From contig SYFT01000006.1 in assembly GCA_005799825.1 (NCBI GenBank), forward strand, positions 1-52,129: a stretch of DNA of 52,129 bases. The letters are read 5' to 3'. Position numbers and translations under genes: made by a program. Shown one piece after another: positions 1-52,129 of the stretch. This DNA comes from Acidobacteriota bacterium (GTDB lineage: Bacteria > Acidobacteriota > Vicinamibacteria > Vicinamibacterales > SCN-69-37). Numbering within the stretch: position 1 is the first letter of the stretch; every line of letters begins with the position of its first letter. A model generated the notes under the pieces. That model was given only the letters and a program-made list of their open reading frames with translations. It made no database searches and was not told the origin of the DNA.

Positions 1-509
1 GACGCCTCGAGCGCAGCCTTTGCTACACCCATCACGTTGTAGTTGGTGAACACGCGGTCGCTGCCCAGATACGTCAGCGTGATGATGCTGCCACCTCCGC
101 GTGCGGCCATCATTGGCGCGGCACGGCGCGTCAGCGCCACCAGGGAATAGGCGCTCACATCGAGCGCGATGCGGAACCCTTCGCGCGACGTCTGTGAAAA
201 CGGCGCAGCCAAATCTTCGCGCAAGGCATACGCCGCTCCATGCAGCATGAAGTCCAACCCGCCATGCTGCGTCTGGATGGTTTCAAATAGCGCATCGATC
301 TGCGCATCGTCTGTCACGTCACACGGCAGCACCGTGACATTGGGCAACGTCGCCGCCAGTTCGCGAACGTTTTCTTCAAGACGTTCGCCGGCATACGTGA
401 GGATGAGTGACGCGCCTTCGGCCGACGCTGCCTGGGCGATCGCCCACGCAATCGATCGCTTGTTGGCCACGCCGACGATGAGGCCAACTTTGGACGTGAG
501 TTGTGTCAT
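1..509 (-). CDS. fabI: enoyl-ACP reductase (FabI-type SDR), 3' end cut by window edge
   Basis: Manual reverse translation MTQLTSKVGLIVGVANKRSIAWAIAQAASAEGASLILTYAGERLEENVREL...GGSIITLTYLGSDRVFTNYNVMGVAKAALEA; FabI N-terminal nucleotide-binding pattern and YxxxK-like region. Confidence 0.9.
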   Translation of the reverse strand, partial: MTQLTSKVGLIVGVANKRSIAWAIAQAASAEGASLILTYAGERLEENVRELAATLPNVTVLPCDVTDDAQIDALFETIQTQHGGLDFMLHGAAYALREDLAAPFSQTSREGFRIALDVSAYSLVALTRRAAPMMAARGGGSIITLTYLGSDRVFTNYNVMGVAKAALEA

Positions 510-515
510 GAGCGA

Positions 516-1286
516 TTAGTTCTGCGGAGGTCTGGGTGACTTGTGACGGCGCCGCCGGCGTCCGCCGCCAGGCCGCTGCCCGTTCGGAGCGCCGGGCTGG
601 CCCTCACCCTGCCCCTGTCCCTGTCCCTGCCATTGTGGATCGGGGCGGAAGCCGCCGCGGTGATCATTGGAATTGCCGTTGGCGCCCTGGCTGCTGCGGT
701 CGTACCAGCCTCCACCGGAGCCGCCGGAGCCACCGTAACCATTGCCGCTGCCATTACCGTTGCCATTGCCACCCCCGCCACGAAACTGCTGGGAGCCGCG
801 CATATTGCGCTGGTGCATCGTGAATTCGGGAATAGCTCTGGGGGGAGGGGGCTGGCTATCGTTGCGCGGAAGGGATGCGCGTATCAGAGGCCTGTTGAGC
901 GACCACCCTTCGTCTATCACCGGGGCAGCCGGTTCGGGCTCGGCCTCCAGCGCGGCAGCGGCCACGACCTGCGGCGGCGCAGCCACCACCACCGGCACAG
1001 GTACAACAACCGGATCAGGCGGCGGGGGCACGTGCGTGCCGCCGGTCACGTTCGCCAGCACCTGGTCGTAAAGAGCGGCCTGCTCGTCTTCTTTTGTTCG
1101 AGCAGGTTTCTTCCGAACGGGCGCCTTGCCTCCCTTGTAGACGTGGTCGGCCTCGCATGCAGTGCAGCGAGTTTGCCGAATCGCGTCCTCAACGATGGCG
1201 ACGATCGCGTGGTTGGTAACACGGCGTTCTCTCGGACAGTAGTCGTCCACGAGATCGCCCAAGCGCAGCGGGCGCTGCTGTTCCAT
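516..1286 (-). CDS. conserved hypothetical protein: Cys-containing N-terminal domain plus Gly/Asn/Gln/Arg-rich disordered C-terminus
   Basis: ORF 516..1316; likely start at MEQQRPLRLGDLVDDYCPRERRV; tail RGGGGNGNGNGSGNGYGG...GGGRRRRRHKSPRPPQN. Confidence 0.7.
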   Translation of the reverse strand: MEQQRPLRLGDLVDDYCPRERRVTNHAIVAIVEDAIRQTRCTACEADHVYKGGKAPVRKKPARTKEDEQAALYDQVLANVTGGTHVPPPPDPVVVPVPVVVAAPPQVVAAAALEAEPEPAAPVIDEGWSLNRPLIRASLPRNDSQPPPPRAIPEFTMHQRNMRGSQQFRGGGGNGNGNGSGNGYGGSGGSGGGWYDRSSQGANGNSNDHRGGFRPDPQWQGQGQGQGEGQPGAPNGQRPGGGRRRRRHKSPRPPQN

Positions 1287-1405
1287 TCGTATTAGTACTC
1301 CTGCAATTGCGACCACCCAAGACCAAGGTCAGACGTGACCTCAAAGCGCAATACATCGGGTGTTCGTGTAGGTCGAGCGAGGATACCCCACCCCTCCGCC
1401 CAGAG

Positions 1406-3445
1406 TCAATTCAGGCCTGAAGTCGAGTCAATCCAGCGCAGGGCGGCATCGAGCGTTGCGTCGCGGCCGGCCCTGAGGGCCTCCAGAGAGAGAGGGACGA
1501 CCTGGTCTGGCACGACGCCCTCGCCTTCGAGGCGGCGTCCGGTGGCGGTGACGAAGTCGCCGACCACGTACATGAGCAAATCGCCGTTGGGTAGGCGACG
1601 GGTGGACGCGGGCAGGGCCTGGCCCAGGGTCTGGCGGCCGAAGACCCTGGCGCGGCCCAGGCTCTGGAGCGCCCCGGCGAAGCACTCTGAGGCGCTGGCA
1701 GTCAGCTCGTCCACCAGGATGGCCACAGGCCCCGCGTAGGGCACCACGGGCACGCCATTGGGTGTGACCAGGCGCGGATTGGCGCGAAACACCAGGTCCG
1801 ACGAGCGGGTCTTCATGCGGCCCAGCACCTCGGGCGTCGTGAAGAAGTGGCCGGCCACGCCGGAAATCATCGCCGCCAGACCGCCGGGATTCCCGCGCAG
1901 GTCAATGACCATGCCCTTGGCCGACCGAAACCGGTTGACCGCACGGGCGATTGGGTCGTTGACCGGCGTCATCCATACGTTGAATCCGACCACCCCAACC
2001 GGCCGGCCATTGGGCGTCTCCGCCGCGCGCTCGCTGACCGCGGTAACAAAGGGCGGCAGGTCGCCAAGCACCACTCGCTCGCCTGGCTCGACCGATCGAC
2101 TGACATTGATGACTCGTTCGCCTCGGTCATCGCTCACGCGTACCGCAGCCGTTGAGCCGGGCGCGCCCGAAAGACTCCGCTGCACCCAGCGCCAAACATC
2201 CAGCGCTCGTGTTCGAGGATCGGTTTCGGAGGTCTGCGGCCGAAACCACTTCGATGCGGGCTCATCGTCAATCGCGAGCAGCGCCTGCCCCACGGCAAGG
2301 CCGGCATTCGCTGCTGCTGAGCCCTCAGCCACTCGCGTGATCACCACATCGTCCTTGAGAACGCGGACATCGACACCCACAGTGGCCCCACCCGCCCTGG
2401 GCGGATCATCACTCGTCGCGGCCGAAGTCATCAGCACGAAATGCGAGCGCCTGAGACGCGCGAGCATCTCGTGAATGGGGCGTCGGGAGTCTTCAGCGCT
2501 GGTGGCAGCTAATACGCGGGGGCGGAGTTCGTCGCGCACCGCCGCCCAGTTCAGGCCGCCGAATGTGGGGTCGTAGAACGAATCGTTGATGGTGATCCAG
2601 GCCTCGTCGAAACTGGCCACGGCTTCGGTGCGCCAGCGCTCCACGGGCTGCGTGGGCGCCGTGCTGGTCTTCATGATGGCGCGGATGATGGCCGGCGGAT
2701 CGAAGATCTCGGGCTTGAGCGTGTTGTATTCGTAGGTCTCGAAGATAAAGTGTTGCTCGACGCCCATCGCCGCCTGGATCAGCCGGGCCGGATGGGTCAT
2801 GGCGCCAAACGACTGGTAGTCCCTGAGTGTGACGGTGGTGGGCACCACGCCCATCGGCGTCTGGCTGTCGCCCGAGAAACCGAGCAGGTAGCCCCGCTCG
2901 GCATCAAAAAACTGGTCGCGTGTCTGGCCTGACACAAACACCACATGTGTTTTGAACGCCGGCCGACCGTCGAACTCGACGCGCGCGATGGTGGTGATCG
3001 ACTTCACGAGATCGGGTGGATGCAGCACGGCGTCGAAGTGCGCATCGTTGCGCATCTCGTCGAGTTGTGGGCCGGTGACGATCGAGGGCCCCACCATCGG
3101 ATCCAGCATCCACCCCACCGTGCCGTTGTAGCCGCTCTCGGCCTTTCCGATCCCACCCAGCTCCAGTCTGAGGATCGCCTTCGCCGGCCGGCCGGCCAAC
3201 ACTTCAAACGTGCCGCGAATGTTCTGCGCCGGCAGCTCGGTCACGCCCGTGGCGCGCAGTGTTGTGGTGGCACGCATCAGGTCGGCGCCTCCAATCGCGG
3301 CGAGATGTTTCGCGACGAGACTGGTTCCGCTGGGTAGTTCCTGTTCGCGAGCGGACGCTCCGGCGCCCCAGGCGCCGCCCAAAGCGAGAAAGCCGGCCAA
3401 AGCGCGCAGTCGCCGCGTCAGACGTCCATGAGAACGTGTCACCAT
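1406..3445 (-). CDS. S41 family peptidase (PDZ + tail-specific protease domain), exported
   Basis: GMVIDLRGNPGGLAAMISGVAGHFF, VDELTASASECFAGALQSLGRARVFGRQTLGQALPA; N-terminal signal-like segment. Confidence 0.9.
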   Translation of the reverse strand: MVTRSHGRLTRRLRALAGFLALGGAWGAGASAREQELPSGTSLVAKHLAAIGGADLMRATTTLRATGVTELPAQNIRGTFEVLAGRPAKAILRLELGGIGKAESGYNGTVGWMLDPMVGPSIVTGPQLDEMRNDAHFDAVLHPPDLVKSITTIARVEFDGRPAFKTHVVFVSGQTRDQFFDAERGYLLGFSGDSQTPMGVVPTTVTLRDYQSFGAMTHPARLIQAAMGVEQHFIFETYEYNTLKPEIFDPPAIIRAIMKTSTAPTQPVERWRTEAVASFDEAWITINDSFYDPTFGGLNWAAVRDELRPRVLAATSAEDSRRPIHEMLARLRRSHFVLMTSAATSDDPPRAGGATVGVDVRVLKDDVVITRVAEGSAAANAGLAVGQALLAIDDEPASKWFRPQTSETDPRTRALDVWRWVQRSLSGAPGSTAAVRVSDDRGERVINVSRSVEPGERVVLGDLPPFVTAVSERAAETPNGRPVGVVGFNVWMTPVNDPIARAVNRFRSAKGMVIDLRGNPGGLAAMISGVAGHFFTTPEVLGRMKTRSSDLVFRANPRLVTPNGVPVVPYAGPVAILVDELTASASECFAGALQSLGRARVFGRQTLGQALPASTRRLPNGDLLMYVVGDFVTATGRRLEGEGVVPDQVVPLSLEALRAGRDATLDAALRWIDSTSGLN

Positions 3446-3510
3446 AAGTTATCCGTAGTTGATGATACGCGGCCCGCGCCAACTTTGACGCGGGTCACAA
3501 GGAGATGTGA

Positions 3511-4785
3511 ATGCGACTGCGCCTCGGGAGTGCGACATTGGTGCTGCTGTCTGCGGTGGCGGCGTTGCCTGCGTTTGACCAGCCTGCGGCCTCGGGCAAC
3601 TGGCCGCAGTGGCGCGGGCCCAACCGCGATGGCATTTCCACCGATACCGGTCTGCTGCAGACCTGGCCTGAAGGCGGCCCGCGCAAATTTTTCACCGCGA
3701 TGGGCATGGGCGGCGGTTTTTCCAGCGTCGCCGTCACGGGCGGACGCATCTACACGATGGGTGACCGGCGCGACGGACAGTACGCGCTGGCATTCAATGA
3801 GGCCGACGGCGCGCCGATCTGGGCCGTGCGCGTGGGCGAGACCCATCAGGACGAATACGGTGGGCCGCGAGCCACACCAACGGTTGATGGCAACGCGCTG
3901 TACGTGCTCAGTTCCGACGGCACAGTGATGGCGCTCGACGCCGCGACGGGGCGGAACATCTGGAGCAAGAGCCTGACGCGCGACTACAGGGCGCAGACGC
4001 CCAACTGGCTGTTCGCTGAGTCCCCTCTCGTGGACGGCCTGCATGTGGTGGTCAGCCCTGGCACCTCCGGTGCGGCTATGGTGGCGCTGGAAAAGACCAC
4101 GGGGAAAGAAATCTGGCGCACGACACAACCGGGCGGCGGCAGCCCGGAATATTCATCAGTCGTCATCTCTAACGGTGGTGGCGTCAAGCAGTACGTGCGG
4201 CTCAGCAGCCGGGGAGTCATCAGCGTGCGCGCCAGCGACGGCCAGTTCATGTGGGCCTACGGCCGCGTGGCAAATGGCACAGCCAATATCCCCACGCCGC
4301 TGGTCAAGGACGATATGGTGTTTGCCTCTTCGGGATACGGCACCGGATCAGTGCTGATGCAGGTTGCGCCTGGTGCCGACGGTCGGGTCACCGCGGCCGA
4401 GAAGTACTTCCTCGGAGGTGGGACGTTCCAGAATCACCACGGCGGCATGGTGCTCATCGGCAACCACGTGTACGCAGGACACGGACATAACAACGGTTTT
4501 CCGATTTGCCTTGAGCTCGCCTCAGGCAAAGTCGTGTGGGGCGGCAACTTCCGCAACGATGGCAGCGGCTCGGCCGCGGTCACGGCCGCCGATGGACACC
4601 TCTATTTCCGCTACCAGAACGGCGTGATGATGCTGATTGAGGCCAATCCGGCGGCGTACCGCGAGAAGGGCAAGTTCCAGATTCCTGGTGTCCGCAACCC
4701 CAGTTGGTCGCAGCCCGTGGTCACCGGAGGCCGGATGTATCTTCGCGAACAGGATGCCCTTCACGTCTATGATGTGAAGCGGTAA
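3511..4785 (+). CDS. PQQ-binding-like beta-propeller repeat protein, exported
   Basis: NWPQWRGPNRDGIS, LYVLSSDGTVMALDAATGRNIWSK, CLELASGKVVW repeats. Confidence 0.9.
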   Translation: MRLRLGSATLVLLSAVAALPAFDQPAASGNWPQWRGPNRDGISTDTGLLQTWPEGGPRKFFTAMGMGGGFSSVAVTGGRIYTMGDRRDGQYALAFNEADGAPIWAVRVGETHQDEYGGPRATPTVDGNALYVLSSDGTVMALDAATGRNIWSKSLTRDYRAQTPNWLFAESPLVDGLHVVVSPGTSGAAMVALEKTTGKEIWRTTQPGGGSPEYSSVVISNGGGVKQYVRLSSRGVISVRASDGQFMWAYGRVANGTANIPTPLVKDDMVFASSGYGTGSVLMQVAPGADGRVTAAEKYFLGGGTFQNHHGGMVLIGNHVYAGHGHNNGFPICLELASGKVVWGGNFRNDGSGSAAVTAADGHLYFRYQNGVMMLIEANPAAYREKGKFQIPGVRNPSWSQPVVTGGRMYLREQDALHVYDVKR

Positions 4786-4788
4786 CGC

Positions 4789-5007
4789 ATGCTCAAAGGC
4801 ACTCGCACAGCCGTCATCCACCGCATTCAGCCGATGTCGATTCACGGGCAGATTTCGCTCGACGTCTTCTGGACAGATCCAGAAGATCCCGAAGGCGAAA
4901 TCCGTCACGCGCGCGTTGGGGACGAAGCGGTGCCACGCCACATGGCGGCCGGAGACACGGTGACGCTGCACTACCTCATGGGCATGGTGACCGAGATAAC
5001 CAAGTAG
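4789..5007 (+). CDS. small hypothetical protein
   Basis: 72-aa ORF following the PQQ-repeat gene by 3 nt and ending just before a repeat array and terminator. Confidence 0.55.
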   Translation: MLKGTRTAVIHRIQPMSIHGQISLDVFWTDPEDPEGEIRHARVGDEAVPRHMAAGDTVTLHYLMGMVTEITK

Positions 5008-5008
5008 T

Positions 5009-5038
5009 CCTGGGTCCAGAGTCCAGAGTCCAGGGTTC
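5009..5038. repeat. heptamer array (GTCCAGA-type, period 7)
   Basis: gggtcca gagtcca gagtcca gggttcg starting 1-2 nt after the stop codon at 5005-5007. Confidence 0.85.
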
Positions 5039-5041
5039 GTG

Positions 5042-5071
5042 GATCGCCTGGCTTCGCCGGCGGTCTTTTTT
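5042..5071 (+). terminator. Rho-independent-like terminator
   Basis: gatcgcctggcttcgccggcggtc stem-loop followed by ttttttt. Confidence 0.65.
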
Positions 5072-6294
5072 TACTGAATCGCCCTGCCCTTGGTCTCGGG
5101 GATCACTACCCAGAACGCGGCCGCAAGCAGATACGCCACGGCCGTGATCGAAAGCGCGCTCGGGTAGCCGTTTGTCTGCGCCACGCTGCCCACCATCCAC
5201 GGTGCGGCGGCGCTGGCCACTCGGCCCACGTTGTAGGTGATGCCCTGCGCGGTGGCCCGCACGGCGGTGGGATACAACTCCGCTGTCACCGCACCAAACC
5301 CGCTGAAGTAGCCCGTGCCGAAGAACGCGACGACTGGGCCCAGTGCGAGCAAAGCCCATGGCGTGGTTGTGTACGCGTATGCCAGCACCAGCGCGGCTGC
5401 GGCCACCAGATATCCCACGTAGGTCTTGCGACGGCCGACGCTGTCGCTCACGTATCCAAACGTGACATACCCGAACCACATACCGACCTGCATGACGACG
5501 ATGAACCAATTCATCGCGGCATTGGACAAACCGATGCCTCCGGTGTCGGGCGTTGCGCGCAGGTAGGACGGAATCCAGGAATTGAGTCCCCACCACGCGA
5601 ACATCGTGCACGCATTCATGAGCGTCACGGCCAACGTGATGCGCAGCATGGGACCACCCATCGCTTCACCGAGCGACACACGCGTGGGTTTGGCCTTCTC
5701 GGCCGTCCACATCGCCGGCTCTTTCACGCTTCGACGCACCCAGTACGCGTAAAACGCGGGCAACACGCCGACGAAAAACACGGCCCGCCACCCCAGCCCC
5801 GCCACATCCTGGACCAGGTAGTTGACGATGGCGGCGAGGGCGTAGCCGATGGCCCAGGAACTCTGCATGAAGCCGAGCGCCTTGCCGCGATCTTTCTCTT
5901 TCCAGGTCTCGGACACGAGCGCTGCGCCACTTGCCCACTCGCCGCCCATCCCGAACCCCAGGAAGATGCGGAACACCGCCAGTTGCGCCACCGTCTGCGC
6001 GAACCCGCACGCGGCAGTGAAGACCGAATACACCAGCACGCTCAACATCAGCGCGCGGGTCCGGCCCCACTTGTCGGCGAGCACGCCGAAGATCAAGCCG
6101 CCAGCCGCTGAGGCCAGCAGCGTCAACGACTGCAGCGACCCGGCAGTGGCCGCGTCGATACCCAGTTCGTTGCGTACGGCCAGCAGCACGAGCGCGTACA
6201 ACATGACGTCGAACGAATCGAGCATCCAGCCAAGCGAGGCGGCGACGAGCGACTTCCGCGCGGTCCGGTCTGCGTCATGCCACCAACTGAACAT
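5071..6294 (-). CDS. MFS transporter (metabolite:H+ symporter-like)
   Basis: LADKWGRTRALMLSVLVYSVFTAACGFA; GFGMGGEWASGAALVSE; 12-TM-like hydrophobicity. Confidence 0.9.
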   Translation of the reverse strand: MFSWWHDADRTARKSLVAASLGWMLDSFDVMLYALVLLAVRNELGIDAATAGSLQSLTLLASAAGGLIFGVLADKWGRTRALMLSVLVYSVFTAACGFAQTVAQLAVFRIFLGFGMGGEWASGAALVSETWKEKDRGKALGFMQSSWAIGYALAAIVNYLVQDVAGLGWRAVFFVGVLPAFYAYWVRRSVKEPAMWTAEKAKPTRVSLGEAMGGPMLRITLAVTLMNACTMFAWWGLNSWIPSYLRATPDTGGIGLSNAAMNWFIVVMQVGMWFGYVTFGYVSDSVGRRKTYVGYLVAAAALVLAYAYTTTPWALLALGPVVAFFGTGYFSGFGAVTAELYPTAVRATAQGITYNVGRVASAAAPWMVGSVAQTNGYPSALSITAVAYLLAAAFWVVIPETKGRAIQ

Positions 6295-6309
6295 CGTTAC
6301 CTTCTTCCA

Positions 6310-6367
6310 TTCACACGAGGCATGTAGGACTGAAGGATTCCCTTCACTCCTTCACGCCTCGTGTGAA
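6310..6367 (-). promoter_or_regulatory. 12-bp perfect inverted repeat between hyuB and the MFS gene
   Basis: TTCACACGAGGC (6310-6321) and GCCTCGTGTGAA (6356-6367); inner TGAAGG-ATTC-CCTTCA; overlaps the hyuB stop codon. Confidence 0.7.
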
Positions 6368-7924
6368 ACCAAAACCGCCACCGCCGGGAGTTTCTACTCG
6401 CAAACGATCTCCGGCGCGCAAGGTGATCTGCACTTTGCCCGGCAGCGGCGTTTCCTTGCCATCGCGAATGAGCGTGTTCCTGCCCACACCTCCAGGCCCA
6501 CCACCGCGTACCCCGTACGGCGCGAGACGACGCCGGTCGGTCAGCAAGGTCACAGACGTCTCGACCAGCATCTCGTATTCGCGCACCAGGCCCTCACCGC
6601 CGGGAGCGGCGCCCTCGCCGGCGCTTCCCTGCCGCAGACCATACTGCCGAATGCGCACGGGAAGATAGTGCTCAATCGCCTCGGAGGGCGTATTGCGCGT
6701 GTTGCTCATGTGCACGTGGACGCCGCTCAGGCCGGCCATGCCCTTGCGTCCGCCCATGCCGCCGCCCATGGTCTCGTAGTACGCAAACTGCCGGCCGGTC
6801 CTGGGGTCGGTCCCTCCCAGCGTCACGTTATTCATCGTTCCCTGACTGGCGGCCGGCCATCGATCAGGCTGGGCCTTGCCGAGGGCACCGAGCACCACGT
6901 CCGTGATGCGTTGCGATGTTTCGACGTTGCCCCCAGCCACCGCAGAGGGCCGAAGCGCATTCACAATCGAGCCCTCGGGTGCGATAACCTGGATCGGCCG
7001 GCCCACTCCCGCGTTATAGAGCACGTCGTCCTGCACGAGACACCGGAAGGCATAGAGGCAGGCCGACAGCGTGATGGCGTAGTTCGCGTTTACGCTGCCC
7101 GTCACCTGCGGCGCCGAGCCAGTGAAGTCCACCACCGCGCGGTCCTTCCGAATAGTCACCTTCACGCGAATCGGCACCGGCGCATCGCTGAACCCGTCGT
7201 CATCCAGCGCGTCTTCGAAGGTGTAGTCACCATCGCTTATGCCCTTGATGGCGTGACGCACCACACGTTCGGTGTAATCCTGCAACGCCGCGGCATAACG
7301 CATGGTCTGGGCGCGACCGTAACGCGCAACGACCGCGCGGAGGCGAGTCTCGGCCACACGGTTGGCAGCGATCTGCGCGGCGATGTCGCCCTCGCGCTCA
7401 TCGGGCGTGCGGACGTTATTGAGGAGGAGCGCCATGATGTCCTCCACGATCTGCCCTCGCCGGGCCAGCCGGACCGGCGGAATGATCAGCCCCTCCTGGT
7501 AAATCTCGCGCGCGACCGGCATTGAGCCCGGACTCATGCCGCCGACGTCCGAGTGATGCGCACGATTGGCCACGTAGCAGGCGGGCTTCTTCTCCCCGGC
7601 GAGGAACACGGGCGACACCAGCGTGATGTCGGGCAAATGCGTTCCGCCCCGAAAGGGGTCGTTGAGCATCACGATGTCGCCCGGCTCCATGTCCACCGCG
7701 TCGATGGCGGCGCGCACCGAAAGGGGCATCGCACCCAGATGCACAGGCATGTGATCGCCCTGCGCGATGGTGTTGCCTTCGGCGTCGTAGACGGCACACG
7801 AGTAGTCGAGGCGCTCCTTGATGTTTGGCGAGAACCCGGTGCGGCACAACGTGACGCCCATTTCCTCGGCGATTGAGAGGAACAGGTTCTTGAAGACTTC
7901 GAATTCGATGGGGTTCGGCTTCAT
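6344..7924 (-). CDS. hyuB: hydantoinase B/oxoprolinase family protein
   Basis: CRTGFSPNIKERLDYSCAVYDAEGNTIAQGDHMPVHLGAMPLSVRAAI; GDIVMLNDPFRGGTHLPDITLVSPVF; overlaps hyuA by 4 nt. Confidence 0.93.
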   Translation of the reverse strand: MKPNPIEFEVFKNLFLSIAEEMGVTLCRTGFSPNIKERLDYSCAVYDAEGNTIAQGDHMPVHLGAMPLSVRAAIDAVDMEPGDIVMLNDPFRGGTHLPDITLVSPVFLAGEKKPACYVANRAHHSDVGGMSPGSMPVAREIYQEGLIIPPVRLARRGQIVEDIMALLLNNVRTPDEREGDIAAQIAANRVAETRLRAVVARYGRAQTMRYAAALQDYTERVVRHAIKGISDGDYTFEDALDDDGFSDAPVPIRVKVTIRKDRAVVDFTGSAPQVTGSVNANYAITLSACLYAFRCLVQDDVLYNAGVGRPIQVIAPEGSIVNALRPSAVAGGNVETSQRITDVVLGALGKAQPDRWPAASQGTMNNVTLGGTDPRTGRQFAYYETMGGGMGGRKGMAGLSGVHVHMSNTRNTPSEAIEHYLPVRIRQYGLRQGSAGEGAAPGGEGLVREYEMLVETSVTLLTDRRRLAPYGVRGGGPGGVGRNTLIRDGKETPLPGKVQITLRAGDRLRVETPGGGGFGFTRGVKE

Positions 7925-9963
7925 GATGCCCGCCCTTTCCGGGCCAGCACATTGCCATGGCCATCCACCTTGAATGTCCAGCCGGGCGGGACCACGGCCG
8001 TCGCTTCGCCGCCGGCGATGACTGCCGGACCGGATGCAAACGACCCGGGTTTCAAATCATCCCAGCGGTAGAACGCGACCTTCACGTTCTTGCCGGTGAA
8101 ACGGCCCGGACGAACTGCTGACGGCTTCGCCTTTGATGCGCCGCGGACTTTGGTGAACGGCAGTTTCGGCTTGTCGGTGATGCCTGCGGCTGAAACGCGG
8201 ACGTTGACCACTTCAGTGGCGCGTGCCGGGTTTGAGTAGCCGTACGTCTTGCCGTGCTGCTGGTCGAATACTTTTCGATAGTCAGCGGTCAGCGGCAATG
8301 TGATTTCGAACGACTGTCCGACGTATCGCACGTCAAGAGACAGCGTAATCACTTGACGCTTCGCAGGGAACCCTTCGGCCTCGAGTTCGGCCCTGGCAGC
8401 CGAGACGAGTGGCGCGCACAAGCGCTCCAGGTCCTTCACGGCTACTTGTGAACTGGCCTTGAGCACGCTGGCCGAATAGTCCTTCGTGACGTCGGCCACC
8501 AGCATCCCCAGCGCAGATAAGACGCCCGCATGCCTGGGCACAATCACCGTCTTGATTTCCAGTTGCTGCGCGATCTCGCAGGCGTGCATACCGCCGGCGC
8601 CGCCGAAGGCCAGCAACGCGAAGTCTCGCGGGTCGTGGCCGCGTTCCACTGACACCACTCGAATCGCGCGCTCCATATTGGCGTTCGCCACTCGCACAAT
8701 GCCGTCGGCGAGCTCGGGTACCGACAGCCCGGTCTGCTTCGCAAGCGCGGCCGCCACCCGTTGCGTGCGGACGGCGTCGATCGTCATGCGACCACCCAGG
8801 AAGTAGTCGGGGTCGAGCCGGCCGAGCAACAGGTTCGCGTCGGTGACGGTCAGTTCCTCGCCAACGCCGTAACAAACAGGACCCGGATTCGCGCCCGCGC
8901 TCCGTGGGCCGACCCGCAGCGCCCCACCGGTGTCGAGGTACGCGATCGATCCCCCGCCGGCACCCACAGTGTGGATGTCGATGAGGGGCAACCGAACCGG
9001 GAAATCTCCCACCTTCGAATCCGTCGTTCTCCCAATCCCATCGTCTATGAGACTGACGTCGGTGGACGTGCCGCCCATATCGAAGGAGATGACGCGCGGA
9101 AATCCCGCCGCATGGGCCACAGCGCAGGCCCCGACGACACCGGCAGCCGGACCGGAGAGCACGGTTCGGACAGCCTGCGCCCGCGCGGCGCCTGCCGAGA
9201 TGCACCCGCCGTTCGACTGCATGATCGATAGTCGGGGTCCCGGAGTCCCGAGGTCCCGTCGAGTCTTGCTTGTCTGGGTCCTGGGGTCCTGGAGTCCTGG
9301 GGTCAGGGCCCGCTCCAACGTGCCGAGATACCGGTCCATCAGGGGCGTCACGTACGCGTTGACCACCGTGGTGCTCCAGCGCTCGAACTCTCGGTACTCG
9401 GGCAGTACCTCGTGCGATGTGCACACAGCGAGGCCCGACTGCCGCAGCAGCGTAGCCACCTGTTGTTCGTGTGCGGGATTTGCGTATGAATGCAGGAGGC
9501 AGACGGCGACGATGGTGGCGCCGCGGTCATGGATGAAACGAGCGAGGCGGTCCACTTCCTCTTCGTTAACCGCTAGGAGCACGGCGCCAGAGGCGTCAAG
9601 CCTCTCAGTGACTCCGAACGTCAGGTCCGGGTCAACCAGCGGAGGCCGCGGCGCGACGAAGACGTTGTAGAGCTCGGGGCGGGTCTGGCGGCCAATCTTC
9701 AGGACGTCTTCGAACCCGCGCGTGGCGACTAGTGCCACTTGCGCACCCTTGCGTTCCAGTACTGCATTCGTGGCCACGGTGGAGCCATGGACGACGTCGA
9801 GGGACGTGGTCTGGCCCGTGAGGTGTCGAATGCCGTCGAGAATCGAGCGCGATGGGTCGTCAGGCGTGGACCGCTGTTTGTGAACGACGAGGCCGTCCGG
9901 CCCGAGGTGGACGAAGTCGGTGAACGTGCCACCGGTGTCGATGCCGATACGTGAACGCACCAA
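7921..9963 (-). CDS. hyuA: hydantoinase A/oxoprolinase family protein with an in-frame repeat-derived insertion
   Basis: RIGIDTGGTFTDFV; VHGSTVATNAVLERKGA; ISFDMGGTSTDVSLI; LLAFGGAGGMHACEIAQ. Confidence 0.93.
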   Translation of the reverse strand: MVRSRIGIDTGGTFTDFVHLGPDGLVVHKQRSTPDDPSRSILDGIRHLTGQTTSLDVVHGSTVATNAVLERKGAQVALVATRGFEDVLKIGRQTRPELYNVFVAPRPPLVDPDLTFGVTERLDASGAVLLAVNEEEVDRLARFIHDRGATIVAVCLLHSYANPAHEQQVATLLRQSGLAVCTSHEVLPEYREFERWSTTVVNAYVTPLMDRYLGTLERALTPGLQDPRTQTSKTRRDLGTPGPRLSIMQSNGGCISAGAARAQAVRTVLSGPAAGVVGACAVAHAAGFPRVISFDMGGTSTDVSLIDDGIGRTTDSKVGDFPVRLPLIDIHTVGAGGGSIAYLDTGGALRVGPRSAGANPGPVCYGVGEELTVTDANLLLGRLDPDYFLGGRMTIDAVRTQRVAAALAKQTGLSVPELADGIVRVANANMERAIRVVSVERGHDPRDFALLAFGGAGGMHACEIAQQLEIKTVIVPRHAGVLSALGMLVADVTKDYSASVLKASSQVAVKDLERLCAPLVSAARAELEAEGFPAKRQVITLSLDVRYVGQSFEITLPLTADYRKVFDQQHGKTYGYSNPARATEVVNVRVSAAGITDKPKLPFTKVRGASKAKPSAVRPGRFTGKNVKVAFYRWDDLKPGSFASGPAVIAGGEATAVVPPGWTFKVDGHGNVLARKGRAS
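9232..9304. repeat. octamer GTCC-core array inside hyuA
   Basis: tcggggtc ccggagtc ccgaggtc ... ctggggtc ctggagtc ctggggtc, period 8. Confidence 0.9.
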
Positions 9964-9971
9964 GCGATATT

Positions 9972-10003
9972 AGAGGTCTAGGGTCCAGAGGTCCAGAGTC
10001 CAT
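9972..10003. repeat. heptamer array (GTCCAGA-type)
   Basis: agaggtctagggtccagaggtccagagtccat between hyuA start and SCO stop. Confidence 0.8.
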
Positions 10004-10025
10004 CCTGCTGGTCGCCAGCCGGTCG

Positions 10026-10670
10026 TCACTTCCCCGTCGGCAGAAGCTCCCTGATGTCCTGAATGAGCTTCTGCACTTCATATGGCTGGGTGCCGCTGTA
10101 GACGCCTCGGATGTGGCCGTCGGCATCCATCAACAGGAGTTTTTCGGTGTGCAGGAAGGCGTTGGGCCCGGCCAGCGACGGCCTCATCCCGTCGTCATCG
10201 GCGAAATACAGATCGCGAGCAGCTCGCAGGACGCCGTGCGGGTTTCCGGTGAGCAGCTTCCACCTCGAGGGGGCCACTCCCCGATCCTTGCCAAACGCAC
10301 GGAGCACATCCACGGTGTCGAGGTCGGGGGTCACCGAGTATGAAAGGAGAACCACATCCGTGCCGGCTACGGCAGACTGGACCTTCTTCATCGATGACAC
10401 CAGAAGCGGACAGATCACCGAGCATCTGGTGAAGATAAAACTCGCCACATGGACGCGATCGCGAACGGAGGCCAGCGTGAAGCCGGCGCCCGTCTGGTCC
10501 ACAAACTGCTCGTCTGCCAAGGTGCCCTCAGTGACGGTGTGACCTGTAGCTGACCAGGAGGGCGAGAACGTGCGCTCAGAGTAATAGGGCAGATCGGCGT
10601 CCTGCGGCAGGCACGCGCCAAGGCCCACGGAGGCACAGGCCACGATGGCGACCCTCACGGTGCGAGTCAT
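10026..10670 (-). CDS. SCO family protein (Cu chaperone/thioredoxin-like)
   Basis: FIFTRCSVICPLLVSSMKKVQ (CxxxC), VLLSYSVTPDLDTVDVLRAF, FLHTEKLLLMDADGHIRGVYSG; start MTRTVRVAIVACASVGLGAC. Confidence 0.92.
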   Translation of the reverse strand: MTRTVRVAIVACASVGLGACLPQDADLPYYSERTFSPSWSATGHTVTEGTLADEQFVDQTGAGFTLASVRDRVHVASFIFTRCSVICPLLVSSMKKVQSAVAGTDVVLLSYSVTPDLDTVDVLRAFGKDRGVAPSRWKLLTGNPHGVLRAARDLYFADDDGMRPSLAGPNAFLHTEKLLLMDADGHIRGVYSGTQPYEVQKLIQDIRELLPTGK

Positions 10671-10697
10671 CACATCTCTCCTTTCACTTCCCCATCG

Positions 10698-11120
10698 CCT
10701 GCGGGCAGGCACGGCGTCGAAGTGAATGTCGCCGTGCCCGAAGGAGGCGTGGTGGTCGAGGCGGATCCCACTCTGGTAGAGCAGGCGATCAGCAATCTCG
10801 TGGACAACGGGGTTCGCTACAACACGCCCGGTGGCCACGTGGCGGTCGTGCTCGATCGCACCGGCACCGGGTGCGGCTTCCGGCTCACGGTTGAAGACGA
10901 TGGCCCGGGCGTAAAGCCGGATGAGCTGCCGCACCTCGCCACGCGGAGGTTCCGTGGAGACGACGCGCGATCGCGACGACCCGATGGTCAGGGGATTGGG
11001 CTGGCGATCGTGGCCGAGGCGATCGCACGAAGCGGATGGACGCTGCGCTTCCGCGCGAACTCGCCCTCAGGCCTGATTGCAAAGGTAGGTTCTTACCCGA
11101 TCGAGCCTTCCGGATACTGA
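10698..11120 (+). pseudogene. sensor histidine kinase, isolated C-terminal HATPase domain fragment
   Basis: EADPTLVEQAISNLVDNGVRYNTPGG (N box), VEDDGPG (G1), GQGIGLAIVAEAI (G2); no HisKA/sensor part upstream, where the divergent SCO gene starts. Confidence 0.75.
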
Positions 11121-12256
11121 AGGGCCAGTCGAAGTTCCTTCACCAACTGATCGACCGTCGAGCCCGAGCGCTTCCAAGCGCCGTCGGTTTCGAACCGGAG
11201 GTCGCCGATGCGGCGGCCCCAGGGGGCGATGATGCGGCCGATGGAGCGGAAGTCTGCGAGGTCGGCGTGTTGCTGGTCCAGGTGCCTGACGATATCTGGC
11301 GCGACACGGATGAAGGCGCGCAGCGCCGAGGCCGACTTGATGCTGTACTTGCGGCCGTTCCAGGCGGCGCCAAACACCACCGCCACCTGCTTGAAGTAGT
11401 TCACAAAGAAGCGCGTCGCCTCATCGCGGAACTCGTTCGTCTTTTTGACCGAGCCAAACGCCTCGGCTCCGAACAGTTTCTTGAGCTCCTGCGCCAGCGG
11501 CGCCTGGGCCACACGTCCGTGTCCCACACCCAGCAACTTGATCTCACCAAACAGCGGCGAGTCTTCGCGCTCGCTGAGCGCGCGAACCACATCGTGCGCG
11601 GCCGCGAGATTTTCATCGCGATAGAGCTGCCGTCCCGAGAGCGCCACCAGATGCGACGGATTGAGTCGCGTGTGCTTGGCGTTAATCGTGACAAACATTT
11701 GGACGACGTGGTCTTCGGGGAGACGGTCGAAGATGATGGCCGGCACGGTGAAGGACTCGTCGCCGAAGTGCTCGATACCCGCGTGGAGGGCGAGCAGGCG
11801 ATGCTGGCCGTCGATCGCGCGCAGGATGCCTTCGCGCTCGGGCACCTTGAGGATGCCCAGCGACGGTTCGCCCGGCATCGCGTCGAACTTGAGCGCCTCG
11901 TCGCACGAAATGATGACGGCGCCGGGGATGGACGGAAGATCGCGCGCCTGGCGGCACTGGTCGTAGTATCCCACCAGTTCGTCGATTTTCTTGCGGATGA
12001 TCTGGCGCTGGTAGGCCTTGTCGCTGGAGGCAATGCGGCGCTCCAGGAAGTCCCACCGGACCTTGGACTGCCTGGCGTTTCCGCGGACGCCCGATGCGCC
12101 CTGGTCGCCATAGCTCAGAACCTCGAAGCGTACGAGCTTGTCGATGTCCTTGGCGGTCAGCGAAGCCTGATAGAATTGGACGCCAAATTGCTGCATCCGG
12201 AGTGCGGCGACGGAAATCATAAACGCGATTGTAGGTTGCGGCCTGTAGAATCTCAA
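11093..12256 (-). CDS. DGQHR domain-containing protein (DndB/DpdB-like)
   Basis: EGILRAIDGQHRLLALHAGIEHF; RLPEDHVVQMFVTINAKHTRLNPSHLVALSGRQLY. Confidence 0.85.
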   Translation of the reverse strand: MRFYRPQPTIAFMISVAALRMQQFGVQFYQASLTAKDIDKLVRFEVLSYGDQGASGVRGNARQSKVRWDFLERRIASSDKAYQRQIIRKKIDELVGYYDQCRQARDLPSIPGAVIISCDEALKFDAMPGEPSLGILKVPEREGILRAIDGQHRLLALHAGIEHFGDESFTVPAIIFDRLPEDHVVQMFVTINAKHTRLNPSHLVALSGRQLYRDENLAAAHDVVRALSEREDSPLFGEIKLLGVGHGRVAQAPLAQELKKLFGAEAFGSVKKTNEFRDEATRFFVNYFKQVAVVFGAAWNGRKYSIKSASALRAFIRVAPDIVRHLDQQHADLADFRSIGRIIAPWGRRIGDLRFETDGAWKRSGSTVDQLVKELRLALQYPEGSIG

Positions 12257-12274
12257 GCCTTGAAGGAGTTACCG

Positions 12275-15202
12275 ATGAGAATCACTGGAGTTTCCCACCA
12301 AAGTTGGTGGATGTCGGCCGTCGGTCTGGCCGTCTTTATCCTGGCGGTGGCCACGGCCCCGGCCCAGCAGTCGGTGACCGAGACCCGGGACCCGAAGCAG
12401 GCCCAGGACGAAGAATTCGCGAAACTCTACGAGGAATGGACGGGAAATTCCATTTACGGCAGCCCGCTGGTGGACCATCTACCCAAGGTGCCGGGCATCC
12501 CGACCCCCAAGGACGTGCTCGGGTACTACATCGGAGCTCCAGGCAAACTCACCTACTACGAAGACATTCTCAACTATTACCGGGCGCTGGCCGCGGCCAC
12601 GCCCCGGGTCCGGATTGAGTCCATCGGGAAGTCGGACGAGGGCCGGGAACTGGTGGTGGTCTGGGTGTCTTCAGACGCCAACATCAAGGGCCTGCAGGGC
12701 AACCGCGACAACCTGGCCAAGCTGGCCGATCCCCGGGGCCTGAGTGAACCGCAGATCAAGAACCTCATCGCCACCACCAAGCCGCACTACCACCTGATGG
12801 GCGGCCTGCATTCGGGCGAACTCGGCCCCCCCGAGATGCTGATGGAGCTGGTCTACCGTCTGGCTGTTGAAACGTCGCCGCTCATCTCGCAGATTCGCAA
12901 CAACGTGATCGTTTCGGTCACGCCGGTGGCCGACGCCGACGGGCGCGACCGCAACCTCGATTGGTTCTACAAGGGTCTTGATGAGACGGCGGCTGCGGCC
13001 GCCGGTCAGCCGGGCGCCGTGGGTGCCGGCGGGCGTGGTGGTGGCGCAGGCGTGCCCTACTGGGGCAAGTACGTGTACCACGACAACAACCGCGACATTA
13101 ACCTCTCGCAGATGCAGATGCGCGGCCTGGGCGACTGGTACTTCACCGCCCACCCGCCGATCATGCACGACCTGCACGAGTCTTTGACGCTGCTCTACAC
13201 CTACAGCGGCGGTCCGCCCCAGAACCCGAACCTGGACCCCATCCTTTTTTCGGAACTGCCCTTTTTCTCGAACTTCGAGATGGCGCAGATGACCAAGTAC
13301 GGCATGCCGGGCGTCTACACGCACGCATTCATGGACGGCTGGTCGCCGGGTTACCTCGGCTCGCTCGCCTACAACCACAACGGCCTGATGAAGATGTACG
13401 AGACGCAGTCGGGCCGTGACCTTCCGAGGCCCGGTACGCCGGCGGTGGCCGAGGCGGCTCCTGGCGCGGGCGGTGCAGCGCCGCCTGCCGCAGTTGGTGC
13501 CGGCGGTGGCCGTGGTGCGGGACGAGGCGCACCGCCAGCAGGAGCCCGAGGTGCGGGTCCCGGAGGAGGGGCGCCCGGTGGCGGGCGCGCCGGCGGTGTG
13601 CCGACGGGTCGCGGCGGCGCTCAGCCGCGCGAGTGGTATCGCGGCCTGCCGGTGCCGCCCGATGCCGTCGCCAACTTCACGCGTCGCAACAACGCCAACT
13701 ACATGCAGACGGGCGTGCTCTCAGCCCTGCAGCTCACGTCGATGTTCCCGAACCTTGTGGTCGAGAACTTCTACACGAAGACCGCCAACTCCATCCGGCG
13801 CGGCCTCGACAATCCGCCCCACGCGTATGTGATTCCCGTGCAGCGCGACATGACGCGCGTGGCCGAACTCATCCGCATCATGGGCATCCAGGGCATCGAA
13901 GTGCGCCAGGCCGACGCGAAGTTCAAACTCGGCGAGGAAACGTTCCCGGCAGGCTCGTACCTCGTGAAGGCTGGCCAGCCCTACTGGAACCTCGCGAAGA
14001 ACCTTTTTGAGAAGCAGGACTATCCCGACGAACGCCTCTCCACGTACGACGACTCGGGGTGGACGATGGGCCCGGCGATGGGCGTGGATATCCGCGAGAT
14101 CAACAACAAGGACGTGCTGGAGGTGGAGACGAAGGTCGTTAAGACGTCCACCCACGCGGCTCGCATCATCGGCACCGGCACGGCCGGCATCGCGGTGGCG
14201 CACCTGGGTTCGAACAACATGGTGTCGTTCCGCTACGCGGTGCGAAACGTGGCGATGAAGGTGGCCGAGGCCAGCTTCACGGCATCGGGCATGGACTTTC
14301 CTGCCGGCTCATTCATCGTAGCGACGTCGTCCGACATCGCGGCTGTTCGCGCTGCCGTGGAGAAGTTCGGCCTCACGGCTGCCACGCTGGCGTCTATCCC
14401 CACGGTGGCAACGCACGACGCTGATGTGCCGCGTGTGGCCATCTACTCGCAGTGGGGCGGCACGCAGGAATTGGGTTGGTACCGGCACGCGTTTGACCAG
14501 TTTGGCATCCCCTTCGACCTCATCTACAAAGAGCGGGTGATGAAGGGCAACCTGAAAGCCGACTACGACGTGATTCTCATGGCGTACCAGGGCATCAATC
14601 GCCAGTCGGTGATGCAGGCGCCAGGCGCCAGGCCTGTGCCCTACATGAAGACCGACAAGTACAAGTTCCTGGGCATGTATGGCGAATCCCCGGATATCAC
14701 GGGCGGCTTCGGCCAGATGGGCGTGGATGCATTCGCGGCCTTCCTTGAGGGTGGCGGCACGCTCATCGCCGCGCACAATGCGGTGCGGTTCCCGATCGAG
14801 TTCGGCTTCGCGAAGTCTGTGGACACCGATCAGGTGGCCGGGATCACGGCGCAGCGCCCGCTCGTGCAGGCCGAGATCTCAAAACCCGACCATCCGGTGT
14901 TCTACGGCTACGGCAACAAGAGCTTCGGCGTGAAATATGTCAGCGGTCCGTTCCTGCGCGTCGGCATGTCGGACCAGGAGAACATCCTCGCCCGTTACGT
15001 CGGCGGCGATTCGTCCGTCATCTCCGGCCTGATGACCGGCGCGGATGTGCTCTCGCAGAAGGCCATCGCGGTTGACGTACCCGGCGCCCGCAACGGCAAA
15101 GGCCGCGTGCTCCTGTTTGCCAACAACCCGATCTATCGCTGGCAGAACCACGGCGAGTTCAACATGATCTTCAACTCGATCGTGAACTGGAACGACAGAT
15201 AG
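12275..15202 (+). CDS. M14 family metallopeptidase (zinc carboxypeptidase-like), exported
   Basis: ATG at 12275 (MRITGVSHQSWWMSAVGLAVFILAVATAPAQQ) with upstream aggag; GGLHSGELGPPEM zinc motif; IMHDLHESL. Confidence 0.88.
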   Translation: MRITGVSHQSWWMSAVGLAVFILAVATAPAQQSVTETRDPKQAQDEEFAKLYEEWTGNSIYGSPLVDHLPKVPGIPTPKDVLGYYIGAPGKLTYYEDILNYYRALAAATPRVRIESIGKSDEGRELVVVWVSSDANIKGLQGNRDNLAKLADPRGLSEPQIKNLIATTKPHYHLMGGLHSGELGPPEMLMELVYRLAVETSPLISQIRNNVIVSVTPVADADGRDRNLDWFYKGLDETAAAAAGQPGAVGAGGRGGGAGVPYWGKYVYHDNNRDINLSQMQMRGLGDWYFTAHPPIMHDLHESLTLLYTYSGGPPQNPNLDPILFSELPFFSNFEMAQMTKYGMPGVYTHAFMDGWSPGYLGSLAYNHNGLMKMYETQSGRDLPRPGTPAVAEAAPGAGGAAPPAAVGAGGGRGAGRGAPPAGARGAGPGGGAPGGGRAGGVPTGRGGAQPREWYRGLPVPPDAVANFTRRNNANYMQTGVLSALQLTSMFPNLVVENFYTKTANSIRRGLDNPPHAYVIPVQRDMTRVAELIRIMGIQGIEVRQADAKFKLGEETFPAGSYLVKAGQPYWNLAKNLFEKQDYPDERLSTYDDSGWTMGPAMGVDIREINNKDVLEVETKVVKTSTHAARIIGTGTAGIAVAHLGSNNMVSFRYAVRNVAMKVAEASFTASGMDFPAGSFIVATSSDIAAVRAAVEKFGLTAATLASIPTVATHDADVPRVAIYSQWGGTQELGWYRHAFDQFGIPFDLIYKERVMKGNLKADYDVILMAYQGINRQSVMQAPGARPVPYMKTDKYKFLGMYGESPDITGGFGQMGVDAFAAFLEGGGTLIAAHNAVRFPIEFGFAKSVDTDQVAGITAQRPLVQAEISKPDHPVFYGYGNKSFGVKYVSGPFLRVGMSDQENILARYVGGDSSVISGLMTGADVLSQKAIAVDVPGARNGKGRVLLFANNPIYRWQNHGEFNMIFNSIVNWNDR

Positions 15203-15235
15203 CGTCCAGGGTCCAGAGTCCAAGGTCCAGAGTTC
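15202..15235. repeat. heptamer array, left arm of inverted pair
   Basis: gcgtccagggtccagagtccaaggtccagagttc directly at the M14 stop codon. Confidence 0.9.
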
Positions 15236-15241
15236 CTTGAG

Positions 15242-15269
15242 CCGGCACCTTTCCGTGCCGGGACTTTTT
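15242..15269 (+). terminator. stem-loop terminator between the inverted heptamer arrays
   Basis: CCGGCAC-CTTTCC-GTGCCGG followed by gacttttt. Confidence 0.7.
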
Positions 15270-15300
15270 CCAAGAAAGCCCTGCGAAGCAGCTCCGCGAA

Positions 15301-15337
15301 CCCTGGACTCTGGACTCTGGACTCTGGACCCTGGACG
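15301..15337. repeat. heptamer array, right arm of inverted pair
   Basis: ccctggactctggactctggactctggaccctggacg ends exactly at the stop codon (15338-15340) of the next gene. Confidence 0.9.
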
Positions 15338-16384
15338 CTAAGCCCTGAGGTGCTCCGGTATCCAGGGCCGCTCGTTGCGCTTCGCCCACCATTTTGCGGC
15401 GAAGAGCATGAGCGCGGTGAACGCGAAATAAGCGAGCGCGGTTTCGCCGAGCGTCAGCGAACGCTTCCAGGCGGCGCTGAACATACCGTACGCCAGTTCC
15501 ACGTGCACCCAGTACACGAACAGCGACGTCTGCCCGAACAGCACCACGGGGCTCCACCGGTGCGCGTTCGCTCGCGACATCCACCGCCACGCCCCCGACA
15601 GCGACATCGTCATCACCCCGATCCTGATGAGGAAGAAGGACAGCGAGGTGGTCCAGAAATTCGAATTGAATGGCGACGGCACAAACGTGGCGATGATGCC
15701 GAAGATGACGATAGCGGCGCCGGCTTGTGCGAGTTGAACATGGAAGCGACGTTCTTCAGTGACGAGGCGCGAGCGGGCGATCCAGACGCCGATAGCACAA
15801 CCAACCAGAACAAACGCCAGCCAGGGGAAAAGCGCGAACTGCCCCCATCCGCCGTTGGGCCGGATGTAGGCCTCGAGCCGAGGGTGCAGCAACGTGGGCC
15901 ACCACCACTCGCGCGAGAGCGGGGAAATCACGACAAGGATGGCTGCGGGCACCAGCAGACATGCCACGCGACGTTTCAGCGCGTCACTGCGTCCCCAGCA
16001 CCATGCGGTGACCACCATACCCAGGCCGAGGATGTTGAGGATATCGGGCTTGAAGATGCTGTCCACGCGCGCCCAGGGATTGCCGAGGAACGACTGCAGC
16101 CGGAAGATGTGCGCGAACAGGAAGACCTGCCAGCCCCGTTTTTGCAGGGCCCAGGCCGCTTCACGGAGCGACTGCCCTTTTCGCTGCTGCGACGCTGCGG
16201 CAAATGGAATAGCCAGGCCGGCGAGAAACAGGAACAACGGCGCGGCCGTGCCGCCGATGAGCGCCAACGCCGTGAACACGCCACCCTGGCGCGCAGCCTC
16301 GGTGCTCCACGCATCCACCACGTGCCACTCGATCATGAACAGCACAGCCACACCGCGAAGCCAGTCGATGTAGGGGCGACGCAC
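15338..16384 (-). CDS. DUF1624/heparan-alpha-glucosaminide N-acetyltransferase-like membrane protein
   Basis: MRRPYIDWLRGVAVLFMIEWHVVDAW...GGTAAPLFLFLAGLAIPFA; multi-TM. Confidence 0.8.
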   Translation of the reverse strand: MRRPYIDWLRGVAVLFMIEWHVVDAWSTEAARQGGVFTALALIGGTAAPLFLFLAGLAIPFAAASQQRKGQSLREAAWALQKRGWQVFLFAHIFRLQSFLGNPWARVDSIFKPDILNILGLGMVVTAWCWGRSDALKRRVACLLVPAAILVVISPLSREWWWPTLLHPRLEAYIRPNGGWGQFALFPWLAFVLVGCAIGVWIARSRLVTEERRFHVQLAQAGAAIVIFGIIATFVPSPFNSNFWTTSLSFFLIRIGVMTMSLSGAWRWMSRANAHRWSPVVLFGQTSLFVYWVHVELAYGMFSAAWKRSLTLGETALAYFAFTALMLFAAKWWAKRNERPWIPEHLRA

Positions 16385-16392
16385 CCGGCCGC

Positions 16393-16788
16393 CTACTTAA
16401 TGATGGTGAACGACGTCGCGAAATCGATGTCCAATCGCAGGGAATTGGACACCGAGCAGTATTTCTCGTGCGAGAGCGCCAGAGCGCGCTCGACGGCGTC
16501 TTCGGGAATGTCGCCTGTGACGTCGAACCGTAGGTGCATGGCGGCGTAGCGCTTCGGATAGTCAGCGGCGCGCTCGCCATCAAAATGTATCGACAGGCCC
16601 TTCAAATCGTGGCGGCCCTTCTTGAGGATGTGCACCAGATCCATGGCCATACACGCCATCGCAGCGTAGGCTAGCGCCTGCACGGGGGATGCTACTCCCG
16701 GCGTGTTGCTGTCAAGATGGATGGCCGGTGAACCGGGGCTATTGACGAACGTGAGATCGCCTTTCCAGTCGAGCGAGAGTGCAGACAT
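16393..16788 (-). CDS. OsmC family protein
   Basis: GVASPVQALAYAAMACMAMDLVHILKKGR; ALSHEKYCSVSNSLR. Confidence 0.88.
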   Translation of the reverse strand: MSALSLDWKGDLTFVNSPGSPAIHLDSNTPGVASPVQALAYAAMACMAMDLVHILKKGRHDLKGLSIHFDGERAADYPKRYAAMHLRFDVTGDIPEDAVERALALSHEKYCSVSNSLRLDIDFATSFTIIK

Positions 16789-16832
16789 GGGGAGATCTTA
16801 TATTCAATCGGTCGTCCTCAGCTCGACTCGCT

Positions 16833-16909
16833 ATTGAGGGATTGAGGATTGGGATTACTAATGGCGGATTTCGGATTGCTGATCGGAATTGCGGAATTCA
16901 CGGATTGCG
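16833..16909. repeat. degenerate GGATTNN short-period array
   Basis: ttgagggattgaggattgggattactaatggcggatttcggattgctgatcggaattgcggaattcacggattgcgg. Confidence 0.7.
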
Positions 16910-17069
16910 GGGGTTGGCGACCCCTGGGCTTCCGGCGCCCATCAAAAATGTCAGCCTCGGCATCGCTTTTCGTGTGTGCCGCGAATACGAGACGGTCCTC
17001 GTACTGCTGTCGGCGACCTGGCGCCAGGCCATAGCCTTGGCGAAGGCGAGCCCTGATAGGATTGCCGCG

Positions 17070-17240
17070 ATGACGATGAGCCGTCGCGAATTCCTCCGAG
17101 GGATTGCCGCCGCGCCGATTGCCGGCGCCCTCCACCTGCGCGGTGCGCAGCGTCGAAGCAGTGGGCCACAAGTTGACGGCAGTGTGCTCAGGCAGCGGCG
17201 CATCGAAGTCGGCGCCGACCCAGATCTTCCCCTTCGCTGA
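17070..17240 (+). pseudogene. orphan Tat signal peptide fragment (gene body missing)
   Basis: MTMSRREFLRGIAAAPIAGALHLRGAQRR then reads antisense through the antitoxin relic and stops. Confidence 0.55.
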
Positions 17241-17384
17241 TCCGGGCTTTCATCGGCGCGACGGCCCGAGTGGCACCAGCTTAGCCAACGGCTTTCCAGT
17301 CTTGGCAATGATGATCTCCGCGCCAGCGGCCGCTTCGTCCACAAGAGTCGACAGACGCGTCTTTGCCTCGTACACATTCACCAT
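17184..17384 (-). pseudogene. Phd/YefM-type antitoxin with in-frame TGA and no toxin partner
   Basis: MVNVYEAKTRLSTLVDEAAAGAEIIIAKTGKPLAKLVPLGPSRR*KPGSAKGKIWVGADFDAPLPEH in one frame. Confidence 0.8.
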
Positions 17385-17487
17385 GTCGACGACGCTATCG
17401 GGGCGACGACAGTTGGTCAAGTTAGTCAAGGCATGGGTCGGGCCGTGGCCAGCAACCGGCAACCCATGGCATGGCTATAATCGCTTC

Positions 17488-18687
17488 ATGCGAACGCTGG
17501 GACTGCTTCTGTGGACGCTCTGTGTGACAACGGTCGCGGCGCAACAGGGAGATCCGATGGTGGAACGTGCACGCAGGATCCTCCGCGATGTGCCGGTGTT
17601 CGACGGACACAACGACTACCCCTGGCAGGTGCGGGAACTGGCCAGGGGCGACATCACCGCGCTGGACCTGCGGCAACCCCAGACGGCTCTGCACACCGAC
17701 TTCGCCCGACTGGCGCGCGGCGGCGTGGGCGCGCAGTTCTGGTCGGTTTACGTGCCATCGACCTTGCAGGGCACCACTGCGGTCACCGCCACACTCGAGC
17801 AGATCGATGTGGTGCACCGCATGGTCGCACGGTATCCCGATCGCCTGGAACTGGCCCTCACCTCGGCCGACGTGGAACGCATCCAGAAGGCCGGCAAGAT
17901 CGCCTCGCTCATCGGCATGGAGGGCGGATACTCCATCGACGGATCGCTCGGCACACTGCGCATGATGTATCGGCTCGGTGCCCGCTACATGACACTGACG
18001 CACAACCTGAACGTCCCGTGGGCGGATTCGGCCACTGACACACCGGTGCATGGCGGCCTCTCGCCGTTCGGCGAACAGGTCGTTCACGAAATGAACCGCC
18101 TCGGCATGCTTGTGGACCTGAGCCATGTTTCGCCCGACACCATGGCCGATGCCATTCGGGTGTCGCAGGCGCCAGTGTTTTTTTCTCACTCCTCGGCCAG
18201 GGCTCTCGCCAACGTGCCGCGCAACGTCCCCGACGACATTCTCTCGCAGATGCCGAAAAACGGCGGTGTGGTGATGGTGACGTTTGTGCCCGGGTTCATT
18301 TCCCAGGAGGTGGCGGACTTCAACGCGCGTGAAAACGCCGAGCGCGCCAGGCTGACCGCGGTGGCCGGCAGCACGGTCGACACCATCAGTCGTGGCGTTG
18401 AGATGTGGCGCTCGGCCAACACGCCGCCGCGCGCGACCATCATCCAGGTCGCCGACCACATCGACCATATCCGCCAGGTGGCGGGCATCGATCACATTGG
18501 TCTGGGTGGCGACTTCGACGGCATCACACAGGTGGTGCTGGGTCTCGAAGACGTCTCGACCTATCCGGACCTGATCACCGAACTGCTGCGGCGCGAGTAT
18601 TCCGACGAAGACGTGCGGAAGATCGCCGGCAAGAACATCATGCGGGTACTCAAGCGCGCTGAAGAAGTGGCGCGCACCGGTCGATGA
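17488..18687 (+). CDS. membrane dipeptidase (peptidase M19), exported
   Basis: VFDGHNDYPWQVRE; IGMEGGYSIDGSLGTLRMMYRLGARYMTLTHN; LVDLSHVSPDTMADAIRVSQAPVFFSHSSARAL; IGLGGDFDGI. Confidence 0.95.
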   Translation: MRTLGLLLWTLCVTTVAAQQGDPMVERARRILRDVPVFDGHNDYPWQVRELARGDITALDLRQPQTALHTDFARLARGGVGAQFWSVYVPSTLQGTTAVTATLEQIDVVHRMVARYPDRLELALTSADVERIQKAGKIASLIGMEGGYSIDGSLGTLRMMYRLGARYMTLTHNLNVPWADSATDTPVHGGLSPFGEQVVHEMNRLGMLVDLSHVSPDTMADAIRVSQAPVFFSHSSARALANVPRNVPDDILSQMPKNGGVVMVTFVPGFISQEVADFNARENAERARLTAVAGSTVDTISRGVEMWRSANTPPRATIIQVADHIDHIRQVAGIDHIGLGGDFDGITQVVLGLEDVSTYPDLITELLRREYSDEDVRKIAGKNIMRVLKRAEEVARTGR

Positions 18688-19307
18688 TCCAGCCCCCGCC
18701 TCCCCCGCTTGTCACCATCGTCGCCCTCGGTGACTCCACGACCGCGGGCACGCCGGCGTTCAAGTCGCCGGTTGAGGCACCGCCCGACGGCGAAGGCAAC
18801 CGCGAGAGCCAGTTCTCCTACTGGTTGATAAAGACGCACCCGGAGTGGACGGCGCTCAATCGCGGGGTGAACGGCGAGCGGACCGATCAAATCGCGGCCC
18901 GGTTCGATCGCGATGTTCTGGCCGCGCAGCCCGCTGTGGTCATCATCATCGCGGGCGTCAACGACGTCTATCAGGGCCGGCCCGTCTCCCATGTCACGAC
19001 GCAGTTGCGTGCGTTGTATGACCGCGCTATCACCGCAGGCATTCCGGTCGTGGCCGGCACGATCGTGCCGTACAACACAGCCACCGATGAGCAGAACGGG
19101 AAGATGCGCGAAATCAACGCGTGGATCGCGGCCGAAGGACGCCGCGACCCACGCATTCGTGTGGCCGACACCCGGGCCGCCGTGGCGGCGCCAGGACAAC
19201 CCGACCGGCTTGCCGGTTCTCCCGATGGACTCCACCCCGATGTGGAGGGCTACCGGAACATGGCCGGAGCCCTGGCGCCGGTGATCACTGCTCTCAGAAG
19301 AATCTAG
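18684..19307 (+). CDS. GDSL-type esterase/lipase (SGNH)
   Basis: IVALGDSTTAG; NRGVNGERTDQIAARF; IIAGVNDVYQG; DGLHPDVEGYRNMA. Confidence 0.92.
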   Translation: MIQPPPPPLVTIVALGDSTTAGTPAFKSPVEAPPDGEGNRESQFSYWLIKTHPEWTALNRGVNGERTDQIAARFDRDVLAAQPAVVIIIAGVNDVYQGRPVSHVTTQLRALYDRAITAGIPVVAGTIVPYNTATDEQNGKMREINAWIAAEGRRDPRIRVADTRAAVAAPGQPDRLAGSPDGLHPDVEGYRNMAGALAPVITALRRI

Positions 19308-21543
19308 TGGTGTAGGTCAGCTTGACGCCGCGCCCGATCTCGGCGGCCAGGTCCTTGAGCAATGAGTTGTGGACGCGGTACTCCTCGTTGGTCAGGTTGT
19401 ACGCCCTGAGCGAAAACGTGTGTGTGGCATGCCCGCCGGCAATCAAATACGTGGCAGCGAGGTTCACCACCCTGGATCCTGCTGTGGACGTCTCGACTCC
19501 GAACACGCGGTTTTGATCGGCCGTGAGAACCACCTCAGGACTGAGGGTCAACCTGCCCCACTTCCTTTCCACACCCAGTCGGGCAGAGAACGCCGGGATG
19601 CGCGGCAAGGACTGGTTTGTTCTTGTCAGTGTCGCGCGCACGTAGCTAGCGCCCACGTGCAGGTGGAGCTTTGGGTGCGCCTGAAACTCGCCGGACGCCT
19701 CCATCCCCACAAAGCGGCTATCTGCCTGGACATAGTTGGCTACACGCAAACCGTCTTCCACGTCGCCGGTGAAATCAAGAAACACGAAGTTGCTGATGTC
19801 GTATGCAAACGCGTTCAGGGAGCCCTGGGCGCGTTCTGCGCGACTCCGCAGGCTGACGTCCACACCGAGCGTGCGTTCCACGGTCAGGTCCGGGTTCCCA
19901 ATCTCGAAGGCGAGATTCCCAATGTGTGGCCCGAAGCTGTAGAGCTCTTCGAGCGCGGGCGCCCGTGACGCGCCGCTCAGATTCACCGCGAAGACACCGC
20001 GGGTGCCAATCGGTGCGTGCAGGCCAAGCGAGCCCGACACCGCACTGAACGAACTGTCGCGCACGGCCGGGGCCTCGGTGGGTGCGCCGGCCGACCGTGG
20101 CTCTACGGCGTAGGCGTTCCGCTCCCCACGCGCACCGAACTGCAGACGGAACCGATCAAAAGCCGCCTCTTCGTACACAAACGCCGCGAGTGACGACTGA
20201 GTCACTGCCGGGGTCAACGCCTCTGCACCGACTGCCGCGAACTCACGGCGGAAGATTTCGGCGCCCATGCGTCCGGTGATCCGCCCGCGCCGCTTCTGCT
20301 CAAGTTCAGCTCTCAGTGTCAGCGTGTCGTTCGAGAACACCGTGGCGATGGATTCGGCGCCGTCTTCCACCTCCAACTCGCTGTGCTTATAGTCCGTGTA
20401 GCCCACGGTCAGCTTCGCCGCATCGAGGAACGCACCTGAGAGGTGTCGTGCGCCAACGTCGAGGCGCACGTCGCGTCGGCGAGAGTCAATATCGATCTCA
20501 GCATCTGGCTCACCTTCAAACAACCCGGCAAACGGTATGCCAAATCGGCTGTCTTCAATCGAGCCGCCCAGACTGAAAAAGCCTTTCGCGCCGGTGCGGC
20601 CGAATCCTGCGCGGCCACTCTGCAGCCGGCTGGCAGAGTTCGCAATGGTCGTGCTGGGCGTCTGGTAGTCGCCACTGCGACGCGAACCACCCCCGGCCCA
20701 CGCCGTCCATCCGCCGCGACCAATCTGCACACTGCCATTGGCGCCGAGTGCGTCATCGGCGCTTCCGGCCTCGAGCGTCACGACCCCGAATATTCCGGAG
20801 AACGGACTGGATCTGAACGTATCCTGCGGCGTAATCGCGTTTACTACGCCGCCAATCGCGTTGCTGCCGTACAGGAGCGTGGCGGGCCCCCTGACCACCT
20901 CAAGCCGCTGCAATCCCGCCGGGTCGATCGACACGCCGTGATCTCCTGACTGGCTCGAGAGGTCGCCCGTGCGCACGCCGTCCTGCATAATGAGCACGCG
21001 ATCCCCATCAAAACCGCGGATCACGGGTCTCGCGCTGCCGGGCCCGAATGAGCGCTTGGCCACACCAGGAGTGCTCGCCAGTGCATCGGCTACGGTGCCG
21101 CCGAGGTTCTTGGCCAGCTCCAGGGCATCAAGGCTCGTGATCGCGCTGAACGCATCGAACGTCGTGGTGGCACCCGACGCACTTGCAGTCACCGTCACTT
21201 CTTCGTGAACGGCGTCAACCGCAAGCTTGAACTCAATGGTCGCGGTCGTCCCCGCGACCACCGTCACCGACTGCCTGGCGGCAGAGAAATGTTCGCGCTG
21301 CGCCAGTATTTGAAACGTTCCGACGGGCACATTGGTGATCTCAAACGTCCCATCCTCACGGGTGGTGGCGGCACGGCGCGCACCGATGACAATCACTTCG
21401 GCGCCGTGCAGCGGCGTACTGGTGCGTTCAAGCACCACTTTGCCGGAAATGGTGCCTCCGCTGGGTTGAGCAAACACGAGACTGATAGGGGCTGCTGACA
21501 GCAGCAGGGCCACCACAGCCGAAATATGGATACGCGCTTTCAT
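19294..21543 (-). CDS. TonB-dependent receptor with carboxypeptidase-like regulatory domain
   Basis: GTISGKVVLERTSTPLHGAEVIV; plug GFDGDRVLIMQDGVRTGDLSSQSGDHGVSIDPAGLQRLEVVRGPATLLYGSNAIGGVVNAIT; terminal F. Confidence 0.95.
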   Translation of the reverse strand: MKARIHISAVVALLLSAAPISLVFAQPSGGTISGKVVLERTSTPLHGAEVIVIGARRAATTREDGTFEITNVPVGTFQILAQREHFSAARQSVTVVAGTTATIEFKLAVDAVHEEVTVTASASGATTTFDAFSAITSLDALELAKNLGGTVADALASTPGVAKRSFGPGSARPVIRGFDGDRVLIMQDGVRTGDLSSQSGDHGVSIDPAGLQRLEVVRGPATLLYGSNAIGGVVNAITPQDTFRSSPFSGIFGVVTLEAGSADDALGANGSVQIGRGGWTAWAGGGSRRSGDYQTPSTTIANSASRLQSGRAGFGRTGAKGFFSLGGSIEDSRFGIPFAGLFEGEPDAEIDIDSRRRDVRLDVGARHLSGAFLDAAKLTVGYTDYKHSELEVEDGAESIATVFSNDTLTLRAELEQKRRGRITGRMGAEIFRREFAAVGAEALTPAVTQSSLAAFVYEEAAFDRFRLQFGARGERNAYAVEPRSAGAPTEAPAVRDSSFSAVSGSLGLHAPIGTRGVFAVNLSGASRAPALEELYSFGPHIGNLAFEIGNPDLTVERTLGVDVSLRSRAERAQGSLNAFAYDISNFVFLDFTGDVEDGLRVANYVQADSRFVGMEASGEFQAHPKLHLHVGASYVRATLTRTNQSLPRIPAFSARLGVERKWGRLTLSPEVVLTADQNRVFGVETSTAGSRVVNLAATYLIAGGHATHTFSLRAYNLTNEEYRVHNSLLKDLAAEIGRGVKLTYTTRFF

Positions 21544-21629
21544 AAGTTTTCCTTCTATCCGAGACTACGACTAGGGCGCGACCGGGGCCACCAAGGCGCC
21601 AGCCTCACCAACATCACACGAGCGACGGG

Positions 21630-21977
21630 TCAGAGTGCGGAAGGAGGAGCGCGACCGCCGACAGGGCGCGTAACGACCGCGGAGGGGCTCAGATCAGTGA
21701 CGTGCGACGGCAGTACTTGCCGGTCTTCCCGAACCACGACGGCCTGCATGGGGCGATTAGCCGATCGCATCGTGCGGAGCAGGTGACAGACGGCGCAGTG
21801 GCTGTCATCCCCCTCTCGCTGGCCACCCAGCCGAGCGCCGGCGGGCGCGTCAGTTCCGAGTTTGACTACCCAGTGCGGGTCGTCGTTGAACTTATGCGCA
21901 TCGCCTAGCCATGGCACGCCTAAGCCGCAGACAAATGCGGCGAGCAGGACGATGGCGACGGGGCAACGGAACGACAT
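21630..21977 (-). CDS. small exported hypothetical protein with HCxxC motif
   Basis: MSFRCPVAIVLLAAFVCGLGVPWLGDAHK...DDSHCAVCHLLRTMRSA; directly upstream of the TonB receptor on the same strand. Confidence 0.6.
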   Translation of the reverse strand: MSFRCPVAIVLLAAFVCGLGVPWLGDAHKFNDDPHWVVKLGTDAPAGARLGGQREGDDSHCAVCHLLRTMRSANRPMQAVVVREDRQVLPSHVTDLSPSAVVTRPVGGRAPPSAL

Positions 21978-21982
21978 GCAGA

Positions 21983-22687
21983 TCAGGCGAGACGACTATT
22001 TACTTCGGCCCAGTCTATCACGTTCCAGAACGCGCTGACGTATTCCGCGCGGCGGTTCTGATGCTTCAGGTAGTACGCGTGTTCCCAGACATCGAGGCCG
22101 ATGATGGGCGTGCGCCCTTCCGCGAACGGCGTGTCCTGATTGGCCGTGCTGTGGATGACAAGTTTGCCCCTCTCGTCGCTCAACCAGACCCAGCCGCTGC
22201 CGAATCGTGATGCGGCCGCCTGATTAAAACGGTCGCGGAACGTCTCGAAGCTGCCGAAGGTGCTGGTGATGGCCGCGGCCGCCGCGCCCGTGGGGGCGCC
22301 GCCGGCGTTTGGCGCCATCAATGTCCAGAACTGCATGTGGTTGAAGTGCCCACCGCCGTGATTCTGCACGGCAGCCCGGATGCCTTCGGGCACCGTGCCC
22401 AGATTGCGCAGCAGGTCTTCGAGCGATCGGCTTGCCACAGCCGGCGCCTTCGCCAACGCGGCGTTGAGCCCGGTCACGTACGTCTGGTGATGCCGGTCGT
22501 GGTGAATCGTCATCGTCTGCTCATCGATGTGCGGCTCCAGGGCGGCGGCCAGGTACGGCAAGGGGCCCAGTGTGTATGGCCCGGCCGGTGCGGGAGTCTG
22601 GGCAAAGGCGAGAAGCCTAGGTGACGCCACGGCGGCGACGGCAGCGGTGCCAACCGTCGAAAGAAGCTCTCGTCGTGTCATGGGCAT
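21983..22687 (-). CDS. Fe/Mn superoxide dismutase with Tat-like signal
   Basis: [94 protein letters not shown]. Confidence 0.95.
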
Positions 22688-22724
22688 GGCGGTACTCTAG
22701 CCCAAGGACGGCTAGAATGGCGAC

Positions 22725-23690
22725 GTGCTGGTCAACTGCGTGGCGTATCACCGGGGTGAGCGGGTGGCCGACATCCCGATCAGCGAGATTCGGTCGCAGC
22801 TGACCGATCCGGGCTGTTTCGTGTGGGTGGCGCTGAAGGACCCGGTGCCAGAGGAAGTTGAACGCCTTCAGGAAGAGTTCACCCTGCACGAATTGGCGGT
22901 GGAAGACGCAAGCCGGGGCCACCAGCGTCCGAAGATCGAGGAGTACGGTTCTTCCATCTTCGTCGTGCTTCACATGATTGACGCCGAGGGCGAGGAACTG
23001 CTAACGGGCGAAGTGGCAATCTTCGTCGGTCCCCAGTACATCGTGTCAGTCCGACGCAACTCGCAGCAGGGCTTCACCGAGGTACGTCGGCGGTGCGAGG
23101 AAGAGCCCGATCTGCTGAAACACGGGCCGGCGTACGTGTTGTACGCGCTGATGGACACGGTAGTCGATCGCTACTTTCCGCTCATCGACCGGCTGACGAG
23201 CGAAATCGAAGACATCGAGGAGCGAATTTTTACCAGCAACACCACGCGGGCGCAGGTGGAAGCGCTGTATACGTTCAAGCAGCGGCTGATGGTGTTGGAT
23301 CATGCGATCAATCCACTGCTGGAGGTCACCAGCAAGCTTCACGGTGGGCGGGTGCCGCCCATGTGCGCCGGACTCCAGGACTATTTCCGGGACGTCTATG
23401 ACCACCTGCAGCGCCTGAAGCAGTCCACCGACAATTTGCGCGACATGGTCAGCACGGCGCTTTCGGTCAATCTGTCGCTGATTACGCTGCAGGAGAACGA
23501 GGTTACCAAGCGGTTGGCGGCCTATGCCGCCCTCGTGGCGGTGCCCACGATGATCGCCGGCGTGTATGGCATGAACTTCAGACACATGCCGGAACTGGAC
23601 TGGGCCTACGGCTATCCGGTCACAGTGGCTGCGATGGTCACCATCGATCTGTATCTGGTGTTTCGGTTCAGAAAGGCGAAGTGGCTGTGA
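22725..23690 (+). CDS. corA: magnesium/cobalt transporter CorA family
   Basis: C-terminal YGMNFRHMPELDWAYGYPVTV (GMN motif); PTMIAGVYGMNF. Confidence 0.95.
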   Translation: MLVNCVAYHRGERVADIPISEIRSQLTDPGCFVWVALKDPVPEEVERLQEEFTLHELAVEDASRGHQRPKIEEYGSSIFVVLHMIDAEGEELLTGEVAIFVGPQYIVSVRRNSQQGFTEVRRRCEEEPDLLKHGPAYVLYALMDTVVDRYFPLIDRLTSEIEDIEERIFTSNTTRAQVEALYTFKQRLMVLDHAINPLLEVTSKLHGGRVPPMCAGLQDYFRDVYDHLQRLKQSTDNLRDMVSTALSVNLSLITLQENEVTKRLAAYAALVAVPTMIAGVYGMNFRHMPELDWAYGYPVTVAAMVTIDLYLVFRFRKAKWL

Positions 23691-24790
23691 CCGCTGATAC
23701 CTCGTTCCGCAAGGCCTTCCTGCTCTTCCTCGTCGTCGGCATGACCCTGGTGATGGTGGTCATCCTGAAGGCGTTCCTGATGACAATCGTGGCGGCGGCA
23801 GTGCTCGCAGGCCTCTTGCGACCGGTGTACGTGCGGTTGCTGACGCTGCTGCGCGGGCATGCACTGGCCGCGTCCACCGCCACGCTGCTGCTGACACTGG
23901 TCGTGGTCATCGGCCCCTTGATCGGTATCGGTGGCCTGGTGATCGGCCAGGCGGCGGGCATCACGGAGAACGTCCAGCCGATTGTTGAGATGTCGATCAA
24001 CTCGCCTTTATATCTAGATCAGAGACTGCAGCGCCTGCCTGGCTATGAGCGATACGTCAGGCCGTATCGCAAACAGATCCTGACCAAGGCCGGTGAAGTG
24101 GTGAACTCAGCGGGCGGGTTCCTGATATCCTCGCTGTCGAGTGGCACGTTGAGCACCGTGTCGCTCATTTTAAATTTTCTTATCGCGCTGTACGCGATGT
24201 TCTTCTTCCTGATCGACGGGCCGAAGATGATGCGGGAGATCCTGAACCATCTGCCGTTGCGGGCCGAAGAAAAGATGCTGCTCACGACGCGCTTCCTGTC
24301 GATTACCAGGGCCACGGTGAAAGGCACTCTGGTCATCGGAGTGATTCAGGGCACACTTTCCGGACTGGCATTCTGGGTGGCGGGGATCCAGAACGTGGCG
24401 TTCTGGACGGTGCTGATGATTGTGCTCTCGATCATTCCGTTGATCGGCGGGGCGCTGATCTGGGTGCCTGCCTGCATCGTGTTACTCGCAACGGGGCACG
24501 TGGGAACCGCCATTGGCCTCGCTCTGTTCTGCTCGCTGGTGGTGGGTTCGGTGGACAATCTGTTGCGGCCGTGGCTGGTCGGCCGCGATACCAGGCTGCA
24601 CGATCTCATCATCTTGTTCTCCACTCTGGGAGGTCTGTTGGTGATTGGGCCACTCGGGTTCATCATCGGCCCGGTGCTGGCGGGCCTCTTCGTCACGTCA
24701 TGGCAGATATTCGGGACGGCCTACCGCGAACAACTCATGGACGGCGCGCCGGTCATCCTGACAGCGGACGGGGAGACTCATCCACATTGA
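23681..24790 (+). CDS. AI-2E/PerM family transporter
   Basis: ALYAMFFFLIDGPKMMREILNHLPL; VLSIIPLIGGALIWVPACIVLLATG; FSTLGGLLVIGPLGFIIGPVLAGLFVTSWQIF. Confidence 0.92.
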   Translation: MAVTADTSFRKAFLLFLVVGMTLVMVVILKAFLMTIVAAAVLAGLLRPVYVRLLTLLRGHALAASTATLLLTLVVVIGPLIGIGGLVIGQAAGITENVQPIVEMSINSPLYLDQRLQRLPGYERYVRPYRKQILTKAGEVVNSAGGFLISSLSSGTLSTVSLILNFLIALYAMFFFLIDGPKMMREILNHLPLRAEEKMLLTTRFLSITRATVKGTLVIGVIQGTLSGLAFWVAGIQNVAFWTVLMIVLSIIPLIGGALIWVPACIVLLATGHVGTAIGLALFCSLVVGSVDNLLRPWLVGRDTRLHDLIILFSTLGGLLVIGPLGFIIGPVLAGLFVTSWQIFGTAYREQLMDGAPVILTADGETHPH

Positions 24791-25293
24791 TACGCGCGGG
24801 CACCGGGCGCCAGCGGCGGCGTCAGGGCTGGCCACACGTTGTCGTTCGGGTCACGGTCGGGGAAGCGGCACGCCGGGTCGAGTGTGATCGTCTCAATCAC
24901 ACGGCCGCCGGTGTCAAACGCCGCCCTGAACGTCCGGTTACCGTTGAACCACACATCCACCGGCCATTTCATGAGCGCCGTCTGCGGGTCCACCACTTTC
25001 ACGGTGGCGTTCGCCACAGGCTGCGGCAACTGGCCGGGCGCCGTGAACTTCACCTTCAACACCACAGGTGACGGCATCTGCCTGTCTTGTCGCACTGTCA
25101 CCGTGGCCCTCGCCTTGACCGTCGAGACATTCGCGATTCGCCCGTCGACAGATTCCGTGGTCCACAGCCAGTAGTACCAGAACCAACTCAGGTCCTGCTT
25201 GAGGGTGTTGTTCATGAAAAAGACGTAGTCCCACGGCGAGGGATGCTTGAAGCCCCACGCTTTCGAGTACTCGAAGATGAGGCGTGAGGTCAT
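24778..25293 (-). pseudogene. M1 family aminopeptidase-like C-terminal fragment
   Basis: MTSRLIFEYSKAWGFKHPSPWDYVFFMNNTLKQDLSWFWYYWLWTTESVDGRIANV; catalytic HExxH region absent upstream. Confidence 0.7.
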
Positions 25294-25319
25294 AATTCGC
25301 TATGATACAACCGTCGCCG

Positions 25320-25919
25320 TCAGGGTTTCGGCAGCTTGATGGTGCTGATCATCAGGCTACCGTTCAAGAGGAAGAGCAGCGAGAACGGGTGGAACTGGCG
25401 GCCAAGAATATTCATGTGACCACCGATGAAGTGTGACCCGGTCAGGTCGAATGCAAACAGCGCAGCCATCATCACAACTAGGAAGACGCTGGTGGGAATC
25501 GGTGTCCCTTCAAAGTAGCGAATCTTGCCGGTGGCGCTGTCGGTCGGCGCGCTCGATGTCACGTTGTATCGCGCGAGACGGCTGATGCCGGCGCACACAA
25601 ACAGCGTGAGGCAGATGGCGTCCCATAACCCGCGCAGGCCGAGCGTGTAGGCGAGCACGGCGGGCGCCACGCCGAACGACACGATGTCGGCTAGTGAGTT
25701 CAGGTCGGCGCCCCTAACGGACTTGTGGCGCACGTCCAGGCGTGCCACCCATCCGTCGACCGCATCAAACAGCAGCGCAACGCCCGGAAGGGCAAATGCC
25801 GTCCAAAGCCAGCGTTCCTGATCACCCGCGAGATAGCTCAGGCAGGCGAAGATCGTCACTGTGCCGCACCCTGCGTTGGCCAGGGTCAGCAGGTCGGCCC
25901 ACGTGTACGAACGGAGCAT
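25320..25919 (-). CDS. pssA: CDP-diacylglycerol--serine O-phosphatidyltransferase family
   Basis: CDP-alcohol motif DAVDGWVARLDVRHKSVRGADLNSLADIVSFGVAP; multi-TM. Confidence 0.92.
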   Translation of the reverse strand: MLRSYTWADLLTLANAGCGTVTIFACLSYLAGDQERWLWTAFALPGVALLFDAVDGWVARLDVRHKSVRGADLNSLADIVSFGVAPAVLAYTLGLRGLWDAICLTLFVCAGISRLARYNVTSSAPTDSATGKIRYFEGTPIPTSVFLVVMMAALFAFDLTGSHFIGGHMNILGRQFHPFSLLFLLNGSLMISTIKLPKP

Positions 25920-26498
25920 CGACGGGCGCTTGCGGCGCAGGCGCCAGCGAACCGGCCATCGAGCGGCCGGGGTCAGGCCTCGACTCAGATCGGCGGCGAG
26001 TGGGTCAAGGGTGGACGCAACTCAACCTATCAGGGCGGCAAGTGGATCGACGTCGCGTACGAGCGGCCGGTGTTGCGGCAGCGGGCGAGTATTTTCGGCA
26101 CCGGGGCTGACTGCGGCAAGACGTTGAATGCCGGTGGGCTGATCTGGCGGGCAGGCACGGATCAATCCATGCGGTTCAAGACCGACGTGGCGCTCGATTG
26201 CGGAGGCAAAGCCCTGCCGGCCGGCGAGTACTCGATGTTCATCGGACTCGACGAGAGGGAATGGACGCTCGTGCTCTCCTCCTGGCCCGCACAGCAGCAG
26301 TACGACTCGGCCAACAAGGCTGAGGCCTACAACTACACTCCGGACCGGGACGTACTCCGCGTAATGATGAAGCTCGACGCGCTGCCGTACTCGGTGGATG
26401 AGTTCACGATCGCGTTCGTGGACATGACTAGGACCAGTGGCCGCCTCGCGGTCATGTGGGACCAGACGATGGGGTCGGTGGCGTTCAAGATGCAGTAG
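25920..26498 (+). pseudogene. DUF2911 domain protein, 5' truncated (no start codon or signal peptide)
   Basis: RGQASTQIGGEWVKGGRNSTYQGGKWIDVAYERPVLRQRASIFG...AGEYSMFIGLDEREWTLVLSSWPAQQQYDS; no ATG/GTG/TTG in frame between 25725 and the domain. Confidence 0.7.
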
Positions 26499-26501
26499 TA
26501 C

Positions 26502-26525
26502 TCGGGGTCCCGGAGTCCCTGGGTC
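26502..26525. repeat. octamer array, left terminal repeat of four-helix-bundle element
   Basis: tcggggtc ccggagtc cctgggtc, 3 nt after a stop codon. Confidence 0.88.
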
Positions 26526-26526
26526 G

Positions 26527-26940
26527 TCAGGGGCGGCCGCGGGATTTCTTCTGGTTCTTCGAGGTAAATGGTTCGAGGGTCTTGCGGAGGTTGGTAAGGG
26601 CGGCGCCGAAACGACCTGCGGTGTCGAGGCTCTTGGCGATGGTGTGCGGCTTGAAGTAGCCTCGAGCGACACCGTCGCCAAGCCAGCGTTCCGCTTCAGC
26701 AAGGGAGGCCCTCGCGTATCGCAGAAACGTCACGAACTCACCCGCCACGTAGCGATGCCACCCTTCAGCGAGGCACGCCTCAACACTCGCACTGGCATCA
26801 GACAGTTGGGCACGGAAGCGAAAGTCCTGTCTCGCCGACGGACGCTCCCGAATCAGTCGATGGACCTCGAGCTTGAACTCCACCGCCAACTGAAAGGCCG
26901 CCAGGTCTTCAAGTTGCCGCACACCCACGCCTGACGACAT
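26527..26940 (-). CDS. four helix bundle protein (23S rRNA-intervening sequence protein family)
   Basis: RQLEDLAAFQLAVEFKLEVHRLIRERPSARQDFRFRAQLSDASASVEACLAEGWHRYVAGEFVTFLRYARASLAEAERWLGDGVARGYF; ORF could extend to 27003. Confidence 0.85.
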   Translation of the reverse strand: MSSGVGVRQLEDLAAFQLAVEFKLEVHRLIRERPSARQDFRFRAQLSDASASVEACLAEGWHRYVAGEFVTFLRYARASLAEAERWLGDGVARGYFKPHTIAKSLDTAGRFGAALTNLRKTLEPFTSKNQKKSRGRP

Positions 26941-27044
26941 TCCATCGTCGTGCCGATGACAAGCCTTTGAAATCGCAGTGACACTAGGATCCACCTCGTA
27001 CATTTTGCAGATCTCGGCGTCACCGAGGTACGCAGTCTCTGCGC

Positions 27045-27080
27045 TCCCAGGACCCCGGGACTCCTGGACCTCGGGATCCC
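27045..27080. repeat. octamer array, right terminal repeat (inverted)
   Basis: Reverse complement gggatc ccgaggtc caggagtc ccggggtc ctgggag, period 8. Confidence 0.88.
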
Positions 27081-27086
27081 AACAAC

Positions 27087-27887
27087 CTACTGCGCTCTTA
27101 CCTCATACACCCTCGGCCACTTCTTGCCGGTCACGAAGATGCGTTTGCCCGCGGCGTCGTAGGCAATGCCGTTGAGGACGTCGGCGGGGGGCGTGCGGCG
27201 GGCCTGGGGCCACAAGGTCGAGAAGTCTACCCATGCCGTGACCGCACCGGTGGCCGGTGCGATGCGCGCCACTCGATCGGTCTGCCAGACGTTCGCCCAG
27301 ATCTCGCCTTCGATCCACTCCAGCTCATTGAGCTGCGGCACGGGGCGACCCGCGTCGGTCACGCGAATGGTGCGGGTGACCACGTACGTTTTCGGATCGA
27401 GGAACATGAGCCGATCAGATCCATCGCTCATCACGAGGCCGCCCTTGGCGTCGTAGGCAATTCCCCATCCTTCGGTCTGGTACTGAAACGTCCGGCGCAG
27501 CGTGAACGTCTTCCGGTCGTACACAAACCCGATCTGGCTCTGCCATGTCAGTTGCACCAGCGCATCGCCCACCAGCGCGAGCCCTTCCGCGAAGTACTGG
27601 GCGTCGATCGCCTTGCGCTGCAGAACCTTGCCGGTGGCACTTTCCACGCGGCGCAGGGATGACTCGCCGAATAACCCGGTGCTCTCAAGAAACTCGCCGT
27701 CGGCGTAGACCAGTCCTTGCGTAAACGCGTCTGGGTCATGCGGGAATGAGTTGACGACGGTGAAGGATTGCACGGGTGCGCTGCGACGCTGGGCGGCCGG
27801 CTCCGGACTGATGCCCCGGACCGCGACGAAGGAGACCACGCTAACCGCCGCCACCGCAAGACTGCTCACAAGGAGTCGGCAATGCAT
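27087..27887 (-). CDS. glutaminyl-peptide cyclotransferase (glutamine cyclotransferase)
   Basis: SFPHDPDAFTQGLVYADGEFLESTGLFGESSLRRVE; PQLNELEWIEGEIWANVWQTDRVARI; DVLNGIAYDAAGKRIFVTGKKWPRVYEV. Confidence 0.93.
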   Translation of the reverse strand: MHCRLLVSSLAVAAVSVVSFVAVRGISPEPAAQRRSAPVQSFTVVNSFPHDPDAFTQGLVYADGEFLESTGLFGESSLRRVESATGKVLQRKAIDAQYFAEGLALVGDALVQLTWQSQIGFVYDRKTFTLRRTFQYQTEGWGIAYDAKGGLVMSDGSDRLMFLDPKTYVVTRTIRVTDAGRPVPQLNELEWIEGEIWANVWQTDRVARIAPATGAVTAWVDFSTLWPQARRTPPADVLNGIAYDAAGKRIFVTGKKWPRVYEVRAQ

Positions 27888-27915
27888 GCCGTCAGCATCG
27901 CACACCCGCGCGGAA

Positions 27916-29034
27916 TCAGCCGAACAACCCGAGTTGGCTCCCGCCAGGGCGCCGGAAGGCCTGCGTGGAGAGCGACAGCTTCTGGGTCAGTCCCAGCTTG
28001 CGACGATGGAGGTCGAATACCCGCTGGATGGACTCGGCGAACGGGCCCTGGCCAACCATACGGCTACCAAACTTCGAATCGTTCAGTTTACCGTCGCGCA
28101 TGTCACGAAGGCGATTGAGTACCTTCCCTTTTCGGAGTGGTGCATGCGCGTCGAGCCACTGCTCAAAGAGCTCCTTCACGCCGTGCGGCAGGCGCACGAC
28201 AGTGCAGTCCGCCATCGTGGCCCCAGCCTCAGCCGCCGCTTCGAGGATGGCGGGCACTTCGTGATCGGTGAGCGCCGGAATGATGGGTGCCACCATCACG
28301 CCCACGGGTACTCCCGCCTCGCGCAATTTTCGCATGGCTTCCAGGCGCAGCGCCGGTCGCGATGCCCGCGGCTCCATCATGCGCGCGAGGTCATCATCAA
28401 GTGTGGTGACAGAGAGAAACACCTGCGCGGCCTGGTGCTGCGCCAGCGATGTCAGCAAGTCGATGTCGCGCGTCACGAGATGGTTTTTTGTAATGACGGC
28501 CACAGGGTTGCGGCACTGCTCAAGCACCTCCAGGCACGCGCGCGTGATCCGGAGTTTCCGCTCGACAGGCTGATACGGATCGGTGACGCCGCTGAGGCCA
28601 ATCACCTGCGGCGTCCAGGATTTCGCCGAGAGCGCTTCGCGCAGCAGCGCCGCTGCGTTTTCCTTGACGAAGATCTTGCTCTCGAAATCCGCGCCAGCCG
28701 ACAGGCCAAGGTACTCATGATACGGCCGCGCGTAACAGTAGATGCAGCCGTGTTCACAGCCGCGATACGGATTGACGGATGCGTCCATCGGCACATCGGG
28801 ACTGTCGTTGAAGGCGAGGATGCTCTTTGACGTGTCCCTGAACAGCTCAGTGGGCCTGGCGGGTCTGGTGACGTCTGGCTCGTCCTCCGGCTCCTGCACA
28901 AAGGCCAGCCGTTCAAAGCGCCCCGCGGGATTGGTCGGCGCACCGCGACCCTTGACGGCTGGATGGTTCGACACGCCCCTCAGATTAGCGCCGACAAGAC
29001 CATAAAGCGAACAAAACGCGTAGCCGCGTCGCAT
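27916..29034 (-). CDS. PA0069 family radical SAM protein
   Basis: NPYRGCEHGCIYCYARPYHEYLGLSAGADFESKIFVKENAA; PQVIGLSGVTDPYQPVERKLRITR; APIIPALTDHEVPAIL. Confidence 0.93.
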   Translation of the reverse strand: MRRGYAFCSLYGLVGANLRGVSNHPAVKGRGAPTNPAGRFERLAFVQEPEDEPDVTRPARPTELFRDTSKSILAFNDSPDVPMDASVNPYRGCEHGCIYCYARPYHEYLGLSAGADFESKIFVKENAAALLREALSAKSWTPQVIGLSGVTDPYQPVERKLRITRACLEVLEQCRNPVAVITKNHLVTRDIDLLTSLAQHQAAQVFLSVTTLDDDLARMMEPRASRPALRLEAMRKLREAGVPVGVMVAPIIPALTDHEVPAILEAAAEAGATMADCTVVRLPHGVKELFEQWLDAHAPLRKGKVLNRLRDMRDGKLNDSKFGSRMVGQGPFAESIQRVFDLHRRKLGLTQKLSLSTQAFRRPGGSQLGLFG

Positions 29035-29171
29035 TCGTGCAAGACACCGAAGATGCTTCGCTACGCGAAGCGCCCGGACCTCGGTATGGACGCTTCAATC
29101 AGCGGCGGTGGCACGTCCAGGCCCACCGTCTTTTCGTTCAAGCGCAAGTGGCAACGCAGACGCGGCTTTGC

Positions 29172-29333
29172 CTCGGCCTTGAAAACCAGGCCGAGCTACG
29201 GTCGGAAAAGGTCGGCGGTTAGCTCGTAGCGCGGACTGGTTCTCAAACCCGAGTCTCTCGACGTGAGCTCGATATCCGCTCGTGCGTAGCCCGACCCTTC
29301 CAAACGTAGCTCGGACTGGGCTGCAAGGCCGAA
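29172..29333. repeat. three copies of a ~29-nt REP-like element
   Basis: RC of 29172-29200 cgtagctcggcctggttttcaaggccgag; 29225-29253 cgtagcgcggactggttctcaaacccgag; 29305-29333 cgtagctcggactgggctgcaaggccgaa. Confidence 0.75.
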
Positions 29334-29374
29334 GCCCCCTGAACCCGCCTCCGCCAGGGCTACGGCGAGGCAAG

Positions 29375-29397
29375 CCCTGGACTCTGGACTCTGGACG
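29375..29397. repeat. heptamer array (GTCCAGA-type)
   Basis: ccctggactctggactctggacg, 1 nt from the stop codon (29399-29401). Confidence 0.85.
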
Positions 29398-29398
29398 T

Positions 29399-30652
29399 TT
29401 ACGAAAGTGGCGTCAGGTTGGACGCCACGTCCGTGCGATACGCCTTGAACGCCGGTACGAGGCCGGCCAGCGCGCCGAGCAGAATCATCCCGACGGGCGT
29501 CATCCACAGCGCGTGATCGAACCGGAACGCGTCGAGGACGACGCCGGTCTGCGCGCGGACGATGACGAAGGCCGCGGCGAGGATGCCGCCGTACACCAGG
29601 AATCCCAGAAGCGCGCCAATTGTGGTGATGGTGGACGCCTCAAGGACGATGGCTGAAAACACGGTGGAGCGCCGGGCGCCGAGGGCGCGCAGGATGGCGA
29701 ACTCGCGGCGCCGTTCATTCATCGTATTGTAGATGCTGGCCAGAATCGAACCGGCCGCCACCACCACAATCAGGTACGCCACCATCGTCAGAATGCGGCT
29801 CACCCAGCCGATGCGATCGAACAGTTCCGCCATCACACGAGCGATGGGCCACGCGAGCGTCGCCACTTTACCCTGCTGGTTGATCTGGCCGTTGAGCAGG
29901 AACCCCGCCTGCGGATTCCGCAACTTCAGCATCACGGCGCTGACTTCAAGGTTCTCCTCAGCGATGACCTCACCCGGCCTTGCGCGCATAGGTTTGCCCG
30001 CGCCGCGCAGCACGTGGCCCGACATGCGATAGATGCCTTCGATGGGAATCCACAGCACGCGGTCGGACGGCCCATTCGTGGGCTCCATGATGGCCACCAC
30101 GGTGTACTCGTCCTCATGTTGCTCGCGTTCACTGAATTGCAGGCCGTGGTACGGCGTGAACGCGGAACCCACGGTCAAACCGAGCTTCTCAGCCACGTAG
30201 TTTCCGAGAATCGCTTCCTTCTTCGACTCATCAAACACCCGGCCGCCGGGTTCGAGCACAAAGCCCTGCCCTTCGCGGTAGGTGAACTTCGTAAACATCT
30301 CCTGGGTGGTGCCGACGATGCGGTAGCCCTGGTAGTTGTCGCCCACCGCGTAGGGAATGGCGAGCGTCACGCGCGAGTCTTCAGAGATTTCCTTGTAGAG
30401 CGACCATGGAATATTTCCGGGTGATGTCTCGAGGTGGAACACGGTATTAAGCACTAGTTGGAGCTGACTTCCACGCGCGCCAAGCACCGCATCAAACCCG
30501 ACCTTGCCACCGGTGAATGCATCGTACGTCTGGGCGTTGATGGCAAACACCGACATGGTGAGGCCGGCCGCCAGGCCCACTGACACGATCGTGACGAACG
30601 ACGAGAGCGCATGTTGTCGCAGGCTGCGCCGCACGAGGGACATCAGATTCAC
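29399..30652 (-). CDS. ABC transporter permease (FtsX/MacB-like)
   Basis: NTMNERRREFAILRALGARRSTVFSAIVLEASTITTIGALLGFLVYG; MacB-PCD-like N-terminus. Confidence 0.9.
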   Translation of the reverse strand: MNLMSLVRRSLRQHALSSFVTIVSVGLAAGLTMSVFAINAQTYDAFTGGKVGFDAVLGARGSQLQLVLNTVFHLETSPGNIPWSLYKEISEDSRVTLAIPYAVGDNYQGYRIVGTTQEMFTKFTYREGQGFVLEPGGRVFDESKKEAILGNYVAEKLGLTVGSAFTPYHGLQFSEREQHEDEYTVVAIMEPTNGPSDRVLWIPIEGIYRMSGHVLRGAGKPMRARPGEVIAEENLEVSAVMLKLRNPQAGFLLNGQINQQGKVATLAWPIARVMAELFDRIGWVSRILTMVAYLIVVVAAGSILASIYNTMNERRREFAILRALGARRSTVFSAIVLEASTITTIGALLGFLVYGGILAAAFVIVRAQTGVVLDAFRFDHALWMTPVGMILLGALAGLVPAFKAYRTDVASNLTPLS

Positions 30653-31371
30653 AACGCGGTCCTGTTCTCCGTGTGCACGGGAGCGGCTGCATGCGCGGCG
30701 GCGGCCTGGTTGAGGTCAGCGAGATCCTCAGACCGATCGAACAATGCGAGCACCGCTGGATCATGGCTGACCAGCAACAGGGCTGCGCCGTTCTCGCGGC
30801 AGGCTTCGCGAATCAGCTCGAGCGCCTCACCTGCGTGACGCTGATCCAGATTGCCGGTGGGTTCATCAGCCAGCACGAGCTTGGGTCGATTCGCCAGAGC
30901 GCGCGCCACAGCCACGCGTTGCTGCTGGCCAATCGACAACTGCGACGGACGGTAGTTGATGCGATGCGACAGGCCCACGCGCTCCAGCAGTTGCTGCGCG
31001 CGTGTACGGTCAACACCAGAACCAAACAACATGCCGAGCATCACATTCTCGATGGCGGTGTAGCCCTGGAGCAGATTGAAGTTCTGAAAGACGTATCCGA
31101 TCGTCTTCGCCCGTACCCGATCGCGGTCACCCTCGGACAACGCCGTCATCGTCTGCCCCGCAAGAACGATGGTGCCCTTGTCGGCCTGCAGGATGCCTGC
31201 GATGAGATTTAGGAAGGTGGTCTTGCCGGAACCGCTGGCGCCGCGGACGGCCACCTGCTCGCCCTCGGCGAGTTGGAATCGCGGCACATCCACAATCAGG
31301 GTAGATTCGCCTTCTGGCGAGAGGAAACTCTTCTGAAGGCCCGTGACGTCGAGCAGCCAGGGGGGCATCAC
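30649..31371 (-). CDS. ABC transporter ATP-binding protein (LolD-like)
   Basis: [49 protein letters not shown]. Confidence 0.95.
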
Positions 31372-31880
31372 TGCACGCTGTCGGCGACGATGGAGTAGAG
31401 GCCCACGATGCGACCCTTCTCCACCTCTTCGGCAATGCTGAACGTGCCGCGCACGAGGATTTCATAGCCCGCGCCGTACGTCTTGGCCTTCTGACTCGGC
31501 TTCATCGAGACATAGATCCATTCGTTGATGCGGGGCACGCCGCCGAAGCCGCAGGCATCCACGCTGGCGTTAAGGATAAAGGTGGATGTGCCGGAGCTGT
31601 CGTAATCGAGTGGTAGGACGTTGCCGTAGATCTCCACTTTCTTGCCCTGCAGCGAGAGGATGGTGGCGGGGATGGTGTTCTTGACCTGCTTGGGTGACGG
31701 GTCAAAAGGATCCGACGGGTTGTAGTCGTACCCCGCCAGGAACCAGAAATCGAGGAACATGTAGCCCGACTTACTCACGCCGGGCTTGACCGCGGTGGAC
31801 TGAGCCGCAACGCCAAGGTTGGCGGCGAGCAACACGATGGCGGCAACAAGAGAAAGCCGTGTGGCGATGGCGTGCAACAT
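31368..31880 (-). CDS. exported hypothetical protein, DUF3299-like
   Basis: NTIPATILSLQGKKVEIYGNVLPLDYD...DACGFGGVPRINEWIYVSM; overlaps the ABC ATPase gene. Confidence 0.6.
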   Translation of the reverse strand: MLHAIATRLSLVAAIVLLAANLGVAAQSTAVKPGVSKSGYMFLDFWFLAGYDYNPSDPFDPSPKQVKNTIPATILSLQGKKVEIYGNVLPLDYDSSGTSTFILNASVDACGFGGVPRINEWIYVSMKPSQKAKTYGAGYEILVRGTFSIAEEVEKGRIVGLYSIVADSVQ

Positions 31881-31893
31881 CCGCTCAATTCTA

Positions 31894-32553
31894 TCAGCGT
31901 TGTAACCAGGCCTGAATCGCGCGGCTCACATCGTGTCCGGTCTCGGCAATCCACTCGTCCCCGCGCAGGTGCAAGTCACCACGCGCGTTGCCAAAGCCGT
32001 ATTGAGCCACGCAGATTCCTGTGCCTGCGCGCCCGGCGGTTTCAACGTCCACCATCGAGTCCCCGACGAGCAGCGTAGACTCCGGGGTAGCATCCGCCAA
32101 TGCCATCAGATGCTGCAGGCCCGAAGGATCGGGCTTGCGGCCAAAGGCGCTGTCGCCGCCGATGACCGAGAGAAAGTGCGGCGTCCATCCGAACGCCTCC
32201 AGCAGTTCCTGTGACGGGGCCAGTGGCTTGTTGGTCAACAGGGCCAGTGTGGCCACGCGCGCCATCTGCTCCAGCATGTCGCTGATCCCTGGGTAGGGCC
32301 GGGTGGAGGCCAGCAACCTGGTGCGGTAGTGGGCGTGAAACCGCCCCAGGGCGTTGTCCAGGTCGGCGACCACTCCGGCGGCCGCAAGTGCCCGTTGCAC
32401 GAGGATTCGCGCGCCTTCGCCCACCATCATCACCACGCGGTCGAGCGGCAGGGGCGCGGCGCCAAATGACTCGAGGACGGCGTTCGTGCTGTCGGCCAGG
32501 TCCTGCCGAGAATCCACGAGCGTGCCATCCAGATCAAAGACTATAAGCGTCAT
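31894..32553 (-). CDS. gph: HAD hydrolase, phosphoglycolate phosphatase-like
   Basis: LIVFDLDGTLVDSRQDLADSTNAVL; LLTNKPLAPSQELLEAFG; LVGDSMVDVETAGRAGTGICVAQYGFG. Confidence 0.9.
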   Translation of the reverse strand: MTLIVFDLDGTLVDSRQDLADSTNAVLESFGAAPLPLDRVVMMVGEGARILVQRALAAAGVVADLDNALGRFHAHYRTRLLASTRPYPGISDMLEQMARVATLALLTNKPLAPSQELLEAFGWTPHFLSVIGGDSAFGRKPDPSGLQHLMALADATPESTLLVGDSMVDVETAGRAGTGICVAQYGFGNARGDLHLRGDEWIAETGHDVSRAIQAWLQR

Positions 32554-32586
32554 CTGCCGGGCCTCATTTTTGCTTAGGATACCTGT

Positions 32587-33501
32587 ATGGGTCTCCGCCG
32601 ACCTCTTTGGATGACGACCGCGGCGCTAGGGCTATGCGCTGCGGCGACGTGGCCGGCGCCTGTGGATGCCACTGGGCAGGGCCAGCAACAACCCACTTTC
32701 CGGTCGGCCACGCGCACCGTTCCAGTCTACGCCACCGTGACTGACGCCACGGGGCGGCTGGTGCCTGACTTGGAACAGGGCGACTTCGAGATCTGGGACA
32801 ACGGCAAGAAGGTGGCCATCTCCCTCTTCGAAAACTCCATCCAGCCCATCACTGTGGTCGTCATGCTCGACACGAGCGGCAGCATGACGATGAATCTGGA
32901 TTTGTTGAAGCAGGCGGCGACGCAGTTCGTCATCAGACTTCTGCCCGCAGACAAGGCGCGCATCGGGAGCTTCAGCGACAAGATTCGAGTGACCCCTGCG
33001 GGATTCACGAGTGATCGCGACGAGTTGGTGCGCATCCTGCGCGATGACATCCAGTACGGGAATCCGACGGCGCTCTGGGATGCGACCAACGTCGGAATGG
33101 AGGCGCTCAAAGACATCGAGGGCCGCAGGGTGGTGCTCGTCTTCACCGACGGTGCGGACAACTGGAGCCGCCTTGACGAGGGCGACATCCTAGCGCGCGC
33201 CCGAAGTGAAGAATTCCTGATCTACGCGATCGGTCTGCGGTCGCGGATGCGCGGCCAGGGGGTCACGCGCCCCGATGCGGGGCTGCGGAAGGTTGCCGAG
33301 GAAACGGGCGGTGGATACTTCGAGCTGACCCGCACCGACGAGCTGAATTCAACGTTCAGCCGGGTGGCCGCGGAGCTGCACAGCCAATACGTCCTGGGGT
33401 TCACCCCGCTGGCGGTGGACGGCAAGGTCCACAAGCTTGAGGTGCGGATTACTAGGCCGGGCCTGGTCGCCCGCGCCAGAAAGAGTTACGTGGCCAAATG
33501 A
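32587..33501 (+). CDS. VWA domain protein (acidobacterial VWFA-related family, TIGR03436-like)
   Basis: VVMLDTSGSMTMNLDLLKQAATQFVIRLLPADKARIGSFSDKI; VLVFTDGADNWSR. Confidence 0.92.
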   Translation: MGLRRPLWMTTAALGLCAAATWPAPVDATGQGQQQPTFRSATRTVPVYATVTDATGRLVPDLEQGDFEIWDNGKKVAISLFENSIQPITVVVMLDTSGSMTMNLDLLKQAATQFVIRLLPADKARIGSFSDKIRVTPAGFTSDRDELVRILRDDIQYGNPTALWDATNVGMEALKDIEGRRVVLVFTDGADNWSRLDEGDILARARSEEFLIYAIGLRSRMRGQGVTRPDAGLRKVAEETGGGYFELTRTDELNSTFSRVAAELHSQYVLGFTPLAVDGKVHKLEVRITRPGLVARARKSYVAK

Positions 33502-34427
33502 TTCGCCGACTCCCCAACGCCATCCTCGCCTTCACTGGCGCCGCCACTGTAACCGGAGCGCTTGCACTCTCGGCTGCTCCTGATGTCGCGACCCCTCAAC
33601 AGGTAATGCAGCCAACCTTCAAGTCTGGTACGCGCACAGTGCCCGTGTACGCCTCGGTGTTTAATGAGGATGGCCGGTTGGTGCCGGGCCTGGAGCAATC
33701 GGACTTCGAGATTTACGACAACGGCAAGAAGCAGGCCGTGACGATCTTTGACAATAAACCCATTCCGTTCTCAGCCGCGTTGACGCTGGACTCGAGTGTC
33801 AGCATGGAGATGAACCTTCCGTTCATGCAGGATGCGGCGGTCCAGTTTGTGATTCGGCTCGCCCCGGAAGACAAGTCTGTGGTGGGGTTCTTCAATTCCA
33901 AGATCCAGTTCAGCCCGGGCCTGACCAACGACCGCGACAGCCTGGTCAGCTATATCCGCAACAACATGACGCGGGGCAACTCCACACGCCTGTGGGACAG
34001 CGTTGATGCCGCGATGGATCAACTGACGGACGCCCTGGGACGCCGTGTGGTAGTGGTGTTGACCGATGGTGACGACTTCGCCAGCAGTCGCAGCAACGGG
34101 GACATCCTCGAGCGCGCCCAGCGTGAAGACGTCATGATCTACACGCTGGGCATCGAGTCGTATTACCACAATGGTGAACGATGGACGCTGTCTCGGCCTG
34201 GCGGTGCATTCAAGCGCCTGGCAGCGGAGACGGGCGGTGGGTTCTTTGAGCTGAAGAAGTCAGCCGAGCTCAACTCCACATTCACGCGGGTGATTGCGGA
34301 GTTGCATAGCCAGTACGTGCTGGGCTTCTCGCCCACGATAATGGACGGCAAGGCGCACAAACTCGAAGTGCGCCTTGCCAAACCCGGCCTCACCGCCCGC
34401 GCCCGCAAGTCCTACGTGGCTAAATAA
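33498..34427 (+). CDS. VWA domain protein, tandem paralogue (TIGR03436-like)
   Basis: ALTLDSSVSMEMNLPFMQDAAVQFVIRLAPEDKSVVGFFNSKI; overlaps previous stop (atga). Confidence 0.92.
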   Translation: MIRRLPNAILAFTGAATVTGALALSAAPDVATPQQVMQPTFKSGTRTVPVYASVFNEDGRLVPGLEQSDFEIYDNGKKQAVTIFDNKPIPFSAALTLDSSVSMEMNLPFMQDAAVQFVIRLAPEDKSVVGFFNSKIQFSPGLTNDRDSLVSYIRNNMTRGNSTRLWDSVDAAMDQLTDALGRRVVVVLTDGDDFASSRSNGDILERAQREDVMIYTLGIESYYHNGERWTLSRPGGAFKRLAAETGGGFFELKKSAELNSTFTRVIAELHSQYVLGFSPTIMDGKAHKLEVRLAKPGLTARARKSYVAK

Positions 34428-34441
34428 GGGGATCCACACAG

Positions 34442-34557
34442 GGGGACGGGTGTGTTTTCCACAGAACACCGCAATTTGGGGACAGGTCTCAGATAAACTT
34501 CACCCGCTGAGACCTGTCCCCAAATTGAGGTGTTCTGTGGAAAACACGCCCGTCCCC
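34442..34557. repeat. 51-bp near-perfect palindromic (MITE/REPIN-like) element
   Basis: Arms 34442-34492 and 34507-34557, 49/51 complementary, 14-nt loop. Confidence 0.9.
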
Positions 34558-35829
34558 TTCTCTCGCCGCCAATTTCTTTCAACGAGTGCCCTGGGCGCGG
34601 GTGCGCTCGCCGCAGGGTGTGCCGGCACACCGGAGCCCGCGCCGGCAGCCGCCGCCGAGACGCCCGCGTTTCTCAAGGGCCTGACGCCCATGACGGCCGG
34701 CGTCGTGCCGATTGGCGACGACGAGCGGCGGGCGAGGATTGCCAAAGCCCAGAAGCTCATGGCCGAGCAGAAGCTCGATGCCATCTTCATGGAGGGCACC
34801 GCCAGCTGCTTCTACTTTGCCAATATGCGCTGGGGCCAGAGTGAACGCACCTTCGGCGTCGTCATTCCCGCCAATGGCGAACTGGCCTACGTATGCCCTG
34901 GATTTGAAGAGGACAGGGCGCGCGAAATGATCACGTTCGGCAACGACGTGCGCGTCTGGCAGGAAGACGAAAGTCCCTACAAGCTGATCGCCGACATCGT
35001 CCGTGATCGAGGGGTACGACATGGCCGTATCGGCATCGAAGAGCGCGTGCGGTTCTTCATTGCCGACGGCATCAAGAAGGCGTCATCGCTGGAGTTGGCG
35101 GACGCCACGCCGGTGACGGCCGGGTGCCGGATGTACAAGACGGCGGCCGAGATTGCGCTGATGCAGCGCGCTAACGACGTGACCATTGAGGCGTACCGGG
35201 CAGCGCTGACAACGATGAAGCCTGGGATGACTCAAGGCGAGCTGAGCGGTAATATTGCCGCCGCATTCAAGGCACTCGGCTATACGGGCGGCGCGAGTGC
35301 GCAATTCGGCATCTACACGGCGTTCCCGCACGGGAGCGCCACGCCGCAGACGCTGAAAGAAGGCGACGTGGTGATGATCGACGGTGGCATGAGCTGCGAA
35401 GGGTACGCAGCCGACATCACGCGAACGGTGGTGGCGGGCAAAGCCACGACGCGACAGATCGAGATCTGGAATTTGGAGAAGCGCGCGCAGGATGCGGGCT
35501 TCGCCGCCGCAGTGATTGGCGCTCCATGCGAGAACGTTGACATCGCCGCCCGCAAGGTCATCGTGGACGCGGGGTTTGGTCCCGGCTACAAGGTACCAGG
35601 CCTGCCCCACCGCACGGGACACGGCATCGGCATCGAAGGGCACGAGTGGACGAACTTCGTGCTCGGTAACAAGACGCCGCTCGCGCCGGGCATGTGTTTC
35701 AGCGACGAACCCACCGTGGCGATTTACGGAGAATTTGGCATCCGACTCGAAGATTGTCTCTTCATGACTGAAGCCGGTCCAAAGTTCTTTACCAAGCAGA
35801 GCATTGCCATTGACCAGCCTTTTGGCTGA
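34537..35829 (+). CDS. M24 family metallopeptidase (Xaa-Pro peptidase) with Tat-like signal
   Basis: GTG start: MENTPVPFSRRQFLSTSALGAGALAAGCAG; GDVVMIDGGMSCEGYAADITRTVV; PHRTGHGIGIEGHE. Confidence 0.92.
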   Translation: MENTPVPFSRRQFLSTSALGAGALAAGCAGTPEPAPAAAAETPAFLKGLTPMTAGVVPIGDDERRARIAKAQKLMAEQKLDAIFMEGTASCFYFANMRWGQSERTFGVVIPANGELAYVCPGFEEDRAREMITFGNDVRVWQEDESPYKLIADIVRDRGVRHGRIGIEERVRFFIADGIKKASSLELADATPVTAGCRMYKTAAEIALMQRANDVTIEAYRAALTTMKPGMTQGELSGNIAAAFKALGYTGGASAQFGIYTAFPHGSATPQTLKEGDVVMIDGGMSCEGYAADITRTVVAGKATTRQIEIWNLEKRAQDAGFAAAVIGAPCENVDIAARKVIVDAGFGPGYKVPGLPHRTGHGIGIEGHEWTNFVLGNKTPLAPGMCFSDEPTVAIYGEFGIRLEDCLFMTEAGPKFFTKQSIAIDQPFG

Positions 35830-35855
35830 ACGGTTCCCTTTTCCATGGAGAACAT

Positions 35856-36506
35856 ATGAAGCAGCAACTGACAGCAGGCTTCCTCGTGTTCGCACTGACG
35901 GCCACCATTGCGTGCGGCAAAAGCGCGGAACAGGAACAAGCCGAGAAGACGGCTCAGGTGATCGTCGACGCGACCGAAGCGGGTGCGAATCAAATGACAG
36001 CGGGCGCCGCGGCGATGGTCAAGGGACTGGAGCAGATGGCGCAGGGAGCCAGTGGCACCGGCGGCAAGGTTGAGGTGCTGCCATTCGAAACACTCGGCGC
36101 GGCCTTCCCGGAAGTCAGCGGCTGGACGCGTGGCGAGGTCTCCGGCTCTACCTCGACTTTCCCCATGTCGATCTCGCAGTCTGAAGCGGACTATCAGAAG
36201 GGTGACGCGCGTATCAGAGTGGAGGTCGTTGATGCCGCGCTGGCCCAGATGCTCTTCGTGCCGTTCTCGATGTTCCTCTCCGCCAACTTCAGCGAGCGTT
36301 CGTCGGACGGCTACAAAAAAGGCACATCAATCAAGGGCGAACCCGCTTTCGAAGAGGTCAACACGAAGAGCCAAACCGCCGAACTCACGGTCGTTGTGGC
36401 CGAACGGTTCATCGTCACCTCGCGTGGATCCCAGGGCGCAGGCATCGACCCGGTGCGCGCGGTGCTGGAACAGATGGACTTCAGCAAGCTGACTGCCGCG
36501 AAGTGA
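35856..36506 (+). CDS. putative lipoprotein of unknown function
   Basis: MKQQLTAGFLVFALTATIACGKS lipobox; FPEVSGWTRGEVSG. Confidence 0.7.
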   Translation: MKQQLTAGFLVFALTATIACGKSAEQEQAEKTAQVIVDATEAGANQMTAGAAAMVKGLEQMAQGASGTGGKVEVLPFETLGAAFPEVSGWTRGEVSGSTSTFPMSISQSEADYQKGDARIRVEVVDAALAQMLFVPFSMFLSANFSERSSDGYKKGTSIKGEPAFEEVNTKSQTAELTVVVAERFIVTSRGSQGAGIDPVRAVLEQMDFSKLTAAK

Positions 36507-37063
36507 TTCACGAAGTGCGGCGGACGTTCGCGGTGGCCGTCGTGACCGCCGTCATGGTGGCGTGTGGCAGCGGTCACGAGGCCACTCCCGCGTCAGCGGC
36601 TGATCCAGCCGCACAAGCCCCGAGTGCACCTGCTGTGCCACTCGTGTCGCTGCAGGACCTTCGGGCGTCGGTGCCCCAGGTTGCCGGCTGGACCCGAGGC
36701 GAGATCGCCGCACAGGAAAGCTCGGCCCCCGCGCGCTCCACCCACGTGCAGGTTACGTTCACGCGCGGCACGGAAACACTCAGCCTGGAGATTGCGGATA
36801 CCGGCGGCGACGAACGTGCGATTGAATCACTTGAACACCTAGCCGGCACAACCACGAGCCGCATGGTCGAGAACGGCTACTTCAAAGGCACCACCGTCGC
36901 CACGTTCCCCGCCGTTGAGTCATGGAATACCGTGGACAAACTCGGCGAACTCAGCGTGCTCATTCGCCGGCGCTACATCATCAACGTGACCGGCGCAGGG
37001 CTGGCCGATACGGCGCCGATGCGGACCCTCGCCGGAGCCGTGGACACGTCGAGGCTTCGCTAA
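36503..37063 (+). CDS. putative lipoprotein, tandem paralogue of previous gene
   Basis: TAVMVACGSGH lipobox; VPQVAGWTRGEIAAQ; overlaps previous stop. Confidence 0.68.
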   Translation: MIHEVRRTFAVAVVTAVMVACGSGHEATPASAADPAAQAPSAPAVPLVSLQDLRASVPQVAGWTRGEIAAQESSAPARSTHVQVTFTRGTETLSLEIADTGGDERAIESLEHLAGTTTSRMVENGYFKGTTVATFPAVESWNTVDKLGELSVLIRRRYIINVTGAGLADTAPMRTLAGAVDTSRLR

Positions 37064-37067
37064 CGCC

Positions 37068-38063
37068 TCATAGCCGAAAGCCTTCAGGCACTACGTCGCC
37101 TGGTTCCACGATAAACGTGTGCTCGCCCGTGATTGATGCGGCGCCGGTGAGCTCGGGCACGATGGCCGCGTAGGCGCCGACCGTCGTCCTCGACAACACG
37201 CGAGCGGTGAAGGTGGTGCCGATGATGCTCTCGTGCACGAAGGGCACGTTATCGTCGGTTAGGCTCATCGCGTCCAGCACTGCGAGCACGGCGCACGTCC
37301 CAGCGCCGCAGGGTGATCGATCGACTTCGTGGTCCGCAAACACCGTCACGTTGCGCAGGTGTGCGTCAGCCACAGTCGGCGGACCCGTGAAGATGGTGCC
37401 GTAGACACAGGTCAGACCCGGCTCAAGCGGGTGCACCACCGTCATCACGCGCTCAACCTCGCGCGCGATGGCCATGCCGACGGCCTTGAGGTCGCCAAGC
37501 CGCTCGCGCACCACTGCCAGCCCCACGCTTTCCGCATCCACCACGGCGTAGAAGGCCCCGCCAAACGCCACGTCCACCCGGACGTCCCGGTTGCCCACGC
37601 GCACGCTCAAACCCGCCGCGAGAACAAACGACGGCACGTTGATAAACGACACCTGCGTGACGCGCGGCCCATCCATGTGCGCACGCGCCCGAATCTGGCC
37701 CGCCGGCGTGTCGAACACCAACGTCCGCCGGCCATCGGCGTGGGTCACGAGCGACCGCTCAAACGCAATGGTCGTGACGGCGACGATGCCGTGGCCGCAC
37801 ATGGTGCTGTAGCCCTCGTTGTGCATGAACAGGACGCCGACGTCCGAGTCTGCGCGCTCAGGTTCGGTCAACAGCGCGCCGTACATATCCGCATGGCCGC
37901 GCGGTTCGAACATGAGGATCTTCCGCAGATAGTCCTGATGCTCGCGGGCCCAGGCCCGCCGTTCCAGCATCGTGGCGCCTTCAGGCGCCGGCCAACCGCC
38001 GGTCACCAACCGCAGCGGTTCGCCTGCCGTGTGGGCGTCGATCGTGCGTAAGATGAGGGACAT
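37068..38063 (-). CDS. proline racemase / 4-hydroxyproline epimerase family
   Basis: IDAHTAGEPLRLVTGG; EGYSTMCGHGIVAVTT; DRSPCGAGTCAVLA (both catalytic Cys). Confidence 0.92.
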   Translation of the reverse strand: MSLILRTIDAHTAGEPLRLVTGGWPAPEGATMLERRAWAREHQDYLRKILMFEPRGHADMYGALLTEPERADSDVGVLFMHNEGYSTMCGHGIVAVTTIAFERSLVTHADGRRTLVFDTPAGQIRARAHMDGPRVTQVSFINVPSFVLAAGLSVRVGNRDVRVDVAFGGAFYAVVDAESVGLAVVRERLGDLKAVGMAIAREVERVMTVVHPLEPGLTCVYGTIFTGPPTVADAHLRNVTVFADHEVDRSPCGAGTCAVLAVLDAMSLTDDNVPFVHESIIGTTFTARVLSRTTVGAYAAIVPELTGAASITGEHTFIVEPGDVVPEGFRL

Positions 38064-39045
38064 GCCCTTATTGTTATCGGAACCTGACGTCCGGCGCGTA
38101 CTGCCCATGCCGGATCTGATTCAGGCCATGGCCTCCGCGCTCGCCGAGTACTCCGCAAACTGCGTGGCGCAACCGGTGCGTACGGTCATCGAGGTTGGCC
38201 CTGAACGCGCGTACTACGGCGTGATGCCGGCCGTGATCGACTCGCCCGCCGCCATGGGCGCCAAGCTCGTCACTGTCTACGCCGGCAACCACGCGCGGGG
38301 TCTGACGTCGCACCTGGCGACGATCATTCTTCTGGACCCGGCCACGGGTGCACTTGTCGCGTTGCTCGACGGGCGCTACATCACCGAGGCGCGCACGGCA
38401 GCCGTCTCGGCCGTGTCCGTTGATAGGCTTGCCCGCCCCGACGCCACGCGTCTGGCGATCATTGGCAGCGGCGTGCAGGCGCGAAGCCACCTCGACGCCA
38501 TCCGGCTCGTCCGGCCCCTGACGGGCGTGCGTGTGTGGAGCCCAAACGCCGCGCACTGCGCGGCGTTCGCGCAATCGGCGTCCGCCGACACCGGCCTCAC
38601 CGTCCGGGCCGCCGCCAGCGCGCGAACAGCGGTGCATGACGCCGACATTGTGGTGCTCGTCACAGCGTCCCCTGTGCCGGTCATCAACGACGAGGACATC
38701 GCGCCAGGCACCCACATCTGTGCGATCGGCGCCTGTCGGCCCACGCAACGGGAGATGCCAACAGCCCTGATCGCGAGATCACGCCTGTTTGTGGACTCGC
38801 GCGCGGCCGCACTGGTCGAAGCCGGCGACATCGTCCTGCCCCTTAAGGAAGGTGCTTTCACTGCCGACCACATCGTCGGCGAACTGGGTAGCCTCGTGCT
38901 GGGACGATGCGAGGGCCGGCGGTCCGGTGATGACGTGACACTGTTCAAGTCGCTCGGCATGGCGGTCGAAGATGTTGTCGCGGCGCAACTCGTGGTGGAA
39001 CGCGCGAGGATCGCTGGTCTGGGTACAGAGTTCTCACTCTCATGA
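38062..39045 (+). CDS. ornithine cyclodeaminase family protein
   Basis: DGRYITEARTAAVSAVSVDRLARPDATRLAIIGSGVQARSHLDAIRLVRPL; HICAIGACRPTQREM. Confidence 0.93.
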   Translation: MPLLLSEPDVRRVLPMPDLIQAMASALAEYSANCVAQPVRTVIEVGPERAYYGVMPAVIDSPAAMGAKLVTVYAGNHARGLTSHLATIILLDPATGALVALLDGRYITEARTAAVSAVSVDRLARPDATRLAIIGSGVQARSHLDAIRLVRPLTGVRVWSPNAAHCAAFAQSASADTGLTVRAAASARTAVHDADIVVLVTASPVPVINDEDIAPGTHICAIGACRPTQREMPTALIARSRLFVDSRAAALVEAGDIVLPLKEGAFTADHIVGELGSLVLGRCEGRRSGDDVTLFKSLGMAVEDVVAAQLVVERARIAGLGTEFSLS

Positions 39046-40253
39046 CAGCGCGAATGCGGACAGCGCTCGGCGCTCTGCTGATCGCCGCCCAGGCCGATCT
39101 CGCAGCCAACGCGCAGGTGGCGGAGCCCGCACGGGCTCCAGCCGAGGCCTTTCACGCCGCGTACAACCTGAACTACGAGGATGCTCTGCGTCTGGCGCGG
39201 CAGGACGCGGCCGCACGGCCGGATGACTCCGAAGCACACCGTACGCTGGCCACCGTCCTCTGGATGCATGCGCTCTTCACAAGGGGCGGTGCCACGATCG
39301 ACCACTACCTCGGAGGCCTGACGTCGTCTCAGATCAAGCTGCCCCCTCCACCCGCTGACGCCGACGCCGAATTCCGCAAACACCTGGGGCGCGCCATCGC
39401 CCTGGCTGAAGCTGCGGTCAAGCGCGACGTACGCAGCGTCGACGCGAGATACGACCTCGGGGCCGCACATGGGCTGCAGGCCTCGTACGTGGCGACGGTG
39501 GAAGGAAGGGTCACGCAGGCGTTCGGATCAGCGAGACGGGCCTACAACTCGCACGAGTGGGTGCTCGAGCACGCGCCGGATCGAACCGACGCCGGACTGG
39601 TGGTCGGTACGTACCGATACGCCGTGGCCGCGCTCTCGATGCCCAAGCGGCTTATCGCGTATATCGCCGGGTTTGGCGGCGGCGAGGAACGCGGGCTGCA
39701 GTTGATCGAAGGCGCGGCCAAACGTCCGCTCACGCGAACAGACGCACGCATCGCGCTGGCATTGATGTACAGCCGCGAGGGACGGCAAGCCGACGCGCTG
39801 TCCGTGCTCAAGGCGCTCTTCGCCGACCATCCACAGAACCGCCTACTGCAGCTCGAGATTGGGTCAGCGGCGTGGCGCGCCGGTCTGCCCGCCGAAGCAG
39901 AAGCCGCGCTGACGACTGGCCTGGCCTGGCACGACCGCGATACCCGCCCAAAGGTGCCTGGCGAACGCGCGCTGTGGATCTACAAACGCGGCATGGCCCG
40001 TGTCTCACTCAACCGACTCGACGATGCGGTGGCAGACCTCCGAGTGGCATTGACTCAGGCTCCGGTCGGCTGGGTCCGGGGCCGTATCCATCTGGAGTTA
40101 GGCAAGGTCGCCGACCTGCGCCAACAACGACCGACGGCCGTCACCGAATACCTGGCCGCCAGTGAGTTGTGCCGGGCCCATCAGGACCCGTGGTGTCAGG
40201 AGGAGGCCGGACGCCTGAGGAAACAACCATTCAGCTTCCGTCCAATCTCGTAG
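39042..40253 (+). CDS. TPR-like exported protein
   Basis: Alpha-helical repeats LRLARQDAAARPDDSEAHRTLATVLWMHAL; RLDDAVADLRVALTQAPVGWVRGRIHLELGKVAD. Confidence 0.7.
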   Translation: MTARMRTALGALLIAAQADLAANAQVAEPARAPAEAFHAAYNLNYEDALRLARQDAAARPDDSEAHRTLATVLWMHALFTRGGATIDHYLGGLTSSQIKLPPPPADADAEFRKHLGRAIALAEAAVKRDVRSVDARYDLGAAHGLQASYVATVEGRVTQAFGSARRAYNSHEWVLEHAPDRTDAGLVVGTYRYAVAALSMPKRLIAYIAGFGGGEERGLQLIEGAAKRPLTRTDARIALALMYSREGRQADALSVLKALFADHPQNRLLQLEIGSAAWRAGLPAEAEAALTTGLAWHDRDTRPKVPGERALWIYKRGMARVSLNRLDDAVADLRVALTQAPVGWVRGRIHLELGKVADLRQQRPTAVTEYLAASELCRAHQDPWCQEEAGRLRKQPFSFRPIS

Positions 40254-40269
40254 AGTACAACTGGCACAC

Positions 40270-40761
40270 ATGAAGCCCTGGCTCAAGATCCTGCTCGTGA
40301 TCGTCGCCCTCGGCATACTGGGCATGTGCGGCATTGCGAGTGCGGGCATCTACTTCGTGTCACAACACGTCAATACCGAGCGCGTGTCCAGCGGCAGCAC
40401 GCTCAAACAGTTCGACGATGCTTTGGTCCAATTCAAGGATCAGAAGCCGCTGCTCGAAATCGACACGTCCGAACGCGTGCACCGCATGCGCGACCTGAGC
40501 CAGGCGCCCACCGCCGCGGCCAAGGCGACGAACCTCATCGTCATGGCGTGGGAGCCCGACCAGGGACGTATCGTCAACCTCAAGCTCCCGCTCTGGCTGT
40601 TGACGATAGGACAGCGCGAGGTGGATCTTGGGGTCGGCGCCGAACGTTTCGACCTTCAGAAGTTGGAGCTCGACATCAGCGAGCTCACGCGCGTGGGTTC
40701 GATACTAATCGTGGATGTCCGCGGCCGCTCAGGTGAACGCGTCCTGATCTGGACTGAATAA
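40270..40761 (+). CDS. hypothetical membrane-anchored protein
   Basis: MKPWLKILLVIVALGILGMCGIASAGIYFVSQHVNTERV. Confidence 0.6.
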   Translation: MKPWLKILLVIVALGILGMCGIASAGIYFVSQHVNTERVSSGSTLKQFDDALVQFKDQKPLLEIDTSERVHRMRDLSQAPTAAAKATNLIVMAWEPDQGRIVNLKLPLWLLTIGQREVDLGVGAERFDLQKLELDISELTRVGSILIVDVRGRSGERVLIWTE

Positions 40762-40890
40762 AGGACACCGCTTCGCGGTGCGGTCAATGGCGAAATGCCA
40801 CAAATAGCCGAAATGGCAAAATCCTGGTGGCTTCGCATCTTTCCTTGGATCGGCACGATGCTTGCAGCGTGGAGAGTCGTGGAGGTTTCT

Positions 40891-41340
40891 ATGACTGATA
40901 CACGCGAATTGATGCTGGTCTTGACACTGGTGATGGCCACGCCTGCGGTGGCGGCATGTCAGACCTGGCACGACCCGCAACGACCTGATCCTCGCTGGGA
41001 CGACCGGCGATCGGATCCGCGTGGGCGGCTAGACCCACGCGATGAGCGCGGCGGAGTCAACTCGCGCGCGATTCCGCGCTTTGATGAGGCATTCCGGAAT
41101 GGGCAGGATGACGGCTACGAAGCTGGCCTGCGCGACGGGCACCGAAACGAGCGCTTCGACCCCGTGGGTGAAAAGCGCTATCGCTCAGGCGACCACAACT
41201 ACGATCGCCGCTACGGCCCCAGGGATCTCTACAAGGATCGATACCGCGACGGCTTCCACCGCGGCTACCAGGAAGGCTACTGGGACGCAAGACGATACGA
41301 TCGGCGAGACGCACCGCGCTGGTGGCCCTTCGGACGTTAA
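40891..41340 (+). CDS. exported Arg/Asp/Tyr/Gly-rich hypothetical protein
   Basis: RBS ggagg then MTDTRELMLVLTLVMATPAVAACQ; DGYEAGLRDGHRN..YRDGFHRGYQEGYWDARRYDRR. Confidence 0.65.
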   Translation: MTDTRELMLVLTLVMATPAVAACQTWHDPQRPDPRWDDRRSDPRGRLDPRDERGGVNSRAIPRFDEAFRNGQDDGYEAGLRDGHRNERFDPVGEKRYRSGDHNYDRRYGPRDLYKDRYRDGFHRGYQEGYWDARRYDRRDAPRWWPFGR

Positions 41341-41351
41341 GAACCGTCTGC

Positions 41352-42800
41352 CTATGCCAGTCGGAAGAACTTTCGCATTCGCGCCAGGAGCGACGCATGG
41401 GTCGCCGCCGGCGTTGCCCCTGGCGCGGATCTGACCGCGTCCAGTTCCGCGCGGCGCGCAGCCGCCGCCACGGCCAACGCATCCAGCACCGATGGCTGAC
41501 TCCGGACGTGCGCGCCAAACGCTTCCGCTGAAATTTCAAGGAGCATGCTGTCGCGTCGCGCAGCGACCGTGGCTGATCGGGTGTCGCCGGTGAGCAGCGA
41601 CATCTCGCCGAAGTAGCTTCCGCTTTCCGTGACAGCCACTTCGCATCGTTCTGGTCCGACAGAAATCACCACCGCGCCATCAGTGACCAAAAACATCGAT
41701 TCGCCGGGGTCGCCTTCCCTCACCACGACATCACCGCGCCCGTACAACCGCGGCCGCGCTGCCGCCGCCAGAGCCGCGTGCACGTCGGGCGTCAGACCCG
41801 AGAAGATCGGCACGGCCGCGATCTGCTGCTCACTTCGGTGGTGCTCGGCAATCAGGTCGCGTGGCACCTCCGTGCGCGCGTACTCCACCTGGATCGGCCA
41901 CGGAATCTCGATATCGCGTCGATGGAATTCGTAATAAATCGCCGTGCGCACTTCGTCCCGCGCCCGCTCGTCGTGCTCGAAGTCATGCACCCAGAACCGC
42001 GCCCTGAAGTTGATCGCGGAGGCGCCAAACTCCATCAGCATCACGTCCGGCGCCGGCTTCTCGAGCACCCGCGGACACCGCGCGAGGGCCACCATGATCG
42101 CCTCGCGCACCTGGTTGGGCGGAAACTGATAACCCGTGCCCACTTCCACAAACAACCGCGTGGGTGACAGCGGCTCTGAATAATTAGTAATGGCTTCCTT
42201 GCCGACGATGTTGTTGGGCACGATCACGAGGTTGCCGGTTTTGGTTTGAATCTTGGTGGCGCGCCAGGTGATCTCCGTGACCCGGCCCTGGAACGGGCCG
42301 ACCTCAATCCAGTGCCCGGGCTTAAACGGCCGGTCGATCTGCAGCGCGAGGCCTGCGAAAAAATTGCCCAGCGTGTCCTGCAGCGCGAAGCCCACGACGA
42401 CCGCGCCCACGGCGGACGCGGCGAGCAACTGCTCGGGAAACACCAGCGTGACGACCAGAAGAAAGACGCTGATAATCAGCGCGCCCTGCACGATGCCGGG
42501 CGCTCGCTCCGTGGCGTGCTCGCTGAACCACGGATGAAACAGCAGCGCGATGACTACCTGGATCGCGCCAAGAGTCAGCAGCAGTTTCTCAATGCTGAAG
42601 ATGTTGCCGGCATGCCCTTCCGACAGCGCGCCTCCGACCAGCACGAGATGGGCTAAGACGGCAGCGGCCGACACGCCCAAAGTGAGCCGGAGCCTGCGGC
42701 GGAGCGCGGGGTTGCGCACCGCACACAGGAGCGTCAGCGTGGCGACAAACAGCGCCACGCCGGCGAGGAAGTGCGGGCTTGTCAGACGCGCAGTATCCAC
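41352..42800 (-). CDS. mechanosensitive (MscS) channel with C-terminal cyclic nucleotide-binding domain
   Basis: VVGFALQDTLGNFFAGLALQIDRPFKPGHWIEVGPFQGRVTEITWRAT; PBC-like YFGEMSLLTGDTRSATVAARRDS. Confidence 0.93.
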   Translation of the reverse strand: MDTARLTSPHFLAGVALFVATLTLLCAVRNPALRRRLRLTLGVSAAAVLAHLVLVGGALSEGHAGNIFSIEKLLLTLGAIQVVIALLFHPWFSEHATERAPGIVQGALIISVFLLVVTLVFPEQLLAASAVGAVVVGFALQDTLGNFFAGLALQIDRPFKPGHWIEVGPFQGRVTEITWRATKIQTKTGNLVIVPNNIVGKEAITNYSEPLSPTRLFVEVGTGYQFPPNQVREAIMVALARCPRVLEKPAPDVMLMEFGASAINFRARFWVHDFEHDERARDEVRTAIYYEFHRRDIEIPWPIQVEYARTEVPRDLIAEHHRSEQQIAAVPIFSGLTPDVHAALAAAARPRLYGRGDVVVREGDPGESMFLVTDGAVVISVGPERCEVAVTESGSYFGEMSLLTGDTRSATVAARRDSMLLEISAEAFGAHVRSQPSVLDALAVAAAARRAELDAVRSAPGATPAATHASLLARMRKFFRLA

Positions 42801-42801
42801 G

Positions 42802-43959
42802 TCAGCCCGAGATGCCCTTACGGAATGCCGCGATTTCGGCCGGCGTTATCGTCACGGTCACGCGGGCCGGGTTCGATCCGCCCCTGGAGTCGCGGTCAGG
42901 ATTGACTCCGCGCGATCCGGCCGATGCCATCGTGCCGGTGTTTGTTTTGTCGGCACCCAGCTTCGATGTGACCCCACCGAGGCCGAACTTGCTTGAAGAC
43001 GCCGGTGGCTTCGCCGTCGAGGTCGTCGAAGTCTCGGCCGGCTTGGCCGTGGTCGTCGTTGGCGTAACTGTCGAGCCCGTGCTGCCTGTCAGCGAGGACG
43101 CCCCTGCGGCGCCGGCGACAACCGCGACCGCGACTGGCTTGTAGACAATTGTTGCCCTGTAGCGCGCAGCGACCGTGGCGGTCGCGTTCAGCTTCTCGGA
43201 TGTGATCTGTTTCGCCAACTTGTTGACGCGGTCTTTCGTTTCAGGATGTGAGGCAAACACGCCGCTCGGTTCTTTCAAGTCCTTGTTCCTGTCGGACAGG
43301 CGCGTGAGGAACTTACCCAGGCCGGCTGGGGCGTACCCGACTTTATTGGCCATCCTGATGCCTACCTGATCCGACTCGTTCTCGTCGCCGCGGTCGTACT
43401 GGTTCTCAAGCAGGTTGGCATAGGCCGAGTCGAGCATGAACTCCAGCACGTTGCTGCGTGTGGCAGCCTCGACCGCGCCACCGGTCACCTTCGATTTCTT
43501 GATCGCATTGATCGTGTGCTTCTCGGTGATGTGGGCAATCTCGTGACCGAGCACGCCGGCCAGTTCGGCTTCGTCCGCGATGAGTGCCAGCGCGCCGCGC
43601 GTGATGTGCACGAAGCCTCCGGGGGCCGCAAACGCGTTGACGCCGTCGGTGTCGAGCACGATGAACGTCCACGCGAGATTCGGCCGTGTGCTCGACGAGG
43701 CCACTACGCGGCCAACCAGCGACACGTACTTGTGCACCAGGGCGACCTGCACCACACCGTACTTCTGGCTCAGGCGGGTGCTGATGGCTGCACCCATGTC
43801 TTTTTCTTCCTGCTCGGTGATGACGAGATCCTTGACCTGGTCCGCCATGCTCTTGGCCTTGCTCAGCTTGCCGACGGCCTGCCCGAGTTTGCCGACTTGC
43901 GCCGAAGTCGGCGCCGCGACCGAGAGCATCAATACCGTGATGAACAGCATCCGCCTCAT
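42802..43959 (-). CDS. M48 family metalloprotease, exported
   Basis: LAGVLGHEIAHITEKHTINAIKK; ENESDQVGIRMANKVGYAPAGLGKFL. Confidence 0.93.
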   Translation of the reverse strand: MRRMLFITVLMLSVAAPTSAQVGKLGQAVGKLSKAKSMADQVKDLVITEQEEKDMGAAISTRLSQKYGVVQVALVHKYVSLVGRVVASSSTRPNLAWTFIVLDTDGVNAFAAPGGFVHITRGALALIADEAELAGVLGHEIAHITEKHTINAIKKSKVTGGAVEAATRSNVLEFMLDSAYANLLENQYDRGDENESDQVGIRMANKVGYAPAGLGKFLTRLSDRNKDLKEPSGVFASHPETKDRVNKLAKQITSEKLNATATVAARYRATIVYKPVAVAVVAGAAGASSLTGSTGSTVTPTTTTAKPAETSTTSTAKPPASSSKFGLGGVTSKLGADKTNTGTMASAGSRGVNPDRDSRGGSNPARVTVTITPAEIAAFRKGISG

Positions 43960-45974
43960 AAACGCCCCCCTAATACTTCGTGCACCACGATCGCCTGGGC
44001 CTTGCCCTTCACCATAATCGCACCAAGCTCGCGCGTCGGCACAATCGTCGTCAGTCTCGATCTCACGGCCTCGCTGATGAGGATCCGCACGCCGTGCTCC
44101 TTGGTCGCCGACTCGAGACGCGAACCCAGATTGACCGAGTCTCCGATCACCGTATAACTCATGACCGTGTCGGACCCGATGTTACCCGCAATCATGTCCC
44201 CGGAGTTGATGCCAATCCCAATGTCCACGGTGGGCATGCCCCGGGCCTTCCAGTCGGCGTTGAGCCGGTTCAGCTCCTGAACCATCTCAAGGGCCGCGGC
44301 CACGGCATGGTCAGCATGGTGCGGGTCGGTCACGGGTGCGCCGAACAGGCCCATCACCATATCGCCCACGAACTTATCTAGAGTGCCTTGGTGCCGGAAC
44401 AAGACGGCCACCATCGCGGAGAAATACTCGTTGAGCTGCGCCACCACGGCTTCCGGCGTGGCCTTTTCCGAGGCGGTCGTAAACCCGCGAATATCCGAAA
44501 AGAGGACGGTCATTTCGCGGCGCTGGCCACCCAGTCGTGCGAGCGACGGATCTGCCACCAGATGCGCAAATACATCGGGTGACACGTACCGGCCGAATAG
44601 TTGTTTCATTTCGCGCTTCGCACGCCCCTCAACGAAATATTGCCAGGCGGTGCCGCCGAAAGTGGCGAGCCCGAGGCCCAACACCGGCGGCACGAGGCTG
44701 ACCCACACGCCCGCCCCAATCGCTGCGGTCGTCGCCCAGACGAGGATGGCGCCCAGGACCAGGACCACGCCCACCGCCCATCCGACGGGCAGCACCACGG
44801 CCACAACCCCGGCCACAAGGCTGACGCCGGCAATGGTCAATACGTCCACAGTAGTGCCAGCCTTGCGCATGAACCGCTGCGACAACACGTCATCAACTGT
44901 CGCCGCGTGAAGCTGAGCGCCCGGCATGGACGGGCCGCCGAACGGCGACGGGTACGTGTCCTTCAGGCCGGGAGCGGTGGTGCCGATGAACACGTACTTC
45001 CCTCGGAACTCAGCTGGGTCCACGAGGGGTACGGCGCCATTCAGCAACAGGTCTTCGGAACGCAACAGGTCTATAAACGAATAGGCCGGATATGTGCGTT
45101 GCCCTTTCGCATCTGCATAGGGTCCGCGTAATCGAAGCAACATCTGACGCGACGGTAGTGCTTCACCGGTGGTCGAGCGCGCGGGTGCGGCCAGCAGTGG
45201 CACTTGCGCCGAGCCGACACGCAGGATCGACTGGTCCATCGAGACTGCCAAGGCCGGCACCCGATCGGCGGCCAGGAATGACGCCAGCCCGAGCCAGGGC
45301 ACCGGCCGCCCTTGAGCGACGACAAACGGTAGCACGCGGCGCACCGTACCGTCGGGGTCGAGTTCCAGCATGGTGTGGCCGACCGCCGCGCTTGCCGCGG
45401 CGAGGTTTGCAAACGGCAGGCGCAGGTACGGCCGCACATAGAAGCCGGTCCCCGGGTCGTAGTTCACGCCGGGCAGCGGCGGCGCGGTGGGCACCGGTGC
45501 TTCCGCGGTGGACGAGCCTTCAAAAATCGCTTCAGCCGCCAGCACCACGTTTCCGGCGCGCCTGACGCTTTCAACAAGCGCAGCATCCGATTCGGCGCCC
45601 GACATGGTCGCGCCGCTGTCTCCCAGCGGAAACGCACCGCGAAGATCCCGGTCCACGAACAGCACATCGTAGGCGATGACCTTCGCCTGCCCGCGCGTAA
45701 GAAAATCCACCACGGCCGAGTGCACCACCCGCGGCCACGGCCATCGGCCAAACGTAGGTTCCAGTAGTCGCAGCGACGATTCATCGATTTCGACGATGAC
45801 TATGTCCTGATGCGCCGCACCACCTCGCGCGAGGCTGGTGCCATGCGTGGCCACGATCCGGCGGTCGTACGTGGAAAGCTCCTGGTCGGTAAAGACCTGG
45901 AACAGGCCGAGGCCGGAGGCCAGCGCCCACGCCAGGCCGCCGATGGCGAGACCGCTCGCGACTTTTCTCATCAA
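43956..45974 (-). CDS. adenylate cyclase with CHASE2 sensor domain
   Basis: YDRRIVATHGTSLARGGAAHQDIVIVEIDESSLRLLEPTFGRWPWPRVVHS; MTVLFSDIRGFT, LDKFVGDMVMGLFGAP, YTVIGDSVNLGSRLE. Confidence 0.95.
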   Translation of the reverse strand: MMRKVASGLAIGGLAWALASGLGLFQVFTDQELSTYDRRIVATHGTSLARGGAAHQDIVIVEIDESSLRLLEPTFGRWPWPRVVHSAVVDFLTRGQAKVIAYDVLFVDRDLRGAFPLGDSGATMSGAESDAALVESVRRAGNVVLAAEAIFEGSSTAEAPVPTAPPLPGVNYDPGTGFYVRPYLRLPFANLAAASAAVGHTMLELDPDGTVRRVLPFVVAQGRPVPWLGLASFLAADRVPALAVSMDQSILRVGSAQVPLLAAPARSTTGEALPSRQMLLRLRGPYADAKGQRTYPAYSFIDLLRSEDLLLNGAVPLVDPAEFRGKYVFIGTTAPGLKDTYPSPFGGPSMPGAQLHAATVDDVLSQRFMRKAGTTVDVLTIAGVSLVAGVVAVVLPVGWAVGVVLVLGAILVWATTAAIGAGVWVSLVPPVLGLGLATFGGTAWQYFVEGRAKREMKQLFGRYVSPDVFAHLVADPSLARLGGQRREMTVLFSDIRGFTTASEKATPEAVVAQLNEYFSAMVAVLFRHQGTLDKFVGDMVMGLFGAPVTDPHHADHAVAAALEMVQELNRLNADWKARGMPTVDIGIGINSGDMIAGNIGSDTVMSYTVIGDSVNLGSRLESATKEHGVRILISEAVRSRLTTIVPTRELGAIMVKGKAQAIVVHEVLGGRL

Positions 45975-46045
45975 CCTGTGAAGAGTAGCCTGTTGCGGGT
46001 CGTCCGCCTACGCCGAATAGTCGCTGCGCTCCTGGCTCTGGCGGA

Positions 46046-46116
46046 CAGCCTTCGCAATGCGTTCGCTGGCTCGCCAGTCGTAGCAGTGAGCGAAGCGAAC
46101 GTTCTTGCGAAGGCTG
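46046..46116. repeat. inverted repeat overlapping the 3' end of tRNA-Glu
   Basis: CAGCCTTCGCAA-tg-CGTTCGCT vs AGCGAACG-ttc-TTGCGAAGGCTG. Confidence 0.75.
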
Positions 46117-46189
46117 GTAGCGGTACGGGGATTCGAACCCCGGTTCTGTGGTTGAGAACCACATGTCCTAACCCCTAGACGATACCGCC
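46115..46189 (-). tRNA. tRNA-Glu(CTC), CCA encoded
   Basis: RC ggcggtatcgtctaggggttaggacatgtggttCTCaaccacagaaccggggttcgaatccccgtaccgctacca folds as cloverleaf; anticodon CTC. Confidence 0.93.
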
Positions 46190-46288
46190 ATGGATGGGGC
46201 CGGTCACGACCCTAACAGGAACCCTGAACGTAGCATCGTGGCGAGAAGGTGGTCAAGTCAGAGATAATCGACAGGTTCGATTGCTGCC

Positions 46289-47059
46289 ATGACTTTGACC
46301 CGTATTTCTGCCGCCGCTCCTCTTCTGATTTTGGTCCTGACCCTGGCCACCTGCTCACCCGCGCCCACGCCGGCTGCTCCGCCACCGGCTGCCGGCGGCA
46401 AAAGGATAGACAGCGCCACGGCCGGTTCGGTGACCGGTCGCATCACATTCACGGGACAAGCTCCGAAACCCGAACTCCTGCAGATGGGCAAGGACGCCGC
46501 GTGTGTGGCCGGCGCCGGGCCCAACCCGCAAAGCGACGCGGTACTTGTGGGCGAAGATGGCGGGCTCAAGAACGTCTTCGTCCACGTCAAGGCGACGTTT
46601 GATGAATACACCTTCGACACACCGGCCGAAGCCGTCACCATGGACCAGAGGGGGTGCGTATATGCGCCGCGGGTGTTCGGCGTGCGCGTGGGCCAGCTGA
46701 TCGAAATTGTAAACAGCGATGACACGGTGCACAACGTGCACGCCCTGCCGATGCAGAACCAGGAATTCAATGAGAGTCAGCCGCGCGCCGGGATGCGCAC
46801 GACGAAGATTTTCACCGTGCCTGAAGTGATGGTGCGATTCAAGTGCGACTTCCACGGATGGATGGCCGCGCATGTCGGCGTGATGAGCCATCCGTTCTTC
46901 GCGGTCACCGACGCCGCCGGCGCATTCAACCTCAAGGGACTGCCGCCGGGCATGTACACCATTCAGGCCTGGCACGAGACGTTTGGCACACGCACGCAGC
47001 AGGTCACAATCGCCGCAGGCAGCCAGCAGAGCGTGATGCTGGCCTTTGGCCCGGCCTGA
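46289..47059 (+). CDS. cupredoxin/carboxypeptidase-regulatory-like lipoprotein
   Basis: TLATCSPAPTPAAPP lipobox; IVNSDDTVHNVHALPMQNQEFN; VMVRFKCDFHGWMAAHVGVM. Confidence 0.82.
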   Translation: MTLTRISAAAPLLILVLTLATCSPAPTPAAPPPAAGGKRIDSATAGSVTGRITFTGQAPKPELLQMGKDAACVAGAGPNPQSDAVLVGEDGGLKNVFVHVKATFDEYTFDTPAEAVTMDQRGCVYAPRVFGVRVGQLIEIVNSDDTVHNVHALPMQNQEFNESQPRAGMRTTKIFTVPEVMVRFKCDFHGWMAAHVGVMSHPFFAVTDAAGAFNLKGLPPGMYTIQAWHETFGTRTQQVTIAAGSQQSVMLAFGPA

Positions 47060-47060
47060 A

Positions 47061-47936
47061 ATGCCGTCCACACCTTCGCGCGTCGCCGATTGGATCACGC
47101 TCGCCAAGATCCGGGTGAATACCCTGGTCGTTGCCACCACCGCGGGCGGTTACTACATGGCCACGCCTGGCGACGTGGATCTGGCGCGTCTGGCGACCAC
47201 ATGCGTTGGCACGGCGCTTGTGGCCGGCGGCGCGGCTGCGTTTAACCAGGTAAGTGAGCGCGATACCGATGCCCTGATGGACCGCACCAGGAACCGGCCT
47301 GTGGCGGGGCTCCGGATGTCGCCGGGCGAAGGCCGCATCGTCGCCGCAGTACTTTCAGCCGCCGGGTTGGGCATCCTCGGTGCCACAGTGAGCATGCTGG
47401 CGATGGGGGTGGCGCTGGCCACGCTGGTCAGCTACGTCCTCTGTTACACGCCGCTCAAGCGGTATACGTCCTTTTCAACCGTCGTCGGTGCTGTGCCGGG
47501 CGCGTTGCCGCCGATGATCGGCTGGGCTGCCGCGCGCGGGTCGATCGACGAGCTGGCGGGTTGGTCGTTGTTCTTCATCATGTTCATTTGGCAACTGCCG
47601 CACTTCCTGGCCATCGCGTGGATTTATCGCGAGGACTACAGCCGCGCGGGCCTACCGATGTTACCGGTGATCGACCACTCGGGCGCCATGACCGGACGCC
47701 AAATGGCGCTCTGGGCCGCCACGCTGGTGCCGGTCAGCGTGATGCCCACGGTGGTAAGTCTGGCTGACCAGACGTACGGCATCGGCGTGCTGATTCTCGG
47801 CCTGATGCAGTTTGCCTTGACCGTCCGCTTCGCCTGGTCGCGCACCAAGACCAATGCGCGCGTGGTATTCTCCGCGTCTATTATTTATCTGCCACTCCTG
47901 TGGGCACTCATGGCAGTGGCGAAGTTGGGAAAGTAG
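47061..47936 (+). CDS. ctaB: protoheme IX farnesyltransferase
   Basis: GTALVAGGAAAFNQVSERDTDALMDRTRNRPV; YTPLKRYTSFSTVVGAVPGALPPMIGW; WQLPHFLAIAWIYREDYSRAGLPML. Confidence 0.95.
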   Translation: MPSTPSRVADWITLAKIRVNTLVVATTAGGYYMATPGDVDLARLATTCVGTALVAGGAAAFNQVSERDTDALMDRTRNRPVAGLRMSPGEGRIVAAVLSAAGLGILGATVSMLAMGVALATLVSYVLCYTPLKRYTSFSTVVGAVPGALPPMIGWAAARGSIDELAGWSLFFIMFIWQLPHFLAIAWIYREDYSRAGLPMLPVIDHSGAMTGRQMALWAATLVPVSVMPTVVSLADQTYGIGVLILGLMQFALTVRFAWSRTKTNARVVFSASIIYLPLLWALMAVAKLGK

Positions 47937-47963
47937 CAACTGGGGAGATGGGGAAATGATTCG

Positions 47964-48392
47964 ATGATCTCGGTTACCGACCTTCCGACACTGAACGCCT
48001 CGCTGAATGCGCTGTGCACGATATTGCTTGTCGTCGCGTACTTTCACATCCGGGCTCGGCGCATTGAACAGCATCGCAAGACGATGCTGGCGGCGTTTGG
48101 GACGTCGGTGTTGTTTTTGATTTCCTACGTGATTTACCATGCCCAGGTGGGATCGAAGCCGTTCCCCGGCACCGGGATGCTGCGCACGATCTACTTCGTC
48201 ATCCTGATACCGCACATCATCTTGGCAGCCGCAGTGGTGCCGCTCGCACTCATGACGCTGCGGCGGGGCCTGAAGCGCGAGGATGCCCGCCATCGCGCTA
48301 TCGCGCGGTGGACACTGCCCATCTGGCTGTTTGTCTCGGTGACCGGCGTTATCGTTTATCTGATGTTGTACTGGCCACAACCCGCTGCCTAA
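47964..48392 (+). CDS. DUF420 domain membrane protein (cytochrome oxidase assembly-associated)
   Basis: LPTLNASLNALCTILLVVAYFHIRARRIEQHRKTMLAAF...VTGVIVYLMLYW. Confidence 0.9.
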   Translation: MISVTDLPTLNASLNALCTILLVVAYFHIRARRIEQHRKTMLAAFGTSVLFLISYVIYHAQVGSKPFPGTGMLRTIYFVILIPHIILAAAVVPLALMTLRRGLKREDARHRAIARWTLPIWLFVSVTGVIVYLMLYWPQPAA

Positions 48393-49800
48393 GATTGGCC
48401 ACCGTCAGCGCGGTGTTGTTGAGCGCGCGATGATCATCCGCGTCGCAGGGGTTAGTTGTCAGGACTCCAAGAACGCAGTCGGTGCGAGTGCCACCCGGCA
48501 CCCCCATCGCTTCTCCAGGCAGGAACCAGAGGTTCCCGCGGCAGGCGAAACTTCCCCCGTTGCAAAACGGGTTCAGGCGATTGTCAGGATTAGCCCACGC
48601 CAGCAGCCGCGTGCAGTTGAACCCCTGCACGGCACAGGCGTCGTTATACGACATGACGGTTCGCCACCGCTGGCCTAGGCGGGTGTTGTTGTAGCCGTGG
48701 GCGTAGGTGTAGGGGGTGATAGCTGTGCTCACGTACCAGTCGTGGTGCGCCCCCATGTTGTGCCCCCACTCGTGGGCCACGGTCAGGCCGGGCGTGACAC
48801 ACACGGTATCCGTGACGCTGTAGCCGAACGGGTCGAACGCGGGGCTGACAGTGGACATCACGTAGGCAATTCCGCAGGCATCGGCACCGCTGCCCGGGTG
48901 CACCAGCATCATCACAAGATCGGCGCCAAACTGATTTCGCAGCGCTGCCACGCCGCTCAAGGCGCCGGCGCCGGTACGAAGGCTGGTGAGGTTCGTGCCG
49001 AAGGACCCGACTTCCGTGTACGGCACCAGAGCGCTGTGCACCAGGCGCACCCGATGCTTGACATCGCTGTTCGCATACGTTGTGTTGGTTTCGCTGAGGC
49101 CGATGTTGATGAGGTTGGCCATTCCTGCCGCACCCCCCGCGTGTTGCTGCGCCAGCGATGTGTAGACCACCATGACGTCAATGATGTCGGCCGTATCGGT
49201 AATGTTGCGATCGGCTGCGGTAGCCAGGGCCTCGGGAGAGTACGTGGGTTCGAGCGGATCCGCCTCCCGTGGAAGCGCGGCCTGATTCACCTGCGAGATC
49301 ACGTGTACTTCGCCCGCAGGCTGGGGATTGGCGGCCCGTGACTCCGCCGATGCTGGGCGAATGTTGAACGTGCCTGAGGGCATCACCACGCTGCCGGCCA
49401 GCAGTCCTCCCCCGTACACCAGCGTGACCGAGCTTCCGGGCACACCATCTACGTGCCCCACCCAGGTGACACCCGACGTATTGGGATCGAAGCGATCGAA
49501 TGCCGCGACGATGGAGACATCGGAAAAGAGTTCGAGCGACAAGGACGGTTCGCGAACCAGTTGCGGGCGGGTCCGGGGATCCGGCAGTGTGTTGACGTCC
49601 AGCGCCACCGCGCGCGACCGCATCACGCTCTGGTTGCCGGAGGCGAGGATTTGGTTTAGGGCCGCGCCCGGCAACAGCGCGTCGGTCGACAGCGAACTCG
49701 ACGACGCCTGAACAGGCCCCAGCCACGACGGGCTCAGCGCCATGACCAAGCCGGCTCCGGCCAGCACACCTGCGCGAACCAGCGACAAAGATCTACCCAT
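48349..49800 (-). CDS. M12B/reprolysin-like zinc metallopeptidase, exported
   Basis: VAHEWGHNMGAHHDWYVS (HExxHxxGxxHD); IDVMVVYTSLAQQHAGG. Confidence 0.92.
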   Translation of the reverse strand: MGRSLSLVRAGVLAGAGLVMALSPSWLGPVQASSSSLSTDALLPGAALNQILASGNQSVMRSRAVALDVNTLPDPRTRPQLVREPSLSLELFSDVSIVAAFDRFDPNTSGVTWVGHVDGVPGSSVTLVYGGGLLAGSVVMPSGTFNIRPASAESRAANPQPAGEVHVISQVNQAALPREADPLEPTYSPEALATAADRNITDTADIIDVMVVYTSLAQQHAGGAAGMANLINIGLSETNTTYANSDVKHRVRLVHSALVPYTEVGSFGTNLTSLRTGAGALSGVAALRNQFGADLVMMLVHPGSGADACGIAYVMSTVSPAFDPFGYSVTDTVCVTPGLTVAHEWGHNMGAHHDWYVSTAITPYTYAHGYNNTRLGQRWRTVMSYNDACAVQGFNCTRLLAWANPDNRLNPFCNGGSFACRGNLWFLPGEAMGVPGGTRTDCVLGVLTTNPCDADDHRALNNTALTVANLRQRVVASTTSDKR

Positions 49801-49859
49801 ACTCTGCCTCCCGCTGCAACTATACTGCCGTCCACGCGCTTTTTTTCAGGGAGACACGC

Positions 49860-50993
49860 ATGCACCCTTCGCCCCGATCCGTTCGCCGGCCCGACACGCG
49901 AGTCTTCGCAACGCTGACCGCCATCGCCCTTGCCGGATTGTGGCCGGCAGCTGCCCAGGCCCAGAACGCGGCTCGGCCCAGCAAGTGGACCATCGAGTTC
50001 TCCGGCGGCGTGTCCTCCTCATCGTCAGCCTCAAGCGGAGGCGCTGCGCCGACGTTTGCCCCGGGCACGCCGTTCACGACTCAATCCGGGCAGCAGAGCC
50101 GGGCAGTCTCTTCCTGGTACTTCGGCGATGGTGCGGGACTTTTAAATCAGGTGCAGGCCCGCTTCGCCGCCATCGCCGGCACGCCCTTCCCTGAAATTAC
50201 ACCGCTCGATTCCGCGTTGGGCGGCAACGCCGCAAGCCGCAAGAGCGGTGGCGCGTTTGGCATTCGCGTGGGGCGAACGCTCACGGCGAAGCTCAGCATC
50301 GAATTCAGCGCCGAGCGCAGCCTGGCGAAGCTGGGGTTGACCAGTGCACTGCAGAATGCGCTGGAAGCCAGCAGGGCCAGCTTTGAGGACGCGTTCCTGG
50401 CGTTGCTCAGCACGGCGCCGGTCACCAATCTGACGGTCTCTTCACAGCTCACCACACCCGATCGGGCGAACAGCCAGACGCGGGTGGCGGGCGCGGTGAA
50501 GTGGACAGTGCTCAGCGGAAACAAGTTAGCGGCATATATGACCGCCGGAGGCGGGGTGATGCTGAATAGCGGCGCAGGTCCTGAGGCGATCCTCAACGGC
50601 AGATATACATTCAGGCTCTTCGGCGCGTTCCTTATGGACGAAACCGACCGCGTGGTGGTGAGCGTGACTCAGCCGAAGAACAACGCGATGGGCCTTGTCG
50701 GCGGCGGATTCACATACGACCTGTCTGCGCGCACTGGAATACGAGCCGACGTGCGCTTGCTCGTGAACTCCACGAAGGAAGTGACGAAACTGACCGCTGC
50801 GCCTGCCCTTGTCACGGCTACGGCCAGCACCACCGGCGTCTTGCCCTCGGTCACAAACCCGGGGATCCAGTTCAGCACGCAACCAAACGTGCGGTCGACA
50901 ATGAGTGGCCCAAATCTGAGCCTCACGCTGTTCGAAGGCTCGGGCACCAACCGGCAGGTGGCGGTGACCATCGGGGTATTTAGGCGATTCTGA
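49860..50993 (+). CDS. exported hypothetical protein, probable outer-membrane beta-barrel
   Basis: Signal-like N-terminus ending PAAAQAQNAA; alternating beta strands; C-terminal VAVTIGVFRRF. Confidence 0.6.
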   Translation: MHPSPRSVRRPDTRVFATLTAIALAGLWPAAAQAQNAARPSKWTIEFSGGVSSSSSASSGGAAPTFAPGTPFTTQSGQQSRAVSSWYFGDGAGLLNQVQARFAAIAGTPFPEITPLDSALGGNAASRKSGGAFGIRVGRTLTAKLSIEFSAERSLAKLGLTSALQNALEASRASFEDAFLALLSTAPVTNLTVSSQLTTPDRANSQTRVAGAVKWTVLSGNKLAAYMTAGGGVMLNSGAGPEAILNGRYTFRLFGAFLMDETDRVVVSVTQPKNNAMGLVGGGFTYDLSARTGIRADVRLLVNSTKEVTKLTAAPALVTATASTTGVLPSVTNPGIQFSTQPNVRSTMSGPNLSLTLFEGSGTNRQVAVTIGVFRRF

Positions 50994-51015
50994 GTCCCGG
51001 GTCCGGGACCCTAGA
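50992..51015. repeat. octamer-type GTCC array between convergent stop codons
   Basis: gagtcccgggtccgggaccctaga. Confidence 0.65.
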
Positions 51016-52129
51016 CTAGTAAAGCAGGTACTTGGCGCGCAGCAGGCGCCAGCGCGCTTCGCCGCCGCTCCACGTGGCCGCGATGGCGGCCGGGTCGTCG
51101 CCACTCTTGAGGCGCGCCAGGCCGGAGGCTGATCCAAACAGCCGCAACGAGGAATCGATCTCGAACATGTCCGGGAACAGCCGCAGGAGCGCGGACGCGA
51201 TTTCCACGCCCATCCGCACGGGACGCACGGCATTTCTGTCGGTGACAACAATAAAGACGCCCTGGCAGGCTTCGTTGGCAAACTTGCTCGCGTTGGGCGT
51301 GAACTGTTCAGGATAAAACCGCACGCCTGGAATCGCCCGGGCGTTCAGCGCTTCGGCGAGGCGGACACCATCGATCCACGGCGCACCGACATGTTCGAAA
51401 GGCGTATCGGTGCCGCGCCCGACCGAGAGGTTCGCGCTCTCGAATGACGCGAGCCCTGTATACAGCGTGGCGGCGTAGAGGTTCCGCATGTTTGGCGACG
51501 GGCTAATCCACATCAGCCCGGTGTTATCGAACCAGCCGTCACGCCGCCAGTTGCGCATTGCCACAACCGTCAGGTCCGCGCCGATCTTTTTCTCTGCATT
51601 AAACAGCCGTGCGAGTTCGCCAAGGGTCATGCCGTGGCGGGTGGGCATAGCAGGCAGGTAGCCAATGAAGCTCACTGCATCGAGATCAAGTACAGGGCCC
51701 TCGATGTGCACGCCGCCAATGGGGTTCGGCCGATCGAGTACGAAGACCTTGATCTTGCGCGATGCCGCCTCCTCCATCACAAACGCCATCGTGGTCATGT
51801 AGGTGTAGAAGCGCGCGCCAACATCCTGCAGGTCGATGACGATGGCGTCGAGGCCGGCGAGCATCGCGTCGGTTGGACGCCGTGTGTCGCCATACAACGA
51901 GTGAATCGGCAAGTCGGTCTTGGCGTCGTGCGTGGAGGGTACGGCGGCGTCCAGAATTCCGCGGATGCCGTGTTCGGGGCTGAAGAGGGCGGCCAGCTTC
52001 ACGTCCGGGGCGGCGGCCAGCACGTCGATGGTGGCGGCGCCGTCACGCACGCGGCCGGTGTGGTTGGTGAGCAGGCCCACACGCAGGCCCTTGAGCGCGG
52101 CGAACCCGCCGGCACGAAGCACATCGATG
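51016..52129 (-). CDS. DUF1343 / NamZ-like exo-beta-N-acetylmuramidase, N-terminus beyond window
   Basis: LRVGLLTNHTGRVRDGAATIDVLAAAPDVKLAALFSPEHGIRG; IVIDLQDVGARFYTYMTTM; FVLDRPNPIGG; VGRGTDTPFEHVGAPWIDG. Confidence 0.93.
   Translation of the reverse strand, partial: IDVLRAGGFAALKGLRVGLLTNHTGRVRDGAATIDVLAAAPDVKLAALFSPEHGIRGILDAAVPSTHDAKTDLPIHSLYGDTRRPTDAMLAGLDAIVIDLQDVGARFYTYMTTMAFVMEEAASRKIKVFVLDRPNPIGGVHIEGPVLDLDAVSFIGYLPAMPTRHGMTLGELARLFNAEKKIGADLTVVAMRNWRRDGWFDNTGLMWISPSPNMRNLYAATLYTGLASFESANLSVGRGTDTPFEHVGAPWIDGVRLAEALNARAIPGVRFYPEQFTPNASKFANEACQGVFIVVTDRNAVRPVRMGVEIASALLRLFPDMFEIDSSLRLFGSASGLARLKSGDDPAAIAATWSGGEARWRLLRAKYLLY

Follow-up and report, generated by a model that had tools for sequence, protein, structure and literature searches.

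A palindrome at the start of an M24 peptidase gene

Within the window (the whole 52,129 nt stretch of DNA analyzed), a long palindrome separates a VWA-domain gene from an M24 peptidase gene, and its right arm contains the GTG with which the peptidase frame opens (Table 1). The earlier note had described a near-perfect palindrome with arms of 51 nt, and the pairing of 49 of the 51 arm positions around a 14 nt loop bears this out. The left arm is composed of an outer block (GGGGACGGGTGTGTTTTCCACAG), a 13 nt variable core (AACACCGCAATTT) and an inner block (GGGGACAGGTCTCAG). The outer block reads GTG GAA AAC ACN CCC GTC CCC and is free of stops.

The GTG opens a frame of 430 amino acids, (V/M)ENTPVPFSRRQFLS..., with Creatinase_N (PF01321) and M24 (PF00557) domains; the closest solved relative of the protein is a proline dipeptidase. 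Seven element-encoded residues are followed by a Tat motif, SRRQFL, and a lipobox-like AAGC. At the level of sequence, this agrees with the claim of the note that the start lies in the right arm and that (M)ENTPVP is repeat-encoded ahead of the Tat motif. The hexamer GAGGTG ends 4 nt before the GTG, and an alternative in-frame start, TTG at 34525-34527, is likewise inside the right arm.

Table 1. Features at the M24 peptidase locus, with positions in the window
Feature	Position	Strand	Evidence
VWA-domain gene upstream of the palindrome	33498..34427	+	Same neighbour in related genomes G001 and G002; marks the orthologous site
Left arm of the palindrome	34442..34492	+	49/51 complementary to 34507-34557; related arms elsewhere in the genome
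Loop, 14 nt	34493..34506	+	Loop sequence varies among copies
Right arm, with RBS-like site, start codon and (M)ENTPVP codons	34507..34557	+	Sequence
GAGGTG, Shine-Dalgarno-like hexamer from the right-arm variable core	34527..34532	+	Sequence; both G001 arms share the core base; putative function
GTG start codon in the right arm	34537..34539	+	Sole start ahead of the Tat signal apart from TTG 34525; putative use in vivo
M24 peptidase (prolidase-like) gene, Tat/lipoprotein signal, first 7 codons element-encoded	34537..35829	+	PF00557, PF01321; prolidase structures; dN/dS 0.048 vs G001

The first of the two arm mismatches, at arm position 10 (34451/34548), is a silent ACA/ACG (Thr) difference in the coding arm. 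The second is at arm position 30 (34471/34528), where the right arm supplies the A of GAGGTG. Both arms of the G001 ortholog carry the matching base at this position, and the right arm of the genome studied here (G000) keeps it; thus, the left arm of G000 is the one that changed.

As RNA, the palindrome is predicted to fold with -114.6 kcal/mol, compared with -56.2 +/- 4.0 for shuffled sequences (z -14.6). We found no consensus sigma-70 promoter at or inside the element and no intrinsic terminator or terminator-like site there. An Rfam scan of the element returned nothing above threshold, the sub-threshold matches being mostly miRNA hairpin models. No clear target-site duplication was found at the site, and in G001 a 12 nt tandem (GTCCCCCTCTCC) lies immediately outside the element.

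A family of related hairpins

A search of the genome with the element as query returned additional complete palindromes (C103:83148, C110:57455, C104:5814 and C1:4011) as well as single arms. In a second subfamily, the arms are ~33 nt long and have the outer end GGGGACGGGTGT in common, followed by CGATCTGTGGAAAACTC. The outer-end pattern (≤1 mismatch) occurs 37 times in the genome, as against 2 times for the reversed control. Many of the 37 occurrences are paired arms of one element, and the genome contains roughly two dozen related elements, a lower bound from searches and retrieved stretches of the genome. The palindrome is therefore not single-copy.

In family elements, two inverted units build a single hairpin. 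The GGGGWSAS motif is present in the inner block as GGGGACAG. When the arm sequences were checked for the GTAG (or GGAG) tag of classical REPs, GTAG was absent, and the ends read GGGGACGGG. Several copies are intergenic, and a coding role is not universal in the family. DNA matches were detected in 7 of 60 genomes searched, from the same genus and one sister genus, with a patchy spread. An exact 21-mer scan of GTDB contigs returned four contigs, all titled Acidobacteria.

The M24 site in related genomes

The palindrome is present in the closest relative, G001, whose M24 ortholog is 94% identical and has the same N-terminus, reading VENTPVPLSVPLSRRKFLS. G002 (ortholog 85% identical) has no palindrome, and its native start is exactly at the element position, where the start region reads GGAGGTTACC-GTG-CCC-ATC-SRRRFLE. 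In detail, 36 nt past the stop of the VWA gene of G002, GCGGAGGTTACC-GTG-CCC-ATC-SRRRFLE provides a native ribosome-binding site and GTG, and an in-frame ATG 21 nt upstream of this GTG is an alternative start. The G004 ortholog (72%) is also element-free and begins M-NRREFLG. No MENTPVP-type N-terminus accompanies the palindrome-free state in G002 or G004. When the sites are aligned, the element end CCGTCCCC falls on the ancestral CCGTGCCC, with the result that the former start codon is now GTC. An occupied site in G001 and native starts at the empty sites of G002 and G004 support the proposal of the earlier note that the element replaced the original start.

We infer that, before G000 and G001 split, a copy of a mobile hairpin inserted at the start of the M24 peptidase gene and took out the gene's own start region, Shine-Dalgarno site and GTG included. 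The replacement would have come from the element itself, with GAGGTG of the right-arm variable core and then GTG of the conserved outer block. The resulting protein would open with (M)ENTPVP, encoded by the element, and run straight on into the old Tat/lipoprotein signal. A copy that lands in the right frame at a gene start would restore translation with a short leader, and the insertion was probably tolerated because the outer block contains no stop.

Element-encoded ends and inserts at other genes

The M24 case is one of a recurrent set and is not unique to this gene. The arm that opens the M24 frame supplies the same GTG-ENTPVP start to purN, a DUF4126 gene and an aldolase-like gene, and for each of the three an element-free relative has a native start. 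The N-termini of PurN are MANAVENTPVPLCVLISGRGSN in G000, MANSVENTPVPL in G001 and MTISVEKTPVPL in G004, with a worn version in G002 (MADCVGKTPIPL) and an element-free one in G006 (MSAGGTPIAILISGRGSN); at purN, a core-derived ATG lies upstream of the GTG in the same frame. The DUF4126 protein of G005 opens VENTPVPF, and the native MSPEHVAAF is found in G000. The aldolase-like protein of G005 opens VENTPVPL, with the native MPLSPRSPYPVV in G000 and MSTVMILRTPYPVV in G003 and G006. The start-donating accident is likely to have been kept at these three genes in the same way. An element at C110:83182, by a metallo-beta-lactamase-fold gene, was left out of the set of donors because no clear start was found in it, although the frame runs open from there.

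The shorter-armed subfamily appears to persist as N-termini, in-frame inserts and a gene fusion. In G000, G001 and G004, it encodes the N-terminus of an EamA transporter, where G003 has the native MTRIDALLVLM and G006 MTRIDGLLVLM. It likewise encodes the LpxK N-terminus of G000 and G001; the copy in G004 has diverged, and G002 lacks one. In-frame insertions occur in the unrelated conserved genes hutH, uvrC and metH, and also at coxA-coxC, all with element-free relatives. The hutH insert is present in G000, G004 and G001 and absent from G003, G005 and G006. The uvrC insert is present in G000, survives as remnants in G002 and, at the end of a contig, in G005, and is absent from G003 and G006. 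The metH insert, between the homocysteine and pterin domains, is present in G000 and absent from G001, G002, G003 and G006. In G000, coxA and coxC are one open frame joined by two tandem copies (L017 902-3016, minus strand); element sequence also joins them in G004 (L227), and in G002 and G005 they are separate genes with a stop between. At the other end of a protein, the C-terminal residues of PyrF are element-encoded in G000 and not in G001.

A broader possibility, which we regard as doubtful, is that the family constitutes a portable initiation cassette whose GTG-ENTPVP start can be reused, some copies also bringing a Shine-Dalgarno site of their own in the fast-varying core; unrelated genes would have recruited it repeatedly, with selection favouring forms that make harmless protein. 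Compared with dinucleotide shuffles, the conserved outer blocks are not unusually free of stops (P about 0.4). They thus give no sign of selection for a coding element, which goes against the clause on harmless protein.

Separately, the palindromes at the LpxK N-terminus differ by species: they are of the GGGGACGGGTGT type in G000 (L262) and G001 (L257), AAAAGACGTCGGGTGTC in G006 (L273) and a third type, GAGCTCGGAGGCGAATTTC, in G003 (L274). This N-terminus looks like a hotspot for unrelated coding palindromes. A further palindrome family (AAAAGACGTCGGGTGTC...) is apparently nested in the short-armed element of G001 hutH (L205) and lpxK (L257), and is free-standing in G000 C88 (L051 about 1145-1205).

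Proposed translation from the element-borne start

In the interval from the upstream region to the conserved Tat signal, GTG 34537 and TTG 34525 are the only starts, and both are in the right arm. Between G000 and G001, the M24 gene has a dS of 0.72. The 40 codons directly after the element have 13 synonymous and 4 nonsynonymous changes (omega 0.093), which argues that the signal peptide is still translated and selected. Purifying selection has been maintained on the gene, including its signal peptide. As the native start is lost and the signal peptide selected, we argue that the donated start is used: the element now seems to serve as the translation start, with initiation in the cell probably at GTG 34537. 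Initiation would not be straightforward, because the Shine-Dalgarno site and GTG would sit in a very stable stem in a transcript with both arms, and no consensus promoter was found inside the element. As such a transcript would hide the start, a promoter within the element or active unwinding would be needed.

An extremely stable stem that hides the start is also what could be expected if the hairpin were chiefly cis-regulatory for the peptidase (as a terminator, an RNase III site or a lock on translation) and encoded the N-terminus only incidentally, and G001 keeps the palindrome despite far-diverged synonymous sites. We nevertheless think this unlikely, given that the palindrome is multi-copy and occurs at unrelated genes in unrelated positions, that the G002 and G004 orthologs manage without it, and that neither an Rfam family above threshold nor a terminator-like site was found.

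Less probable still is that translation starts downstream, at ATG 34690, or far upstream, at TTG 34375, so that the residues ascribed to the element would be an artefact of annotation. In favour of this, the hairpin would hinder initiation, and many N-terminal REPs have been argued to be untranslated, with the start downstream (Di Nocera et al., PMC3733652). However, a start at ATG 34690 would lose the Tat/lipoprotein signal, the stretch with the excess of synonymous changes; TTG 34375 is within the upstream gene, and a stop in the G001 loop closes its frame; and the GTG-ENTPVP frame is used at three other genes. That the palindrome is an assembly artefact (fold-back chimera) is hardly credible and was rejected: the genome is a draft of 111 contigs, and palindromes of this kind stand at or near the ends of several related contigs, but the arms are non-identical, like structures occur at many loci in several genomes, and G001, assembled separately, carries the palindrome at this position with differences peculiar to it.

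We consider it highly probable that the palindrome is a non-autonomous mobile hairpin of RAYT/TIRYT type, belonging to this genus of uncultured Acidobacteria, that replaced the M24 start before the G000/G001 split. Judged from sequence, the evidence for this mobile hairpin comprises multiple copies, before and after states, purifying selection, a copy beside the sole Y1 transposase gene and concerted change of the arms.

A candidate transposase and concerted change of the arms

The earlier note had likened part of the palindrome to those often found near REP-associated tyrosine transposases (RAYTs). Exactly one Y1_Tnp gene is present in the whole genome (C15:1453-2061; PF01797, 42 bits, cut-off 23), and it encodes the HUH motif NHWHLV and the tyrosine motif YVERNA. 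The sole NCBIfam match of the protein is the REP-associated tyrosine transposase model, at 63 bits and below the cut-off of 80; no solved relative was found by sequence at E 0.001. A single family arm (C15:1303-1358) lies 94 nt upstream of the transposase start. Inverted copies on both sides of the gene were not found in G000, which has the upstream copy only; homologs from the sister genus (G008, G011, G013) have GGGGWSAS motifs on both flanks. This link holds in that a family arm lies just upstream of the only Y1_Tnp gene, but the nearest type is TIR/TIRYT (GGGGWSAS) and not the classical GTAG REP. The transposase gene adjoins purN in G000, G001, G002, G004 and G006 and therefore appears to be vertically inherited and not itself jumping. 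The transposase may move the elements.

Across ten full long-armed elements, the 13 nt core, constant in length, is 93% identical between the arms of one element versus 48% between elements. At the M24 locus, G000 and G001 differ by two changes that are identical in both arms and three in one arm only; the simulated chance of at least two symmetric changes is about 0.001. Copying of one arm from the other would explain the concerted change, and we suggest that the arms were homogenised by hairpin-templated copying; compensatory selection is also possible. Compensatory change is known from REPINs (PMC3116915), and perfect palindromes have been discussed as products of template switching (PMC6649704).

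Relationship to known palindromic elements

TIRYT/TIRtron repeats were described by Di Nocera et al. (2013; PMC3733652) and correspond to subclass 2.1 of Quentin et al. (2018; PMC6006769). The GGGGWSAS motif comes from that work, in which an arrangement with the motif on both flanks is termed a TIRtron (PMC3733652); TIRYT-type repeats are reported also in the acidobacterium Koribacter. The likeness lies in a GGGGWSAS repeat by a Y1 tyrosine transposase gene and in dispersed copies, many of them inverted pairs. In contrast to TIRYT/TIRtrons, the G000 transposase has a copy on one side only, there are two subfamilies of long-armed hairpins with a core that is variable but arm-matched and of constant length, and coding use is recurrent. 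REPINs (Bertels and Rainey, 2011; PMC3116915) resemble the family in that two inverted units form a hairpin, in the linked single-copy RAYT and in the compensatory changes between sides. However, the acidobacterial elements have no GTAG tag, have much longer arms and few copies, and are often inside genes or at gene ends.

The RPEs of Rickettsia, as the reviews that we draw on describe them, are palindromic mobile elements of about 100-150 bp that lie in frame in unrelated conserved genes (Ogata et al., 2000, as reviewed in PMC10969869 and PMC2229807). The acidobacterial palindromes likewise lie in frame within unrelated conserved genes, but they belong to another phylum, appear to differ in sequence and have a candidate transposase; moreover, the long-armed subfamily is mainly a start donor, with the native start visible in element-free relatives. 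CGTC is found near the ends of both RPEs (compared by description) and the acidobacterial elements, but is too short to count. Intragenic and gene-terminal REPs include in-frame copies in genes such as excision-repair genes, REP ends that serve as stop codons and some N-terminal cases (Di Nocera et al., 2013; PMC3733652). Whereas the N-terminal cases were mostly judged possibly untranslated, the M24 gene has lost its native start and has a selected signal peptide. The family thus works like Rickettsia RPEs and intragenic REPs, while its build is nearest to TIRYT-linked TIR repeats and is not that of the classical GTAG REP.

Earlier papers describe palindromes that lie in frame, stop codons supplied by REPs and a signal peptide formed in part by a MITE. 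In the open-access literature, we found no earlier report in which a transposase-linked palindrome had repeatedly replaced native starts and element-free relatives were available for comparison. Rickettsia RPEs and REPs already provide examples of palindromes in coding genes; what is new is that start codons are donated repeatedly, with the states before and after visible and a candidate transposase alongside. Where REP-like repeats coincide with annotated gene starts, they have so far mostly been set aside as possible mis-annotation. The family offers a small collection of natural experiments on the making of new protein ends by small mobile DNA, and on how ribosomes initiate within a strong hairpin.

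Other repeats in the window

An unrelated palindrome at window 6310-6367 has 27 nt arms that are 89% complementary and a 4 nt loop, and overlaps, at 6344, the 3′ end of a gene frame on the minus strand. Repeats of the GGACTCTGGACTCTGGAC type are dispersed, in either orientation, at 5007-5071, 15200-15340 and 29365-29396, and similar ones at 9229-9296 and 26499-26525. At 32587-34427, two tandem VWA-domain genes share 72% identity over their last 205 nt and are probably an old duplication.
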